NCBI GenBank assembly: GCA_016722465.1
Contig: JADKJC010000013.1
Coordinates: forward strand, 310,001-374,000
Origin: Chitinophagaceae bacterium
Lineage (GTDB): Bacteria > Bacteroidota > Bacteroidia > Chitinophagales > Chitinophagaceae
Direction: 5' to 3'
Length of the DNA: 64,000 nucleotides
Within the stretch, counting starts at the first letter, position 1; each line of letters starts with the position of its first letter. This document shows positions 1 to 64,000 of this stretch, in pieces. The notes below the pieces were generated by a model, which saw only the letters and a list, made by a program, of their open reading frames with translations, was not told the origin of the DNA and made no database searches. The position numbers and the translations under genes are program-made.

Positions 1-988
1 GCGGATCGCCGGCGAGCCACACACTAAAATCTCCTCCGGCACACTGGGTTCTTACAAAATAGTAATAGCCTGTTCCCTGGGTTAAGCCAGTAAAAGTGAA
101 AGAAGTGTCTGTAGAAAATGTACCTGAAGCTGGTGGGGTACTTGTAGTAGAATAAGCATATTGATAGCCTGCAGCTCCGCTCACAGACCGGCACTTCACT
201 GTCAAAGTTGAAGTGGTTGTAGCTGTGGCAATCAGGTAGTCAGGAGGTGGACAGGTTGACACAGGCGGGGGTGGAGTAAAAGTATACTGTAAGCCCCGGA
301 CAAATGTAATATTCGAAATATTATTATTAGCAATCGTTGAAGAAACTGAAGTGCTGTTACCAGAGCCTGTATAGGGCGAAACACTTAAAAAAGAAGTATT
401 GTCATTCAATCCTATCGAACCACTCAATGTGCCGGCAGCGTTAAAGTTGCCATTGGCATAAATTAGCCGGATACTATTATTTACTTCAAATATTTTTATC
501 TGGAAAGAAGCAAGATTTACTCCGGAAGCAATGCCATCTCCACCAATATTAACATCATTCCAGTCTACAGTGAGTTCCTTAAAACTACCTGAGAGTGTTG
601 TTGCATAACTGATGGTACCGGTATACCTGTTGTTATCATCCCAAAAAGCAGCTATCACCGGGCTAAAAGTGTTACTGTTGGAAATATTGTTGATATAATC
701 ATTTACGCCAATAGTGGAACTGGCATTTCCCAACTTGATAAAGCCATTGGTGCTGATGCAAAAATGAGTATAAACCGTGCCGCCAAAAGTAAAATTAAAA
801 CCAATGGGTATCCCGTTTTGTGTTCCGTCATCACCGGTAGCGGTAGAGTTGGTTCCTCCCAGTTGAGTATAATTACTGTTAGCAGTGGTAAACTGGTAGG
901 AACTTACAGGGTTTAGCTGTGCTGATACATGATCAACAATACAGCATAAAATAAAAATCGTCAATAAAACGTATTGAATTCTTTTCAT
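1..988 (-). CDS. Exported FN3-domain surface protein, C-terminus cut by window edge
   Basis: Reading the minus strand from the ATG at 986-988 gives an open frame of 329 codons that runs off the window start. It opens with a clear signal peptide (KR, then a hydrophobic stretch ending VSAQ). Residues about 30-235 form a Ser/Thr/Asn/Gly-rich beta domain with phrases such as GFNFTFGG and STNGFIKLG, a style seen in Bacteroidota secreted adhesins and lectin-like proteins. After a proline run (TPPPP) a fibronectin type III-like domain begins (ending GYYYFVRTQC), probably the first of several. The missing C-terminus may carry a T9SS sorting domain, but that is inference. Function unknown; adhesion or matrix binding is possible. 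Confidence 0.8.
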   Translation of the reverse strand, partial: MKRIQYVLLTIFILCCIVDHVSAQLNPVSSYQFTTANSNYTQLGGTNSTATGDDGTQNGIPIGFNFTFGGTVYTHFCISTNGFIKLGNASSTIGVNDYINNISNSNTFSPVIAAFWDDNNRYTGTISYATTLSGSFKELTVDWNDVNIGGDGIASGVNLASFQIKIFEVNNSIRLIYANGNFNAAGTLSGSIGLNDNTSFLSVSPYTGSGNSTSVSSTIANNNISNITFVRGLQYTFTPPPPVSTCPPPDYLIATATTTSTLTVKCRSVSGAAGYQYAYSTTSTPPASGTFSTDTSFTFTGLTQGTGYYYFVRTQCAGGDFSVWLAGDP

Positions 989-1424
989 GAATAATAATTT
1001 GTGTTGCAACCTTCTTTTAATTTGGTCAGTTCAATATTTGAAACCGGCCAAGAAAAGCTGAGAGAAGCATAGTCCATTGCTTACTCCAGGTGTTAAGTTA
1101 ATCAGGGGGGATAGATTTATTTACCAGCGCATTGAGCCCATTTGTAATTGACAAAGGATATAAATCGCATAACTGCAAATATGGTTATTGTTTTTTATAC
1201 AGGCAATCCATTCGGTAGATGAGCTATTTTGTTTGTTATATGATCAGCATTATTTTATAATTGCTGAAGAGCAGCAACACTAAGGACTTCAAAAACTACC
1301 TTGCTCATTCATTTCTCTTTGATTTTTGAAGTCATTAATACAACTTCTGTTAAACCTTCCCTCAATTCTGATTAATATTTTATCTTTCGGGCCTGAATAC
1401 ATGATTTTTAACCACAGGAAGTAA
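989..1424. other. Intergenic region between divergent genes
   Basis: This 436-base AT-rich gap separates two divergent genes and should hold both promoters. The only promoter-like string I can point to is TATCTTTC at 1381-1388, one base off the Bacteroidota -7 consensus TAnnTTTG and 36 bases before the plus-strand ATG; no matching -33 element is visible. I see no RNA gene, repeat or extra coding frame. Confidence 0.4.
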
Positions 1425-2714
1425 ATGATCAGGAAAAAGATAATATTATTTTTTTGCTTAGCGGTCACCGCTGTTAAGTCAACAGCCCAGTACGATCCGT
1501 GGCCGGGCAAATGGCAGATGGAATATGCAGCCGGATCCGGCAAGCCGACGGTATTCATGGAAATGCAGATTGCCATTGCCGAAAAAAATATTCTTTACCC
1601 GGCACATATCTCTTTACAATGCGATAGTTTTTATGCCGGCTACGAATTATTACTGGTAAAAAAAAGCGCCCGTGAATTAGGGATCAGTAAAAATAAATAC
1701 CCGGTTTCTGAAAAGCCTTTCAGCCTTGCTGACGCCACCTTCTTTCTAAATGGGATTTTTGATTACAGCCGGGATTTTAAGGGCAACCCCATTTTTACCA
1801 TTAACAGGATACAAAGCAAACATAACCACAGGTTAAGGCCGGATACCATGAAGACCAACAGGTCAACTGCGGAGCAGTTACTGTTATTTTTAAAAGATGC
1901 CGATATTAAATTAACCAAGATCAACAGCATTCCCTGGAATGGCTTTTACAGCGAACGCATATTAAGCCCTTCACAATCGCCGGCCTATTTTGGATTGCTT
2001 GATACCATCTATGTACCCGCCCGGGATGGCTTTATTCACCTGTCGAGTCTCAATAAAAATGATGTTGTTACAGCAGCATTAAATGGAACGGTCGTCTCCG
2101 ATAAACAATCATTAAACCGTAAACCTTATAAAGAAGAAATACTGCTTGATACGGGCTTAAATATTCTTGTTTTGTTTGCAGATAACTTTTCAAATGAGTT
2201 GCCAAACAAAGGGAAAATGGAGCTTGAGTCCGGCAAGAAAAAAATCAGGTTTGATTTTTCAAAAAGGGAAGACAGTGCGGCTTCTTTTATCGCTGCAAAA
2301 CTTTTTTTTGAGAAAGACAAGGACAGGGAAATCTACTTCCGGGAAAATAATCTTCCCGATAAGCCATTAAAGGAAAATGAAAAATTGCTTGGCAATGTGG
2401 TATCAGTATCAAGGCAGTTAAACCTGGCAATATGGGATGATGCTGTAGAAGATGGCGACAGTATTTCCATCAATATTAATGGCGAATGGGTGGCAAAAGG
2501 TTTTCCTGTTAAGAACAGCCCTCAGTTTATTACCGTTACACTGAAGCCAGGCCCCAATACCATCACTTTTGCAGGCGACAACCTGGGATCGATCCCTCCC
2601 AATACATCTGTGCTGGAACTGATTGATGGGAAAAAAAGAAAATCATTTATGCTTGAAACGGTTCCGGGTGAAGACAACCTGCTTAAGATCTTTTACGTTC
2701 TTAAACCAGATTGA
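1425..2714 (+). CDS. Exported protein of unknown function
   Basis: A 429-residue protein with a signal peptide (MIRKK, a hydrophobic core, cleavage near TAQ at about residue 21). I do not recognise a named domain. The body is a mix of strand-rich segments; the C-terminal third (about 320-429) has the alternating pattern of a small beta-sandwich and repeats phrases such as DGDSISININGEW and PGPNTITFAGDNLG, like the segments in Bacteroidota proteins that say an object was computed without side effects but here with no catalytic motif. It probably acts in the periplasm or on the surface. It converges on the patatin gene with a 20-base gap. Start chosen because it gives a complete signal peptide. 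Confidence 0.8.
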   Translation: MIRKKIILFFCLAVTAVKSTAQYDPWPGKWQMEYAAGSGKPTVFMEMQIAIAEKNILYPAHISLQCDSFYAGYELLLVKKSARELGISKNKYPVSEKPFSLADATFFLNGIFDYSRDFKGNPIFTINRIQSKHNHRLRPDTMKTNRSTAEQLLLFLKDADIKLTKINSIPWNGFYSERILSPSQSPAYFGLLDTIYVPARDGFIHLSSLNKNDVVTAALNGTVVSDKQSLNRKPYKEEILLDTGLNILVLFADNFSNELPNKGKMELESGKKKIRFDFSKREDSAASFIAAKLFFEKDKDREIYFRENNLPDKPLKENEKLLGNVVSVSRQLNLAIWDDAVEDGDSISININGEWVAKGFPVKNSPQFITVTLKPGPNTITFAGDNLGSIPPNTSVLELIDGKKRKSFMLETVPGEDNLLKIFYVLKPD

Positions 2715-2734
2715 TGTATAAAAAAGATAAAGTA

Positions 2735-3628
2735 TTATTGCAGCTGCCCTTGTTCATTCATATACTGAAGCCTTGCTTTGTTGCAGCAATTTCTTCCAAT
2801 CTCAATTAGTTCTGCTGCCTTGTAAAATTCAAAAACGGAACAGGCTTTTCTTGGAATTTCAATTAGTATGTCGGGAGGAAATAGCTGTATCACCAATTCC
2901 GTAAGCCGGTCCAGTGTAAAATCATAAGAAGTATTAACCAGATCAAACATAGAAAAGGATGGCAAGGTGCCTGCCTGCTGTTTATTGTTGGTGAACGGCA
3001 TGAATTTTTTTAGCCAGGTCCATGTTTCTGCTGTATTGACCGTTTCATTAGCAACTGTAGGTTTTATTTTTACAGAAGGAGTATGTCCATTCAGGTTTAC
3101 GGCAACGATTATTTCTCCGGGTTGTTTATTTACAAGGTTCAATGGTAGTGGGTTCAAAACACTGCCATCTACCAAAAAACAATTGCTTTCCACCACAGGT
3201 GTAAATACGCCTGGTATACCCATTGATGCTCTCAACGCTTTGTACAGGTTACCTTCGCTGAAATGAATTTCTTTTTTATGCAGAAGGTCAGTTGCAACTG
3301 CAATAAACGGGATCTTAAAATTTTCTATCAACTGTTCGCCGGCCAGTACCTTCAATTGATTCAGCACTTTTTCGCCTTTTACAAAACCCTGTCTGCTCAA
3401 GGTAAAATCAAACAAACGCAATACATTGGTCTTTGTAAGTGTCAATAACCATTTTTTATATTCAGTTAAACTGCCGGCACAATACATACCACCAACAACC
3501 GCTCCCATTGAGCAACCGGTAACGCTTATAATTTCAAACCCTGCTTCTTCCAGCATTTCAATCACACCAATATGTGCAATGCCTCTTGCACCACCACTAC
3601 CTAAAACAAGATGGATTTTTTTTTGCAT
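2735..3628 (-). CDS. Patatin-like phospholipase (RssA-type)
   Basis: A 297-residue patatin-fold serine lipase/acyl hydrolase, expected to cleave acyl chains from phospholipids or other acyl esters with a Ser-Asp dyad. The oxyanion-hole loop GSGGARG lies at residues 10-16, the nucleophile elbow GCSMG puts the catalytic serine at residue 40, and the partner aspartate is D154 in the VDGS motif. There is no signal peptide, so it is cytoplasmic or peripheral to the membrane. The length fits stand-alone bacterial RssA/YchK-like patatins. It is transcribed toward the preceding exported-protein gene and seems to be a single-gene unit. The natural substrate cannot be told from sequence. Confidence 0.93.
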   Translation of the reverse strand: MQKKIHLVLGSGGARGIAHIGVIEMLEEAGFEIISVTGCSMGAVVGGMYCAGSLTEYKKWLLTLTKTNVLRLFDFTLSRQGFVKGEKVLNQLKVLAGEQLIENFKIPFIAVATDLLHKKEIHFSEGNLYKALRASMGIPGVFTPVVESNCFLVDGSVLNPLPLNLVNKQPGEIIVAVNLNGHTPSVKIKPTVANETVNTAETWTWLKKFMPFTNNKQQAGTLPSFSMFDLVNTSYDFTLDRLTELVIQLFPPDILIEIPRKACSVFEFYKAAELIEIGRNCCNKARLQYMNEQGQLQ

Positions 3629-3817
3629 ACTAATATTGATTTGGCTACCGGAAATAATAAAACCGGTAGTGCCGGTATTTGTAAATCTACAGATTATTCT
3701 TTCCGGGGCTTTAAAGTGATGGAAATGTATCCGTAAAATATTTCTGATCCTGCTTTAAAATCATCCTGCCTGTGAGATTAATCATCCCAACCGGGATATT
3801 TTGCGTACCTTGTTCCG

Positions 3818-4360
3818 ATGTCAGTAATAAGAATCGTACAATTTGTTTGCTTTGAAACCACGCTGGACAGTGATCAGTTCATCAATAAATGGGAGCAGTA
3901 CACAAGATCTGCCAACAGTAATACCAATGTTACCCTGCAGCAGTCTGAAAAGAATGGCGTGTTCAGGTATATTGCACAACACCGGTTTTCAAATGGTGAT
4001 TTTAATTTCACTTTTACAAAGGCAAAACGTTCATCCCGTATACCCGAAGTTGGCATCAGGGAAAAACAGGTAGGTGGTTATTCAGCACTGCAACTGAACA
4101 GGAATGGAGGGGCACATGCAGATGAATGTAAAGTATTTGCTTTTATAACAGATACCCAAACAGACCTGGCGGTATATCGTGAGTTATGTGCAAAATCCAA
4201 TCTGAATATTTACGAAGCCTATTATGAAAATTGCCAGTATGCTTATATCCTGGAATTTTTTGTAAAAAAAACCGCTGCAGCTGAATTCGCTGAAGAACTG
4301 ACCAGGCAGCATGTGGCAGAAACGGGTATTTATAAAGAAAGAATGTTGCAAACAGCGTAA
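3818..4360 (+). CDS. Conserved protein of unknown function (180 aa)
   Basis: A 180-residue soluble protein without a signal peptide or membrane segment. It starts MSVIRIVQFVCFET, and the pattern of alternating strands and helices with aromatic residues (NIYEAYYENCQYAYILEFF) resembles small ferredoxin-like alpha/beta proteins, but I cannot assign a family. It lies alone between the patatin gene, transcribed away from it, and the TMEM175-type channel gene that converges on it. Codon use and composition look like those of the neighbours, so it seems to be a real native gene. No function is proposed. Confidence 0.7.
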   Translation: MSVIRIVQFVCFETTLDSDQFINKWEQYTRSANSNTNVTLQQSEKNGVFRYIAQHRFSNGDFNFTFTKAKRSSRIPEVGIREKQVGGYSALQLNRNGGAHADECKVFAFITDTQTDLAVYRELCAKSNLNIYEAYYENCQYAYILEFFVKKTAAAEFAEELTRQHVAETGIYKERMLQTA

Positions 4361-4382
4361 AACATTTTGCTGTCAATCAATA

Positions 4383-5108
4383 TCATTTAAGCTTTCGTAT
4401 TTTTTTCTTGAACAGCCGTTCATTTATGATCAATAAAACCGGTATCAGCAAATAACATATTCCTGATAGCCATTCAATACCTGCAACAGCAAGGAATATA
4501 GCAGCAACGCCTACAAAACAATTCCATAAAGCACCTTTTTTTTCTTTTTTAGTGTACTCCAGTTCATATTTATTCAGCTCAATTTCTTTTCCAAAATACA
4601 GGGCTCTTTTGTGCATCAGGAAAAGCAATAACCAAATCACAAAATACCCGGAACTGAATATTATTATCAATTGAGGGAAGTCTTCCGGCATCAAAACAGG
4701 AAGATGTTTTTCTGCGGCTTTCGGAAATAATTCAATTCCCGTCCAGGAAGCGATCAGCAATGAAAATAAAAACTTAAGCGGATAAACATAAAAGAGAATA
4801 ACTGCCAGGTAAACCAGGTTTAGCAGCACAGTCTTAAAATCGCTTATACCGTAGTGGCGAAAGAATTTGTTTTGTTGATACCATAAAAGAAAGAGGAGTG
4901 CAACAGTGGCAAAAAATGGGATGGCGCCTTTGAGTATGATTCTTAATTCATCAAATGTTTGTGGCACTTCCAGCGATGCCACCAGGAGCGAAACGGAGAA
5001 CGCAAATACTGCATCACTCAATGCTTCCACCCGTAGTATTTCATTGCCCCGGTGCCTGAATTTTTCAACGTGTATTGCACCAAATATTTTTTTTCTGAGC
5101 ATAATCAA
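4383..5108 (-). CDS. TMEM175-type channel protein (DUF1211)
   Basis: A 241-residue membrane protein of the TMEM175/DUF1211 family, whose bacterial members form tetrameric potassium-selective channels. The family signature is in the first transmembrane helix: R-x-E-A-x-SD-x-VFAF (RVEALSDAVFAFS, about residues 26-38). Further hydrophobic helices follow, including those around LKGAIPFFATVALLFLLW and LVYLAVILFYVYPLKFLFSLL, and two near the C-terminus. Charged residues flank each helix. The second in-frame Met (residue 3) is an equally good start. It faces the acyl-CoA carboxylase operon across a 259-base gap. Channel function is known for the family; ion selectivity here is inferred. Confidence 0.88.
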   Translation of the reverse strand: MIMLRKKIFGAIHVEKFRHRGNEILRVEALSDAVFAFSVSLLVASLEVPQTFDELRIILKGAIPFFATVALLFLLWYQQNKFFRHYGISDFKTVLLNLVYLAVILFYVYPLKFLFSLLIASWTGIELFPKAAEKHLPVLMPEDFPQLIIIFSSGYFVIWLLLFLMHKRALYFGKEIELNKYELEYTKKEKKGALWNCFVGVAAIFLAVAGIEWLSGICYLLIPVLLIINERLFKKKIRKLK

Positions 5109-5367
5109 TAATTAAGAGGGGCAAATTAGTATTAGCGGGTTTTATGAAATATGATTGTTGTTAGTGGTAAGCCTAATTATGATAAGGTCTTTTTGTTGCA
5201 GCTGCTGAGCCTGCAATCATGCAGCAGTATGATAAAAGTCATTATTTGCCTTGCCATAAATTACCAACTTGCCTGTTGTTTAAATGTGAGTTGTAAGTAG
5301 TTGGATGTTCTTGAAATAGATCAGAATAACAAACGAATCAATTAACTTTAAAAAAAATACTTGCGAT

Positions 5368-5859
5368 ATGTCAGAAAGCCATCAAGCCTTTAAAGTAAAG
5401 GCAAACGAGTTTGTGTTTTCATTCGACCAGCCGGCAATAGCAGCTGCAGACTTCGTAAAAAAATCTCCCACGGAATTTAATCTTATCAGCAATCACCGTT
5501 CAGTTAATGCCAGGTTGGTGGAAGAAGATGCCACCGGTAAGAAACTAAAGCTGGAAGTGGATGGAGAAACCTTCGAGATAGAAATCAAAGACGAAATGGA
5601 TCAGATGCTCGATCAATTGGGTTTTGGTACAGTTTCCAGTAAGCACATTAAAGAGATTAAAGCGCCCATGCCAGGTATGGTGCTGGAAGTAACTGTATCA
5701 GCCGGGCAGGAGGTAAAAGAAGGGGACAAGCTTTTAATACTGGGAGCCATGAAAATGGAAAACAGTATTATGATACATGCCAATGCAACCATCAAACGCA
5801 TTGCAGTAACTGCCGGGCAGGCTGTGGAGAAAGGACAGGTGCTTGTTGAATTGGAATAA
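5368..5859 (+). CDS. Biotin carboxyl carrier protein of acyl-CoA carboxylase
   Basis: A 163-residue biotin carrier subunit. The C-terminal biotinyl domain (about 95-163) contains the hallmark GAMKMEN, placing the biotinylated lysine at residue 129, with the matching APMPGMV strand at 99-105. The N-terminal 90 residues form the linker domain typical of the separate BCCP subunits of Bacteroidota propionyl-CoA/methylmalonyl-CoA-type carboxylases rather than the Pro/Ala-rich linker of E. coli AccB. Carboxybiotin formed by the next gene's product is carried to the carboxyltransferase encoded third. It is the first gene of the three-gene operon. Confidence 0.93.
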   Translation: MSESHQAFKVKANEFVFSFDQPAIAAADFVKKSPTEFNLISNHRSVNARLVEEDATGKKLKLEVDGETFEIEIKDEMDQMLDQLGFGTVSSKHIKEIKAPMPGMVLEVTVSAGQEVKEGDKLLILGAMKMENSIMIHANATIKRIAVTAGQAVEKGQVLVELE

Positions 5860-5945
5860 TAAAAAATTAAAAGTGGGAAATTGAAAATGGGAAATGGTGG
5901 TATTTATTACTTACTACTTATTACTTACTACTTATAACTTAAACC
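5860..5945. repeat. Short tandem repeat in the BCCP-accC spacer
   Basis: The spacer holds a perfect two-copy 14-base tandem repeat, TATTACTTACTACT at 5905-5918 and 5919-5932, followed by a partial third unit (TATAACTT). Just before it are loosely repeated AAATTGAAAATGGG-like words. Low-complexity repeats of this kind within an operon do not look coding and do not form a strong hairpin. Confidence 0.8.
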
Positions 5946-7421
5946 ATGCAAAAGATATTAGTTGCCAATCGTGGAGAAATTGCTTTAAGGGTAATGCGTA
6001 CCATCAGGAAGATGGGGATCAAATCGGTGGCAGTGTATTCAGAAGTTGACCGCCAGAGTCCGCATGTATTATTTGCAGATGAAGCAGTTTGTTTAGGCCC
6101 GGCACCATCCAATCAATCCTATCTTGATGGTGACAAGATCATTGCTTTTTGTAAAGAGCTGGGTGTAGATGGTATTCATCCGGGGTATGGATTTTTAAGT
6201 GAGAATGCAGAGTTTGCCCAAAAGGTAGAGGATGCAGGGATCAATTTTATTGGCCCCAGTCCCGAAGCCATGCGTATCATGGGTTCCAAACTGGCAGCAA
6301 AAGAATGTGTAAGCCATTACAATATTCCCATGGTGCCCGGTATTGACAAGGCCATTGAAAATGTAGAACTGGCAATAGAAATTGCTGCAAAAGTTGGTTA
6401 TCCTGTTTTGATAAAAGCTTCTGCAGGTGGTGGCGGTAAAGGAATGCGGATTGTAGAAAAACCCGAAGAGATGAAGGAACAAATGGAAAGAGCGATCAGC
6501 GAAGCAAAAGCGGCTTTTGGTGATGGATCGGTGTTTATCGAAAAATATGTTACTTCTCCACGTCACATAGAAGTGCAGGTGGTGGCTGATAAACATGGTA
6601 ATGTGGTGCATGGTTTTGAAAGGGAATGCAGCATACAGCGCCGCCACCAGAAAGTAGTGGAAGAAACACCTTCTGCCATTATTACGCCGGAGCTGAGAGA
6701 AAAAATCGGAGACGCTGCAGTGATGGTAGCAAGGTCATGCAATTATACCAGCACAGGTACGGTAGAGTTCTTGATGGATGATAAAATGAATTTTTATTTT
6801 TTGGAAATGAATACCAGGCTGCAGGTAGAGCATGCCGTATCTGAAATGATTACCGGTTTAGACCTCGTGGAAGAGCAAATAAAAATAGCCCGTGGCGAAA
6901 AACTGAGTTTTACACAGGATGATCTTAAACTGAATGGGCATGCCATCGAACTACGTGTATGTGCGGAAGATCCGTTGAATAATTTTTTACCCTCCATTGG
7001 TACATTAACTAAATATGTAAAACCAACTGGCGAGGGGATAAGGGTAGATGATGGTTATGAAGAAGGAATGACGATCCCTATTTACTATGATCCCATGATT
7101 GCAAAGCTGGTGGTGCATGGCAAAACAAGAACAGAGGCTATCCAGAAAATGCTGCAGGCCATCAAGGAATATAAGATTGAGGGCGTTGCAACCACTTTGT
7201 CGTTTGGCACTTTTGTGTTTGAACATGAAGCCTTCTTTTCAGGCCACTTCGACACACATTTTGTAAAGAATTATTATACACCTGAAAAGATTAAAGAAAA
7301 ACAGAAAGCCAATGCCGAAATTGCCGCAATGGTGGCGTTGAAATACTGGAAAGAAAAACAAAAATTGTTAAGCCCGGTTGAAAACAAATCAACCAGCTGG
7401 AAACGAAGGCTGGCACATTAA
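5946..7421 (+). CDS. accC: Biotin carboxylase subunit of acyl-CoA carboxylase
   Basis: A 491-residue ATP-grasp biotin carboxylase that makes carboxybiotin from ATP, bicarbonate and BCCP-bound biotin in the cytoplasm. The N-terminal domain starts QKILVANRGEIALRV; the ATP-grasp glycine-rich loop KASAGGGGKGMR is at residues 157-168; the catalytic/metal region contains NTRLQVEHAVSEMITG, and the C-terminal domain contains the HAIELRVCAEDP motif. It lacks fused BCCP and carboxyltransferase domains, and its about 40-residue tail after the core is typical of Bacteroidota homologues. It is the second gene of the operon, so a propionyl-CoA or general acyl-CoA carboxylase role is more likely than the fatty-acid-specific AccABCD enzyme, since the carboxyltransferase next to it is of PccB type. 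Confidence 0.95.
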   Translation: MQKILVANRGEIALRVMRTIRKMGIKSVAVYSEVDRQSPHVLFADEAVCLGPAPSNQSYLDGDKIIAFCKELGVDGIHPGYGFLSENAEFAQKVEDAGINFIGPSPEAMRIMGSKLAAKECVSHYNIPMVPGIDKAIENVELAIEIAAKVGYPVLIKASAGGGGKGMRIVEKPEEMKEQMERAISEAKAAFGDGSVFIEKYVTSPRHIEVQVVADKHGNVVHGFERECSIQRRHQKVVEETPSAIITPELREKIGDAAVMVARSCNYTSTGTVEFLMDDKMNFYFLEMNTRLQVEHAVSEMITGLDLVEEQIKIARGEKLSFTQDDLKLNGHAIELRVCAEDPLNNFLPSIGTLTKYVKPTGEGIRVDDGYEEGMTIPIYYDPMIAKLVVHGKTRTEAIQKMLQAIKEYKIEGVATTLSFGTFVFEHEAFFSGHFDTHFVKNYYTPEKIKEKQKANAEIAAMVALKYWKEKQKLLSPVENKSTSWKRRLAH

Positions 7422-7492
7422 AATACTTGAAAATTAATAATTGAAAATTGATGGCGGAAACAACAATTATTGACAATTCACAATTCACAACA
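7422..7492. repeat. AT-rich repeated words between accC and the carboxyltransferase gene
   Basis: The spacer contains TTGAAAATTAATAATTGAAAATTG followed on the other side by words such as ATTGACAATTCACAATTCACAA; the two halves are roughly inverted copies. An in-frame upstream TTG/ATG lies here, but the encoded peptide is just a translation of these repeats, so I place the next gene's start after them. Confidence 0.6.
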
Positions 7493-9034
7493 ATGAAATC
7501 AAAAGTTGAAATATTAAGAGAAAAGATAGAAGAAGGGAAATTGGGTGGTGGTGTAAAGAGAATAGAAGCACAACATAAAAAAGGTAAGCTCACGGCAAGG
7601 GAACGGGTTTCACTGCTGATGGATCCCGGTTCATTTGAAGAGATAGGTGCATTGGTTACGCACCGTACCAAAGATTTTGGTATGGAAGACCAACTGTTTT
7701 ATGGTGATGGTGTTGTAACTGGTTACGGTACCGTAAATGGCCGCCTGGTATATGTATTTGCTCAGGACTTTACCGTATTTGGCGGAGCGTTATCCGAAAC
7801 ACATGCGGAAAAGATCTGTAAAATCATGGATATGGCGATGAAAACAGGTGCACCCATGGTTGGTTTAAACGATTCAGGTGGCGCAAGGATACAGGAAGGC
7901 GTTCGTTCGTTGGGTGGATATGCCGATATCTTTTACCGCAATGTGCAGGCATCCGGCGTAATTCCGCAGATATCTGCCATCATGGGGCCATGTGCCGGTG
8001 GTGCTGTTTATTCTCCAGCCATGACCGATTTTACCATTATGGTGGAGAACACCAGCTATATGTTTGTTACCGGCCCTAATGTGGTGAAGACGGTAACCAA
8101 CGAAGAAGTAAGTTCTGAAGAACTGGGAGGTGCATCAACGCATTCTACTAAATCTGGTGTAACGCATCTTACTGCAGTAAATGATATGGACTGCATTGCA
8201 CAGGTGAAAAAAATGCTGAGCTATATACCGCAGAATTGTGAAGATGTATTGCCAAAGTTGGCATATACAATGGGAGATGAAACACGGGAAGTATTGGAAA
8301 GCATTGTTCCGGAAAGTGCCAACCAGCCTTATGATATCCGCTCAGTGATTGCTGGTATTTGTGATGAAGATTCTTTCTTTGAAATACACAGGGACTATGC
8401 AGATAATATTGTTGTGGGTTTTGCAAGATTGGCCGGCAGAAGTATTGGTATCGTAGCCAATCAACCCATGTGCCTGGCTGGAGTGCTGGATATTGAAAGC
8501 TCTAAAAAGGGAGCCAGGTTTACGAGGTTCTGCGATTGCTTTAACATCCCACTATTAGTGTTGGTTGATGTGCCCGGTTTTTTGCCCGGTACTGACCAGG
8601 AATGGAACGGTATCATCACCAATGGGGCAAAGTTATTGTATGCTTTGAGTGAAGCCACAGTGCCAAGAGTAACGGTTATTACCCGGAAAGCATACGGAGG
8701 AGCTTATGATGTAATGAACTCCAAGCACATTGGTGCCGATATGAACTATGCATGGCCAACAGCAGAGATCGCCGTGATGGGTGCCAAAGGCGCCAGCGAA
8801 ATAATATTTAAGAGTGAAATTGCTGCTGCTGAAGACCCGGCAAAAAAATTACTGGAGAAAGAAGCAGAGTATGCTGAGTTGTTTGCCAATCCGTATACTG
8901 CCGCAGAAAGAGGCTTTATTGATGAAGTGATTGAGCCGAGGGAAACAAGAAAAAAACTCATCAAGTCATTTGCTATGCTGGAGAATAAAGTGGCTAAGCG
9001 TCCGAGGAAAAAACATGGTAACATACCTTTGTAA
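7493..9034 (+). CDS. Acyl-CoA (propionyl-CoA) carboxylase carboxyltransferase subunit
   Basis: A PccB-type carboxyltransferase of about 513 residues that moves CO2 from carboxybiotin to an acyl-CoA, probably propionyl-CoA, giving methylmalonyl-CoA. Both crotonase-fold halves are present: the N half has the oxyanion-hole region [16 protein letters not shown], preceded by [11 protein letters not shown]; the C half has [13 protein letters not shown] and [15 protein letters not shown], the second carboxyltransferase signature. I chose the ATG at 7493 ([11 protein letters not shown]) because it begins the conserved family sequence; the upstream ATG at 7451 would add residues encoded by simple repeats. 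It is third in the operon and is followed by a strong terminator. Confidence 0.94.
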
Positions 9035-9070
9035 CTAAAGGTTTTTTTGTTGTATTGATTAATAACGTGA

Positions 9071-9102
9071 AAAACCGGTAAGCGTAATTGCTTACCGGTT
9101 TT
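9071..9102. terminator. Bidirectional terminator hairpin
   Basis: A perfect 13-base inverted repeat, AAAACCGGTAAGC at 9071-9083 and GCTTACCGGTTTT at 9090-9102 with a 6-base loop. It lies between the convergent carboxylase operon and the minus-strand gene after it, with A-tract and T-tract at the two ends, so it can stop transcription in both directions. Confidence 0.88.
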
Positions 9103-9123
9103 GTATTTATGTATACAATGCAT

Positions 9124-10044
9124 CTAATTTGCTTTTATCACTTCATACCATATCTCAGCATTTTCCTGCACCACGGGTTTGTATTGAGCACCATCGGCTG
9201 TAAAATAAGTTTCACCATCTATCACCACTGTTTCATATCCTGCAGGTAAGCTTTCTACTACTGCACCTACCGGCGGAGAAACTACATAATAGTTGTTTTC
9301 CCTTTGATCGTAATAAGTGCCGTTATAGTAGTAGTAAGGATAATTTCGTACCATGATTCTTCTGTAACCAATTGGTAAAATGTTAATGTAAATACCAGCG
9401 GGCGGGCCAATTACGGTGAACAGGTTATTGTAAGGTCGGTAAAAAACTCCATCCCAGTAGCGGTAGCCAATGCCTCCAAAGTTGATACTCAGGTAGGTTG
9501 ATGGAAGGCTGTAAAAGTAACTGTTGCGCCTTGGCAGGTAGCCATATCTCCAGCTGGGGTTATGTGGGTTATAATGAGGCCTTCTGTTATAACCATAAAC
9601 AGGACGATAACCAGGCCTGTTTGCTGTACCAACTATCGGTCGGTTATTGTTTCCCGGCCGGTTATAGTTATTTGGCCGGCCGTTATTAGGATTCCGGTTT
9701 GTTTCAATCCTGGGATTGTTTGGATTCCTCGTGGTTTCTGTATTTCTAACTGCTGGCGTATTATCCCTGTTTCTTTCAATACGAACAGGATTTGCATTGC
9801 GGTTAAAATCCCTTGCCGGGTGGTTGTTGCCGCTTGCTGCTCCCGGCCTTCTAATATCTCGTTCCGGCCGTTGAGCCGGTTGCTCCCTGGTGCCTTCACG
9901 TGCAGTTCCATTGTCGCCTTCGCCACGCCTTTTTTGTGCGCTGACCGTATCAGCAAATAAACTGCTGAACAATACCAGTGCAAATGCCATTTGCAGGTAA
10001 CGTTTCCTGCTGATAACTCTTGCCTGTTGATCGTTTGTTTTCAT
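9124..10044 (-). CDS. Exported DUF6515-like protein with Asn/Arg/Pro-rich region
   Basis: About 306 residues from the second in-frame ATG, which gives a regular signal peptide (basic n-region with SRKRY, hydrophobic core, ADTVSAQ). The longer start at 10077 would add 11 residues before it. Residues about 40-160 are low-complexity and rich in Asn, Arg and Pro (repeats like RNPNN and NRPGNN), probably disordered. The C-terminal half is rich in Tyr and Gly (PYYYYNGTYYDQRENNYYVV, then PPVGAVVESLPAGY and TYFTADGAQYKPV), matching the DUF6515 style of small repeated beta units. It is probably periplasmic or an outer-membrane surface protein; role unknown. Confidence 0.8.
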   Translation of the reverse strand: MKTNDQQARVISRKRYLQMAFALVLFSSLFADTVSAQKRRGEGDNGTAREGTREQPAQRPERDIRRPGAASGNNHPARDFNRNANPVRIERNRDNTPAVRNTETTRNPNNPRIETNRNPNNGRPNNYNRPGNNNRPIVGTANRPGYRPVYGYNRRPHYNPHNPSWRYGYLPRRNSYFYSLPSTYLSINFGGIGYRYWDGVFYRPYNNLFTVIGPPAGIYINILPIGYRRIMVRNYPYYYYNGTYYDQRENNYYVVSPPVGAVVESLPAGYETVVIDGETYFTADGAQYKPVVQENAEIWYEVIKAN

Positions 10045-10087
10045 TGAATGTTTTTTAAAATGGTAAAATAGTTTCATTGAATGTTTT
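10039..10087 (-). repeat. Duplicated start-codon context
   Basis: The 16-base word TTTCATTGAATGTTTT occurs at 10039-10054 and again at 10072-10087, exactly 33 bases apart. On the minus strand each copy reads AAAACATTCAATGAAA, so each brings an ATG with the same upstream bases, and the two ATGs are in one frame 11 codons apart. Confidence 0.85.
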
Positions 10088-10202
10088 ATCTATGGACAAT
10101 AAAGGAACACAATAGTCTTACTGTAATAACTGCTTTCACACAATTATAACATTTCCTGAAATGACAATGGGTTTACAAGGAAGAGTTAAAAACTACAGGC
10201 AT

Positions 10203-10236
10203 AAAAAAAGCAACAGTATCATTAATAATGTTGCTT
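10203..10236 (-). terminator. Rho-independent terminator of the large T9SS cargo gene
   Basis: On the minus strand, GCAACATTATTAATG pairs through its first bases with CTGTTGC and is followed by seven T residues. It sits about 45 bases after the stop of the gene at 10281. A second small hairpin (ATTGCTT/AAGCAAT, 4-base loop) lies between it and the stop codon at about 10242-10259. Confidence 0.75.
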
Positions 10237-10280
10237 GACAAATTGCTTAAAAAAGCAATCAGTATGTTTTGTGGGTTATA

Positions 10281-13200
10281 TTAGTTAGTGATATTGACCT
10301 TTTTAATGCCGGTCCCTTTATCCGTTTCTATCTTTACAAAATAGTATCTTTTTGCCAAACGGCTTACATCAATAGCAGCCGTTGCTCCGGCCAATGGTAT
10401 CGTTTGATGGGTAACTACTTTTCCATCTGCTGTAATGAGGCTTACCGTTACTGCTTTATTGGCCATGCCCTTAAAGCTTATGTTGATATTTTCTCTTGTC
10501 GGATTTGGATACACTAAAACAGAAAGGCTTCTTATAAAGTTTACTTTCCGTGACGGACTGTAGGTGAAAGTACCATCGCTGCTGATCATTTTTATCCGGT
10601 AATAATTTTCTCCATCAACAGGTGTACCATGCAGCATATTGTATTTACCAACGCCGTTTAGCGGCTTGGTTCCTATAACTGTAAATACACGGTTATCGGT
10701 GCTGTGTTCAACAGCATAGCGGCTGATGTTGGTTTGCTGGCTTAATTCCCATTTAAGTTGTACATTTTCATTTTGTGGGGAGGCTGTAAATTCTACTAAA
10801 GTCAGTGGTAGTATTACAGCTTGTGGCACTACGTAATCTTCCACTTCGCCTTTGCCAAAGCCGCCCCTTGCATTATCTGCTGTTAAAGTAGTGTCAGTGA
10901 TCCTCAGTCGCAGGTACGTTAATCCGCTAATGGGGATGAATGGAGGCAACCCGGTAAAATTCAGCACTACATCCTGCTGCACATTGCTTGCAGGTACAGT
11001 TACAGATGTAAACTCATAGTTGTCGAAAACGCCGTTTCCATCGTTGTCTATCCACCCATAAAGCTGTACAGAGGCACCGGTATTGTTGAACACTGATACA
11101 TTAACCGTGTATGTAGTAGCGCCGGGATACATAGACGGTGCAGTGAGTACCCCATCTTCATCATCGGGTGAGCCATAATTTTGCAGATCATCACCATCAG
11201 CCAAAGCAGAATTGTTGGGTTTGCCTTCAGCATCAGTAGTTAATCCTATCTTGATATCATACAATGATACAGCAGAGTAGGCAGGATCTGCGTCATCGTA
11301 ACCTACAGGAGCATCCCCAAAATCAGAGGTGTTGGGGTTGATTGCAAAAATATAATGACTGTCTTTTCCGGTAGTGGCTGCAGGAATATTTTTATCAAAG
11401 CCGGGGATATCGCTCATCCATGGCCCCGGAAGAGTTGTCTGATCAGAGTGAATGGTGGTGCCGATATAGGTTAATCCATTACTGGTATTATATTGAAAAT
11501 GTCCCGTTCCCTGGAGTTTACCAGTACTGCCCAGGTAATCGTCATGTGCGCCACCGATATAGGTTGAATAGATCCTGAAAGACAAATCATTCTTAAAAAT
11601 GGTATAAGTGATATCTCTTGAACCAAAGTCGAAAGAGCCATGTGAAGCCTGGTAATAGGGGCTTGGATTATAGGAATTAAATACCGGGAAATCATCAGAA
11701 ACAGAAGTTCCAAATAACAACACATCATTGGTACGGATATCTATTACCAATCCTCCAACAAGGTCCACATCATTGCCTCCATTATAAGTAGTTACAAAGC
11801 CAGTGCCTGCACTGCCATTTAACGGAATACGGGATACAAACTGGTCGGCCAGTTTACTATTGGCTCCATGTGTGGTTTGAATGGCTCCGGTAGTGCCGGG
11901 CAAACTTGTAGAAGAGGTATTTCCGGCAACATAAAAATAGGTGTCGTCAGCCGCCACCAGTGCAGCAGCAGAGATGGCTGATGTTGTTCCTTCGTTACCA
12001 TTGCCTCCCAGGTAAGAAAATACATCGAATGTTGTGGGGGCTGGTAGGGTAAATGCACCTACCAGCAATTCAGTACTCGAAATAGTGCCATCAACTTCAT
12101 TTACCAGGGCAGGATAAGCATTTCCTGAACTTTCGGCATGTACTGCAAAAGCAAGTTTTGTTTTGCTCGTTGTTAGAGCAATAGCAGTGAATGTTTCATT
12201 CACCGAGCCGCCTACATAAGTACCCCATTCCGCCGTAGGAGAGGTTGTGGCATTGGCAATTCTTAAGATCACTCCTTCATTCCCAGCCAACACATTGTCA
12301 GGTGCCGATGCAGGTATGATGGATGATGGCAATGCAGAATTGGCTACCCCTCCAAGGTAAAACACATCATCATCAACAATAGCCAATGATTGATAGGATG
12401 CAACCTTAGTTGCAACATCGGACGCACTAATCACATCGTTGTAATGCCTCGTGGTAAGATCGGCAGAAAATATCTGTACCGTATCCCTTTGATATACTAC
12501 CAGTATCCTGTTGTTTGGGAAGATCCCCATCGCCACAGGGATATTGGTGGTAAGGCCCGTGTAGGTCCAGGCTATGATAGCTGTGCCGGTGGCATTTAGC
12601 TGGTAAAGTATAACCGAATTTTGTTTTCCTGAGCTATTGAGTGCAAAAGTGTAATCACCCAGGAAACCGGGTGCCACACCGCTCAGGTAGCTGCTGCTCA
12701 TGGCTTCGTTGGTTAATCCGCAGGCATATACTTCATTATTGGCATTGGCAGCAACCGTGTACAGGTACTCATCAAAGGTTTTGGTATTGTTATGCATGTA
12801 GGTTGACCATATCATTACAGGGTCAATCACCAGCGGCTTTTCCATATCCATTTCGCCGGATATCTTATAGCAAATTGTTTTATTATCTGCCAGTGTTTTC
12901 ATCCTGGCCGTTAATAGTTTTTTACCGCCATGGATCAGCTGGTATGTTTCCGGAATGATGATCTTCATGTCGTTGTGCTGCAAATCAATCAGCAGGCTTC
13001 CATTCTTTTCTACTACTATTCCATCCTGGCCATCAAACTTCATCCTGATCTTGTTATAATCAGCGGCTTTCATTACAAGCCAGTCAAATTCCAGCGCCCC
13101 GTTTTCGCCTGCATATAAACGCAAATCAACTCCCGGGTAAACATCCTGCAAAGTGATCTCGTTATAAATAGAAGGAGTAATGGTTGCTGAAGCAGTATTG

Positions 13201-13670
13201 TATGAGCCTTTCACGGGTGATAGCTGGCCTGGTAAAACAGACCAGTTATTCAATGACCCCGGAAATGTAATATCCACTATCTGATAACCAATATTTTTAT
13301 CTTTATCATGCTGCTTTGTTACCAGCCTTAGTTTATTGCTAAATACACCCATTGAACCAAAGCTTGTATTGAAGCCATATAAAATATTTTTATCGGTAAA
13401 CTGCCCTGCATTTTTTTCGAACCAGATATCATTGCTGCTTTCCTTCAGTGTTTGTGAAGCTGATTGTTTTTGCAGGATACCTGCTTGTTTTCTGCCCGCC
13501 ATGGAAATATCATTTTCTGCCATTGCATAAGGAGGAGCAATTTGTGCAAACAAAGTATTGCAGGAAAAAATGACTGTCAGTACTGTCAGCAGCAGCCTTA
13601 TTTTCTTGAATGAAATAAAGTGCGGGGGTACTTTATTATTCTTTGTGTAGAATTTTTGTTTCATAGTCAC
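10281..13670 (-). CDS. T9SS-exported DUF7948/GEVED-domain surface protein
   Basis: A 1129-residue exported protein. After an N-terminal membrane-targeting segment (about 24-43) comes a DUF7948-like domain (about 78-285, starting NDIWFEKNAGQFTD). The middle (about 285-800) resembles SBBP-type beta-propeller sequence with repeated GGxxxE and GNxSS phrases. A GEVED domain lies at about 865-985 (ending GGFGKGEVEDYVVP). The last roughly 85 residues (VYPNPTRENINISF ... GIKKVNITN) are a type A T9SS sorting domain, which directs passage through the outer membrane and cleavage. The protein is probably on the cell surface or released. The gene appears monocistronic and has its own terminator. Confidence 0.88.
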   Translation of the reverse strand: MTMKQKFYTKNNKVPPHFISFKKIRLLLTVLTVIFSCNTLFAQIAPPYAMAENDISMAGRKQAGILQKQSASQTLKESSNDIWFEKNAGQFTDKNILYGFNTSFGSMGVFSNKLRLVTKQHDKDKNIGYQIVDITFPGSLNNWSVLPGQLSPVKGSYNTASATITPSIYNEITLQDVYPGVDLRLYAGENGALEFDWLVMKAADYNKIRMKFDGQDGIVVEKNGSLLIDLQHNDMKIIIPETYQLIHGGKKLLTARMKTLADNKTICYKISGEMDMEKPLVIDPVMIWSTYMHNNTKTFDEYLYTVAANANNEVYACGLTNEAMSSSYLSGVAPGFLGDYTFALNSSGKQNSVILYQLNATGTAIIAWTYTGLTTNIPVAMGIFPNNRILVVYQRDTVQIFSADLTTRHYNDVISASDVATKVASYQSLAIVDDDVFYLGGVANSALPSSIIPASAPDNVLAGNEGVILRIANATTSPTAEWGTYVGGSVNETFTAIALTTSKTKLAFAVHAESSGNAYPALVNEVDGTISSTELLVGAFTLPAPTTFDVFSYLGGNGNEGTTSAISAAALVAADDTYFYVAGNTSSTSLPGTTGAIQTTHGANSKLADQFVSRIPLNGSAGTGFVTTYNGGNDVDLVGGLVIDIRTNDVLLFGTSVSDDFPVFNSYNPSPYYQASHGSFDFGSRDITYTIFKNDLSFRIYSTYIGGAHDDYLGSTGKLQGTGHFQYNTSNGLTYIGTTIHSDQTTLPGPWMSDIPGFDKNIPAATTGKDSHYIFAINPNTSDFGDAPVGYDDADPAYSAVSLYDIKIGLTTDAEGKPNNSALADGDDLQNYGSPDDEDGVLTAPSMYPGATTYTVNVSVFNNTGASVQLYGWIDNDGNGVFDNYEFTSVTVPASNVQQDVVLNFTGLPPFIPISGLTYLRLRITDTTLTADNARGGFGKGEVEDYVVPQAVILPLTLVEFTASPQNENVQLKWELSQQTNISRYAVEHSTDNRVFTVIGTKPLNGVGKYNMLHGTPVDGENYYRIKMISSDGTFTYSPSRKVNFIRSLSVLVYPNPTRENINISFKGMANKAVTVSLITADGKVVTHQTIPLAGATAAIDVSRLAKRYYFVKIETDKGTGIKKVNITN

Positions 13671-14010
13671 GGATTTTGAACAGGTATTGAACCTTACTTA
13701 CGGGTAATCAGGTTTTCAACACATATGAACGTAAAGAAGACTCTTTTATTGCTGCAACATCTGTTTTTTATATAATGTGTTTAAGCATAGCAGCTATGCT
13801 TCTGATGGGTTGAAATAGCTGGTTTATATAGAGATAGGACGAAATAGTTCTTTCGGTTTTTCCATTAAAATTCTATATTGTAGTAAATATGGTTGAGTAT
13901 GGCGTATTCTAATCGCCCCAAATTCCTGCGATCCGCTGCTGTTTTACAGGCTCTTCTTTTATATTGAAACGTAAAAAGATGCAGTTGGCATTTTCTACAC
14001 AGGGCTGCCC
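13671..14010. other. Intergenic region with no clear feature
   Basis: About 340 bases upstream of the minus-strand T9SS gene and before the recognisable part of the GMC pseudogene. It should hold the promoter of the T9SS gene. The half nearer the pseudogene may be more of the decayed GMC gene, but I cannot align it with confidence. No RNA gene or intact open frame is visible. Confidence 0.4.
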
Positions 14011-14299
14011 GATGCTGCAGGTTTTAAAAATATCAGTATCCAAAATAAGATGTCATACCCGGTAATACCAATCATGAAATGGGAACGGCGAGGATGGGAA
14101 ATGATCCGAAGACTTCTGTACTCAACAGTTTTAACCAGTTGCATGAAGTACCCAATGTTTTTATTACCGATGGATCTTGTATAACATCGACAACCTTGTC
14201 AATCTATCAATAACCTATAAGGCGCTTACAGCCCGTGCCTGCGGCCATGCAGTAAAAGAATTAAAGAAGATGAATTTACAGGTAGTTGATTTGAAGTGA
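14011..14299 (+). pseudogene. Decayed 3' end of a GMC-family oxidoreductase gene
   Basis: No single open frame exists, but the three plus-strand frames together spell the C-terminus of a glucose-methanol-choline (GMC) FAD oxidoreductase. From 14011 one frame reads [13 protein letters not shown]; from 14049 another reads [20 protein letters not shown] and on through [13 protein letters not shown], which carries the family's HEMGTARMG and TDGS motifs; it meets a stop, and from 14207 a third frame reads [20 protein letters not shown] to a TGA at 14297-14299. The conserved CQNPS between the last two pieces is damaged by more than one change. The N-terminal FAD-binding domain is absent. Because the lesions are multiple and the 5' part is gone, this is a true relic. 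Confidence 0.85.
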
Positions 14300-14353
14300 A
14301 AATTATTAACGGGTTTTCCTGCAATCATGTAACTTTCAAATAATATTTTAATT

Positions 14354-15313
14354 ATGAAACCAGTATTACTTTTTTTTTACTTCCTCATTTTTACTTTTTT
14401 GCCTGTGCAGGCACAGAATACTGTACCAGACACGGTAAAAACGGGTATCTATATCACCAGTATTCATGATATTGATTTCAAGCAAAAGGAATATACCATT
14501 GCACTCTGGCTTTGGTTGAAATACAAGAACAAGGATTTTGATTTTTCAAAAAACCTGGAGATTCCGCAGGCAAAAAGCGTTGAAAAATCTTTTTACACAG
14601 TTGATACAAGTAATGGCAGGGTGTACATGCTGATGAAATTACAGTGTGTAATGAAAGACTCCTGGAAGATCAATAATTTTCCTTTCGATCGCCAAAAATT
14701 AAGATTGTCATTTGAAAACTCACAGTACGATTCCAGGTCGCTGGTATTTGCTATGGATACACTTGGCAATCATTATGATCCCCGTTTTACTTTGAGGGGC
14801 TGGAATATCGACAGCTTTGATATCGCCTGTGGCACCAGGGCCTATGAAACAACATTTGGTGATGAGAGTTTGAGTAAACCACATGTTGAATACAGTGCCT
14901 ACAAAGTTAAAATAGGTATTAAAAGAGATGCCGGGGAACTGTTCTGGAAAATGTTCCTGGGTATGTACGTGGCTTTTTTAATTTCATACATATGTTTTTA
15001 CATTCACGCCGATAATATAGACTCCCGTTTTGGATTGAGTGTAGGTTCTTTGTTTGCTGCCATCGGTAATAAGTATATCATTGATTCCTCATTGCCGGAA
15101 TCCAATTCGCTTACGCTGGTAGATACATTACACGGTATTACATTACTGTTTATATTTCTTATTGTTGCTGCATCTGCTTATGCATTGCGGCTGGTTAAGC
15201 AGGATAAACTAAAAAAGGCCAACAGGTTTGATATGATTACTGCACAGGTATTACTGGGGCTGTATATTATCATAAATTTTTACTGCATTTATACCGCAAC
15301 AAATGGAGGATAA
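14354..15313 (+). CDS. Pentameric ligand-gated ion channel subunit (Cys-loop family, prokaryotic)
   Basis: A 319-residue subunit of a prokaryotic pLGIC (the GLIC/ELIC family). A signal peptide (cleavage near VQAQ, residue 20) is followed by the extracellular beta-sandwich: GIYITSIHDIDFKQKEYTI (31-49), the WLWLKYKNKDF strand, and the family hallmark FPFDRQ at 109-114, which is the Pro-loop. The cysteines that give the eukaryotic family its name are not paired here, as in other bacterial members. Then come four transmembrane helices: M1 about 196-217, M2 about 224-243, M3 about 254-280 and M4 about 294-314, with the SLPESNSLTLVD link before M3. The ligand (proton, amine or other) cannot be predicted. 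It overlaps the next gene by 11 bases. Confidence 0.87.
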   Translation: MKPVLLFFYFLIFTFLPVQAQNTVPDTVKTGIYITSIHDIDFKQKEYTIALWLWLKYKNKDFDFSKNLEIPQAKSVEKSFYTVDTSNGRVYMLMKLQCVMKDSWKINNFPFDRQKLRLSFENSQYDSRSLVFAMDTLGNHYDPRFTLRGWNIDSFDIACGTRAYETTFGDESLSKPHVEYSAYKVKIGIKRDAGELFWKMFLGMYVAFLISYICFYIHADNIDSRFGLSVGSLFAAIGNKYIIDSSLPESNSLTLVDTLHGITLLFIFLIVAASAYALRLVKQDKLKKANRFDMITAQVLLGLYIIINFYCIYTATNGG

Positions 15314-15584
15314 GAAACTATACATGGTGATTGAAAGATTCAGGCCCGGTAAAATAAAAGCACTTTACCAGCGCTTTGAAGAAAGGGGCAGGATGATGCC
15401 GGAAGGAGTGACGTATATCAACAGCTGGATCAATGAAGAAGTGACTGTTTGTTACCAGGTAATGGAAGCAGCGTCGCTGGAAAAATTGAATGAGTGGATC
15501 AGCAACTGGAATGATATGGTGGATTTTGAAATTGTGCCTGTTATTACTTCTGTGCAGGCAAAAGCAAAAGTTTTTTCGATTTAA
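15303..15584 (+). CDS. DUF3303-family small protein
   Basis: A 93-residue protein with the look of DUF3303 (KLYMVIERFRPGKIKALYQRF near the N-terminus and a central INSWINEEVTVCYQVMEA segment), a small dimeric alpha/beta-barrel-like fold. Its function is not known. It starts 11 bases before the end of the ion-channel gene and is read in a different frame, so the two are almost surely co-transcribed and translationally coupled. No signal peptide: it should be cytoplasmic. Confidence 0.82.
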   Translation: MEDKKLYMVIERFRPGKIKALYQRFEERGRMMPEGVTYINSWINEEVTVCYQVMEAASLEKLNEWISNWNDMVDFEIVPVITSVQAKAKVFSI

Positions 15585-15671
15585 AAAACGGAGTATTTGT
15601 TAAAATTGAAATGAAAAAGAGTATGTCTTTTTACAACAGCTTAATTTTAGGTTTTAATAAATGAGTTCAAT

Positions 15672-16187
15672 ATGAAAAAATCCCTGTTCATTGCTTTCTT
15701 CTTAATTTTCGTTGTTGCGATTACAGTTTTTTCTCAAACCTTTGAAGTGCCGGAAGGATATAGCTTTAAGAACAAAGATGATTATGCACAATATGAAAAA
15801 GATGTAGTAGCTGCTTCCAAATGGCTGTTTGCAACATCGCTGGATGAGCAGGAAGTAAAAAGAAAACTGGTGGCCAAATTCGTAGCAGAGTGGTTATTAG
15901 GCTGTCCAACCGTACAGGCAGAAATGTCGCAGGCCATCATGGACTTTGAAAAAAAGAATCCCGGAATGATTGTATTGTACTTTGCCGGCTGCACTTTATA
16001 TGTACTGGAACATGATCATTCAAGAGATACCAGGGCCAAACACAGATTTGCCCTGCAGGCCATGATGGATTTTTACAAAGGGGATAAAGGCATCAGGAGA
16101 GATAAGAAAATGAAGGACCTGATCAAAGAAAACGAAAATGGCAGGTTGGATGAATGGATCCAAAAAAATATTCCATTGCAGGATTGA
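15672..16187 (+). CDS. Exported protein of unknown function (171 aa)
   Basis: A small secreted protein with a signal peptide (MKKSLFIAFFLIFVVAITVFSQ, cleavage at about residue 21). The mature part is largely alpha-helical, with two conserved-looking cysteines (LLGCPTV and FAGCTLYV) and a charged C-terminus. I recognise no domain. It is separated by 87 bases from the DUF3303 gene and converges on the methyltransferase gene with an 18-base gap. Codon use is like its neighbours. Confidence 0.75.
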   Translation: MKKSLFIAFFLIFVVAITVFSQTFEVPEGYSFKNKDDYAQYEKDVVAASKWLFATSLDEQEVKRKLVAKFVAEWLLGCPTVQAEMSQAIMDFEKKNPGMIVLYFAGCTLYVLEHDHSRDTRAKHRFALQAMMDFYKGDKGIRRDKKMKDLIKENENGRLDEWIQKNIPLQD

Positions 16188-16205
16188 TTCATTTCATCAG
16201 TCATC

Positions 16206-16841
16206 TTATAGCTTAAATATCCACACACTTATTGCTACCGCCTCTCCGTTGTCATCAATTGAAAACTCCTGTTGCTGCCTGCACCAGGGAAGTAATTCCA
16301 GCATAAATAATTTACCGGCTAAACGTTGAGGTGTACTCAATATGATGCTGGCTCCATCTTCAATAAATCTTTTCAGCACATTATACAATAGATCAAAATG
16401 ATTGGGATCGTAATTGATATCACTCAGTAACAAAACATCTGTTTTAAGTTTTGGGTCAATGTTATTCCAATCCAGTGAAAAACATTGAATATTATTTAAT
16501 TGATTGTATTCAGCAGATCGCTGCATCATATCCACTGCCGCAGGTATATAATCACTTACTGTTACTTTGTTTGCAAACCTGGCCGCCAGCAAAGAAGGCA
16601 AACCAAGACCTGCAGCCAGTTCCAGCACCTGCTTGTCTTTTACGAGTGTTGGCACTGCAGCAATCATTGCACACAGTGCTTTGGCTGCAGGCCATACCTT
16701 CGCCCAATAAGGAAATTCGGGGTTTTCACCTGCAGCTTTTGAACGTTGATATTGTTCCTGTATCCAATCATAAGCTGGTACAAATGCCTGCACTTCCTCA
16801 GTGCCAAATTGATAAGATTCTATTGTCGCCGGTATTTGCAT
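16206..16841 (-). CDS. Class I SAM-dependent methyltransferase (METTL/FAM86-like)
   Basis: A 211-residue methyltransferase of the group containing protein lysine methyltransferases such as ETFB methyltransferase. After the substrate-side phrase FPYWAKVWPAA comes motif I VLELAAGLGLPSLLAA (about 69-84), the acidic end of strand 2 in VTVSDY, and the motif IV region LLSDINYD. It uses S-adenosylmethionine; the target, possibly a protein lysine, is inferred. It begins 11 bases after the rejoined helicase gene ends, so the two form an operon. Confidence 0.85.
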   Translation of the reverse strand: MQIPATIESYQFGTEEVQAFVPAYDWIQEQYQRSKAAGENPEFPYWAKVWPAAKALCAMIAAVPTLVKDKQVLELAAGLGLPSLLAARFANKVTVSDYIPAAVDMMQRSAEYNQLNNIQCFSLDWNNIDPKLKTDVLLLSDINYDPNHFDLLYNVLKRFIEDGASIILSTPQRLAGKLFMLELLPWCRQQQEFSIDDNGEAVAISVWIFKL

Positions 16842-16852
16842 TGACTGAATGG

Positions 16853-18689
16853 TTATAGCTCAAACTCCCACACTGTGCGGTAAGTGCCGTATTGTTCTAT
16901 ATAAGTTAAAAACGAATTGTAGAAATTATCAGCTCCAATGGTGGCACTGTCGCCAATTACAAACAGTTGCTCCCTGGCCCTTGTAATAGCTACATTCATC
17001 CGGCGGTAATCTTTTAAAAACCAATGTCACCATCATCATTGCTTCTCACCAACGAAAGAATGATCACTTCTTTTTCCTGCCCCTGGAAACTGTCGATAGT
17101 GCTGATACGAAGTTGCCCGGGAAATAATTCTTTTGCAGCAGCCACCTGCCCGGCATATGGCGAAATGAAAGCGGTGGTTAATGGATCAAGCATTTCTGTC
17201 TCCATCAGTTTTTGAACGATCTGTAATTCGCCTTCGTTCTGCAGGCTCATGCCATCTTTTCCATGCACTTCATTATACCCCGAGCCGGCGGTATCAATAA
17301 AAGAAATGTGTTTGCCAGTATTGCTGAGATGTGGGGCTGATTTCAACAAACCGTTATAAAAATAATGGCTGCTGAAGCCTGCAATGGATTCCTTCATGCG
17401 GTACTGCACATTCAGCAGGAAAATATTCTTTACGGTGGCAATGGCTGCTTCAAGGATAGATCGGTTTAGCCCAAGCTTTGCCGCTTCATTGCTCAGCACT
17501 GTAGGCGGGAGTTGGAAGTGGTCACCTGCCAACACATATTTTTGGGCCAAAGGAAAATACACCAGGCCAGCGGCTCAATGCATTGGCCGGCTTCGTCAAT
17601 CAGCAGCGTATTGAATTTGATATTATTGATGGCGGCATCATACAAACCAATGGGTGTGCCTAAAATCACATCAGCCTCTGTAAATAATTTATCTTCATTA
17701 TAAGCCTGCAGTTTTTTGATGTCAGCCCTGATGCTTTTTACTTCTTTGAATAAAAGATTGCGCTGTTCTCTTTCCGCTTTGCCAAAACTGCGTTTGTATT
17801 TTAACGCCATCCTACGGAATTCTTCAGCCCTTATTTTCAATTCCCTTATTTCTTTCTGTTGCCTGCTGTTGGCCAGTTTTCCTTCTGGTGTATGAGAGAA
17901 AATACCTTCATCTGTTTTGGTGGCATTGCCAACTCTTAAAATATTGATGCCCTGCACCAGCAAACCTTTGGCAATATTATCCACCGCAGTATTACTCGGT
18001 GCAGATACCAGTACTTTTTCTCCCGCTTTTATCAGTTGATGAATCGCTTCTATTAAAGTGGTGGTTTTGCCGGTGCCCGGCGGCCCATGTACTATGGTGA
18101 TGTCGTCATTTTGTACAATTGCTTTTACTGCCAGCTGCTGGCTCTCATTCAGCCGGCTATTGCTGAACGTTAGTGATACAGAACTTTGATAGGATTGATT
18201 AATTTCTTTTGTCGTATCACCATGCAGGGATTGAAACAGGCCGTACAGCTCCCTGCGGCTTTCCAGTTGGTCCAACACCTTTTTCATGATGCTGGTGGTG
18301 CGCTGGTCAGGTGCCAGTTTAATGCCTACACCATCATCTTCTATCCAGTCGGGAAAGTCGGGAGCAAACAAACGGAACTCACCAGTCTTGCCATCCAGGC
18401 TAAGCAGTACCCCTTTAACCGGGTCTTCTCCTGCACAAAAACATTCAATGGCGGCGCCGTCTTTAAACATATTCGCTTCAGGCGGAAAAGCAAGCCGGAA
18501 ATTTATTTCTGGATAATCTGCATAGCCAAAATTTTTTTTAGTAACGATGATTGGGTGTAATGCCAGCCCCTCAGCTTTTAAAGATTTCAACGTATGCTGC
18601 TGATCTAAACTATATCGTTGCACCTGTTCCTTTTCTTCCAGGTCAATGCATTTGATTAAGGTTTGAATATGTGGATTGGTCACCGGCAT
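16853..18689 (-). CDS. SF1 helicase of the UPF1/IGHMBP2 type, split by two frameshifts
   Basis: Rejoined, this is a roughly 612-residue superfamily 1 DNA/RNA helicase like IGHMBP2, Upf1 and Sen1. The N-terminal piece has Walker A GPPGTGKT at 202-209 and motif II LLIDEAGQC; the second frame has motif III GDHFQLPPT and motif V ISTIDSFQGQEKEVIILSL; the third frame has motif VI RRMNVAITRAREQL and ends at a TAA at 16853-16855. The breaks are a C run of two at 17562-17563 (three expected) and an A run of five at 17016-17020 (six expected). Since all motifs are intact outside the breaks, I think the gene is functional and the sequence is wrong. It lies upstream of the methyltransferase gene. Confidence 0.88.
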
Positions 18690-18777
18690 GCTGTGAAAAT
18701 AGGCAGGAAAGAATAGAAAAATATGAAATCTTTTTGTATTTTTTTAAATGCTGTTAACTTCATACCTAATTTGTTTT

Positions 18778-19311
18778 ATGTGCAATTTTTCCGATCCGGC
18801 AATTTCTACTGCAACAGTAAAGGATGTAACAGCTATCAAAGACCTGCTCAACAGCGCCTACCGTGGAGAATCGTCCAAAAAAGGCTGGACAACCGAGGCA
18901 CACCTGATTGCAGGTGATACACGTTCAGATGAAACGAATGTGCTGCATCACCTGCAGCAACCGGGTAGTGTATTTTTAAAACATACCCAACCGGATGGAA
19001 AAATAACAGGCAGCGTAAACCTGCAGCAACATGGCCATAAAATTTACCTGGGTATGTTCAGTGTATCACCGGCAGTACAAGGTGGGGGCATTGGAAAACA
19101 ACTTTTACTTGCTGCGGAAGAATATGCAAAACAACTCCATTGTAATACCATTTACATGACGGTGATTTCATTAAGAACCGAACTTATCCACTGGTATATG
19201 CGGCATGGATACAAAGATACCGGAGAAAGAAAACCTTTCCGGGAAGATAGGTTAACAGGAAAACACTTGCAGCAGCTTGAGTTTATGGTACTGGAAAAAA
19301 ATATCGCTTAA
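18778..19311 (+). CDS. GNAT-family N-acetyltransferase
   Basis: A GNAT acetyltransferase of about 177 residues that transfers an acetyl group from acetyl-CoA to an unknown amine. The pyrophosphate-binding motif A is clear: LGMFSVSPAVQGGGIGKQLL (Q-x-x-G-x-G). The WYMRHGYKDTGERKPF segment is motif B. I prefer the ATG at 18778 (MCNFSDPAIST) to the one ten codons upstream, because the longer form adds only a hydrophobic LLTSYLICF stretch not expected in this cytoplasmic family; the choice is not certain. It diverges from the helicase gene. Confidence 0.85.
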   Translation: MCNFSDPAISTATVKDVTAIKDLLNSAYRGESSKKGWTTEAHLIAGDTRSDETNVLHHLQQPGSVFLKHTQPDGKITGSVNLQQHGHKIYLGMFSVSPAVQGGGIGKQLLLAAEEYAKQLHCNTIYMTVISLRTELIHWYMRHGYKDTGERKPFREDRLTGKHLQQLEFMVLEKNIA

Positions 19312-21278
19312 TGAGATTTTGTATTGAGAATATGCTGGTAGGTCTGCAGGTTTGATTTGGCATAAATGTCCATTGAATCTGCTACAGCAGGGTACAGGCC
19401 TGCATAATTTTTTTTATCCCTGCTCCTGTATTTATACAATCCTTTTGCCTGGTCTGTACCAACAATCAGGAACCAATCCTTGTTCAGCACGCCGTACTTA
19501 TCATCGCCATTGCAATATATATAAGGACGCTTTTCTTTGAACAGGTTGATGCCAAGGGTATTATTTTCATAAGGAATTTTCAGCATGCCCATGATGGTTG
19601 GAAAGATGTCTATCTGCCCTGCCATAGCATCAAAAGTTTTTTTCTCTTTAATGATGCCTGGGGCATAAAACAACAACGGCACATGGTTGTAATTGACCGG
19701 CATATCATATACCACATCAATGGGTGCTCCATGATCAGCAACAAAAACAAAAATCGTATTGCTGAACCATGTTTGTTTGGAAGCCAACTCAATCAGCCTG
19801 CGTAAAGAGTAGTCGGCAAACTCTGTTACAGCAATGCGTTTGTCTTTATGTTTGGGTGTAAAATAATCGGGCACATAAAAAGGCCCATGATCGCTGGCCG
19901 TCATAAAGGTGGCAAAAAATGGTTTATTCTTATTGCTTAGCTCATTCAATTTGGGCATCGAAAATTCAAACATATAATCATCGGGCACACCCAGGGTTGT
20001 TTTCACTTTATCAGAAGGATAATCAGGTTTGGAGATGAATTGTTCGCAATCATTGGCTTTTAAAAAACCTTCTACATTGTCAAACTGCCCGTCGTGTGTG
20101 GTAAAGTAGATAGTGGAATAGCCATTCTTTTTTAGCGTACTGTAAATGCCGGGGAATTTTATGATGGCACTTTCTTTCATAGAATGCTGTCTGAATAAAG
20201 CAGGGTAGGAGAACAGCGAACTGAAAATACCATTGTGGGTATGGATACCTGCAGAGTAAGCATTTTCAAAATAATAACCCTGGTAAGAAAGGCTGTCAAA
20301 AAATGGAGTCAGGTTTTCTGTGTTGCCATGGCGCTTCATTTTGGCCGTAGCCATACTTTCCATCAGCACCAGCACTACATTATATCTGGTAGCTGCTGAA
20401 TCAAATAATATATCCCTGCGCAAAGGGAATTGAGAATCTGCATCGCTGATGTTCAGGTATTGCTGTACATTTTTAATGGCCACACTGTCATCCATCAACC
20501 GGATGCTATTATTTTCTTCATCGCTATTTTCCAGGTAGCTTTTTATCAGCGTAAAGTTGGGATTTAATCCCAGCTGGTTTAAAAATGCATTATTGGAAAA
20601 ATAAGCGGTTCCTGTTTTTATAGGCGACTTCTCATCAATACGGCCACGGATGCCAAGGAAGATAAGGCCGGCGCCGATTATATAGTAAGTTATTTTGGCA
20701 TAGATATTTCCTCTTTCTTGTTGATTAAAAGAAAAAGAGGCGAATATTTTCTTCAGCAATTTTATAAAGAGGTACAATACCAGTATCAATGGCAAAATGA
20801 TGAGCCAATACCTTGGTTCCTGTGCAACCATTTTAAAAATAAACACCGGGTTATCGAGCCACTCAAATGCAGTAATGGAAAGCCGTGAAAAGAACTGGTT
20901 AAAATAAGGGATATCTGCAGCACACACAACAAAAGCAATTGAAAAAGAAATTGCCATTAAGTAAAAAACAAATCGGTTCAGGTATCGTTGCTCTTTTTTA
21001 AAAAATGATAAAGTGGCAAGTATTACAAAGGGAATTGCCATGATATAGCCTGTAACCACCAGGTCGAAACGGAGGCCCATCAAAAATGCATACCATATAT
21101 CTCCGGTGGAAACTGAATGGTCGATCAGCTTATTTTCCCTGATAAATAAAATAACCCTGAACAAGCCAAAGAAAAGCACGGCTGATAAATAAATTTTGAT
21201 ACAAAGTCGTACCAAAGCAGGGATATTAAGCATATTGTTTATCAGGAATTTAATAAATACAAACGGCGAAAATAACAT
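19308..21278 (-). CDS. LTA synthase-family membrane phosphotransferase (sulfatase fold)
   Basis: A 656-residue inner-membrane enzyme with five transmembrane helices in the first about 200 residues and a large periplasmic alkaline-phosphatase/sulfatase-fold domain (about 295-600). The domain starts YNVVLVLMESM, includes GIHTHNG, where the threonine is the likely nucleophile, and has metal-binding histidine/aspartate motifs SDHGPF and ADHGAPID. Relatives transfer phosphoglycerol or phosphoethanolamine to envelope glycans or lipids; the substrate in this Gram-negative is unknown. A second Met at residue 16 (MLNIPALVRL, 21233) is a possible start. Its stop overlaps the end of the converging GNAT gene by 4 bases. 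Confidence 0.88.
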   Translation of the reverse strand: MLFSPFVFIKFLINNMLNIPALVRLCIKIYLSAVLFFGLFRVILFIRENKLIDHSVSTGDIWYAFLMGLRFDLVVTGYIMAIPFVILATLSFFKKEQRYLNRFVFYLMAISFSIAFVVCAADIPYFNQFFSRLSITAFEWLDNPVFIFKMVAQEPRYWLIILPLILVLYLFIKLLKKIFASFSFNQQERGNIYAKITYYIIGAGLIFLGIRGRIDEKSPIKTGTAYFSNNAFLNQLGLNPNFTLIKSYLENSDEENNSIRLMDDSVAIKNVQQYLNISDADSQFPLRRDILFDSAATRYNVVLVLMESMATAKMKRHGNTENLTPFFDSLSYQGYYFENAYSAGIHTHNGIFSSLFSYPALFRQHSMKESAIIKFPGIYSTLKKNGYSTIYFTTHDGQFDNVEGFLKANDCEQFISKPDYPSDKVKTTLGVPDDYMFEFSMPKLNELSNKNKPFFATFMTASDHGPFYVPDYFTPKHKDKRIAVTEFADYSLRRLIELASKQTWFSNTIFVFVADHGAPIDVVYDMPVNYNHVPLLFYAPGIIKEKKTFDAMAGQIDIFPTIMGMLKIPYENNTLGINLFKEKRPYIYCNGDDKYGVLNKDWFLIVGTDQAKGLYKYRSRDKKNYAGLYPAVADSMDIYAKSNLQTYQHILNTKSH

Positions 21279-21380
21279 TTTAAACCATGCTGACTGCCGG
21301 GGATTAATAAAATAAAGTTCAAAAAAAATGTGAAAACAGGCGTACTGCTTTCACATTTCCATTTCATAAAAATCAATGCA

Positions 21381-22341
21381 CTAATCTTTCATTTTCCATA
21401 TCAAAGCGCTGGCGCCCAGTATCGCAGCATCAGCTTCTTTCAGTTCGCTGAACAGGAGTTTTACTTTGTTCTGGAAAATCGGGAGCAGGTTTGCTTCCAT
21501 GTGTTTTCTTGTAGGATTGATCAATAAAGCGCCGGCTTTTGTCAACCCACCAAATAATACAATAGCTTCAGGCGAAGAGAACATGATGAAATTAGCCAGT
21601 GATTCCCAGTATCTGCCCGGTGAATTCAAATATTTCATTGGCAATAGTATCGCCTTTCATTGCACAGTCGTACACACTTTCGCTGGTAAGATCATTGATG
21701 CTATAGTCTCTTAATAAGCTTTCTTTTTCAGGGTACTCCGTCAGCAATTCAATGGCAGTTTCCCTCACACCAGTTGCAGAAGCATATGCTTCCAGGCTGC
21801 CCTTCATATTGGTGCCTTTGTGCAAACGGCCTCCCGGCCTGATGATGGTATGCCCCAGTTCACCGGCGAAGCCATCATGCCCCAAAACAATTTTCCCATT
21901 CACCACAATGCCGCTGCCCACACCTGTACCTAAGGTGATGGTTATAAAATCGTTCATGTCTTTTGCACAGCCGTACATCATTTCGCCTACGGCCGCAGCA
22001 TTGGCATCGTTGGTTAATTTGGTCACCAGGCCAAATTTTTTTACCATCAGGTCGGCCATTGGAATAATACCCTTCCATTTAAGGTTGGGAGCATATTCAA
22101 TATTACCGGTATAAAAATTGGCGTTGGGGGCCCCCATGCCGATACCTTCGATGTTTTGAATACCACCGGCTCTTTCAATCATCGGCATCACCTTGGCATA
22201 CAGGTCTTCAATAAACTCTTCGGCTGCTTCATGCTTGTTGGTAGGGATCCTGTCCTGCTCCATTATATGCCCGTTTTTGTCTACCACGCCAAATTTGGTA
22301 GTGGTACCGCCAACATCAATTCCTATAACATACTTGCTCAT
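21381..22341 (-). CDS. ROK-family sugar kinase (glucokinase-like), frameshifted
   Basis: About 320 residues when rejoined. It phosphorylates a hexose, probably glucose, with ATP. The N-terminal phosphate-binding loop GIDVGGTTTKFG is at residues 7-18; the ROK signature region holds LGTGVGSGIVVNG and GELGH. The C-terminal part, in another frame, carries FSSPEAIVLFGGLTKAG and ILGAS. The break at about 21600-21606 (QILG then ESLAN) is best explained by loss of two bases. The cysteines of the usual ROK zinc motif (CxCGxxGC) are replaced (LHKGTNMKGSLE). It follows the sugar transporter gene by a short gap, so import and phosphorylation are linked. Confidence 0.86.
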
Positions 22342-22364
22342 GGTGAAAATAATTTTCAGGTAGA

Positions 22365-23827
22365 TTAATGCCCGCCTTCTGCGTTTAATTTATCAAAGTC
22401 GATGCCTTGTGATTGCAATACTGATTTTGCCCTGATGGCATAGAATGCCAGGTAAGCAAAACAAACTACGCCAACAATGTAGCTGGCCTGAATACCCATT
22501 ATGTCTGCCAGTACTCCCTGCAGCCAGCTTACAATACCGCCACCCATGATCATCATAATCAAAAGGCTGCTGCCCTGGTTAGTGTTTTACCAAGACCTGC
22601 CACAGCAATGGTGAATATACAAGGCCATAAAGTACTGCAAAATAAACCAACACTTGTAAAAGCATAAGCGCTTACAATGCCTGAAGAGAACATGCCGATG
22701 AGTAAAGCTGCGATACCGGCAACAGAAAATATCAGCAACATTCTTGCTGGATTGCCTTTGCTGGCGATATCACAAATGATCATTACGGCAATGATGGCTG
22801 CATAAATATAGAATTGAGATACATCATGCTTGGCGATACTGTTTACCAGTAAAAAAACACCAAATGCTAAATAAGGCATTAAGAAACTCAATACCTGTTT
22901 GGCTCCTTTGCTTACATCAAAAGCACCCACGGCACCGGTCCATCGGCCAATCATTAAACTTGCCCAGTACAAAGAGATATAAGGGGCTACATCTTTTGTT
23001 TCTACATTCAGATATTTTTCAAGGTAGGCAGGCAGGTTGCTCGCTGTTGACACTTCTACACCTACGTAAACAAAGATGGCGATCATACCCATTACCAGTT
23101 GTGGATATTTAAAGGCGGAGGAACGTTGCAATAATTTACCACCTTCTTCTGCTTCGCTTTTTGCAACTTCATCAAGGTCAATTTTATTGGGCACGGATGA
23201 GAATTTGATAAACACTGCCACCACTAAAAAAGCCAGGCCTAAAATTAGGTAAGGGATTTTTACACTTTCTATGCTGGCATCGGGATTAGCAGCAGCCACA
23301 CTCCCAAAAATAGCGAAGCTTACCAGTAATGGTCCGATGGTAGTACCAAAATTATTTACACCACCCGCCATCGTCAATCTTTGCGAACCGGTTTTGGGAT
23401 CACCCATTACAATGGCCAGTGGATTGGCTGCAATTTGTTGTAATGAAAAGCCAAGTCCTACAATAAATAAACCAGAGATCATTAATGTGAATGAGCCAGT
23501 GTTGGCAGCAGGATAAAACAGCAATGTGCCCAGGGCGGAAATGATCAATCCGATGGCAATGCCATTTTTATAGCCGATCTTATTCAACAGATCGCTGCCG
23601 ATCATTTTGGAAATACCCACATAAATTAATGAACCAACGGTGTAGGCCACGTAAAATGCAACAGATACTAACTGGCTTTGCCCCTGTGATAAATCAAATG
23701 CTTTTTTAAAAACAGGTATCAGGATATCATTGCTGGCAGCAACAAAACCCCAGAAAAAGAACACCGAAACAAGGGTTCCGAATTGTGCCCATTTAGTACT
23801 GTTAGCAGAGGCAGTCGTTTGGCTCAT
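22365..23827 (-). CDS. Sugar MFS transporter (FucP/GluP-like), frameshifted
   Basis: About 488 residues after rejoining, with 12 expected transmembrane helices. It belongs to the FucP/GluP group of H+-coupled sugar transporters (FFFWGFVAASNDILIPVFKKAF at the N-terminus is the family's typical first helix, followed by QSQLVSVAFYVAYTVGSL). The substrate is probably glucose or another hexose, given the adjacent ROK kinase. The frame breaks at a T run of four at 22584-22587 (minus strand A run; five expected), after which the frame ending AEGGH continues with the last two helices. It diverges from glgA across a 344-base region. Confidence 0.87.
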
Positions 23828-24171
23828 AGCGATCGTTTTATGTGTTTAGTTTTTAGAACGATGAAAATAAATTAAAATAAGCAAAGTAAAAATATTGATT
23901 TCTTCTCTGTGATCTTGATCGTTAAAAATACCAATTCTGTTTAACCTTTGCCCGGTTTAATTATACTAAGACAGTTTAAACATCATTTTCCCCTAACAGG
24001 ATAAAAAAATAAGCCGCATCACCAACAGGGGCACAGGCTAAAATAATTTTATCACAGTTCCTCTTTTTAATTTTATTCTGGTATATATTTATCAAAATTA
24101 TTGCCGGCCTCTTATACGGTTGCTCTATTTTACACCAAACTAATTTTACTGCACTCCGAAATTCTATAACG
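23828..24171. other. Divergent promoter region between sugar transporter and glgA
   Basis: This 344-base AT-rich gap lies between the transporter/kinase unit and the glycogen operon and must hold both promoters. On the minus strand TACTTTGC near 23887 resembles a -7 element but is shifted by one base from TAnnTTTG. I see no strong operator palindrome, riboswitch-like stem or small open frame. Confidence 0.4.
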
Positions 24172-25587
24172 ATGGAAATCTTACATGTAAGTGCCGAATG
24201 TTACCCTGTAGCAAAAGCAGGTGGATTGGGCGATGTTGCCGGAGCCTTGCCCAAATATCAACACCAGCTGGGGCATATTGCCAAACTGGTAATGCCCATG
24301 TACCGCACCAAATTTTTATACCAGAACACTTTTGAAGTAGTGCATAAAGGCTCCTTTGGAATGGGCCCATACTGGTTCAATTATACAGTTATAAAAGAAA
24401 CCACCAACAAGCTTGGCTTCGATCTTTATTTGGTAGATATACAGGGCCTGCTGGACAGGGAAGCGGTGTATGGATACGATGATGATACAGAACGGTTCAC
24501 CGGGTTCCAGATTGCAGTGGTAGATTGGTTGTCAAAATGGGAACATCGCCCGGATGTGGTGCATGTACATGATCACCATACCGGGTTGATACCATTTATG
24601 ATGCAGCATTGCTATGATTACCGCCACCTGGCAGGCATACCAACTGTACTTACCATTCACAATGCCCAGTACCAGGGCTGGATGGGCTGGGATAAAGCAA
24701 TGTACCTGCCCGGTTATGACAATTGGCAATGGGGTAAGCTCGACTGGCAGGACAAGATCAATCCGCTGGCAAGCGCTGTTAAATGTGCTAACAAAGTAAC
24801 CACCGTTAGTTACAGCTACCTCGAAGAAATGCGCCATGAAGCCAATGGGCTGGAAAATTTATTTGAATACGAAAAGGGTAAATGCACGGGTATATTAAAT
24901 GGGATTGATGATAAAGTGTGGGATCCTGCTACAGACACCTATATTGAAACCAACTTTAGTATTAAAACCTTCGAGGAAGGCAAACTGGCCAGCAAAAAAG
25001 TATTGTGTGATGAATTTAATTTAGATATTAAGAAGCCGCTTTTTGTTTTTATTGGCAGGTTGGTGCATGAAAAAGCAGCCGACCTGTTACCCAGGGCCAT
25101 CTATGATTCTGTTTATCACCTGGAAGGCAGGATGAATTTCTTAATTCTCGGCAGTGGGGATCCGCAGGTAGAGTGGGAGCTTTCTAATTTAAATGCAGCA
25201 TTGACCGGCTATTACAATTCAAAGATCGGGTACAATGAAAAACTGAGTCACCAGATGTATGCCGGGGCCGACTTTTTATTGATGCCAAGCCGTGTAGAAC
25301 CCTGTGGATTGAACCAGATGTACGCCATGCGGTATGGAACGGTTCCCATTGTGCGTAACACCGGTGGATTGAAAGACACCGTAGTTGACTTTGGCGAGCC
25401 TGGCGGATATGGTATTAAATTCAACGACGCCAAAGTGTGGGACATTACTTATTCCATACACCGTGCTTTGGACCTGTATGACCAGCCTAAAAAACTGAAA
25501 AAGATAAAAGAAAAAATCATGAGGCTAGACAACAGTTGGGAAACAAGCGCCCAACATTATATTAGCTTATACCTTAGTTTGAAGTAA
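24172..25587 (+). CDS. glgA: Glycogen synthase (ADP-glucose type)
   Basis: A 471-residue GT5 glycogen synthase that extends alpha-1,4-glucan from ADP-glucose in the cytoplasm. The N-terminal nucleotide-sugar loop KAGGLGDV begins at residue 15, and the second Rossmann domain carries FIGRLVHEKAADLLP and the donor-binding PSRVEPCGLNQMYAMRYGT region, with TGGLKDTV after it. Length and order match bacterial GlgA. The following gene, glgC, supplies ADP-glucose and begins 64 bases later on the same strand, so they form an operon. Confidence 0.95.
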   Translation: MEILHVSAECYPVAKAGGLGDVAGALPKYQHQLGHIAKLVMPMYRTKFLYQNTFEVVHKGSFGMGPYWFNYTVIKETTNKLGFDLYLVDIQGLLDREAVYGYDDDTERFTGFQIAVVDWLSKWEHRPDVVHVHDHHTGLIPFMMQHCYDYRHLAGIPTVLTIHNAQYQGWMGWDKAMYLPGYDNWQWGKLDWQDKINPLASAVKCANKVTTVSYSYLEEMRHEANGLENLFEYEKGKCTGILNGIDDKVWDPATDTYIETNFSIKTFEEGKLASKKVLCDEFNLDIKKPLFVFIGRLVHEKAADLLPRAIYDSVYHLEGRMNFLILGSGDPQVEWELSNLNAALTGYYNSKIGYNEKLSHQMYAGADFLLMPSRVEPCGLNQMYAMRYGTVPIVRNTGGLKDTVVDFGEPGGYGIKFNDAKVWDITYSIHRALDLYDQPKKLKKIKEKIMRLDNSWETSAQHYISLYLSLK

Positions 25588-25651
25588 CTTTAATAATTAT
25601 ATTTGTTTCACTTGCCAGTAATCAAACCAATCATTTCTTAACTCAATTCTT

Positions 25652-26929
25652 ATGGACAGCAAATCAGTCATTGCCATTGTACTTGGCGGCGGAGCCGGCT
25701 CAAGATTGTATCCACTTACAGCCACCCGTAGCAAACCTGCCGTGCCTATCGCAGGTAAATACCGCCTTGTAGATATTCCTATTTCCAACTGTATCAATTC
25801 AAGCATCAACAGGATATTGGTGCTTACACAGTTCAATTCAGCATCGCTTAACAAGCATATCAAAAACACGTATCAGTTCAGCATGTTCAGCAAAGGTTTT
25901 GTTGATATTGTTGCAGCCGAACAAACCCCTGATAACTCAGGCTGGTTCCAGGGTACAGCAGATGCAGTGCGTCAGTCGCTCAGGCATATGGTGAGTTATG
26001 ATGCTGATTATGTATTGATATTGAGTGGCGACCAGTTATACCAAATGGATTTTGTGGAAATGATCGATAATCACGTAGCAAAAGGAGCCGACATCTCTAT
26101 TGCTACCATTCCGGTGGGTGACAGGGAAGCGCCTGAGTTTGGTATCCTGAAGGCCAATGAAGAACATTCCATTACCTCTTTCATTGAAAAACCTGCCAAA
26201 GAATTATTGCCAGACTGGGTAAGTGATACCGGTTCGGTTATGCAGGGACAGGGAAGAAACTACCTGGCATCGATGGGTATTTATATTTTTAACCGCAAAC
26301 TGCTGTTTGACCTGCTGGAAAATGAAAAGAAAGATGCTACTGATTTCGGTAAAGAAATTATCCCTACCTCCATTGAAAAATATAAAGTGATCAGCTACCA
26401 GTATGAAGGTTACTGGACGGATATCGGAAATATTTATTCTTTTTTTGAAGCCAACCTGGCATTAACCTTAGATCTTCCACATTTCAATTTATTCGATAAT
26501 CAAAAGATTGTTTACAGCCGTGCAAGGATGTTGCCGCCCGCCAAAATCAGTGGTACAACATTAGAAAAGACGATCATTGCCGAAGGCTCCATCATCAGTG
26601 CCAGCCGTATCGAAAACAGTGTGATCGGTATCCGTAGCCGCATTGGACATGGCACCACCATTGTGAGCAGTTACATTATGGGGAATGATTATTATGAAAC
26701 CCTGCTGGAACTGGAAAACAATACCAGCAAGGGTGTGCCTAAAATTGGCATCGGCGACAGGTGTTATATCCGCAATACCATCGTAGATAAGAACTGCCGA
26801 ATTGGTAATGATGTACGCATCAATGGGGGCAATCACCTGGCCAACTCAGATCATTCTCTTTATGCGATCAAAGATGGAATTGTGGTGCTGAAGAAAGGCG
26901 CTGTAATACCGGATGGGTACGTAATATAA
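25652..26929 (+). CDS. glgC: Glucose-1-phosphate adenylyltransferase
   Basis: A 425-residue ADP-glucose pyrophosphorylase making ADP-glucose and pyrophosphate from ATP and glucose 1-phosphate, the committed step of glycogen synthesis. The catalytic loop GGGAGSRLYPLT is at residues 12-23, followed by RSKPAVPIAGKYRLVDIPIS; the sugar-phosphate site includes EKPAKELLP. The C-terminal about 130 residues form a left-handed beta-helix of hexapeptide-like repeats (TIIAEGSIISAS, IENSVIGIRSRIGHGTTI), which carries the allosteric interface in the family. Effector preference cannot be read from sequence. A strong terminator follows. Confidence 0.95.
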   Translation: MDSKSVIAIVLGGGAGSRLYPLTATRSKPAVPIAGKYRLVDIPISNCINSSINRILVLTQFNSASLNKHIKNTYQFSMFSKGFVDIVAAEQTPDNSGWFQGTADAVRQSLRHMVSYDADYVLILSGDQLYQMDFVEMIDNHVAKGADISIATIPVGDREAPEFGILKANEEHSITSFIEKPAKELLPDWVSDTGSVMQGQGRNYLASMGIYIFNRKLLFDLLENEKKDATDFGKEIIPTSIEKYKVISYQYEGYWTDIGNIYSFFEANLALTLDLPHFNLFDNQKIVYSRARMLPPAKISGTTLEKTIIAEGSIISASRIENSVIGIRSRIGHGTTIVSSYIMGNDYYETLLELENNTSKGVPKIGIGDRCYIRNTIVDKNCRIGNDVRINGGNHLANSDHSLYAIKDGIVVLKKGAVIPDGYVI

Positions 26930-26934
26930 TTATA

Positions 26935-26970
26935 TTTAAAAAACATCCTTGAAACAGGATGTTTTTTAAA
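26935..26970 (+). terminator. Terminator after glgC
   Basis: A perfect 15-base inverted repeat, TTTAAAAAACATCCT at 26935-26949 and AGGATGTTTTTTAAA at 26956-26970, with a 6-base loop and a T-tract built into the 3' arm. It starts six bases after the glgC stop and separates the glgAC pair from the MFS/amylase genes. Confidence 0.9.
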
Positions 26971-27024
26971 TCAGTTTTATAAATGTGTATTTGCTACACA
27001 ATTCTATATTTTTAAATCATTGCT

Positions 27025-28365
27025 ATGTCATTTACCGCCTCAACAACCAGTTCATCTGGTGTGCAAAAACCACTGCTGAATTTTTGGAAAATCTGGAATA
27101 TGAGTTTTGGGTTTTTAGGAGTGCAAATCGGTTACTCTTTGCAAAATGCCAATACCAGCCGCATACTTTCTGCGATAGGAGCAAACCCAGAACACTTAAG
27201 CTATTTTTGGCTGGCTGCACCCATTGCCGGCCTTATTGTTCAACCGATCGTAGGCCTGTCGAGTGATAAAACATGGACAAGGCTTGGAAGAAGGATCCCA
27301 TTTATTCTTGGAGGATGTATAGTATCTGCACTGGCCATGTTTTTTATGCCCAATTCAGAACATTTTGCAACACTGTTTGCACCTGTTTTTTTTGGGGCTA
27401 CCATGTTATTGCTGATGGATACATCTTTTAATGTAACCATGCAGCCATTCAGGGCGCTGGTAAGTGATATGGTGCCGGATCAGCAGCGGAACATCGGCTA
27501 TTCTATCCAGAGTTTTTTGATCAATGCCGGAGCAGTTATCGGTTCAATCTTGCCTTTTGCTTTAACCTGGTGGGGGGTAGCCAATGAGCCAGCCCCGGGG
27601 GCCAAAGTTGCTCCAACTGTGATATGGTCTTTTTATTTTGGCGGAGGTGCTTTATTGCTAAGTGTGCTTTGGACAAGTTTCCGTACCAAAGAATATCCTC
27701 CAAAGGAATATGCAGCTTATAATAATTTGAGTGAAGACGATCAGAAGGAAAAGATACCATTTCTTACCCTGCTGGCAAGAACACCTAAAACAATGTACGA
27801 GCTGGCGGTAACCCAGTTCTTTTCATGGTTTGCATTGTTCCTGATGTGGGTATACACCACTAACGGCATTGCACAAACTATCTGGAATACAACTGATCCC
27901 CAATCTAAGGAATTTAATGAAGCAGGCAACTGGACAGGAGTGATCTTTGCGGCATACAGTGTTTTTGCCGCCCTCTTTTCACTGGCCATTACGCCACTGG
28001 CAAATAAGTTTGGCCGTAAAAATGTGTACATGTTATCGCTGTTGTGCGGCGGTCTTGGGCTGATATCAATGCTGGTAATAAAAGACAAGAACCTCTTGTT
28101 CATCCCCATGATTGGAGTAGGTATTGCCTGGGCGGCTATCCTGGCATTGCCTTATGCAATACTGTCTTCGGCGCTGCCTGCAAAACAAACAGGAGTGTAC
28201 ATGGGTATTTTCAATGCTACGATCACCATACCCCAGATAGCAGCAGGGTTATTGGGTGGCGTGTTACTAAATGCTTTCGGCGGGCATTCTATCAGCATGA
28301 TCGCACTCGCCGGAGTTTCAATGGTGATAGCAGGTATCTGTGCCAAACTGGTTATAAAATCTTAA
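27025..28365 (+). CDS. MFS transporter, SLC45/oligosaccharide type
   Basis: A 446-residue, 12-helix transporter of the SLC45-like branch of the major facilitator superfamily, whose members move sucrose, maltose or other glucosides with protons. The first helix region GVQIGYSLQNANTSRILSAI and the loop GLSSDKTWTRLGRRIPFILG (the conserved D...GRRxP signature between helices 2 and 3) are typical. It is followed after 12 bases by an exported alpha-amylase, which suggests that it imports maltose or malto-oligosaccharides released by that enzyme. Substrate is inferred from this context. Confidence 0.87.
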   Translation: MSFTASTTSSSGVQKPLLNFWKIWNMSFGFLGVQIGYSLQNANTSRILSAIGANPEHLSYFWLAAPIAGLIVQPIVGLSSDKTWTRLGRRIPFILGGCIVSALAMFFMPNSEHFATLFAPVFFGATMLLLMDTSFNVTMQPFRALVSDMVPDQQRNIGYSIQSFLINAGAVIGSILPFALTWWGVANEPAPGAKVAPTVIWSFYFGGGALLLSVLWTSFRTKEYPPKEYAAYNNLSEDDQKEKIPFLTLLARTPKTMYELAVTQFFSWFALFLMWVYTTNGIAQTIWNTTDPQSKEFNEAGNWTGVIFAAYSVFAALFSLAITPLANKFGRKNVYMLSLLCGGLGLISMLVIKDKNLLFIPMIGVGIAWAAILALPYAILSSALPAKQTGVYMGIFNATITIPQIAAGLLGGVLLNAFGGHSISMIALAGVSMVIAGICAKLVIKS

Positions 28366-28377
28366 AGAAGCTTTGTG

Positions 28378-30246
28378 ATGCAAAAGAAAATATTCAGTAC
28401 GCTCTTCCTTTTATCTGTTTCGCTGTTTGTGATAGCGCAGCAAAGTGCTTACAAGTGTTATCCTGCCAACTGGTGGGCAGGCATGAAGTGGAATAAAGTG
28501 CAGTTAATGCTGCATGCCGACAGTGGCTTTATCTTTCCTGATAAATATTCACTCAGTATTAATTTCCCCGGTATAAAGGTTGAGAAAATAAACAGGGTAG
28601 AAAATAAGCGGTACCTGTTTGTAGATATTTCAATTGCGGCCAATACCAAACCTGGTATAGCTTATATCAATGTCAATACCATTGTAAAAGGCAAGGGGTT
28701 TAAAATTCCATTTGAAATAAAGCAAAGAAGAAAAGGCAATGGAAGGGAATTTGCACAAGGTGTTACCGCCAAAGATTTCATCTATCTCATTTTACCAGAC
28801 CGCTTCAGCAACGGAGATCCATCCAACGACCGCATACCCGGTATGAGGGATCAAACCCTTAACAGGGATACGGTGTTCAATCGTCATGGTGGTGATATCA
28901 AAGGCGTTGAAGATCATTTGGATTATATACAGGACCTGGGTGTAACCACTTTGTGGCTGAACCCGGTTATAGAAAACGACCGTCCTGAAAGAACAGAACA
29001 TGGCTATGCTTTTACCGATCATTACACGATTGACAGAAGGCTGGGTGGCGAAAAAGCTTACCAGTCACTGATTGACGCAACGCACAAGAAGGGTATGAAA
29101 ATGATACAGGATGCTGTATACAACCATGTTGATTCAAACCATATCACCATTCTGGATATGCCCATGGAAGATTGGGTGCATAACTGGAACAGCTATACCA
29201 ATACCACCTATAAAGACCAGGTGGCATTTGACCCTTATGCAAGTGTTATTGATAAAAAGAAACTGGTGGATGGCTGGTTTACTAAACAAATGCCAGACCT
29301 GAACCAGCACAATCCTTATGTTGCCAATTATTTAATTCAACATGCTATTTGGACTGTGGAAGAATTTGGTATTGATGGATGGCGTATAGATACCTATGCC
29401 TACAATGATCTTGGTTTTATGAACCGCTGTAATAAAGCGCTGACAGATGAATATCCAAAGCTCACCTTATTTGGTGAAACCTGGTTTCATGGAGTGCCTA
29501 ACCAGGCTTATATGGTGGAGAACAACATAAACATTCCCTTTAAAAGCAATTTGCAGGGTGCTACCGATTTTCAAACACTTTGGGGAATTCAGGAAGCCAT
29601 GACACATGATTTTGGCTGGACAGACGGTGTAAATAAACTCTACACCAATTTGAGCTATGATTTTTTATACAAAGATCCAACAAGGAATGTATTGTTCCTT
29701 GACAACCACGATGTGTCAAGATTTTTCTCTGTGATAGGAGAGAATGTAGATAAATACAAATCATCCTTGAGCTGGTTACTTACCTGCAGAGGCATTCCAC
29801 AATTGTATTATACATCCGAATTTGCAACAACCGGTAACACTTCCCCTAACGATGGTTATGTAAGACTGGATTTTCCGGGAGGCTGGGCGAGTGATAAAAT
29901 AAATAAGTTTGAAGCCAGCGGCAGAACGGACAAGGACAAATCGATATTTGATCATATAAAAGCATTGGCAAATTTCAGGAAAACTTCCTCCGCATTAACC
30001 ACCGGTAAAATGATGCAGTTTGTTCCGGTTGACGGTATATATGTATATTTTAGGTACGATGCAAAACAAACGGTGATGGTGGTAATGAATACTGCTAAAA
30101 CAGAAAAGTCAATTTCAATCGGTGATTATTCAGAAATGACAAACGGCTTCAACCGGTTCTTAAATATCAGCAACGGGGAAAAAGGGGCGCTGAAAGATTT
30201 TAAGCTGGGTAGTTATCAAACAGTAGTGCTGGAACTTTTAAAATAA
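28378..30246 (+). CDS. Exported GH13 alpha-amylase / neopullulanase-like enzyme
   Basis: A 622-residue glycoside hydrolase family 13 enzyme like SusA/cyclomaltodextrinase. A signal peptide (to about residue 20, VIAQQ) leads into an N-terminal beta-sandwich (about 25-115), then the catalytic barrel from about 130. Catalytic residues are the nucleophile D338 in GWRIDTY, acid/base E367 in FGETW, and D445 in LDNHDVSR; the first conserved region is DAVYNH (245-250). The final about 80 residues form the C-terminal beta domain. It should hydrolyse alpha-1,4 (and perhaps alpha-1,6) bonds of starch-like glucans in the periplasm. A GTG start three bases upstream is possible but the ATG is preferred. 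It is in operon with the preceding MFS gene. Confidence 0.93.
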   Translation: MQKKIFSTLFLLSVSLFVIAQQSAYKCYPANWWAGMKWNKVQLMLHADSGFIFPDKYSLSINFPGIKVEKINRVENKRYLFVDISIAANTKPGIAYINVNTIVKGKGFKIPFEIKQRRKGNGREFAQGVTAKDFIYLILPDRFSNGDPSNDRIPGMRDQTLNRDTVFNRHGGDIKGVEDHLDYIQDLGVTTLWLNPVIENDRPERTEHGYAFTDHYTIDRRLGGEKAYQSLIDATHKKGMKMIQDAVYNHVDSNHITILDMPMEDWVHNWNSYTNTTYKDQVAFDPYASVIDKKKLVDGWFTKQMPDLNQHNPYVANYLIQHAIWTVEEFGIDGWRIDTYAYNDLGFMNRCNKALTDEYPKLTLFGETWFHGVPNQAYMVENNINIPFKSNLQGATDFQTLWGIQEAMTHDFGWTDGVNKLYTNLSYDFLYKDPTRNVLFLDNHDVSRFFSVIGENVDKYKSSLSWLLTCRGIPQLYYTSEFATTGNTSPNDGYVRLDFPGGWASDKINKFEASGRTDKDKSIFDHIKALANFRKTSSALTTGKMMQFVPVDGIYVYFRYDAKQTVMVVMNTAKTEKSISIGDYSEMTNGFNRFLNISNGEKGALKDFKLGSYQTVVLELLK

Positions 30247-30272
30247 TTGTAACTTCCGGCAAACGATCGGCC

Positions 30273-31093
30273 ATGTTCAATAACATCATTCAGTATTTTC
30301 AAACGCTGGAACAGCATCCGTTCCAGCGATTTGCTTTTTTGGTCGGCGGCCTGCTTTTTTTCTGGATCATTGAAGGAGCAATACCGCTGCTGCCCATGCA
30401 GTATAAAAAAAGTAAGATTAAACATGCCGGCGTCAATTTTGCCTTTACCGTAATTCACCTTCTCATCCATACCTTTCTTGCCGTTGTCATTATAATACTA
30501 AGCGACTGGTGTCTGCATCACCAGTTTGGCCTGGTGTACTGGCTGCATGCAGGTGTTGGGCTAATCATTATTGTTAGCTTTTTAGTGCTTGATTTTTTTG
30601 GAGGCTGGCTGGTGCATATTACAGAACATAAAGTGCCGCTGCTTTGGCGCTTTCACGTGATCCATCATGCAGACAATAACGTGGATGTAACTACCGGTTT
30701 GCGGCATCATCCTGTTGAAAGTGTAGTAAGAGGGGTTTTCTTTTTATGGGCATACTTGTAAGCGGAGCTCCCATGTATGCAGTGATGATTTTTCAAACTA
30801 TCCTTGTTTTTTCTACGGCATTCACACATGCCAATATCAGTTTACCCAAGTGGTTGGATGCAGCGGTTAGCTACATATTGGTTTCACCCAATATGCACAA
30901 AGTCCATCATCACTGGCAACAACCTTATACAGATAGTAACTACGGGGCTGTATTGTCAATCTGGGACAGGATACTGGGTACGTTTAAGAAACTGTCTCCA
31001 TCTTCTATCCGTTATGGATTAGACAGGTATTATCCCAATGAAAAGGACGAAGATTTTGTACAGTTGATGAAAAGTCCTTTTAAAAAAGAATGA
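30273..31093 (+). CDS. Fatty acid hydroxylase / sterol desaturase family membrane enzyme, frameshifted
   Basis: About 273 residues after rejoining. It is an integral-membrane di-iron enzyme with the family histidine clusters: HITEH, HVIHH and RHHP in the first frame, and HKVHHHW in the second. Such enzymes hydroxylate or desaturate lipid or carotenoid substrates using oxygen. The first frame runs to WAYL then stop; the second picks up at GILVSGAPMYAV. The break is the T run of five at 30741-30745, where six would join the frames. The gene starts 26 bases after the amylase stop, but a functional link to glucan metabolism is not obvious. Confidence 0.86.
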
Positions 31094-31110
31094 AAGGAAG
31101 GGAGATCGTT

Positions 31111-31869
31111 TTACAACAGTGTTCTCCATATAAACTGGTTGCGCCAGTTTCTTGAATTTTCATCATCATCACTGCTCCATTCCTTTGCCCTTTCGGTAAT
31201 GAGCGTTCTTAGTGCAGAACGGTTGCTGAATTTTTTTGAAGCAATTGGTTTTATATCTTCTTCCTTAATCCCATTTAATATTACTTTGGTTGCAATAAAG
31301 GAAGTATACAGCCTGGGAATGGTGAGTCCCAGTATCATTCCTGGTAAGCCGCTGATAGTGCAGGGGCCTCCGGGTATCAGCATCTCTTCAGAATAAAAGG
31401 CAAATACATATACGCTATCCATGATAATGCCAATTGCTTTCCGGCAGTTGAAACCAGCTATTACCCTGCTTTCGTTGGTAAGCCTCCAGTTTATTTTAGG
31501 GATGCTGTCTTCTACCAGAATCTCGGAACCAAATACGGCTTTCTGCTGAACTATTTTATCTGCTGTAAAATCAAAATAGTAAACATTCAGTTCATCATCC
31601 CTTCTTAAAAACTCAGGCACTTTCGGGCCATCAGCCCAACGGTCGAATTTGTAAATGCTTTTATTGTTGCTGAAAGTAAACTGGAAATAACCGGTTTTAA
31701 ATTGCGGCATACTTTCCTTCAGCAGCTCAGTCCAGGAATTATTGCCAATGGTTTTCTTTACATTGGTTTTTACTTCAAATTCAATTATGGCTTGGTCAAT
31801 AAAAACTTGTGCATTGTTATTTATGCTGATTGCAGCAATCAATAAAAAACTTATAATTATTTTTTTCAT
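31111..31869 (-). CDS. GLPGLI family protein
   Basis: An exported protein of about 252 residues from the ATG at 31869 (MKKIIISFLLI), which gives a clean signal peptide ending NNNAQ. An upstream ATG would add nine charged residues before it. The name-giving motif appears as SGLPGMILGL in the C-terminal half, preceded by GPCTI, and FNCRKAIG lies before it. The family is found in Bacteroidota, commonly beside outer-membrane beta-barrel/TonB-plug genes, but its role is not known. Here it is downstream of just such a gene, 64 bases after its stop, on the same strand. Confidence 0.9.
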   Translation of the reverse strand: MKKIIISFLLIAAISINNNAQVFIDQAIIEFEVKTNVKKTIGNNSWTELLKESMPQFKTGYFQFTFSNNKSIYKFDRWADGPKVPEFLRRDDELNVYYFDFTADKIVQQKAVFGSEILVEDSIPKINWRLTNESRVIAGFNCRKAIGIIMDSVYVFAFYSEEMLIPGGPCTISGLPGMILGLTIPRLYTSFIATKVILNGIKEEDIKPIASKKFSNRSALRTLITERAKEWSSDDDENSRNWRNQFIWRTLL

Positions 31870-31933
31870 TTTGATCTCTTTATTTTTTATCACCAAAAAA
31901 TATTCTTTCTAAACGTTTCAGCAGGCAGCACTT

Positions 31934-34728
31934 TTAGGGGCCAGGTGTTTTTGTTTCAGGTTTACTTCCGCTGTTTTTAAAATCCCATGCAAAGCCAAGC
32001 ATAAAGTAACGTTTAAGGCGCTGGTTGGTGGTTTCGTTTGTAGTGTTGCCATAATAACTCCTGTCAACTCCAATGTTTTGATTTAAAATATCTCTTACCA
32101 GCACGTAAGCCGTAAATTCATTATCCTTGAATGTTTTTTGCAGCCGTGCATTCCAGATATGATTGGTTAGATTAAATTGAATATTTTCTGTTTTCTGTCT
32201 TGCAAAAAGTTATAATCTGTGGATAATGACCATACTTTTTTATAGTATACAGTGGCATTTGCATACACTGCATTGGTAAAGTAAGTATTGATGTTGCTAT
32301 TCTGTGTGGTTTTATTACGGTTAAAGCCAAAATCATTGCTTAGCGACAGGTCGTATTTCTTTTCCTTTGATTTATTGAACCCAATGTTAACTCCACTATT
32401 CAATGTTTTTGAAAAGCTGGTTTGCCCGTTAATAACATCTGCAAACCTTGAGTAATTCACATTCGGGTAGATGAACATATTCATGTTCAGTTTCTTCAGT
32501 TTGAAATTAACACCACCCCAGAAATTCATCGAAATATTACCATTGGTGTTTACAGGTTGTGTTATGGTTTTACCATCTGCGGTATTAATGGTATAACTCT
32601 GTGTAATGGAATTTACGGTACTCCTGATGTTAAAAGACTGGTACATCCAAAGGTCTTTTACAAAGTCGTACGACTGGTGAGAAATATTAAATGAATTTGT
32701 AAAGGAAGGTTTTAAAAACAGGTTACCCAGGTAAACATTAAAAGCATCATCATTATTTCTTAATGGCTGCAACTGGTTAAGCGTTGGCTGAGTGGTATTG
32801 CCGTTATAAGATAAATTAATGCTGCGGTTGGGCTTATAGGTATAATTAAATGAAGCAGATGGAAATGCATTTACATAATCCCTTTTATAATCTTTGTTTA
32901 ATGTAAGGTCTGTAAAATTAAAGTTGGTAATACCAAAGCCACTGCCAAAACTAAATTTGAGTTTTTTAAAGTTATAACTGATCCTGGCCGATGGTTTATT
33001 AATTGTGATTACCTGGTCAAAATTATTACTCAGCGTATCTACCAGTTCATCATACTTGCCAGAGAAATTTGAGTAATTGTAGGTAATACGGTTATTGGTT
33101 CCTTTCGAATAAGACAGTTCGTATGCAAGTTCTAAAGAAAACTTCTTGCTTAATGGCTCTGTGTAAGATGCCTTGCTCGAAAGTTTTTGTGTTACCTTAT
33201 CCATATCAAACATCTGGTCTTTAATAATGCTTGCCGATGGCAACCCATTGCTGTAAATTTCATTGTCTGATTTAAGGAAAGTATTGCCATTAGATTTGAG
33301 CCTGTTATAATCAACATTTAAAGAGAATGTCCTTCTTGCTTTTTTAAATTTATGACGGAATATGGCGGTGGCCGTAATTGAATTTTTATCCGTTTTCTGG
33401 TTCAGCAGGTTTTCACTGGTGTTTTTTATTGTATTTGTATTACTGGTCGTTTGTGCATTTGTTTCTTCCGTATTTTCTGTATGGTAAAAATTCGCTTTTA
33501 ATGATATTTTAAGGCTGTTGCTGGAATCAAATTTCATATCGTAAGTAAGGCTGTTTTTGAAATTATAACGGTTGATCGCCTGGTTTTTAACATTGTTATC
33601 ATTTAAAATACTATCACCCACGGCTCTTTGTGTAAAAGTGGTTTGCCTGTTATTATACAACTGCCTGTTGAATTTTGGTGAAAAGTTCAGTGTTCTTTTA
33701 TCATCCCATTTATTGGAATAATTTACACCAATATTATTATTGGTGATAAAGCCATTTTCCGTATTTACATAAGGCTCATCATCGCTGCTGCCACCACGCC
33801 ATTGCCACATCATGCCACCTTCTTCATCCATACTCACGCTTACATCATCACGTTCGCTGCCATATTTCTCACTGTCCTGCCAGCTCAATCCATCCTGGCC
33901 TGTATTGCCGTTTAATGAAAAGATGGATAACTTGCGCTTGCCCTTAAATGCATTAAACATCAGGTTGCTGTTGTACCTGTTGTCAATTGCTTTTTGCGGC
34001 CCACCTGCAGCATCGATCTTTCCAAAAAAACCTTTCTTCTTATCATCCTTTAGTTTAAGGTTGATGGTTTTCTGCTTTTGTCCATCATCAATCCCGGTAA
34101 ATTCGGCCTGTTCACTTTTTTTATCAAATACCTGTACTTCTTTTACTGCATCAGCCCTCAGGTTCTTTACTGCCATGCCGGGATCATCGCCAAAAAATTC
34201 TTCACCATCTACCAATACTTTTTGTACCTGTTCACCCATTGCCTTTATTTTTCCATCCTTGTCTACTGTAATACCAGGGAGTTTTTTCAGCAATTCCTCT
34301 ACGTTGGCATTAGGGCCAACTTTAAAACTGTCTGCCGTGTAGGATACGGTATCACCTTTCATCCGGATAGCACCACCGGTTCTGATAATTACTTCCTGTA
34401 ATAATTTGCTCTTCGGAATCATTTTCACCACATTCAGTTGCAGCCCGTCCGCAGAAGTGGTGATATCATCAACAAAATCACCATATATCGGGTGGGTTAC
34501 CATAAATATGTACTTCCCGGCAGGTACATTCTTCAAAACGAAGTCACCGTTTTTGTCAGAACGGATAAATTTCAGCAGGATGGAATCCACCGGTTTTAAA
34601 ATAGCGATTACGGCGTTGGGTATAGATTTAACATTGCTGCTGTCAAATACTTTTCCGGAAATGGTTTGTGCTTTGGCATAACTTACAAGCAACAAGAGGG
34701 GCAAAAGTGTTTTGGCTATACTTTTCAT
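31934..34728 (-). CDS. Outer-membrane beta-barrel protein with CarboxypepD_reg-like domain, frameshifted
   Basis: About 931 residues when rejoined. A signal peptide (to AKAQ, residue 21) leads into a carboxypeptidase-regulatory-like beta domain (TISGKVFDSSNVKSIPNAVI, 22-105), then a TonB-plug-like domain (GDTVSYTADSFKVGPNANVE to VQVFDKKSEQAEFTGIDDG), and a long OMP_b-brl_3-type barrel from about 250 to the end. The first frame stops at 32167, but after the A run of five at 32214-32218 (six expected) another frame continues for about 90 residues (NIQFNLTNHIWNARL to RYFMLGFAWDF), the normal barrel end with aromatic C-terminal strand. It probably imports or exports a substrate with the GLPGLI protein. 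Confidence 0.9.
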
Positions 34729-34871
34729 TATTCAGTTGGTTGGTTAGTTGGGATCTATGAAATATTTCGTAAATAAGCAGAAATATTTCTTTTTACAAAG
34801 AACCGTATGCTTAAATTTACGTTAAAACAAAGTTTGCCTTTTATCATCTTATTCTACAAATAATTACATCA

Positions 34872-36953
34872 ATGGCGATTGCAAAAAAACAAACGGTAAA
34901 AAAATCAACAGAGGAGACTGGGAAAAAGCCTAAAACAACAACACCTGTTGAAAAAGAATTAAATAAACTTACAAATAAAGCTGTTATGGAAAATGAAGGG
35001 GATACAAACATTGCAAAAAAATATGAAGAGGTACACTTCGTAGATACCAGCAGGCCAGTATGGAATTATTCATTGTTAACGGAGGAGGTTATACGAAATT
35101 ACCAGGCTGGCACTTTATACAATGCATACGAATATTTCGGAAGTCATGAAACAGAAGTATTGGGTATCAGGGGCTACTATTTTGCAGTTTGGGCTCCCAA
35201 CGCAACTCAGGTTTCTGTAGTCGGTAATTTTAACGACTGGAAGAAAAATGAATTCCCGCTGTTCGTAAGACTTGATAATTCAGGTATATGGGAGGGCTTT
35301 CTTCCAGATTTTCCCAAAGGCGAGGTATATAAATACCATATCAAAGGATACAAGGGGTTGGAAATGGATAAGGGAGATCCTTATGCAAACTTCTGGGAAA
35401 AGCGGCCTCAAACTGCTTCGATAACCTGGAACCTTGATTATGAATGGAAGGATAAAATGTGGATGGGAAAAAGAAAAGACCACAATGCACTTACTGCACC
35501 CTGGAGTGTGTATGAAGTGCATCTGGCCAGTTGGATGCGGCCTGATAAAAATGACGAAGAGACCTACAATACCTATGAGCAGATAACAGAAAGATTGGTG
35601 CCTTATGTAAAAGAGATGGGATTTACCCATGTGGAACTGATGCCTGTGATGGAACATCCTTTTGATGGAAGTTGGGGCTACCAGGGAACAGGATATTTTG
35701 CACCAACCTCCAGGTTTGGATCACCGCAGGATTTTATGTTGATGGTGGAAGCATTTCACAATGCCGAAGTTGGTGTGATCCTCGACTGGGTACCATCTCA
35801 TTTTCCTTATGATGCACATGGTTTATTCATGTTTGATGGTACTCACACATATGAATATGCAGACATGCGTAAAGGCTATCATCCTGATTGGAACAGCTAT
35901 ATTTTTAACTACAGCAGGGGTGAGGTAAAATCATTCCTGATTAGTGGGGGCCGTTTTTGGTTTGATAAATTTCATATTGATGGGATAAGAGTGGATGCTG
36001 TTAGTTCGATATTAAGACTAGATTACTCAAGGGGGGAAGGGCAATGGGAGCCCAATGAACATGGGGGTAACGGTAACCTGGAGGCCATTACTTTTATTAA
36101 AGATCTGAACGAAACTTTGTACAGGGATTTTCCGGATATTCAAACCATTGCAGAAGAAGCGACCGACTGGCCAAAAGTGAGTCGGCCAACGTTTACAGGT
36201 GGGCTCGGTTTTGGTATGAAGTGGATGATGGGCTGGATGCACGATACATTGGACTATTTTAAATTTGATCCTATTTTCAGGCAACACCACCAGAACAAGT
36301 TTACTTTTAGCATGATGTATTTTTATGACGAAAACTTTATGTTACCACTGAGCCATGATGAGGTAGTACATGGTAAAAGCCCAATGCTGTATAAAATGCC
36401 CGGTGATGAATGGCAGAAATTTGCCAACCTCAGATTGCTTTATACTTACATGTTTACTCATCCCGGCGGAAAACTGCTGTTTATGGGAAATGAATTTGCA
36501 CAAACATCTGAATGGAATTATAAAAGCGAATTGCCTTGGGAATTGCTGCAGTTTGAGCCACATAAAAAAATGCAGGCATGTGTAAAAGCACTAAATCATT
36601 TATACCGGTCAGAACCTGCTCTGCATGAAATGCAATTTGAAATGGGTGGCTTTGAATGGATTGATCTTAACCATAGGGCAGAAGGAGTAATTTGTTACAG
36701 GAGGAAGGGTAAAAATAAAAAAGATGATATTTTAGTTGTATTAAATACAACCCCGGTGGTGAGGCTCGACTGGAAAATTGAAGTGTATGGAAAAACCGTT
36801 TGGGAGGAGATATTCAACAGTGATAACCTTACCTACTACGGTTCTGGCAAAGTATTTAACCCCTCTCCGGAAGTTAAACTATTAGATAAAAAATCAGGGC
36901 TCTATGAAATAAATTGCCATCTTCCTGCGTTATCAGCAGTGATATTCCGGTAA
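34872..36953 (+). CDS. glgB: 1,4-alpha-glucan branching enzyme
   Basis: A 693-residue GH13 branching enzyme that moves alpha-1,4 chains to alpha-1,6 branch points of glycogen. A CBM48 beta domain occupies about 80-190, and the catalytic barrel follows. The nucleophile is D375 in GIRVDAVS, the acid/base E428 in IAEEATDWP, and the third carboxylate is in LSHDEVVHG; the substrate-binding region EHPFDGSWGYQGTGYFAP is intact. The first about 55 residues are lysine/threonine-rich (KKQTVKKSTEE) and unlike typical GlgB; they may be a flexible extension. It is divergent from the outer-membrane gene and about 8 kb from glgAC. It completes the synthesis set; no phosphorylase is in this window. Confidence 0.95.
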   Translation: MAIAKKQTVKKSTEETGKKPKTTTPVEKELNKLTNKAVMENEGDTNIAKKYEEVHFVDTSRPVWNYSLLTEEVIRNYQAGTLYNAYEYFGSHETEVLGIRGYYFAVWAPNATQVSVVGNFNDWKKNEFPLFVRLDNSGIWEGFLPDFPKGEVYKYHIKGYKGLEMDKGDPYANFWEKRPQTASITWNLDYEWKDKMWMGKRKDHNALTAPWSVYEVHLASWMRPDKNDEETYNTYEQITERLVPYVKEMGFTHVELMPVMEHPFDGSWGYQGTGYFAPTSRFGSPQDFMLMVEAFHNAEVGVILDWVPSHFPYDAHGLFMFDGTHTYEYADMRKGYHPDWNSYIFNYSRGEVKSFLISGGRFWFDKFHIDGIRVDAVSSILRLDYSRGEGQWEPNEHGGNGNLEAITFIKDLNETLYRDFPDIQTIAEEATDWPKVSRPTFTGGLGFGMKWMMGWMHDTLDYFKFDPIFRQHHQNKFTFSMMYFYDENFMLPLSHDEVVHGKSPMLYKMPGDEWQKFANLRLLYTYMFTHPGGKLLFMGNEFAQTSEWNYKSELPWELLQFEPHKKMQACVKALNHLYRSEPALHEMQFEMGGFEWIDLNHRAEGVICYRRKGKNKKDDILVVLNTTPVVRLDWKIEVYGKTVWEEIFNSDNLTYYGSGKVFNPSPEVKLLDKKSGLYEINCHLPALSAVIFR

Positions 36954-36995
36954 GTTTTCTAAAAACTGGAATAGTTTTTGCCTAAAATCCGTACC

Positions 36996-38018
36996 ATGAA
37001 ACGTAACCCCCTGATGCTGGCCATTGGCTTAATGGCGTTCAGTCACGCTTTTGCACAAAAAGCAGACAGTTCAGAATTTTATTTTCAAAAAGGAATTGAA
37101 GAAAAAGCTGCAAAACGTTTTCTCCAGGCAGCTGCATATTTAGACACGGCCATTCAGTTTAATTCAAAATACAAAGAGGCATATATTGAAAACGGTTACG
37201 TAAGTCTTGAAATGCACAAAACCGATAAGGCCATCAGTAATTTCAATAAAGTACTTGAGTTGGAACCGTCTAATATAGTATCTTCCAAAGAGTTGATGGA
37301 GCTGTATTATAATTACAGGCAGTTTTCAAAAGCTAAAGAAATGGCCAATAAATGCACCAGCTGTTTAAATTCCGAAAAAATAAAGGCCATGTGCAGTTAT
37401 AATGAGGAAGATTATGACAATGCAGTAAAAGGTTTGACAAATTATCTTTCGAAGAATCCAACAGATGCGGATGCAACCTATACACTTGCAAGGAGTTACC
37501 TGGATATGGAAGATTATAAAAATGCCATTCCTTTTTATAACAAGGCAGTTGTGCTAAATGGTGAAAAGAACATGTGGATGTATGAACTTGGGTTGCTGTA
37601 TTACAGCCAGGAAGATTATAAAAATGCAGTTGTGTTTTTTAATAAAGCTGCAGAAAAAGGGTATCCTCAGAAAAGCGATTTTGTTGAGAACCTTGGTTAT
37701 GCTTACATGTTTTCAGGGCAAACTGACCAGGGAGAAAAGTTACTACTTGGACTGTTGGAAAAGAAACCCAATAACAAAGAGTTACTTAGGGATATGGCAG
37801 AAGCTTTTTATACGGGAAGAATGTATCAAAAATCATTGAATTATTGCCAGAAGTTAATGGAGATGGATGGTAAAGATGGTAAAGCACTTTACCAGGCAGG
37901 ACTTTGTTTTCAAAAGTTGGGAGAAAAGGACAAAGGCCAGGGAATGTGTGATAAAGCGATTGAAATAGATCCTTCTTTAAATGGTCTTCGTCAAAAACAA
38001 ATGACAATGGGTTTATAA
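36996..38018 (+). CDS. Exported TPR-repeat protein
   Basis: About 340 residues from the ATG at 36996. A signal peptide (MKRNPLMLAIGLMAFSHAFAQ) is followed by six or seven tetratricopeptide repeats over the rest of the protein (for example KYKEAYIENGYVSLEMHKTD and KAISNFNKVLELEPSN). TPR arrays mediate protein-protein contacts; partner and role are unknown, and a periplasmic location is inferred. A strong terminator follows. Confidence 0.85.
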   Translation: MKRNPLMLAIGLMAFSHAFAQKADSSEFYFQKGIEEKAAKRFLQAAAYLDTAIQFNSKYKEAYIENGYVSLEMHKTDKAISNFNKVLELEPSNIVSSKELMELYYNYRQFSKAKEMANKCTSCLNSEKIKAMCSYNEEDYDNAVKGLTNYLSKNPTDADATYTLARSYLDMEDYKNAIPFYNKAVVLNGEKNMWMYELGLLYYSQEDYKNAVVFFNKAAEKGYPQKSDFVENLGYAYMFSGQTDQGEKLLLGLLEKKPNNKELLRDMAEAFYTGRMYQKSLNYCQKLMEMDGKDGKALYQAGLCFQKLGEKDKGQGMCDKAIEIDPSLNGLRQKQMTMGL

Positions 38019-38038
38019 TTTATAACCACTACTAATTG

Positions 38039-38071
38039 AAAGCCATGTATTAAAAACGTGGCTTTTTTATT
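38039..38071 (+). terminator. Terminator after the TPR gene
   Basis: AAAGCCATG and CGTGGCTTT pair (one G-T pair) around a TATTAAAAA loop and are followed by a T-rich tract, about 20 bases after the TPR stop codon. It sits between convergent genes, and the opposite strand also has a T-rich end, so it may work both ways. Confidence 0.82.
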
Positions 38072-38081
38072 TTTAAAAGAA

Positions 38082-39008
38082 TCAGGTGATGTTTGTTTTA
38101 TCAATGATGTACATTGGCCTTCCCTTACTCTGCATAAATAATTTACCCAGGTAAAGCCCTATTATTCCAAGTATGATCAATTGCAATCCACCCAGGAAGG
38201 TAACTGTTACAATTAATGAGGCCCAGCCAGATACTACTTTGCCAATGAAATAACTGTAAATGGCATAAGGTATGTATAAAAGTGAAAGCAGTGAAAAAGT
38301 GAAACCAATATAGATAGCAATGTACAAAGGTTTGGTGCTAAAAGAAGTAATACCTTGTAGAGCCAGTAGCATCATTTTTTTGTATGAATATTTGCTTTTG
38401 CCACTGTATCTTTCAGCAGGTTGATATGCAATGGATGTTTGCCTAAAGCCCATCCATTTGACCAACCCTCTTAAAAATATATCATTCTCTTTTATGAGTT
38501 TTAATTGGGTGGTTACTTTTTTATCCATCAACCTAAAGTCGGCACTACCATTTTCAAGTTCAATACTGCTTAGTTTTCCGAGAAGTTTATAAAATAAACT
38601 GGAACTGATCCTTTTAAAAAAAGGCAGCCTTTTTTCATCTTTTCTGATGGTGTAAACCACTTCAAAACCTTCTTCCCATTTGACCAACATAGCAGCAATA
38701 AGGGCTGGCGGATGCTGCATATCTCCATCCAGCGAAATGGCGCAGTCGGCTTGACTATGATCTATCCCGGCTTTTAAAGCTGCCTGGTGTCCATTGTTTT
38801 TTGAAAAAGAAATGTACTTGATATGATCATTTTGCTTGCTGAGCGCTTCAATGGTTGAAAGCGTATTATCTGTGCTGCCATCATCTATAAAAAGAAAATA
38901 ATAATCATAAGGTAGTTTATCAAAAACCTCTTTTATAGCCGTGACAATCGTTTTGATATTTCCTTCCTCATTAAATGCCGGTATTATGACGCAGACTTTT
39001 TTATTCAT
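38082..39008 (-). CDS. Glycosyltransferase family 2, polyisoprenyl-phosphate type
   Basis: A 308-residue GT2 enzyme of the GtrB/DPM1-like kind, which transfers a sugar from a nucleotide donor to a polyprenyl phosphate. The N-terminal GT-A domain has VIIPAFNEEGNI, FIDDGSTDNT and the donor-site LDGDMQHPP; the C-terminal about 80 residues hold two transmembrane helices (IAIYIGFTFSLLSLLYIPYAI and a second near VTFLGGLQLIILGIIGLYLG). It probably flips or loads glycans at the inner membrane. The exact sugar cannot be told. No partner flippase is seen nearby. Confidence 0.9.
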   Translation of the reverse strand: MNKKVCVIIPAFNEEGNIKTIVTAIKEVFDKLPYDYYFLFIDDGSTDNTLSTIEALSKQNDHIKYISFSKNNGHQAALKAGIDHSQADCAISLDGDMQHPPALIAAMLVKWEEGFEVVYTIRKDEKRLPFFKRISSSLFYKLLGKLSSIELENGSADFRLMDKKVTTQLKLIKENDIFLRGLVKWMGFRQTSIAYQPAERYSGKSKYSYKKMMLLALQGITSFSTKPLYIAIYIGFTFSLLSLLYIPYAIYSYFIGKVVSGWASLIVTVTFLGGLQLIILGIIGLYLGKLFMQSKGRPMYIIDKTNIT

Positions 39009-39078
39009 GTGCAGGCTGTGAGGTTTTTGTAAAATTATGGGTTAAAAACATTCTACCATCAAATCAAGTGAAAGCATC

Positions 39079-40095
39079 TTACATTTCTTCAATGAGTTTT
39101 TCCAGGTTAGTTACCATCTGACAGGTAATATCCAAATGTGTTACCATTCTTACCTGTGTGGCAGAAATAGCTATTGCTAAAACATCATGCCTGCCCAGGT
39201 AGTCGGTAAAACTGGTTGGGGTATAAGGTTGTTCCACATCAAAAATAAGTATGTTGGTTTCTACAGGCAGCATGTTAGTTATAAAACTCTTTTTAATCAG
39301 CGCTGCTGCAATTTGTTTTGCATGTTCATGATCTTTGCTCAACCGGGTGATATTATTTTCAAGTGCGTAGATACCGGCCGCAGCGATATAACCTGCCTGC
39401 CGCATGCCACCTCCAAACACTTTTCTTATCCGCCTTGCTTTTTTAATCAACTCACTATTTCCCAGTAACAAACTTCCGGCTGGTGTACCCAACCCCTTGC
39501 TGAGGCAAATGGAAATACTGTCAAATAACTCACCGTATTTTTTGGGTTGTTCATTCTTTGCAACCAGTGCATTCCACAGCCTGGCGCCATCTAGATGAAA
39601 TTTCAAATTATTTTCCAGGCAAACTTCCTTAATTCTTTGAATATCAGTAAAGTTATAACAGGCGCCGCCACCTCTATTAGTAGTGTTTTCAATACAAACA
39701 AGGCTGGTTCTTGCTTTATAATCAAAAGGCGGGTTGATGTTTTCTTTTACTTGCAAATTCAATATCCTTCCCCGGTCACCCTCTACAGCTTTTACCTGGC
39801 TACCGCTGTTAAACGCAATGCCGCCACCTTCATAAATGTACACATGGCTTAAGGTTTCACAAATCACCTCGTCTCCCGGTTGTGTATGGCATTTGATTGC
39901 GATCTGGTTTGTCATAGTACCACTTGGGCAAAACAAAGCAGCTTCCATTCCAAACATTGCAGCAGCCATTGCCTCTAATTGATTCACTGAGGGATCTTCT
40001 CCAAATACATCATCGCCTACGGGCGCATGAAACATAGCTTCCAGCATGGCTGCAGATGGTTTGCTAACAGTATCAGAACGTAAATCGGTTATCAT
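39079..40095 (-). CDS. ltaE: Low-specificity L-threonine aldolase
   Basis: A PLP-dependent fold-type I aldolase of 338 residues that splits L-threonine or L-allo-threonine into glycine and acetaldehyde. From the preferred ATG at 40095 it begins [14 protein letters not shown], the exact family start; the open frame's upstream Met adds 12 residues with no family match. [11 protein letters not shown] is the PLP-phosphate region, [10 protein letters not shown] holds the PLP-pyridine aspartate, and [14 protein letters not shown] contains the Schiff-base lysine. It is a single gene between the glycosyltransferase and rpoD. Confidence 0.92.
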
Positions 40096-40238
40096 CTGGC
40101 AAAAATAATAAGATAGCGGCTTGCAATTCACAATATTATCAGGGGCTTCGCAATCGATTGAGCTGTGTATATTAACAAGTTGTGCTTAATATTTTACTGC
40201 TTTTTTCGTTAATGTTATGAAAAACGAAAATGGGGTTG

Positions 40239-40246
40239 TATCTTTG
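40239..40246 (+). promoter_or_regulatory. Bacteroidota-type -7 promoter element of rpoD
   Basis: TATCTTTG matches the Bacteroidota primary-sigma -7 consensus TAnnTTTG exactly, and lies about 100 bases before the rpoD start. A clear -33 TTTG is not visible at the usual 17-23 base spacing, so only the -7 element is called. Confidence 0.65.
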
Positions 40247-40349
40247 CAGGCGTTTTAATTTTAATCATCTTTTAGTAGTTTTTGCAACAATTCGTGTCCT
40301 ATTAGTGTCATTATAACAAGTAATACAATTCTGAACCTAAATATAGCAA

Positions 40350-41206
40350 ATGAGGCAATTAAAGATCGCAACCCAGATAACTAACCGTGATTCCCAGGCG
40401 GTTGAAAAATATCTGCAGGAAATATCTAAGATTTCCATGATCACTCCTGAGGAAGAGACCATTTTGGCCCAAAAGATCAAAATGGGCGACCAGCGTGCGC
40501 TGGATAAACTCGTTCAGGCTAATTTGCGTTTCGTAGTATCAGTTGCCAAGCAATACCAGCACCAGGGGCTTTCACTAAGTGATTTAATCAACGAAGGAAA
40601 CCTTGGTTTGATAAAGCTGCCCAGCGTTTTGATGAAACAAAGGGTTTTAAATTCATTTCTTACGCTGTATGGTGGATACGTCAATCAATACTGCAGGCTT
40701 TAGCTGAGCAGGGAAGGTTGGTGCGTTTGCCACAAAATAAGATTGGTACTTACAATAAAGCCAACAAAGCTTATATGGCTTTTGAGCAGGAGCATGAAAG
40801 GGAACCATCAACAGAAGAGTTAGCCGAATTGCTTGAGATGAGTGAAACAGAAATCAACAATATTTTCCAGAGTAATACCCGTCACTCTTCGCTGGATGCA
40901 CCCGTACATGAAGCCGAAGATGTGGCAATGGGTGATTTGCTGAAAGGATCTGCAGAAACTGATGAAGATGTAATGCATGATTCATTGAGGAATGAAATCC
41001 GCAGGGTTTTAAAATCATTAAGTCCCAGAGAAGCAGAGATCGTAAATGCATATTTTGGACTGGATGGCGAAAATGGTGTTACCATTGAGCAGATCGGGCA
41101 AAAATATGACCTGACGAAAGAACGCATCCGCCAAATTAAAGAAAGAGCGATCAAGCGTTTGCAGAAAGCAAGGTACAGCGGAGCATTAAAAGCCTATTTA
41201 GGATAA
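40350..41206 (+). CDS. rpoD: Primary sigma factor RpoD/SigA, split by a one-base deletion
   Basis: The 285-residue RpoD of the short Bacteroidota type, lacking region 1.1. Region 1.2 starts [13 protein letters not shown]; region 2 ([20 protein letters not shown]) recognises the -7 element; the C-terminal helix-turn-helix is at [20 protein letters not shown]. The reading frame jumps after [10 protein letters not shown]. The A run at 40613-40615 has three bases; four restore the expected [11 protein letters not shown] ... [10 protein letters not shown], the diagnostic region 2 core. Since this gene is essential, the break is very likely a sequence error. A T-tailed terminator follows the stop. 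Confidence 0.95.
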
Positions 41207-41230
41207 TCCCTGTCCTCTACATACTTATTT

Positions 41231-41260
41231 CCCCGGTAAATTTTGCCGGGGATTTTTTTT
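41231..41260 (+). terminator. Terminator after rpoD
   Basis: CCCCGG (41231-41236) pairs with CCGGGG (41246-41251) around a 9-base AT-rich loop and is followed by A and an eight-T tract. It begins 25 bases after the rpoD stop codon. Confidence 0.9.
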
Positions 41261-41346
41261 ATGATGATTAACTTGATTTGAATGATTGTGATTTTGTTTG
41301 CAACTATCTGATATTTTTTTTGTTCTTAAACAATTAATTTTACACG

Positions 41347-42228
41347 ATGAATAGAATTATCAGCAGTTTATTAATAGCGGTACTGATAACCGGCTGTGAA
41401 AAGAATATCAACTTTGAATTAAAGCAGGCAGCAGATGTGCTGGTAGTAGATGCCAATATAGAAAATGGCCAGCCTCCATTGGTAATTCTTACACATAGTC
41501 TTGAATATTTCAGTAATATCAATCCTTCCATTATTGCCAATACATTTGTGCATAATGCAGAAGTGACGATTTCAAACGGTACACTTACGCATCGGTTAAA
41601 AGAATATGCCATTCCAGTTACTTCAGACATTAGTATTTACACCTATGGAATTGATACTGCCAATTTATCCACTGCGTTCAATGGGGAGTTTAATACAAAT
41701 TACACATTGAACATTGTTTCCAACGGAAAAGAGTATCATGCATCCACAACCATACCCATTCTTGCAAAAAAACCTGACTCCCTGTGGTGGAAAAAAGCAC
41801 CTTTCCAGGAAGATACCACCAGGGTCATATTAATGACTAAAGCTTCAGATCCTCCCGGCCTTGGCAACTATGTCAGGTATTTTACCAAAAAAAATAATGA
41901 GCAGTTTTTGCCAGGAGAGAACTCTGTATTTGACGACCAGGTGATTGATGGAACCACGTATGAACTGCAGGTACAGCCAGGTATTGACAGGAATAGCAGG
42001 GTACTGCTAAAGGACAATTATTTTAACAGGGGAGACACGATTACCCTTAAGCTTTGCAACATTGATAAAGCAACCTATACATTCTGGAATACCTGGGAAT
42101 TTGCCTATCAAAGTATCGGCAACCCTTTTGCCCAGCCCAATAAAGTGATAGGAAATATCAGTAACGGAGCATTGGGTGCTTTTTATGGTTATGCTGCTTA
42201 TTACAAAACGCTCATTGTACCCAGGTAG
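41347..42228 (+). CDS. DUF4249 family lipoprotein
   Basis: A 293-residue lipoprotein. The lipobox LLIAVLITGC puts the lipidated cysteine at residue 17. The rest matches the DUF4249 style: an early LVVDANIENGQPP, ending with a set of aromatic strands (NGALGAFYGYAAYYKTLIV). This family is Bacteroidota-specific, often near TonB-dependent transporter genes, and its role is unknown. No such transporter is next to it here. The sequence looks complete. Confidence 0.88.
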   Translation: MNRIISSLLIAVLITGCEKNINFELKQAADVLVVDANIENGQPPLVILTHSLEYFSNINPSIIANTFVHNAEVTISNGTLTHRLKEYAIPVTSDISIYTYGIDTANLSTAFNGEFNTNYTLNIVSNGKEYHASTTIPILAKKPDSLWWKKAPFQEDTTRVILMTKASDPPGLGNYVRYFTKKNNEQFLPGENSVFDDQVIDGTTYELQVQPGIDRNSRVLLKDNYFNRGDTITLKLCNIDKATYTFWNTWEFAYQSIGNPFAQPNKVIGNISNGALGAFYGYAAYYKTLIVPR

Positions 42229-42312
42229 TCCTATAACATCATTACTACAAACCTCACTTGTCAACATTATGCATATTGACTTATTTTTGTCTTTCAACTT
42301 TAGCAAAAAATC

Positions 42313-43260
42313 ATGGAATCCAGCACAACAGAAAAGGTAAATTGTTTGATCATAGGTTCAGGACCGGCAGGATACACCGCAGCGATATACGCCAGCAGGG
42401 CAGGATTGAACCCCGTATTATACCAGGGTATTCAGCCAGGCGGGCAACTAACCATCACAACAGAAGTTGAAAATTATCCCGGCTACCCTGATGGTATCCA
42501 GGGACCTGAAATGATGGTTCATTTTGAAAAGCAGGCAAAGCGGATGGGCGCTGATATACGTTATGGATTGGCTACAAAAGTTGACTTTTCATCACAGCCT
42601 TATAAAGTACAGATTGATGATGAAAAATGGATGGAAGCCAATGCAGTGATCATTTCTACCGGAGCTTCTGCAAAATGGCTGGGTATTGAAAGTGAGCAGC
42701 GCTTAAATGGTTATGGCGTAAGCGCCTGTGCTGTTTGCGATGGATTCTTTTTTAAAGGTAAAGAAGTAGCCATTGTTGGTGCAGGTGATACTGCAGCAGA
42801 AGAGGCACTCTATCTTTCCAAAATCTGTTCACATGTGCACATGATTGTAAGAAGGGGAGAAATGAGGGCAAGCAAGATCATGCAACAACGGGTGCTCGAC
42901 ACTAAAAATATTACCGTTTACTGGCACAGCGAAACAGATGAAGTGATCGGTGATAAAAAAGTGGAAGCCGTAAGAATAAAAAACAATCAAACCGGATCAT
43001 TAAAGGAGATACCGGTAAGTGCATTTTTTGTTGCCATCGGCCACCAGCCAAACAGTGATATTTTTAAAGATTGGATTGATATGGATGAAGCAGGTTATAT
43101 CAAAACGATTCCGGGCAGCAGTAAAACAAATATCGAAGGCGTATTTGCATCAGGCGATGTACAGGATAAAATTTACCGCCAGGCTGTAACTGCTGCCGGT
43201 AGTGGCTGTATGGCAGCACTTGATGCAGAACGTTATTTAAGTGAGAAAGGACTGCATTGA
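42313..43260 (+). CDS. trxB: Thioredoxin-disulfide reductase
   Basis: A 315-residue FAD flavoprotein that reduces thioredoxin with NADPH. The FAD loop GSGPAG is at 15-20, the redox pair is C139 and C142 in ACAVCDG, the NADPH loop is GAGDTAAEEA shortly after, and the C-terminal FAD segment is EGVFASGDVQDKIYRQA. All catalytic features are intact and the length is normal. It is cytoplasmic. It may be read in a unit with folB, which begins 88 bases later. Confidence 0.95.
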   Translation: MESSTTEKVNCLIIGSGPAGYTAAIYASRAGLNPVLYQGIQPGGQLTITTEVENYPGYPDGIQGPEMMVHFEKQAKRMGADIRYGLATKVDFSSQPYKVQIDDEKWMEANAVIISTGASAKWLGIESEQRLNGYGVSACAVCDGFFFKGKEVAIVGAGDTAAEEALYLSKICSHVHMIVRRGEMRASKIMQQRVLDTKNITVYWHSETDEVIGDKKVEAVRIKNNQTGSLKEIPVSAFFVAIGHQPNSDIFKDWIDMDEAGYIKTIPGSSKTNIEGVFASGDVQDKIYRQAVTAAGSGCMAALDAERYLSEKGLH

Positions 43261-43348
43261 TTCAGTAGTCAGTGATTAAGTGTGTTTTCGGTGGTCAGTA
43301 GCCTGTCCTATCCCTGTTTATTAAAACCATTAAATAATCAAACCATTA
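43261..43348. repeat. Short repeats in the trxB-folB spacer
   Basis: The spacer contains repeated CAGTAGTCAGT-like words near 43263-43301 and a 10-base direct repeat AAACCATTAA at 43324-43333 and 43340-43349, the second copy overlapping the folB ATG. It resembles the low-complexity spacers in the carboxylase operon. Confidence 0.65.
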
Positions 43349-43699
43349 ATGCTTACCATCCATCTTCACAATCTTAAATTTTTTGCTTTTCATGGTTTGT
43401 ATGAAGAAGAAAGAAAAACAGGTAATAATTTTGAAATGGATGTGGATGTAGTAGCCGATATTCCAGTTGTGATTACAAAACTGGAGCACACGGTTGACTA
43501 TGCTGTGGTTTACCAGGTTATTGAAAGCAGGATGAAACAACCAACGGCATTGCTTGAAACGTTGGTACATGATCTTGCTGAAAAAATTCATCAGCATGAT
43601 AAAAGAATACGTTCAGTGAGCATCACGATCAAAAAATTATCGGCCCCTATTAAAAACTTCAACGGCATTGTGGGAGTATCTTATAAAAAAGATTTTTAG
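43349..43699 (+). CDS. folB: Dihydroneopterin aldolase
   Basis: A 116-residue enzyme of folate synthesis that turns 7,8-dihydroneopterin into 6-hydroxymethyl-dihydropterin and glycolaldehyde. The FolB signature FFAFHGLYEEERKTGNNFEMD lies near the N-terminus (with the conserved Glu in the YEEE part), DYAVVYQVIE is the middle helix, and the conserved late lysine is in KKLSAPIKNFNG. It forms an octamer in the family. The next gene begins one base after its stop codon region, so the two are probably co-transcribed. Confidence 0.93.
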   Translation: MLTIHLHNLKFFAFHGLYEEERKTGNNFEMDVDVVADIPVVITKLEHTVDYAVVYQVIESRMKQPTALLETLVHDLAEKIHQHDKRIRSVSITIKKLSAPIKNFNGIVGVSYKKDF

Positions 43700-43700
43700 C

Positions 43701-44453
43701 ATGAAAACGTTCCTTACCTTTTTACTGGCTGTTTTTTTATCCTTTCATCTTTCGGGCCAGGATATCAATGCGATCATAAAAGAAGGCGACAGGCTTGAGA
43801 GTGCACTCAATGAAAAAGCTGCTTTTGAAAAATTCAAGGAAGTGCTCCGCCTGCAACCGGTAAATATGTATGCCCTTAACAAGTGTAGTGAACTGTGCAG
43901 CCGCATAGGTAAAAGGGAATTGGCAGATAAAGCAAGAAATGATTATTACGAAGCGGCCAAAAAATATGCAACCATTGCTTTAAAGCTGCATCCGGAAAAT
44001 TCAGAAGCCAACTGCGTAATGGCCATAGCCCTCGGACGTACTTCGCTGGAAAAAAGCGGCAAAGAAAAAATAAATGCAGCGAAAGAGATAAAAAAGCATG
44101 TTGACATTGCCGTTAAGTACGACCCCCAAAATTACAAAGCATGGCATGTACTTGGCCGCTGGCATTTTGAAATTTGCAGCCTCAATTTTTTTGAAAAAGC
44201 AGCCGTAAAAGTTTTGTTTGGTGGTATGCCCAAAGCCTCACTGACTGAATCTATCCGGGCATTTGAAAAGGCACGGAGCATTTTACCCGGTTTTGTATTG
44301 AATTATTATGAAATGGCAAGGGCTTACAGAAAGAACAATCAAAAAGAAAAGGCCATCAGCGCCATCAATACCATGCTATTGCTTGCCAGTACCACCGAAG
44401 ATGATGAGCAGATCAAAGCAGATGGAAGAAAACTGTTAAAAGAGTGGAAGTAA
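43701..44453 (+). CDS. Exported helical-repeat protein resembling RMDN/TPR proteins
   Basis: About 250 residues from the ATG at 43701 (signal peptide MKTFLTFLLAVFLSFHLSGQ). The upstream in-frame Met would add 11 residues that overlap folB. The mature part is all helical, TPR-like. Two stretches, AWHVLGRWHFEICSLNF and KAAVKVLFGGMPKASLTESI, closely recall the core of the regulator of microtubule dynamics (RMDN) proteins of animals, which are also TPR-like. The resemblance says nothing certain about function here. Likely periplasmic. Confidence 0.82.
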   Translation: MKTFLTFLLAVFLSFHLSGQDINAIIKEGDRLESALNEKAAFEKFKEVLRLQPVNMYALNKCSELCSRIGKRELADKARNDYYEAAKKYATIALKLHPENSEANCVMAIALGRTSLEKSGKEKINAAKEIKKHVDIAVKYDPQNYKAWHVLGRWHFEICSLNFFEKAAVKVLFGGMPKASLTESIRAFEKARSILPGFVLNYYEMARAYRKNNQKEKAISAINTMLLLASTTEDDEQIKADGRKLLKEWK

Positions 44454-44648
44454 TTGTAGGATGACAAAAGAGTAATGGAATTAAATGCGGCACTCACTTT
44501 TTTTTAATCATTCATTTCTTTTGTAACAAATAAATTTCCTTGTTGTCATATCCTCTTCCTGCCCTTTGTTTAAACATTCGCTAAAATCTTCTTAACGCAG
44601 TCGGTCACTTGCCTTAATCACTTATCTTCGGTAGCAAAAAATCCACTA

Positions 44649-46601
44649 ATGCATAAAAAGTTATTGCTTGCCTGCTCCTTTATCATCGCTGTAATATCTT
44701 CCCGGGCACAGTTTCTTGATTCATTCGATACCAAATACAATCCAAGGGATCTTTTCTCTCCATTATTTTATCCAACCGGCGAAACCATTACAAGGAGCGC
44801 CGATGGCAGTCCTAATGTTGGTTATTGGCAAAACAGGGCTGATTACCAGGTAACCGCTTCGTTAAATGATGTGAGCAATGAAATTTCAGGTTCTGTTGTC
44901 ATCACCTATAAAAATAACAGTCCGCACAGCCTGCCTTTTTTATGGCTGCAACTCGACCAGAATTTGTTTAACAAAGAAAGCCGTGGACGAAGGCGCCTGC
45001 CGGCAGAAGGCAGCAGCCGTTATGGTGATGCCGCCTCTGACTTTAATGGTGGGTATAAAATAAATACAGTAAAGCTGAATGACAATGTTGCTGACTTCAT
45101 CATTACAGATACAAGAATGCAGTTACGCTTAAATAATGATCTTAAACCCGGTGGTGATGTTGTAAAAATAAAAATTGAGTATTCCTTTGTGTTGCCGGAA
45201 TATGGTGCAGATCGTTGCGGTATTCAACCTGCAGCCAGGGGAAATATTTATGCGGTAGCGCAGTGGTACCCACGCATGTGTGTGTATGATGATGTGCATG
45301 GTTGGAATACATTGCCTTACCTGGGCCAAAGTGAGTTTTACTTAGAATATGGCGATTTTGATATCAGCATAACAGTTCCGGCATGGCACATTGTAGTGTG
45401 CAGCGGAGAATTACAAAACCCGGTTGATGTACTGACACCCCTGCAATACCAGCGGTTGGAAAATGCAAAAAAAAGTGATAAGACAGTAACCATCCGTTCA
45501 GAAAAGGAAGTATCCGACCCCGAATTTGCAAGAAAAGAAAAAACACTTACCTGGCATTATAAGATACATAATGCCAGGGATGTTGCATGGGCTTCCTCTA
45601 AATCATTCATATGGGATGCGGCAAAAATTAATTTGCCCGATAATAAAACTGCCCTTGCAATGAGTGTATACCCAGCAGAAAGTAAAGGGAAAGATGGATG
45701 GGGCAGGGCCACCGAATACACAAAAGGCAGCATCGAAAATTACAGCAAACGGTGGCTTCCATATCCATATCCTGTGGCAACCAACGTTGCCAGCAATGTA
45801 GGAGGAATGGAATACCCAGGTATTGTTTTTTGTGGCTACCGGGCAGAAGCAGATGCATTATTTGGTGTAACAGACCATGAGTTTGGGCACACCTGGTTTC
45901 CCATGATCGTGGGCAGCAACGAACGCAAATACGGGTGGATGGATGAAGGCTTCAATACCTTTATTAATTCACTGGCCGATGATGATTTTAATGATGGGGA
46001 ATACAAAAATTTCACCAACACCATGGATGTAATGGCAGGATACATATTCAATCCTAACAGCGAGGCCATTATGAATACTCCTGATGCAATGAAGGAAAGC
46101 AATATCAGTAATTCCCTTTATTTTAAACCCGGCTATGGATTGGAATTATTAAGAAATGAAATTGTAGGTGCAAAACGCTTCGACTATGCCTTACGGTTGT
46201 ACATACAGCGCTGGGCTTATAAGCATCCAACTCCGTGGGACTTTTTTAAAACGATGGACAACGCTACCGGTGAAGACCTCAGTTGGTTTTGGAAAGCATG
46301 GTTCATGGAAAACTACCGCCTGGATCAATCAATACTTTCTGTTGTTTATGTGGATGGAAATCCCGCCAGGGGATCATTGGTAACCATTGCTAACCTTGAC
46401 CAAATGGCGATGCCGGTTGTAATTGAGTACGAAGAAATTGGCGGAAAAAAAATCCGGATGCGGCTGCCTGTTGAAATATGGAACAATACAGCTTCATTTA
46501 AAATAAAATTACCCACCAGGGAAAAATTATTCAAAGTAGTGATAGACCCTGATAAAGTCTTTCCCGATATGAATTTTGACAATAATAGCTGGATGAAATA
46601 A
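44649..46601 (+). CDS. M1-family metallopeptidase
   Basis: A 650-residue exported zinc aminopeptidase-like protein with a signal peptide (cleavage near SSRAQ, residue 20). The zinc site is complete: HEFGH at 410-414 and, 18 residues later, E433 in WMDEGF. A GGMEYP motif (385-390) stands where the family has GxMEN, the usual substrate-amino-group loop. The N-terminal beta domain (about 60-300) and C-terminal region match the shorter M1 proteins of Bacteroidota. It should cleave peptides in the periplasm or at the surface; N-terminal specificity is inferred. It appears monocistronic. Confidence 0.9.
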
Positions 46602-46866
46602 GCGGATCCGGTAATACCTGATTTATTAATAAAAGCAGCATTTGGCTTACATTTTTTAACCGGTAGGTTGCCCCCTTTAAACGTGTATTGGAGCATGATG
46701 ATCATTATTTAAATCATACATATTATAAAAAAATGGCACTGCAACGTTCATGTTGATATTTTATTGCCCGTAAATCCAACTTTTTATACAAAATTTCAAT
46801 TTATCAGGCCAAATAACTTACGTTAAATGTTTATTATCATTAAATTGCGATATCAAAACTATATAC

Positions 46867-48957
46867 ATGATGAAGAAAATTTACACACTACTATTCTTTG
46901 CTGCTTTTTCAATTTCAGCAATCAACGCACAAACAGGGGTTGCCATTGGCTCCAATGGAGGACAGGGGTCTTTCATTATTGGTACCAATGTGTATGGCCC
47001 AATGACTTCTGTTTCAACAGGAGCTTCCTGGAACAGGCATGCCTACATTTACCCTGCAAGTTTACTTGCCGGTATCCCTTCTGGTTCTACAATTGATTCC
47101 CTGTTCTTTTTCAGGGGAACAAGTGGTGCCACACTGGGCGGTTTGGCCGGCACAGTTAGTTTTAAGATATATCTTAAAAACACCGCTACCAATGCATTTG
47201 CTGCCGGAACATTATGGTCAAATGAAATTTCAGGTGCAGACCTCGTGTATGATTCAGACCCAACTGCCGAAGTGGGTGTTACTACGGGTTTTAAAAGGTT
47301 TGATGTAGGGGCTCCTTTTGTATATACCGGCGGTAACTTAGAAGTACTGGTGGAATACACACAAAGCGCTGCAGCTACAGGAGAGGTTGGATGGATATAT
47401 GACAATAACACTACTGAACCAGCTTATGTAACTAATTCAGTGGCTTACATCAGCGGTACTACCGGTAGCCCAACCAATACACTTTCAACATTGAATCTTA
47501 GGCATCCTGCCATGCTGGTTTATTATACTTATTTAACAGCAGTTAACCCCGGACTCAACTTCTTTACCGATGCACCTGGTGTTACCTGTCACAGCACAGG
47601 CCAAACAATAGCAATGGAATTGCAAAACTATGGTACCGATCCGATTGGAGCAGGTGCAGCAGCCGTTACGCTGGATGTAACAGGAGCAAATATCTACAAT
47701 GCGACTTTATTTAATACCGGTGTAATTCCTGCCGGCGGAACTGAAACAATTACATTTTCTGGCGTTAACCTGGGTACTGCAGGCAATAACGATTATACAG
47801 CTTATGTTAACATGGCTGGTGATCCTGTACAATCAAACGACAGCCTTTTTGGTGGAGGTATTACTGCAAGTAATATTGCTGCTTTTCCTGCTGTAGAAGA
47901 TGTGGAAACAACTTTGCCAGTGGTATCTTATGTAGCAACACTTGCTGGAGGCCAAGCATGGTCATTGCAGAATTTTGGTTATATAAATGTTGATCTTGCG
48001 GATTCACTGCATCCTTATGGCGGTGAAAACTTTTTCCTGTTTGATAGTTATAACTCTGCTGCCGGAACATCTACAAGATTGTTCAGCAACTGTGTCACTT
48101 TAACCCGTTCGGTTACACCAGCCTCAAATTCACTTACTTTCTTTATGAGCCACGACAGTAGTTATGTCGATTTTCCTGATAGTTTATATGTGAGTATTTC
48201 TGAAGATAAGGGTGCCACCTGGACCAGGATAGCAGGCTTTGCAAGATATGATGCAGCGTTTGTGTTCCCGGACTGGAGACAGGAAACGGTTGATCTTTCC
48301 GCTTTTGGTTGTAAAACCATCCAGATAGGCTTTGAAGCAATAGGTGCCTTTGGCAATGTAATGGGGCTTGATGATATTACCATTAACTCAACAGGTGATT
48401 TGAACTGTGCAGTACCTGTTACATTAGTAGGATTTACGGTTCAAAAACTTAATAAGGCTAACAAACTAAGCTGGAAAACAAGCCAGGAATTAAACACCCT
48501 GAAGTTTGTTGTAGAACAAAGCAGGAATGGCCGTGAGTTTATTGAACTGGGCCAGGTGGCAGCTGCAGGAAACAGCAACACTGAAAGGACGTACACTTAT
48601 ACACACAACCTTCCTGAAAAAGGATACAACTACTACCGCATTAAAATGGTAGACATTGATAACAGTGCTAAATATAGTGCAGTACGCAGCCTGCAGAACC
48701 TTGGTGTCAACGAGATCAGCAGCTATCCTAATCCTGTAAGAAGCAGTATGCAGGTATCCATCAATGCTGAAAAAACTGATATTGCCAACGTACTGATCAC
48801 CGATCTTAGCGGTAAAACCATTTACTCAAAAGTGTACAACGTTACAGAGGGTGATAATAACTTTACAATCAACACCGCCGGCTTTACAGCAGGTAATTAC
48901 ATCCTTAAAGTTCAATTGAGCGGAGAAGTAGTGGTGAAGAAATTCAGCAAGCTGTAA
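46867..48957 (+). CDS. T9SS type A-sorted exported protein
   Basis: A 696-residue secreted protein starting with two ATG codons and a signal peptide ending AINAQ at about residue 22. The body is beta-rich and Gly/Thr/Asn-rich, with CARDB-like segments (about 220-335: NPGLNFFTDAPGVTC, GAAAVTLDVTG). A strand region of the Bacteroidota kind follows (about 525-600: LVGFTVQKLNKANKLSWKTS). The last about 80 residues, from SSYPNPVRSSMQVSI to VVVKKFSKL, are a type A T9SS sorting domain. The protein is expected outside the cell; its ligand is unknown. Confidence 0.88.
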   Translation: MMKKIYTLLFFAAFSISAINAQTGVAIGSNGGQGSFIIGTNVYGPMTSVSTGASWNRHAYIYPASLLAGIPSGSTIDSLFFFRGTSGATLGGLAGTVSFKIYLKNTATNAFAAGTLWSNEISGADLVYDSDPTAEVGVTTGFKRFDVGAPFVYTGGNLEVLVEYTQSAAATGEVGWIYDNNTTEPAYVTNSVAYISGTTGSPTNTLSTLNLRHPAMLVYYTYLTAVNPGLNFFTDAPGVTCHSTGQTIAMELQNYGTDPIGAGAAAVTLDVTGANIYNATLFNTGVIPAGGTETITFSGVNLGTAGNNDYTAYVNMAGDPVQSNDSLFGGGITASNIAAFPAVEDVETTLPVVSYVATLAGGQAWSLQNFGYINVDLADSLHPYGGENFFLFDSYNSAAGTSTRLFSNCVTLTRSVTPASNSLTFFMSHDSSYVDFPDSLYVSISEDKGATWTRIAGFARYDAAFVFPDWRQETVDLSAFGCKTIQIGFEAIGAFGNVMGLDDITINSTGDLNCAVPVTLVGFTVQKLNKANKLSWKTSQELNTLKFVVEQSRNGREFIELGQVAAAGNSNTERTYTYTHNLPEKGYNYYRIKMVDIDNSAKYSAVRSLQNLGVNEISSYPNPVRSSMQVSINAEKTDIANVLITDLSGKTIYSKVYNVTEGDNNFTINTAGFTAGNYILKVQLSGEVVVKKFSKL

Positions 48958-48984
48958 TAATAATTATAAACAGTATTTATTTAA

Positions 48985-49016
48985 AAGAAGCCCTGGATTT
49001 TTCCGGGGCTTCTTCA
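48985..49016 (+). terminator. Terminator after the T9SS cargo gene
   Basis: AGAAGCCCTGG and CCGGGGCTTCT pair, with one T-G pair, around ATTTTT. The hairpin begins 28 bases after the stop codon and is followed by a short T-rich stretch. Confidence 0.8.
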
Positions 49017-49085
49017 TTTCTGGGTGACAATTGTTGCTTCTTATTTGGATTCTTTAACAATTGTTACAAGTTACCTATCGCTGCT

Positions 49086-49526
49086 TTGATGAATTATATC
49101 ACAGGATGCATCCTGTATCCTTTCATCAGACAAAATCAATTTTATGGCTGCGTTCAAAACCTTTTACAGGGAGTAATCCTATTGCTCCTTGCGGCATCCT
49201 GCAACAATACCGGGCAGCACAGCACTGCCAATGCAACCCTCTATGATAAATTGGAGAAAGCAATAACTGCAGAATCTGCGACCATTACTCCCAAAGAATT
49301 CAATACAGAAGACTATGACAATATTGTAGAAAACAATTTTGTATCCGCCATGGAAAATTGATTATCAACTTTTTCAATTGATGTGGATGCTGCTGCATAC
49401 AGCAATGTAAGGCGTTACCTGCAAAGCAGTACCACACCTCTAAAAGGTGCTGTAAGAATTGAAGCGATGATCAATTATTTTGATTACGGTTATACTGCTC
49501 CTCAAAATGAAGAACCTTTTTCATAG
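49086..49526 (+). pseudogene. Truncated vWA-family lipoprotein with in-frame stop
   Basis: The first part is a lipoprotein-like start (lipobox LLLLAASC, Cys about residue 39) ending ENNFVSAMEN at a TGA (49359-49361). In the same frame, right after the stop, comes LSTFSIDVDAAAYSNVRRYL and then GAVRIEAMINYFDYGYTAPQ, which is the N-terminal vWF_A-type segment of YfbK-like von Willebrand factor A proteins. The frame ends at 49524-49526, before any vWA domain. The in-frame stop is where family members have a proline, so a substitution rather than an indel made it. No later homology is visible. This is a dead remnant. Confidence 0.85.
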
Positions 49527-49817
49527 TATGTTTTAATATGATGAACGATATGTATGCAATTTAACAGGGAATTGATGGAGCAAGTTTTTTATGAAGGCTG
49601 AAGGCTCTTCAAGTAAAACGAAGAACATTTACGAGGGCAGAAAAAAATCAGTCTCCCGTATAAATACGATCGTTAAATTACCTTAGTAAAATTACCATCA
49701 TATTGCAAACTTTCTAATAATTGTGAATTCAATATTTTATTTATTACTTTAGTGTATTATCCCGCCACACTATTTTGCACAGACATCTGATTTAATAATT
49801 TAAACCGGTATAAACCA
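49527..49817. other. Region downstream of the vWA remnant
   Basis: About 290 AT-rich bases between the remnant and the histidine kinase gene. I see no extra coding piece of the vWA gene, RNA gene or strong hairpin. It must hold the promoter for the signalling cluster; no TAnnTTTG match with good spacing stands out. Confidence 0.35.
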
Positions 49818-52800
49818 GTGTTTGCAAAATTAAAAATCGCTGCTGACAAAATTTTTGTTATAGTCATTGCGATATTATTCTTAACGATCATTGTAGCACT
49901 CATTGCATCGGTTTCTCATTTCCGCCAGGTGAGTGAATCTGCAAAAATGGTTGCACATGCACAGGATGTGATCATCCAGGCTGAAGAATTATCTGCACTT
50001 GTTATTGATAACGAAACATTGTCCCGTGGCTATGCCATCACCGGGAAAAAGAACTGGTAAACACACTTGAAAAATCAAAAGCTGATATCAGTAAACAGTT
50101 CGCCAGTCTAAGATCCCTTACCAGCGATAATCCTGATCAGCAGGTAAAATTAGATTCACTTATTGATTACATTCAGTTACGGATCAGTTTCTCCGATACG
50201 ATTGTGGCTGTTTGTGATAATATTGGAAACACTGCAGCCATTGGCAAAATAGCAACCGGGCAGGGGAAAATTTATACTGACAACGCAAAAAAAATTATCA
50301 GGCAAATACAAAATGCTGAAAATGGTTTACTGCTACAGAGAAAGGAATTGAATGAGCGGAAGATGGTTGAACTGAGAGTTATTTTTCTTTCCGTAATTAT
50401 ATTCATGCTGATTTTACTGGTGGTGCTGATACAGAAAGTAAACACTGATTACAAAGAAAAAAAGAAGGCCGCTGAAAGATTATCAAAACTAAATGAGGCG
50501 CTGGAAGATAAAGTAGCAGCAAGAACAAAGGAATTATCTGCTTCAAAAAAAACTCTCGAAGAAACTTTTCTCCGGATCACCGATGCCTTTATTGCCCTTG
50601 ACAAAAACTGGTGTTATACTTATATCAATAAAAGGGCTGCTGAAATGCTCAGGATGGATGCTAACGACCTGGTTGGAAAAAATATATGGGAGGCTTTTCC
50701 CGGCGCAGTAAATTCTTCTGCTTATCATGCATTTCACAAAGCCTTTGAACAGCAGCAATTTGTATTAAATGAAGATTATTACCAACCCCTTGACCTCTGG
50801 CAGGAAAATCATATTTATCCATCACCCGAGGGAATATCAGTTTATATAAACGATATCAGCGAAAAGAAAAAAGCAGAAGAGAAAATCGTTAAAGCCAACA
50901 GGCTGTATTTTTTTATAAGCCAGGTGAACCAGATGATTGTAAGGACAACAACGGAAGAGGTTTTATTTAAAGAAGCATGCCGCATTGCCGTTGAGCTTGG
51001 TAAATTTAAAATGGCCTGGATAGGATTGATTGATGAAAAAACAAATAGCATTGTGCCCGTTATGTATGCAGGAGAGGAGAGTGGGTACCTGTCGATGATT
51101 AAAACAATTGTAACCGGCGATGTACAGGAGGGCAGGGGCCCAACAGGCAAAGCTGCCAGGAGGGTATCTATGTAATTTGTAATGATATTGCTACAGATCC
51201 CTTAATGGCTCCCTGGCGTAACGAGGCCCTGCAGCGTGGGTATCTTTCTTCCATGTCGTTGCCAATAAAAAAATTCAATAAAGTGCTGGGTGCATTTAGT
51301 TTTTATGCCGGAGAAAAAGATTTTTTTGATACATCTGAGATAGCGTTGCTGGAAGAAGCTACAGTAGATGTGAGCTTTGCCCTGGAAAATTTTGAAAAGG
51401 AAAAACTGAGAAAGCTTGCAGAGGATGAAATTACACAAGCGAATGACAGATTTGAAATGATTGCCCTCACCACCAATGATGTGCTATGGGACTGGAACCT
51501 GCTGACAAATGAAATATGGTGGAATAATAATTTTTACAAACTTTTTGGCCACAACAAACAAAAAAAAATTCCTGATATCAATTCCTGGATCAATGGAATT
51601 CACCCGGAAGACCGAAAAAAAGTAACTGATGGAATACGTTCGGTAATTGATTCCGGGGGTAATTTCTGGCAGGATGAATACCGGCATTTAAAAACAGATG
51701 GTACTATTGTATATGTTTATGACAGGGGCTTTGTTTTGCACGATGAAAATGCGAAGCCAACCCGTATGATCGGCTCCATGCTGGATATTACAGAATTGAA
51801 AAAAGCCGCAGAAGAAATAGTAAAGGAAAAGAATCTTTCCGATTCGATCATTAATAGTTTGCCGGGGATATTTTACCTGTATAACAAAGAGGGTAAATTT
51901 TTAAGATGGAACCGCAATTTTGAAACGGTAAGTAAATACAGTACTGATGAAATAAGCCAAATGCATCCGCTTGATTTTTTTGATGCCTGCGAAAAGCAAT
52001 TGCTTACCGAAAAGATCAGCAATGTGTTTGTTACAGGAGAAGACAATGTACAGGCGGATTTTTTGCTGAAGACCAAAGAAAAAATCCCCTATTATTTTAC
52101 AGGGAAGGTAATTGAATATGAGGGTGAAAATTGCCTGATGGGAGTAGGGATTGATTTTTCAGAAAACCTAAAAGCACAGAAAGATATTGAACAGTCGGCA
52201 GAAAAGCTGCAACAGCTGACAATTCACCTGCTGGAGGTAAGGGAGCTTGAGCGGAAAAGAATTGGCCGTGAAATTCACGATGAACTTGGGCAGCAGCTTA
52301 CGGCTATTAAAATGGGTGTAACATGGGTCAATAGAAAAATGCCCGAAGGCCTTATAGATGTAAAAGATAAATTAAAAAGCATCATCAACCTGATTAACGG
52401 AAGCAACCAGTCTATCAGGAGAATATTAAGTGAACTACGGCCTACCATTTTAGATGACTATGGCCTTATAGAAGCGTTGGACTGGCTTGGCACCCAGTTT
52501 ACAGAAACTACGGGCATACCCGTAACTTTTACAAAAGAAATGAAGTCAATCAAAATTTCTGAGCAAATAACCACTTGTATCTTCAGGATTTACCAGGAAG
52601 CGCTTACTAATATTACCCGTTATGCAGGTGCCAAAAAGGTTACCACCAATTTAAATATAACCGGTGAAAGCGTTTTATTTTCAGTACAGGATGATGGCGT
52701 TGGCTTTGATGCTAGTGCGATCTCTGAAAAAAAATCCTTTGGTATTGTGGGTATGAAAGAAAGAGTGCAATCTCTGAAAGGAAGTTTCACTTTGGATTCA

Positions 52801-52860
52801 GAACCAGGAAAAGGAACAATCATTACAATCTCTTTACCTTTTAATATTACCAGCAATTAA
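49818..52860 (+). CDS. CHASE3-PAS-GAF-PAS-PAS hybrid sensor histidine kinase (NarX/DegS type), two frameshifts
   Basis: Rejoined, about 1014 residues. The GTG start is followed by a transmembrane helix (about 11-33) and a CHASE3 domain (VIDNETLSRGYAITGKK on), then a second transmembrane helix (VIFLSVIIFMLILLVVLIQ). A coiled coil leads into PAS, GAF-like (LFKEACRIAVELGKFKMAWIG), and two more PAS domains. The HisKA_3 site is RIGREIHDELGQQ and the ATP-lid region has DDGVGFD. The frames break at 50046-50050 (A run of five, six expected) and 51162-51164 (G run of three, four expected). It phosphorylates a regulator, surely the next gene's product 12 bases downstream. Confidence 0.87.
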
Positions 52861-52871
52861 CTATTACATGT

Positions 52872-53513
52872 ATGAATATTTCCAGAATCATTTTAGCCGA
52901 TGACCACAGTTTTATCAGACTTGGATTGATACAGATTTTAAAGGATGAATTTCCTGCTGCAACCATTAAGGAAGTATGTGATGGTGAATCCCTGATTAAA
53001 GAAGTGATATTACATGATTGGGACCTGGTGATCTCAGATCTTGATATGAAGGGCAGAAGCGGCCTGGAAGCATTGGAGCAGATTAAATCGATGAAACCTG
53101 AAATCCCTGTGTTGATCCTTAGTATTTATCCTGACGACCTTTATGCAGTAAGGGTTTTAAAAGCAGGAGCTTCGGGCTACCTTAATAAAAATTCGGCGCC
53201 GGAAGAATTAATTGTAGCTATCAGAAGAATTTCGCTGGGTAAAAAATACATTACTCCCGAAATTGCTGAAAAACTGATCGATACAAAGTATGACGGCAAA
53301 CTACATGAATCCCTCTCCAACAGGGAATTTGAAATTTTTAAATTGCTGGCCGCCGGCAAAACACTCAGCCAGATAGGAGATGCACTGTCACTGGCCCTTT
53401 CAACAGTAAGCACACACCGCAGCCATATAATGGATAAACTTAGCTTGTCTACCAATTCAGAGCTTACCAGGTATGCCATTGTACAGCATATCATTAATGA
53501 TGTTGAGCTGTAG
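52872..53513 (+). CDS. NarL/FixJ-type response regulator
   Basis: A 213-residue DNA-binding regulator. The receiver has the acidic pair D10-D11, phospho-acceptor D56 (VISDLDMKG) and K106; the C-terminal LuxR helix-turn-helix is at about 150-208 (LSNREFEIFKLLAAG, then LALSTVSTHRSHIMDKL). It begins 12 bases after the histidine kinase gene and is its likely partner. The regulon is unknown; a self-control site was not found. Confidence 0.93.
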   Translation: MNISRIILADDHSFIRLGLIQILKDEFPAATIKEVCDGESLIKEVILHDWDLVISDLDMKGRSGLEALEQIKSMKPEIPVLILSIYPDDLYAVRVLKAGASGYLNKNSAPEELIVAIRRISLGKKYITPEIAEKLIDTKYDGKLHESLSNREFEIFKLLAAGKTLSQIGDALSLALSTVSTHRSHIMDKLSLSTNSELTRYAIVQHIINDVEL

Positions 53514-53715
53514 TAATTAATTTTTCTGCATATACTTCCTCCCTGCCACCAGCAGCCAATCAACTTTGCTGCCTCCTAACAAAATGCTTTTGGCTGTTTT
53601 GTAGAAATCATTCTACAAATGCTGTGCTTGTTTTTCTATTATATAAAAGGCAATACTACTATTTTTTATACTCCTTCTCTGCAGGTTCTTTGTATGGTAA
53701 TTAATCGTACCCTCA

Positions 53716-54084
53716 ATGGTTTTATTTGTAATAAATAAATCTAAAATATTAACTGAAAAGTTAGTATCAATGGTGAATGAAACAGGCAGTGTTGAAACAA
53801 TATATACAGCAGGAACATATAATGTGGCAATTGAGTTACTGCATCGTATACAGCCGGACATCGTATTGCTGGATATGGACCTGCCCGGATCGAAACCAGT
53901 AGAACTATTAAATGAAATAAAATCATTGGATAGCAATGTGTCTTTCATTGTTTTATTCAGCCAGGTGAATGATATAAAAAAACAGTATTGTAAGTATGCA
54001 GGAGTTGATTTTGTGTTTGACAAACAGCATGACCTTAAAAAAATAACTCCTGCAATCAGTGCTTTAACCACGAATAAAAAGTAA
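53716..54084 (+). CDS. Stand-alone atypical receiver domain protein
   Basis: A 122-residue receiver-only protein. The phospho-acceptor aspartate D53 (VLLDMDLPGSK) and the distal lysine K103 are kept. The acidic pair usually near residues 7-9, which binds the Mg ion, is absent (INKSK at 6-10). It may still accept a phosphate poorly, or work through protein contacts. It is followed after 10 bases by a second histidine kinase gene, so the two are probably paired. Confidence 0.86.
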   Translation: MVLFVINKSKILTEKLVSMVNETGSVETIYTAGTYNVAIELLHRIQPDIVLLDMDLPGSKPVELLNEIKSLDSNVSFIVLFSQVNDIKKQYCKYAGVDFVFDKQHDLKKITPAISALTTNKK

Positions 54085-54094
54085 TTCAGAACCC

Positions 54095-55861
54095 ATGAGT
54101 ATCCAAAAACAGATCCGGGATATTATCCAGGATTTACCCAACGCCATTTATACCTGCGATGAGTTGGGCTATGTGCAAACATATAATAAAGCTGCAGTTG
54201 AACTCTGGGGCCGAAAACCTGTGGCTGGTAAAGACCGCTGGAGTGGCTCCTGGAAAATTTACAATACAGATGGCAGCAGCCTGTCGCCCGAAGATTCCCC
54301 GATGGCAATTACGCTAAAGGAAAGGAGGCCGCTTTATGGAAAAGAAATCATCATAAAAAGGCCAGACAGCAGCCTGCGCCATGTAATTCCATACCCATCA
54401 CCATTGTATAATGATCAGGGGCAATTAACAGGCGCCATCAATATCCTGATTGATATTACCGAAAGCAGGCTTGAGCAAATCAAAGAAGAAAACAGTTATA
54501 AGGAATTGGTGGAGGAAGCTGCAGATGGAATTTTCTTATTTGATCAGCAAGGCGGTTTTGTGTCAGTTAATTCAACGGGCTGCAGCATGTTGGGATACAG
54601 TAAAGATGAATTGTCAAAACTTAATTTAGCCGATATCATACCAGTAGTGTATACCGGGAAATTACCGGTGAATATGGAAAAACTAAAGGACGGCAATGCT
54701 ATGCTGGTGGAAAGACAGTTTGTAAAAAGTGATGGAACAGTTTTTTTTGCGGAAGTAAGTGCAAGGCTTGCATCAAACGGGAATATACAGGCCATTGTGA
54801 GGGATATCACTGAAAGAAAACAAACAGAACAAAAGCAGGTGAAAACACTGGAGCGGCACCACATGCTTACTGAAGCAACTACCGATACGATCTGGGACTG
54901 GGACATCGTCAACAACAAGATGTTTTACAATGAAGGCATCACCAAATTGCTGGGATATGAAGTATCGGAAATAAAGAACTTGTCTAACTGGTGGAAGAAG
55001 AACATTCACCCGGATGATTTTGAAAGGGTTTGTAAAACGGTAGATGAAGTATTTAAAATAAAAAAACATAATTCTCACTTAACCTACCGGTTTAAATGTG
55101 CCGATGATTCATACAAATTTATCTACGACCGCTGGCTTACCATTTTTGATAAATATGGAAGGCCGGAAAGAATGGTTGGGGTAATGCAGGATGTTACCCG
55201 GCATAAGGATGAAGATGTAAGGATATCAAAATTAATTATTGAAACACAGGAAAGCGAACGCAGGCTGATAGGTACAGAATTGCATGACAACGTAAACCAG
55301 ATATTGACCGGTTGCCTGCTCAACCTTGCGATGATAAAAAGCGCTACACCGGAAAGAGCTACGCAACTGGCAGAAACATCCAGGGAATATATTCTCACCG
55401 CCATTGGTGAACTGAGAAATCTAACGCACAGGCTGGTACCTGCCAATAAATGTGGTGTCAGTGCAACAGAGCTTTTTGAGGATTTAATCCTGTCGATGAA
55501 CATCCACCGCCAGTTTAAAATAAACACTCATTTCGAACAATTAAAAACAATAACAATCGGAGACGAAATTCAGCTGAACCTGTACCGAATGCTGCAGGAG
55601 CAATTAACCAATATTGTAAAGTATTCAAGGGCTACTACGATCGATATCAGCATCTGTGTTAGAAACAACAATATAGTGATGCGGATATATGATAACGGAA
55701 AAGGCTTTGATGCACAATTGGTGAGAATGGGGATCGGCCTCAGTAATATCAAACACCGAATTCAGCTGCTGGATGGTGAATTTGTACTAAATACATCTGA
55801 AGGCAACGGATGCGAAATAATTGCAGCAATCCCGGTTAACAAGCAGGTGATTGCAGCATAA
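54095..55861 (+). CDS. Cytoplasmic PAS-PAS-PAS sensor histidine kinase (HisKA_3)
   Basis: A 588-residue kinase with no transmembrane helix, so it senses inside the cell or through partners. PAS domains lie at about 8-125, 135-245 and 255-370 (the third of PAS_3 type, with DTIWDWDIVNNKM and NIHPDDFERV). The HisKA_3 phospho-site is H397 in LIGTELHDNVNQ; the C-terminal ATPase has DNGKGFD. It is the last gene in the signalling cluster and likely acts with the receiver gene before it. Confidence 0.92.
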   Translation: MSIQKQIRDIIQDLPNAIYTCDELGYVQTYNKAAVELWGRKPVAGKDRWSGSWKIYNTDGSSLSPEDSPMAITLKERRPLYGKEIIIKRPDSSLRHVIPYPSPLYNDQGQLTGAINILIDITESRLEQIKEENSYKELVEEAADGIFLFDQQGGFVSVNSTGCSMLGYSKDELSKLNLADIIPVVYTGKLPVNMEKLKDGNAMLVERQFVKSDGTVFFAEVSARLASNGNIQAIVRDITERKQTEQKQVKTLERHHMLTEATTDTIWDWDIVNNKMFYNEGITKLLGYEVSEIKNLSNWWKKNIHPDDFERVCKTVDEVFKIKKHNSHLTYRFKCADDSYKFIYDRWLTIFDKYGRPERMVGVMQDVTRHKDEDVRISKLIIETQESERRLIGTELHDNVNQILTGCLLNLAMIKSATPERATQLAETSREYILTAIGELRNLTHRLVPANKCGVSATELFEDLILSMNIHRQFKINTHFEQLKTITIGDEIQLNLYRMLQEQLTNIVKYSRATTIDISICVRNNNIVMRIYDNGKGFDAQLVRMGIGLSNIKHRIQLLDGEFVLNTSEGNGCEIIAAIPVNKQVIAA

Positions 55862-56052
55862 ATAGTTCATGTGTTTGCAGGGATAAGAAATAAATCAGTT
55901 ACCCGGATTTTTTACCCTGCAACACAATTTTAAAACCAATAAATAATATTCCACTGAAACCAACAGGACAATTTGATCATGCCGGTTGAAAAAAGCTTGA
56001 ATAAAAATATTACCTCAACAACTGTATGGGTATGCATGGTTAAAAGCATTAG

Positions 56053-56074
56053 GCCGCCAGTTTCAACTGGCGGC
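56053..56074. repeat. Perfect GC-rich inverted repeat before the PKD giant gene
   Basis: GCCGCCAGTT at 56053-56062 and AACTGGCGGC at 56065-56074 form a 10-base perfect inverted repeat with a 2-base centre. It lies about 70 bases before the preferred start codon and is not followed by T residues, so it is not a terminator. It could be an operator or mRNA leader hairpin. Confidence 0.75.
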
Positions 56075-56145
56075 AACAATGCAGGCCGGGGTTTCAGATG
56101 GTAAGGAATGTTGTACAGCCCGAACCGGTGGAATGCTATTTTTTA

Positions 56146-59100
56146 ATGCAACTACTGAAACCCCAATCCAGTCCAACAAAACAAAACCTGGGCATTCTTG
56201 TAATGTTCACACTAATGCTTTGCAACACAGGCAATGCACAAAGCCAGCCGGTCGCCAATTTTTCGGCCAATATTGTTCATGGCTGTTCTCCCATCCTGGT
56301 AAATTTTACCGACCAGTCTTCAGGCAACCCAACAGAATGGAAGTGGGATCTTGGCAATGGCACGATCTCAAACCTGCAAAACCCATCGGTAACTTATTTT
56401 GCCCCCGGGCTTTACACAGTAAAGCTGATTGTAAAAACTGCTAATAACAGTGACTCTGTTACCAAAACCAATTACATCAATGTATTTGCTTCAGCAACTG
56501 TAAAATTCAATGCCAGTGCTACTGTTGGTTGCAATCCGTTCACAGTAATTTTTACAGACGAAACAACTCCCAACAGCGGAATCAGTTCGTGGCAATGGGA
56601 TTTTGGTGATGGGTTGATTTCAAACCAGCAGCATCCCCCGCATGTTTATACGCTGCCCGGAAGTTACAGTGTTACTTTAAAAGTGGTTACCAGCAATGGC
56701 TGTGTATCCAACTTAAGAAAATCGGCTTATATCAGTAACAACACTATCAAAGCTGCGTTTATCAATTTCACTTCCAGCCCATGCCTGCCCAATAAAGTTT
56801 CCTTTCAAAATAACTCAACCGGTACCGGCAATATTACCAGTAAGTGGGACTTTGGCGACAGCACTACCTCAACACTTACAACACCGGTACACAATTATGC
56901 AACCGGCGGTATTTATACAGTAAGGCTTGTAGTAAAAAACCAGTTTGGATGTACGGATACATTCTCTAAAAACCTGGCGGTTGCCAACCCGGTAAGTGCA
57001 GCTTTTACTGCCGATCATCCGCAGCATTGCAAGGCGCCTGCAACAGTTACTTTTGCCAATCAAACCCTTGCCGGTAATACTTACTACTGGGGTTTTGGAG
57101 ATAGTACCAGCACCACGGTTTCTAACCCGGTTCATGTATATGGAGATACCGGCATTTATACAGTGAAACTGGTAGTAAAGAATAGTAATGGCTGCGGCGA
57201 CTCTCTTACAAAAACAAGCTATATCAAAATATATAAACCTTTTATTACCTTAAAAGACCTGCCCGATAGTGGCTGTACACCTTTTGTAAAATCTTTTTCC
57301 ATATTTAATAATTCTACTGTTAGTATCAGCAGTTACTCATGGAGCCTGGGCGATGGCAGTACTTCTATACTTCCCAACCCTGTTCATACTTATAATAGCG
57401 TTGGTTCATACAATATCAGTGTGGTGGCTACAGCAGCGGATGGGTGTACAGATACAGCTTATATGCAGAACGCCATCAGGCTGAGCACTAAACCTGTAGC
57501 GAATTTTTCAGCTGATATCACGAATACCTGTGCAAGCACCAAAATAAGTTTCACCGATCTTTCAACCGGTGGTGCCAACTCATGGTTCTGGTCATTTGGC
57601 GACAATGATTTTTCTGTTGAACAAAATCCTGTTCATGTATATAAAGATACCGGCTGGATGACAGTGACACTAACTGCATTTAATGGCGGCTGCATGGATG
57701 CAAAGACACTGGTCAATTATATTTATGTAAAGCCTGCGGTCGCAAAATTCAATTTTGCGTTTGAATGCGGCAACCGCCTGCAGCGAACTTTTAATAATCT
57801 TTCTTTTGGAGCAGACCGTATCCAATGGGATTTTGGAGATGGAACTACTTCGGTTGATTCATTTGTAGTGCATAGTTTCCCCGGACCCGGTATTTATTAT
57901 GTGCAACTCTCTGCCTGGAACGATTCTACAGGTTGTGATTATGTGGCAACAAAGCGCATTAAGGTGCTTGATCTTTCACTAAACTTTTATGCAGCTGATA
58001 CCAATCTTTGTAAAGGTGCCAGCACAAGCATCACTACCGGTGCTGCTAACACCGATATACTGAAATATTACTGGGACTTTGGCGATGATACAGTGATTGC
58101 TACAAAAAACGAAAGTATTGCTCATGCGTATAAAAACAATGGAACCTATACGCTGAAACTGATCACCGTAGATTCTTTAAACTGCATGGATACGGTGGTT
58201 AAACCGATGTATATAAATGTACACGGGCCTACAGCATCTTTTGGGGTTTTAAATAACGGGGGCTGCATCAACGCACCGGTATTCTTTTCAGACAGTTCTG
58301 TTGCAGGTGCAGGCAGTGCAATCAGCAGCTGGGCATGGAATTTTGGTGATGGTACAAAAGACACTTTTACAACACCCCCGTTTTTACATACGTATAAAAA
58401 CCAGGGTTCATACTGGGTGTCGCTGAAATTAACCGATGCCATGAATTGTACCGATTCTCTCCGGCTGCCATCACGTATTGTAATTAAAAAGCCAGGTGCA
58501 GGATTCTATGCGAATGATTCCCTTGCATGTCCCGGGTATCCAATAAAATTTACCTGCCCTTATTCTGAAACCGGCATTATTTACAAATGGGATTTTGGAG
58601 ATGGCAGTAGTATCAATGGAGCTCAATCTCCTGTGCATGCTTATTTGCATGAAGGTGTATTTACTGTAAAGCTTATCATCATCAACAGCTTTGGTTGTGG
58701 AGATACCAGCACAGTCGTGAATATGATCAGGGTGAAACAAACCCTTGCCAGTTTTGAAATGAGCGATTCATTCCGTACCTGCCCTCCTTTGCTGATACAG
58801 TTTACCAATCATGATCAGGGTGCCGGTATTACCGAAAGCTGGAGTTTTGGAGATAGTTCCTTTACCAATACACATAATCCTTCTCACTTTTATACTTATC
58901 CGGGTAAGTACACTGCCATGCTGATTGCCAAAGGCCCGGGGGCATGTGCGGATACAATGAAAAGAGTAATAGTTGTGAAAGGGCCTAAAGGCAATATCAG
59001 CTATAGCCCATTAAATTTATGCAAACCTTACCAGGTGAACTTTACAGCACATACTGAGGATGCCGTTTCCTATATCTGGGATTTTAATGATGGGGTAACA

Positions 59101-60729
59101 GCAGCCGGTGCAGATACCAGCATAAGATATATATACCAGGATTCCGGCACTTTTTTACCCAAGATCATTTTGGTAGATGATATCGGCTGCAGGGTGGCAA
59201 TCACAGGAAAAGACAGCATTACCAATGTATTTGTAAAACCACTCTTTACATTTCCTGATAGTGTACTGTGCAACGGCGGTTCTGTATCATTCATCAATAC
59301 TGCCACCAGTAACGATCACATCACAGCACACAAATGGCATTTTGGAGATAGTACCGTTTCCGGTTCAATCAATCCTGTACACCAGTACCTGCTTCCGGGA
59401 GTATATTATCCTTCTTTGTCAGTTACAACAGCTACAGGTTGCACTGGCGAATACAAGTCACCCGTACCTGTAAGAGTAGCTCTATCACCTTCCATATCGA
59501 TGCTGATAACTGGTAATGGCTGTACTCCATTAAATGCAACATTCAATGCGGTGCTTAATTCATCAGATACATCCGGCATTAGCTGGCTCTGGAACATGGG
59601 CAATGGCAATACTGCTGCTTTGCAAAATCCCCCGGTACAGGTATTCAATACTCCAGGTACATATACTATCAGCCTTACTGCCAGCAGCAGCAACGGTTGT
59701 TCCAAAACAATTCAGCAAACAGTGGAAGCCTTTGCTTCACCAGTGGTAAAAATAGCCGGCAATAATTCACTGTGCAGTGGGCTCTCCCTTAATTTGTCTG
59801 CCAATGGTGGGGTACAATATAAATGGTTCCCTGCTGCATCTTTAAACTGCGATACCTGTTCTTCAGTTATCGCTCACCCAATTATTACTACACAATATAC
59901 TGTTACCGGAAAGTCATTACAGGGTTGCAGCAGTTCAGATTCGGTCACCATTAATGTGAAACAGCCATTTGTGATGACCTATGGCCGGGCCACCAGTATT
60001 TGTTTAGGGCAAAGCAGTCGTTTGGAAGCCAGTGGTGCCAGTACTTACCAATGGTATCCTGCACAAGGGCTAAACAGTTCAACAGTAGCAAGCCCAACAG
60101 CAAGACCAGACAGTACCATTAATTACCGGGTTGTAGGAACAGATGATGCTGGCTGTTTTAAAGACACTGGTTATGTAAAAATCACCGTGTATAAAAATCC
60201 AACGGTAGATGCAGGCGCTGATAAAACAGTGAGTGCAGGTTTACCTGTTGACCTGGTAGCTGTCTATTCAAGCGATGTTACAGATGTAAGATGGTCGCCA
60301 ACAGGCGACATCTTCAGGGCCGGTACTAATGTGATTACAGTTAAGCCAATGCAGCATACAGAGTACACTATTGATGTTAAAAACCCGGGCGGATGCGCCG
60401 CAAGCGACAGGGTGAAAGTGAACGTAAACTTTGATGGAAGTAATGTATTTATTCCAAACCTGTTTTCTCCAAACCATGATGGAGTGAACGATGTTTTTTA
60501 TCCACGGGGAAGAGGTGTATACAAGATAAAAAAACTGGCCATCTTCAGCCGCTGGGGTGAAATGGTATTTGAGAAAACTAACTTCAATTCAAATGACCCT
60601 TCTGTTGGATGGGATGGCACTTTCCGTGGAGAAAGACTGACAACGGATGTTTTTGTGTACGTAGTAGAATTGATTGGTGAAAATGGAACAATACTTCCGG
60701 TGACAGGCAATGTATCTTTAGTAAGATAA
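56146..60729 (+). CDS. Giant PKD-repeat surface protein with T9SS type B sorting domain
   Basis: About 1527 residues from the ATG at 56146, which gives a signal peptide (NLGILVMFTLMLCNTGNAQ). I count 14 PKD-type modules, each with a WxFGDG-like motif (for example WQWDFGDGLIS, YKWDFGDGSS, WLWNMGNGNT), running from about residue 30 to 1200. Three cysteine-bearing Ig-like modules follow (around CSGLSLNLSANGG and CLGQSSRLEAS). The last about 85 residues, VFIPNLFSPNHDGVNDVFYP and on, are a type B T9SS domain (gliding-motility CTD), which secretes and tethers such proteins through the outer membrane. It is likely an adhesin or extracellular scaffold; its partner is unknown. Confidence 0.92.
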   Translation: MQLLKPQSSPTKQNLGILVMFTLMLCNTGNAQSQPVANFSANIVHGCSPILVNFTDQSSGNPTEWKWDLGNGTISNLQNPSVTYFAPGLYTVKLIVKTANNSDSVTKTNYINVFASATVKFNASATVGCNPFTVIFTDETTPNSGISSWQWDFGDGLISNQQHPPHVYTLPGSYSVTLKVVTSNGCVSNLRKSAYISNNTIKAAFINFTSSPCLPNKVSFQNNSTGTGNITSKWDFGDSTTSTLTTPVHNYATGGIYTVRLVVKNQFGCTDTFSKNLAVANPVSAAFTADHPQHCKAPATVTFANQTLAGNTYYWGFGDSTSTTVSNPVHVYGDTGIYTVKLVVKNSNGCGDSLTKTSYIKIYKPFITLKDLPDSGCTPFVKSFSIFNNSTVSISSYSWSLGDGSTSILPNPVHTYNSVGSYNISVVATAADGCTDTAYMQNAIRLSTKPVANFSADITNTCASTKISFTDLSTGGANSWFWSFGDNDFSVEQNPVHVYKDTGWMTVTLTAFNGGCMDAKTLVNYIYVKPAVAKFNFAFECGNRLQRTFNNLSFGADRIQWDFGDGTTSVDSFVVHSFPGPGIYYVQLSAWNDSTGCDYVATKRIKVLDLSLNFYAADTNLCKGASTSITTGAANTDILKYYWDFGDDTVIATKNESIAHAYKNNGTYTLKLITVDSLNCMDTVVKPMYINVHGPTASFGVLNNGGCINAPVFFSDSSVAGAGSAISSWAWNFGDGTKDTFTTPPFLHTYKNQGSYWVSLKLTDAMNCTDSLRLPSRIVIKKPGAGFYANDSLACPGYPIKFTCPYSETGIIYKWDFGDGSSINGAQSPVHAYLHEGVFTVKLIIINSFGCGDTSTVVNMIRVKQTLASFEMSDSFRTCPPLLIQFTNHDQGAGITESWSFGDSSFTNTHNPSHFYTYPGKYTAMLIAKGPGACADTMKRVIVVKGPKGNISYSPLNLCKPYQVNFTAHTEDAVSYIWDFNDGVTAAGADTSIRYIYQDSGTFLPKIILVDDIGCRVAITGKDSITNVFVKPLFTFPDSVLCNGGSVSFINTATSNDHITAHKWHFGDSTVSGSINPVHQYLLPGVYYPSLSVTTATGCTGEYKSPVPVRVALSPSISMLITGNGCTPLNATFNAVLNSSDTSGISWLWNMGNGNTAALQNPPVQVFNTPGTYTISLTASSSNGCSKTIQQTVEAFASPVVKIAGNNSLCSGLSLNLSANGGVQYKWFPAASLNCDTCSSVIAHPIITTQYTVTGKSLQGCSSSDSVTINVKQPFVMTYGRATSICLGQSSRLEASGASTYQWYPAQGLNSSTVASPTARPDSTINYRVVGTDDAGCFKDTGYVKITVYKNPTVDAGADKTVSAGLPVDLVAVYSSDVTDVRWSPTGDIFRAGTNVITVKPMQHTEYTIDVKNPGGCAASDRVKVNVNFDGSNVFIPNLFSPNHDGVNDVFYPRGRGVYKIKKLAIFSRWGEMVFEKTNFNSNDPSVGWDGTFRGERLTTDVFVYVVELIGENGTILPVTGNVSLVR

Positions 60730-60764
60730 AATTGTAAACACAATATCAATGTTTCCTGCTATTC

Positions 60765-60800
60765 AACCCTGGCTGCAATATTGCCGGGGTTTATTTTTTT
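60765..60800 (+). terminator. Terminator after the PKD gene
   Basis: AACCCTGGC (60765-60773) pairs with GCCGGGGTT (60783-60791), one G-T pair, and is followed by TA and a seven-T tract. It begins 36 bases after the stop codon. Confidence 0.87.
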
Positions 60801-60807
60801 GTACTTG

Positions 60808-60845
60808 CATCAGCCTGCCATTCATAATCAGTAAGCAGGCTGATG
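60808..60845. repeat. 11-base inverted repeat after the PKD-gene terminator
   Basis: CATCAGCCTGC (60808-60818) and GCAGGCTGATG (60835-60845) are perfectly complementary around a 16-base loop. A related GCAGGCTGCTGATG string recurs at about 60932-60945 just after the next start codon. Its place 53 bases upstream of that start suggests a leader or operator role; this is inference. Confidence 0.7.
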
Positions 60846-60897
60846 TTAATCATTCTATTCAAATGGCAGTATATCTACCTTTCACAAAACTATTTTT

Positions 60898-61689
60898 ATG
60901 AAACGCAGTTATATGGAGTGCAGCAGCCTTTGCAGGCTGCTGATGTTTCCCGTGCTGGCTGTTTTCTTTTATTCCTGTGACACCTATAATTTTTCTCATC
61001 CCCAGCCGGTTGATAAAGTGAGCATGTATGAATTCCCCAATGTTTTTCATGGAAACTGGCTCGATGATGACAGTGAGGTAGTACTGATCAGTAAAAACTA
61101 TATTGGTCTTATAATGAATCAAAAAGTAAATGTGGTAAGAGGTATATGGCCACGGAAAAACGAAAAGGAAGAGTATGTATACCTGTCACCAACTTATAAA
61201 GGATTTAGCAGTATCATATTTGATTCCTTACAAAAACCCATTGATACGGTTGCGAACTATGTGCTGAATGCAGATCATATTTACGAGGTTACCGATAAAG
61301 AACAGCTGGAGCAGGGGTATCATTACAGTACACAGCAGGATACCTTCACCATTATAAAAAAAGATACGATGCTCGTTGATCTTGGACATAATGCTTTTTT
61401 AAAAGATATTGGCGATGGCTTTTTTGTAATGAATATCAGGAACCAGGTACTTGGACAGGAAAACCGCTGGTGGCAATTATTTGTGATGGAGAAAAAACAA
61501 AACGACAGGATCAATATCTGGTACTGCTCGTATGGGCTAACACAAAACGCTGCCATGTTTTACGAAAAGCAATCCGATTATTATTTTAACAGCCAGTGGA
61601 CAGCTGCAGAAATGAGAAAATTAATTCAACAGGGAGCGTTTGAGATGTGCAACCAGTTGCAGCGGGATTGGAGAAACGCCACCGATTAA
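60898..61689 (+). CDS. Lipoprotein of unknown function
   Basis: A 263-residue putative lipoprotein. The hydrophobic stretch LLMFPVLAVFFYSC ends in a lipobox-like cysteine at about residue 27. An alternative Met at residue 6 (60913) would shorten the n-region. The mature part is mixed alpha/beta with several DxG and aromatic residues (WLDDDSEVVLISKNYIG, FKGxx-like loops); I recognise no family. The next gene, a P-type ATPase, begins 43 bases after its stop, so a shared unit is possible. Confidence 0.8.
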   Translation: MKRSYMECSSLCRLLMFPVLAVFFYSCDTYNFSHPQPVDKVSMYEFPNVFHGNWLDDDSEVVLISKNYIGLIMNQKVNVVRGIWPRKNEKEEYVYLSPTYKGFSSIIFDSLQKPIDTVANYVLNADHIYEVTDKEQLEQGYHYSTQQDTFTIIKKDTMLVDLGHNAFLKDIGDGFFVMNIRNQVLGQENRWWQLFVMEKKQNDRINIWYCSYGLTQNAAMFYEKQSDYYFNSQWTAAEMRKLIQQGAFEMCNQLQRDWRNATD

Positions 61690-61732
61690 TGAGACTAATA
61701 CTGATAGATAAGCTGTAAATTTCAAGCAGACA

Positions 61733-64000
61733 ATGGAACAGGAAAAATTAAGAGGACTATCTGCTGTTGAAGTAACAGCAAGCCGTGCTAAGAATGGAAG
61801 CAATGCCCTTGAAATGAAGGAAGAGCGGGTATTCTGGCAGGTACTGAAAGATGTGGTAGCTGAGCCAATGTTTATTTTGCTGGTAGTTGCCTGTGTTATT
61901 TATTTTATAGCAGGCAAACACCAGGAAGGGATAATTATGCTGGTATCAATATTTATTGTTGCCGGCATCTCCCTGTTCCAGGAATACAGGAGTAAGAATG
62001 CAGTACAGGCATTGAAAAAACTATCAGCTGCCAAAGCCAATGTGTTGAGAGAAGGTAAGCCTTGCCAGGTTGCTACAGAAGAAATTGTTGTAGACGACCT
62101 GCTGTTACTGGAAGAAGGCGAAGTAGTTGCCGCTGATGGACTGATCATTGCTGCCAATGATTTTTCGCTCAATGAATCGATCCTGACAGGGGAATCTTTT
62201 GCAGTAATAAAAACTGCAGATAATAACAATACTGCCTACAAGGGAACATTGGTAACAAGTGGCAGTGCCACCCTGCAAATAATCGCTGTAGGTAACAAAA
62301 CACAGTTTGGTAAAATCGGTTTGTCGCTGCAGGAAATTATTGTTGTAAAAACCCCGCTGCAGCAGCAGATCCGTGCATTTGTAAAAAATATGGTTTGGAT
62401 TGGAGCCATCGCTTTTATAACGGTGATTGCTTTCAATTATTTCCAGTCCGGTGATCTTACCAAATCATTTTTGCAGGGGCTTACCCTTGCCATGAGTATC
62501 CTGCCCGAAGAGATTCCGGTTGCCTTCAGCACCTTCCAGGCATTGGGTGCTTTCCGGTTGCTTAAAAGCAATATCATTGTTAAGCAACCCCAGTATGTTG
62601 AAACATTGGGTTCTGCCACTGTTATCTGCTCCGATAAAACAGGCACACTTACCCAAAATAAAATGAGCATCGAATATTTGTATAACAGTATTACAAAGGA
62701 TTCGGTGCATGTGAATGATACGGCTGTCATACCATTGCAATTGGTGGAATATGCGATGTGGAGCAGTGAAACTATACCCTTTGATCCCATGGAAAAAACC
62801 ATTCATGAGTTGTATGGGAAAACTGCGGCTACCGATCAGCGAAAGCTATTTAAACAGATACATGAATACCCGATTGGGGGTAAGCCGCCGATGATGACGC
62901 ATATTTTCAGGAATGAAGCAGGTGAAACAGTGATAGCGGTTAAAGGTGCTCCCGAAGCCATTCTGCGGCAAAGTAAACTAAGCATTGCGGAATTGAAACA
63001 TATCGAAGAACAGTCTTTGTGGTATGCAAAGAAAGGATACCGGGTACTGGGTGTTGGAAAAGGGGAGTGGAAAGAAAAAAAATGGCCGGTGTCACAGGAG
63101 GAATTTGAGTTTGAATTTTTAGGCCTTGTTGTATTCCAGGACCCACCCAAACCGGGAATGATACAAACCATTAAAACATTTAATGAAGCAGGGATACAGG
63201 TAAAAATGATCACCGGCGATTATGCCGAAACTGCAGTGGCGATTGCAGGGCAGATACAACTGGACCATAATATGGAAGTATTGACCGGAAAAGAAGTGCT
63301 GCATTTATCCAAAGAGAAACTGCAGCAAAAAGTGAAACAGGTAAACATTTATGCAAGGATGTTCCCGGAAGCAAAACTAAAAGTGATTGATGCATTAAAA
63401 GAAAATGGAGAGATTGTTGCCATGACCGGCGATGGAGTGAATGACGGGCCTGCATTGAAAGCTGCACATATTGGTATAGCCATGGGGCTGCGTGGAAGTG
63501 AAGTGGCAAAAAGTGCTGCTTCACTGATATTAACAGATGATGATCTTGCCCACATGACGGAAGCGGTGGCGTTGGGAAGAAAGATATACGACAATCTTAA
63601 AAAAGCAATCCAGTACATAGTTTCTATACATATTCCGATCATACTCACCGTAGCATTACCACTGTTGTTGAGCTGGAGATTCACTGATATTTTTTCGCCG
63701 GTGCATGTTATTTTCCTTGAACTGATTATGGGGCCCACCTGTTCCATCATTTATGAAAATGAGCCGATGGAACCCGGTACCATGCAGCGCCCCCCAATAA
63801 AAATGGGCACATCATTTTTATCATTACGGCAACTTTCCATCAGTATTGTACAGGGGCTAATGATCACTGCAGGTTGTTTGGGTATTGGTTATTATTACCT
63901 GCAGCAGGGTAGTAATGATACCCTGGTAAGAACTGTTATTTTCATTACACTGTTGTTCAGCAATGTTATTTTAACATTTGTCAACCGTTCTTTTCAGTAT
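61733..64000 (+). CDS. P-type cation-transporting ATPase, C-terminus cut by window edge
   Basis: An open frame of 756 codons continuing past the window end, of the P2-like (Ca2+-ATPase-related) group. The actuator loop LTGES is at 151-155, the membrane ion-site motif PEEIP at 258-262 (PEGLP in calcium pumps), the phosphorylated aspartate is D301 in DKTGT, KGAPEAIL is the nucleotide-domain motif, and GDGVNDGPALKAA is the hinge motif. It pumps a cation, perhaps Ca2+, out of the cytoplasm with ATP; the ion is not certain. M5-M6 and part of the later helices are present; the final helices lie beyond the edge. The start codon is the ATG at 61733. Confidence 0.93.
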   Translation, partial: MEQEKLRGLSAVEVTASRAKNGSNALEMKEERVFWQVLKDVVAEPMFILLVVACVIYFIAGKHQEGIIMLVSIFIVAGISLFQEYRSKNAVQALKKLSAAKANVLREGKPCQVATEEIVVDDLLLLEEGEVVAADGLIIAANDFSLNESILTGESFAVIKTADNNNTAYKGTLVTSGSATLQIIAVGNKTQFGKIGLSLQEIIVVKTPLQQQIRAFVKNMVWIGAIAFITVIAFNYFQSGDLTKSFLQGLTLAMSILPEEIPVAFSTFQALGAFRLLKSNIIVKQPQYVETLGSATVICSDKTGTLTQNKMSIEYLYNSITKDSVHVNDTAVIPLQLVEYAMWSSETIPFDPMEKTIHELYGKTAATDQRKLFKQIHEYPIGGKPPMMTHIFRNEAGETVIAVKGAPEAILRQSKLSIAELKHIEEQSLWYAKKGYRVLGVGKGEWKEKKWPVSQEEFEFEFLGLVVFQDPPKPGMIQTIKTFNEAGIQVKMITGDYAETAVAIAGQIQLDHNMEVLTGKEVLHLSKEKLQQKVKQVNIYARMFPEAKLKVIDALKENGEIVAMTGDGVNDGPALKAAHIGIAMGLRGSEVAKSAASLILTDDDLAHMTEAVALGRKIYDNLKKAIQYIVSIHIPIILTVALPLLLSWRFTDIFSPVHVIFLELIMGPTCSIIYENEPMEPGTMQRPPIKMGTSFLSLRQLSISIVQGLMITAGCLGIGYYYLQQGSNDTLVRTVIFITLLFSNVILTFVNRSFQY

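What the first reader, a model, noticed from the sequence alone, without database searches (positions are those of the whole stretch)
14354..15584. Bacterial Cys-loop-type ligand-gated channel coupled to a DUF3303 gene
A clear pLGIC subunit (FPFDRQ Pro-loop, four helices) overlaps a DUF3303 gene by 11 bases. The tight overlap suggests the small protein may act with or regulate the channel, or share its cue. Bacterial pLGICs are few and their ligands mostly unknown; a DUF3303 partner would be new as far as I know.
Basis: partly seen in the sequence, partly recalled or inferred. Interest (0 to 1): 0.72.

Follow-up and report, generated by a model that had tools for sequence, protein, structure and literature searches.

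The report
Bacterial nerve-receptor-like channel with small neighbour
A bacterium carries a gene for a channel of the same family as our nerve receptors, directly followed by a small gene of unknown function; the channel is real and common in its relatives, but the small gene seems to accompany it only in one narrow branch, so the two are probably just switched on together rather than working as one machine.

Summary
14354-15313(+) encodes a 319-aa Cys-less pentameric ligand-gated ion channel (pLGIC) subunit and 15303-15584(+) a DUF3303 protein; the ORFs overlap by 11 bases. The overlap depends on the start codon: the usual start Met is Lys here, and the next Met lies 10 nt past the channel's stop. 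The channel belongs to a strongly conserved Bacteroidota family (3521 relatives; 105 positions at least 98% identical in 200 sequences). The pairing is not general: in 80 channel loci no relative of the window's DUF3303 was found, and none of 46 channel matches in 244 genomes adjoins a PF11746 match. Nor does it look unique: four metagenomic relatives have both genes on contigs of identical length, one with a frame-overlap signature, all inside one 27-member clade; their DNA could not be read. A clade member, L001, keeps channel and neighbours without DUF3303. DUF3303 is predicted as a ferredoxin-like, probably cytosolic protein. I read this as lineage-specific co-transcription; a dedicated channel partner is possible but unproven.

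The parts
14354..15313 (+). Cys-less pLGIC subunit, 319 aa: N-terminal signal-like segment (about 1-21), periplasmic beta domain (about 25-192), Pro-loop FPFDRQ (109-114), M1 194-215, M2 222-246, M3 255-282, M4 286-316
   Evidence: PF02931 E 1.3e-9; PDB sequence matches to GLIC; AF2 model and Foldseek to GlyR and GLIC; 3521 relatives. Signal segment by eye only
15017..15091 (+). M2 pore helix (residues 222-246). Register 0'=R225: -2' D, 2' G, 6' G, 9' F, 13' G, 16' Y, 19' D
   Evidence: Gap-free alignment to the GlyR M2 of 4x5t from R0' to LP22'-23' (prime numbers by my own count); in 200 family sequences R0', G6', F9', G13', N14', K15', Y16' invariant, G2' 185 of 200, D-2' 191 of 200
15303..15584 (+). 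DUF3303 protein, 93 aa if started at 15303, 86 aa if started at 15324; predicted beta-alpha-beta-beta-alpha-beta-alpha fold
15303..15313 (+). 11-base ORF overlap (from the ATG at 15303 to the channel's TAA at 15311-15313), second ORF in the +1 frame
   Evidence: sequence; same +1 geometry inferred for P0016/P0164
15672..16187 (+). downstream neighbour, 171 aa, unknown function; not claimed as part of a system, but its relative follows the channel in the DUF3303-less syntenic relative L001
   Evidence: 64.7% identical over 150 residues in L001; no Pfam match over cut-off

Best explanation
The locus is a stand-alone bacterial pLGIC gene of a conserved Bacteroidota family, with a DUF3303 gene placed directly behind it in one sub-clade. 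Shown by sequence: channel subunit, DUF3303, tight spacing. Inferred from family knowledge: five subunits form an inner-membrane pore whose periplasmic domain binds an unknown ligand and opens the M2 pore, probably to cations (acidic -2' and 19' rings). Inferred: DUF3303 sits in the cytosol as a small ferredoxin-like, perhaps dimeric-barrel protein, is co-transcribed with the channel and perhaps translated by coupling at the stop codon. The arrangement most likely arose once in the ancestor of a 27-member clade and was lost at least in L001's line. It gives shared expression, without evidence of physical partnership.
For: Identity of both proteins. 0 of 80 named channel loci carry a tblastn relative (E up to 1e-3) of the window's DUF3303 in the fetched flanks; 77 of the 80 have at least 400 nt downstream of the channel. 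0 of 46 channel matches in 244 family genomes adjoins one of 22 PF11746 matches; the nearest on one contig are about 13 kb (G080) and 47 kb (G033) away. DUF3303 in 17 of 394 genomes: none with a channel in the fetched flanks of up to about 1.5 kb. L001 has channel, 169-aa gene, methyltransferase, helicase and GNAT gene in the window's order without DUF3303, with one extra 220-aa ORF in between. P0164's N-terminus MGVRIK can be read in the +1 frame of the C-terminus of P0016; at this depth 4 of 120 channel C-termini fit, all from the same clade. All five paired channels fall in a 27-tip clade, support 0.999, spread over both its halves.
Against: The shared-contig evidence is indirect: no DNA of those four contigs could be read, and for three of them only presence on the same contig, not adjacency, is inferred. 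Retention on both sides of the clade is somewhat more than an idle neighbour would be expected to show. Genomes with PF11746 carry the channel more often than others (9 of 21 against 34 of 223, Fisher p 0.004; 5 of 13 against 38 of 231, p 0.058, for strong matches; not corrected for kinship). Co-transcription, ion selectivity and ligand are not shown.
Confidence: 0.68

Rival explanations
1. DUF3303 is a lineage-specific functional partner: a cytosolic small-molecule-binding or metabolic protein that acts on the channel's cue or modulates it from the cytosolic side.
For: Tight, possibly translationally coupled arrangement; inferred retention in at least five members of one clade; mild co-occurrence excess.
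Against: L001 keeps the channel without DUF3303, and no PF11746 match was found in its genome G001. None of the 18 DUF3303 genes in the 19 fetched stretches lies next to a channel; a dCMP deaminase-like gene (name recalled) occurs in 6 of the 19. The channel has almost no cytosolic part: links of 6 (M1-M2) and 3 (M3-M4) residues in the model.
Confidence: 0.2
2. The adjacency is a recent accident of the window's genome (insertion) or an assembly accident, with no retention anywhere.
For: No adjacency in any DNA that could be read outside the window.
Against: Four contig-length identities with shared sources and one frame-compatible N-terminus.
Confidence: 0.08
3. The 319-aa protein is not a working channel but a sensor or structural pLGIC-fold protein.
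For: M2 is unusual: Gly at 2', 6' and 13', Phe 9', Tyr 16'; among the 60 PDB rows shown none is a close relative.
Against: All four helices, R0' and the M2-M3 LP motif are kept; Phe 9' occurs in 13% of the pLGIC set of PMC4795631 (passage read).
Confidence: 0.1

Closest known systems
GLIC (Gloeobacter proton-gated channel) and other prokaryotic pLGICs
   Same: Cys-less Pro-loop, beta extracellular domain, four helices, short cytosolic loops, LP after M2; among the best PDB relatives by sequence and by fold
   Different: 18-19% identical in the structural alignments shown; different M2 lining (G2', G6', F9', G13', Y16'; GLIC lining recalled); ligand unknown
Animal glycine/GABA-A receptors
   Same: Overall fold (TM by query length 0.76-0.81 to GlyR chains) and M2 register
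   Different: No Cys-loop disulphide positions, no intracellular domain, acidic -2' residue
Bacterial pLGIC operons with PBP-II or Cache genes (Tasneem et al. 2004, PMC549065; passages read)
   Same: A neighbouring gene beside a bacterial pLGIC gene was used there to infer cooperation
   Different: Those partners are ligand-binding sensor domains; DUF3303 here has, by eye, no export signal and belongs to another fold
DUF3303 (PF11746); SCO4226-like, ABM and NIPSNAP proteins
   Same: PF11746 membership; weak PF14026 similarity (17.9 bits, cut-off 28.5); fold resemblance
   Different: Sequence identity 20% or less in the rows shown; no paper on DUF3303 found

Membership tests
[quoted passage not shown]
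   PF02931 38.2 bits, cut-off 26; beta strands 26-192
[quoted passage not shown]
   FPFDRQ at 109-114; F109, P110, F111, D112 and Q114 at 98% or more in 200 sequences
[quoted passage not shown]
   Helices; R0', F9', P23' invariant in 200 sequences; register
[quoted passage not shown]
   Only a monomer was modelled
Cys-loop receptors (sensu stricto) | Two cysteines flanking the loop | tested here: not met
   D102 and L116 at the positions 7 residues before and after F109 (positions recalled); sequence
DUF3303 (PF11746) | Score over the curated cut-off across the domain | tested here: met
   92.9 bits, cut-off 21.2, profile positions 2-87 of 92
Dimeric alpha-beta barrel superfamily | Ferredoxin-like fold assembled as a dimeric barrel | tested here: inconclusive
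Conserved pLGIC-DUF3303 operon | Adjacency kept across the channel family | tested here: not met
   0 of 80 loci; 0 of 46 channel matches in 244 genomes
Conserved pLGIC-DUF3303 operon | Adjacency kept within the window's own clade | tested here: inconclusive
   5 of 27 clade members (the window and four others) by shared contig length, a lower bound because only the best 120 DUF3303 proteins were listed; the one with readable DNA besides the window, L001 (P0006), lacks it

The most novel reading that the evidence does not exclude
In one Bacteroidota clade a pLGIC has acquired a dedicated cytosolic partner, DUF3303, co-translated from an overlapping gene, that senses or processes a small molecule linked to the channel's cue. 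It would be a cytosolic operon partner of a bacterial pLGIC of a kind not described in the passages and listings I saw.
Probability: 0.15. Interest if true: 0.6.

Novelty: new member of a known kind. Interest (0 to 1): 0.36.

Why it matters
No biological role is known for unicellular pLGICs (PMC4795631, passages). This family is unusually conserved (105 of 319 positions at 98% or more in 200 sequences) and occurs in named Mucilaginibacter, Pedobacter, Chitinophaga and Niastella species, so a knockout in a laboratory isolate could address the role of a bacterial nerve-receptor relative. The invariant loop C and pore residues suggest one common ligand and gating style. The DUF3303 link is a weaker, clade-limited lead.

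Tried and rejected
Considered and rejected: (1) a family-wide operon: 0 of 80 loci and 0 of 46 channel matches. (2) Another conserved neighbour of the channel: clustering of ORFs around the 80 channels gave antisense shadow ORFs and scattered families in at most 10 loci, besides tandem channel copies in L003 and L011. (3) An 11-base overlap in L055 and a 34-base overlap in L052 looked like parallels, but the small ORFs (86 and 80 aa) resemble no DUF3303 by eye and gave no tblastn hit. (4) Viral origin: 0 loci for either protein in viral contigs. (5) A defence role: no PADLOC match for the pair at E 0.01. (6) A Bacteroidota -33/-7 promoter pattern (recalled consensus): 0 exact matches in the window where 5.2 were expected by chance, so uninformative. 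(7) PF02931 for genome searches: it found the channel in 1 of 6 genomes that hold a channel locus, so I used alignment A1. (8) A last protein search with five DUF3303 sequences: its 55 newly listed proteins share no contig length with the 120 channels. (9) Changing the centre of the family draw: the rows listed were all genomes already seen; 92 of 117 were not listed. (10) Three short contig-length coincidences (1032, 1187, 1316 bp) have different sources and were dropped as chance.

The first DUF3303 list shows only the best 120 of 659, so pairs in more distant relatives would be missed. In one search at most 9 first-look candidates per genome were scored.

Full report
Observation. ORF 14354-15313(+) encodes 319 aa and ORF 15303-15584(+) 93 aa; they share 11 bases. 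The first scores over the cut-off for PF02931 (38.2 bits against 26) and the second for PF11746 DUF3303 (92.9 against 21.2). By sequence the first matches a GLIC-glycine receptor chimaera (E 1.8e-14) and GLIC chains (4.6e-9 to about 1e-7) in the PDB. An AlphaFold2 model made from 34 sequences (mean pLDDT 77, pTM 0.62, so moderate) gives a beta domain and four helices, and Foldseek places it among glycine receptors and GLIC (best E 2.1e-21, TM by query length 0.73-0.81 in the rows shown). It is a pLGIC, but Cys-less: Asp102 and Leu116 stand at the disulphide positions (recalled register), which agrees with the polar and hydrophobic replacements described for bacterial sequences in PMC4795631 (passages read).

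The start of DUF3303. In 28 of 30 aligned rows there is a Met at the column where the window protein has Lys5; the window and P0236 are the exceptions. The window protein therefore starts either upstream, at 15303 (11-base overlap), or at Met8, 15324, 10 nt past the channel's stop codon. In the relative P0016/P0164 the corresponding Met would also lie about 10 nt past the stop (my deduction from the peptides). Tight adjacency is firm; the exact overlap is not.

The channel family. 3521 proteins match at E up to 1e-3. The scan of genome contigs with alignment A1 confirmed 160 stretches, of which the best 80 were returned, in records titled Chitinophagaceae, Chitinophaga, Mucilaginibacter, Pedobacter, Niastella, Bacteroidetes bacterium and the like. 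In 200 sequences (120 proteins and 80 loci, some of them the same gene) 105 of 319 positions are at least 98% identical and 59 are invariant. M2 reads R0' F1' G2' L3' S4' V5' G6' with F9', G13', N14', K15', Y16', and D at -2' in 191 of 200. The M2 register rests on the gap-free alignment to the GlyR M2 of 4x5t. Residues of the beta9-beta10 hairpin, my loop C (Y164, E165, T166, F168, G169, D170, Y180), are at 98% or more, which suggests a common ligand; that is inference. Neighbour clustering gave no conserved partner; tandem copies occur in L003 and L011.

Is the pair conserved? Against: tblastn of the window's DUF3303 finds nothing in any of the 80 channel loci; 77 of these have at least 400 nt downstream of the channel. 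In 244 genomes of the family of L001's genome, the channel is in 43 (46 matches) and PF11746 in 21 (22 matches); 9 genomes have both, none adjacent, and two have them on one contig about 13 and 47 kb apart. A search of 394 family genomes with the DUF3303 protein found 17 genomes, and of the 93 held genomes of the genus two; none of the 17 loci has a channel in its fetched flanks of up to about 1.5 kb. Of the two genus hits, G132 has the channel on another contig, and G268 gave no channel match and none on the 3,120-base contig that holds its DUF3303. In the 19 longer stretches fetched around DUF3303 genes (18 such genes; two stretches are from G080) a channel occurs only at the end of the G080 contig, and a dCMP deaminase-like gene (name recalled from its sequence) occurs in 6.

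For: comparing the contig lengths of the best 120 channel and best 120 DUF3303 proteins gives, besides the window itself, four coincidences with a shared source: 90,235, 18,687, 5,632 and 2,053 bp. Jittered lengths give 0.18 coincidences above 2,040 bp on average and never four in 5000 trials; the 2,040 limit was chosen after seeing the list. Three short coincidences have different sources and fit the chance rate of 1.6. On the 2,053-bp contig the predicted DUF3303 begins MGVRIK, which can be encoded in the +1 frame of the channel's C-terminus NGSAN-stop. Of 120 channel C-termini four fit to this depth: P0016 itself, P0009 and P0010 with the same C-terminus, and P0030 of the same clade; fits to a depth of four residues also occur for other DUF3303 proteins and are not telling. 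In a FastTree of the 120 channels the five paired ones fall in one 27-tip clade (support 0.999) and on both sides of its root (support 0.94 and 0.81). This is not independent of list ranking, because both lists are ordered by similarity to the window. The simplest reading is one origin and some losses.

A natural control. L001 (P0006), a member of that clade and 85% identical in the channel, has the channel, a 169-aa gene 65% identical to window 15672-16187, the methyltransferase, the helicase and the GNAT gene in the same order as the window, with one extra 220-aa ORF, but no DUF3303. No PF11746 match was found in its genome. Channel and neighbourhood therefore persist without it.

Mechanism. 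I commit to this: a homopentameric inner-membrane channel, opened by an unknown periplasmic ligand, probably cation-conducting (acidic -2' and 19' rings), with DUF3303 co-transcribed behind it in one clade. Steps shown: families, fold of the subunit, adjacency in the window. Steps inferred: pentamer, gating, selectivity, co-transcription, pairing in relatives, single origin. A dedicated partnership remains possible (about 0.2). A mild co-occurrence excess (9 of 21 against 34 of 223 genomes, p 0.004; 5 of 13 against 38 of 231 for strong matches, p 0.058) is not corrected for kinship.

Literature. Tasneem et al. 2004 (PMC549065, passages) describe bacterial pLGICs, including Cytophaga hutchinsonii, and gene neighbourhoods with PBP-II or Cache genes. 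Jaiteh et al. 2016 (PMC4795631, passages) report 61 new bacterial genera and no known biological role. Prokaryotic pLGICs lack the intracellular domain (PMC9221113, passages). The searches listed no paper on this Bacteroidota family; only the listed rows were seen.

Noticed in passing
window 13900-14299: Broken remnant of a GMC oxidoreductase C-terminus just upstream of the channel gene: one piece matches PF05199 (E 6.6e-13); a second piece in another frame (14204-14296) gave no match at E 0.01.
   Followed up: partly
window 17014-18689 (-): A helicase that is one ORF of 612 aa in L001 and 632 aa in L135 (G080) is split here into two overlapping ORFs (398 and 182 aa), a frameshift or sequencing error.
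   Followed up: partly
L003:6001-8076, L011:4890-6897: Tandem, diverged copies of the channel gene, which might form mixed pentamers; similar tandem pairs in G118 and G019 may be the same genomes.
   Followed up: no
L135 (G080:C126): A diverged DUF3303 (53% identical) lies directly beside the same helicase family that lies downstream of the window's pair, with a channel gene cut off at the contig end about 13 kb away.
   Followed up: partly
channel family, M2: Gly at pore positions 6' and 13', Phe 9' and Tyr 16' invariant and Gly 2' in 185 of 200 sequences, an unusual pore lining that deserves a structure.
   Followed up: partly
Pfam PF02931: In whole-genome search the PF02931 model found the channel in only 1 of 6 genomes that hold a channel locus, so annotation by this model may under-count the family.
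   Followed up: no
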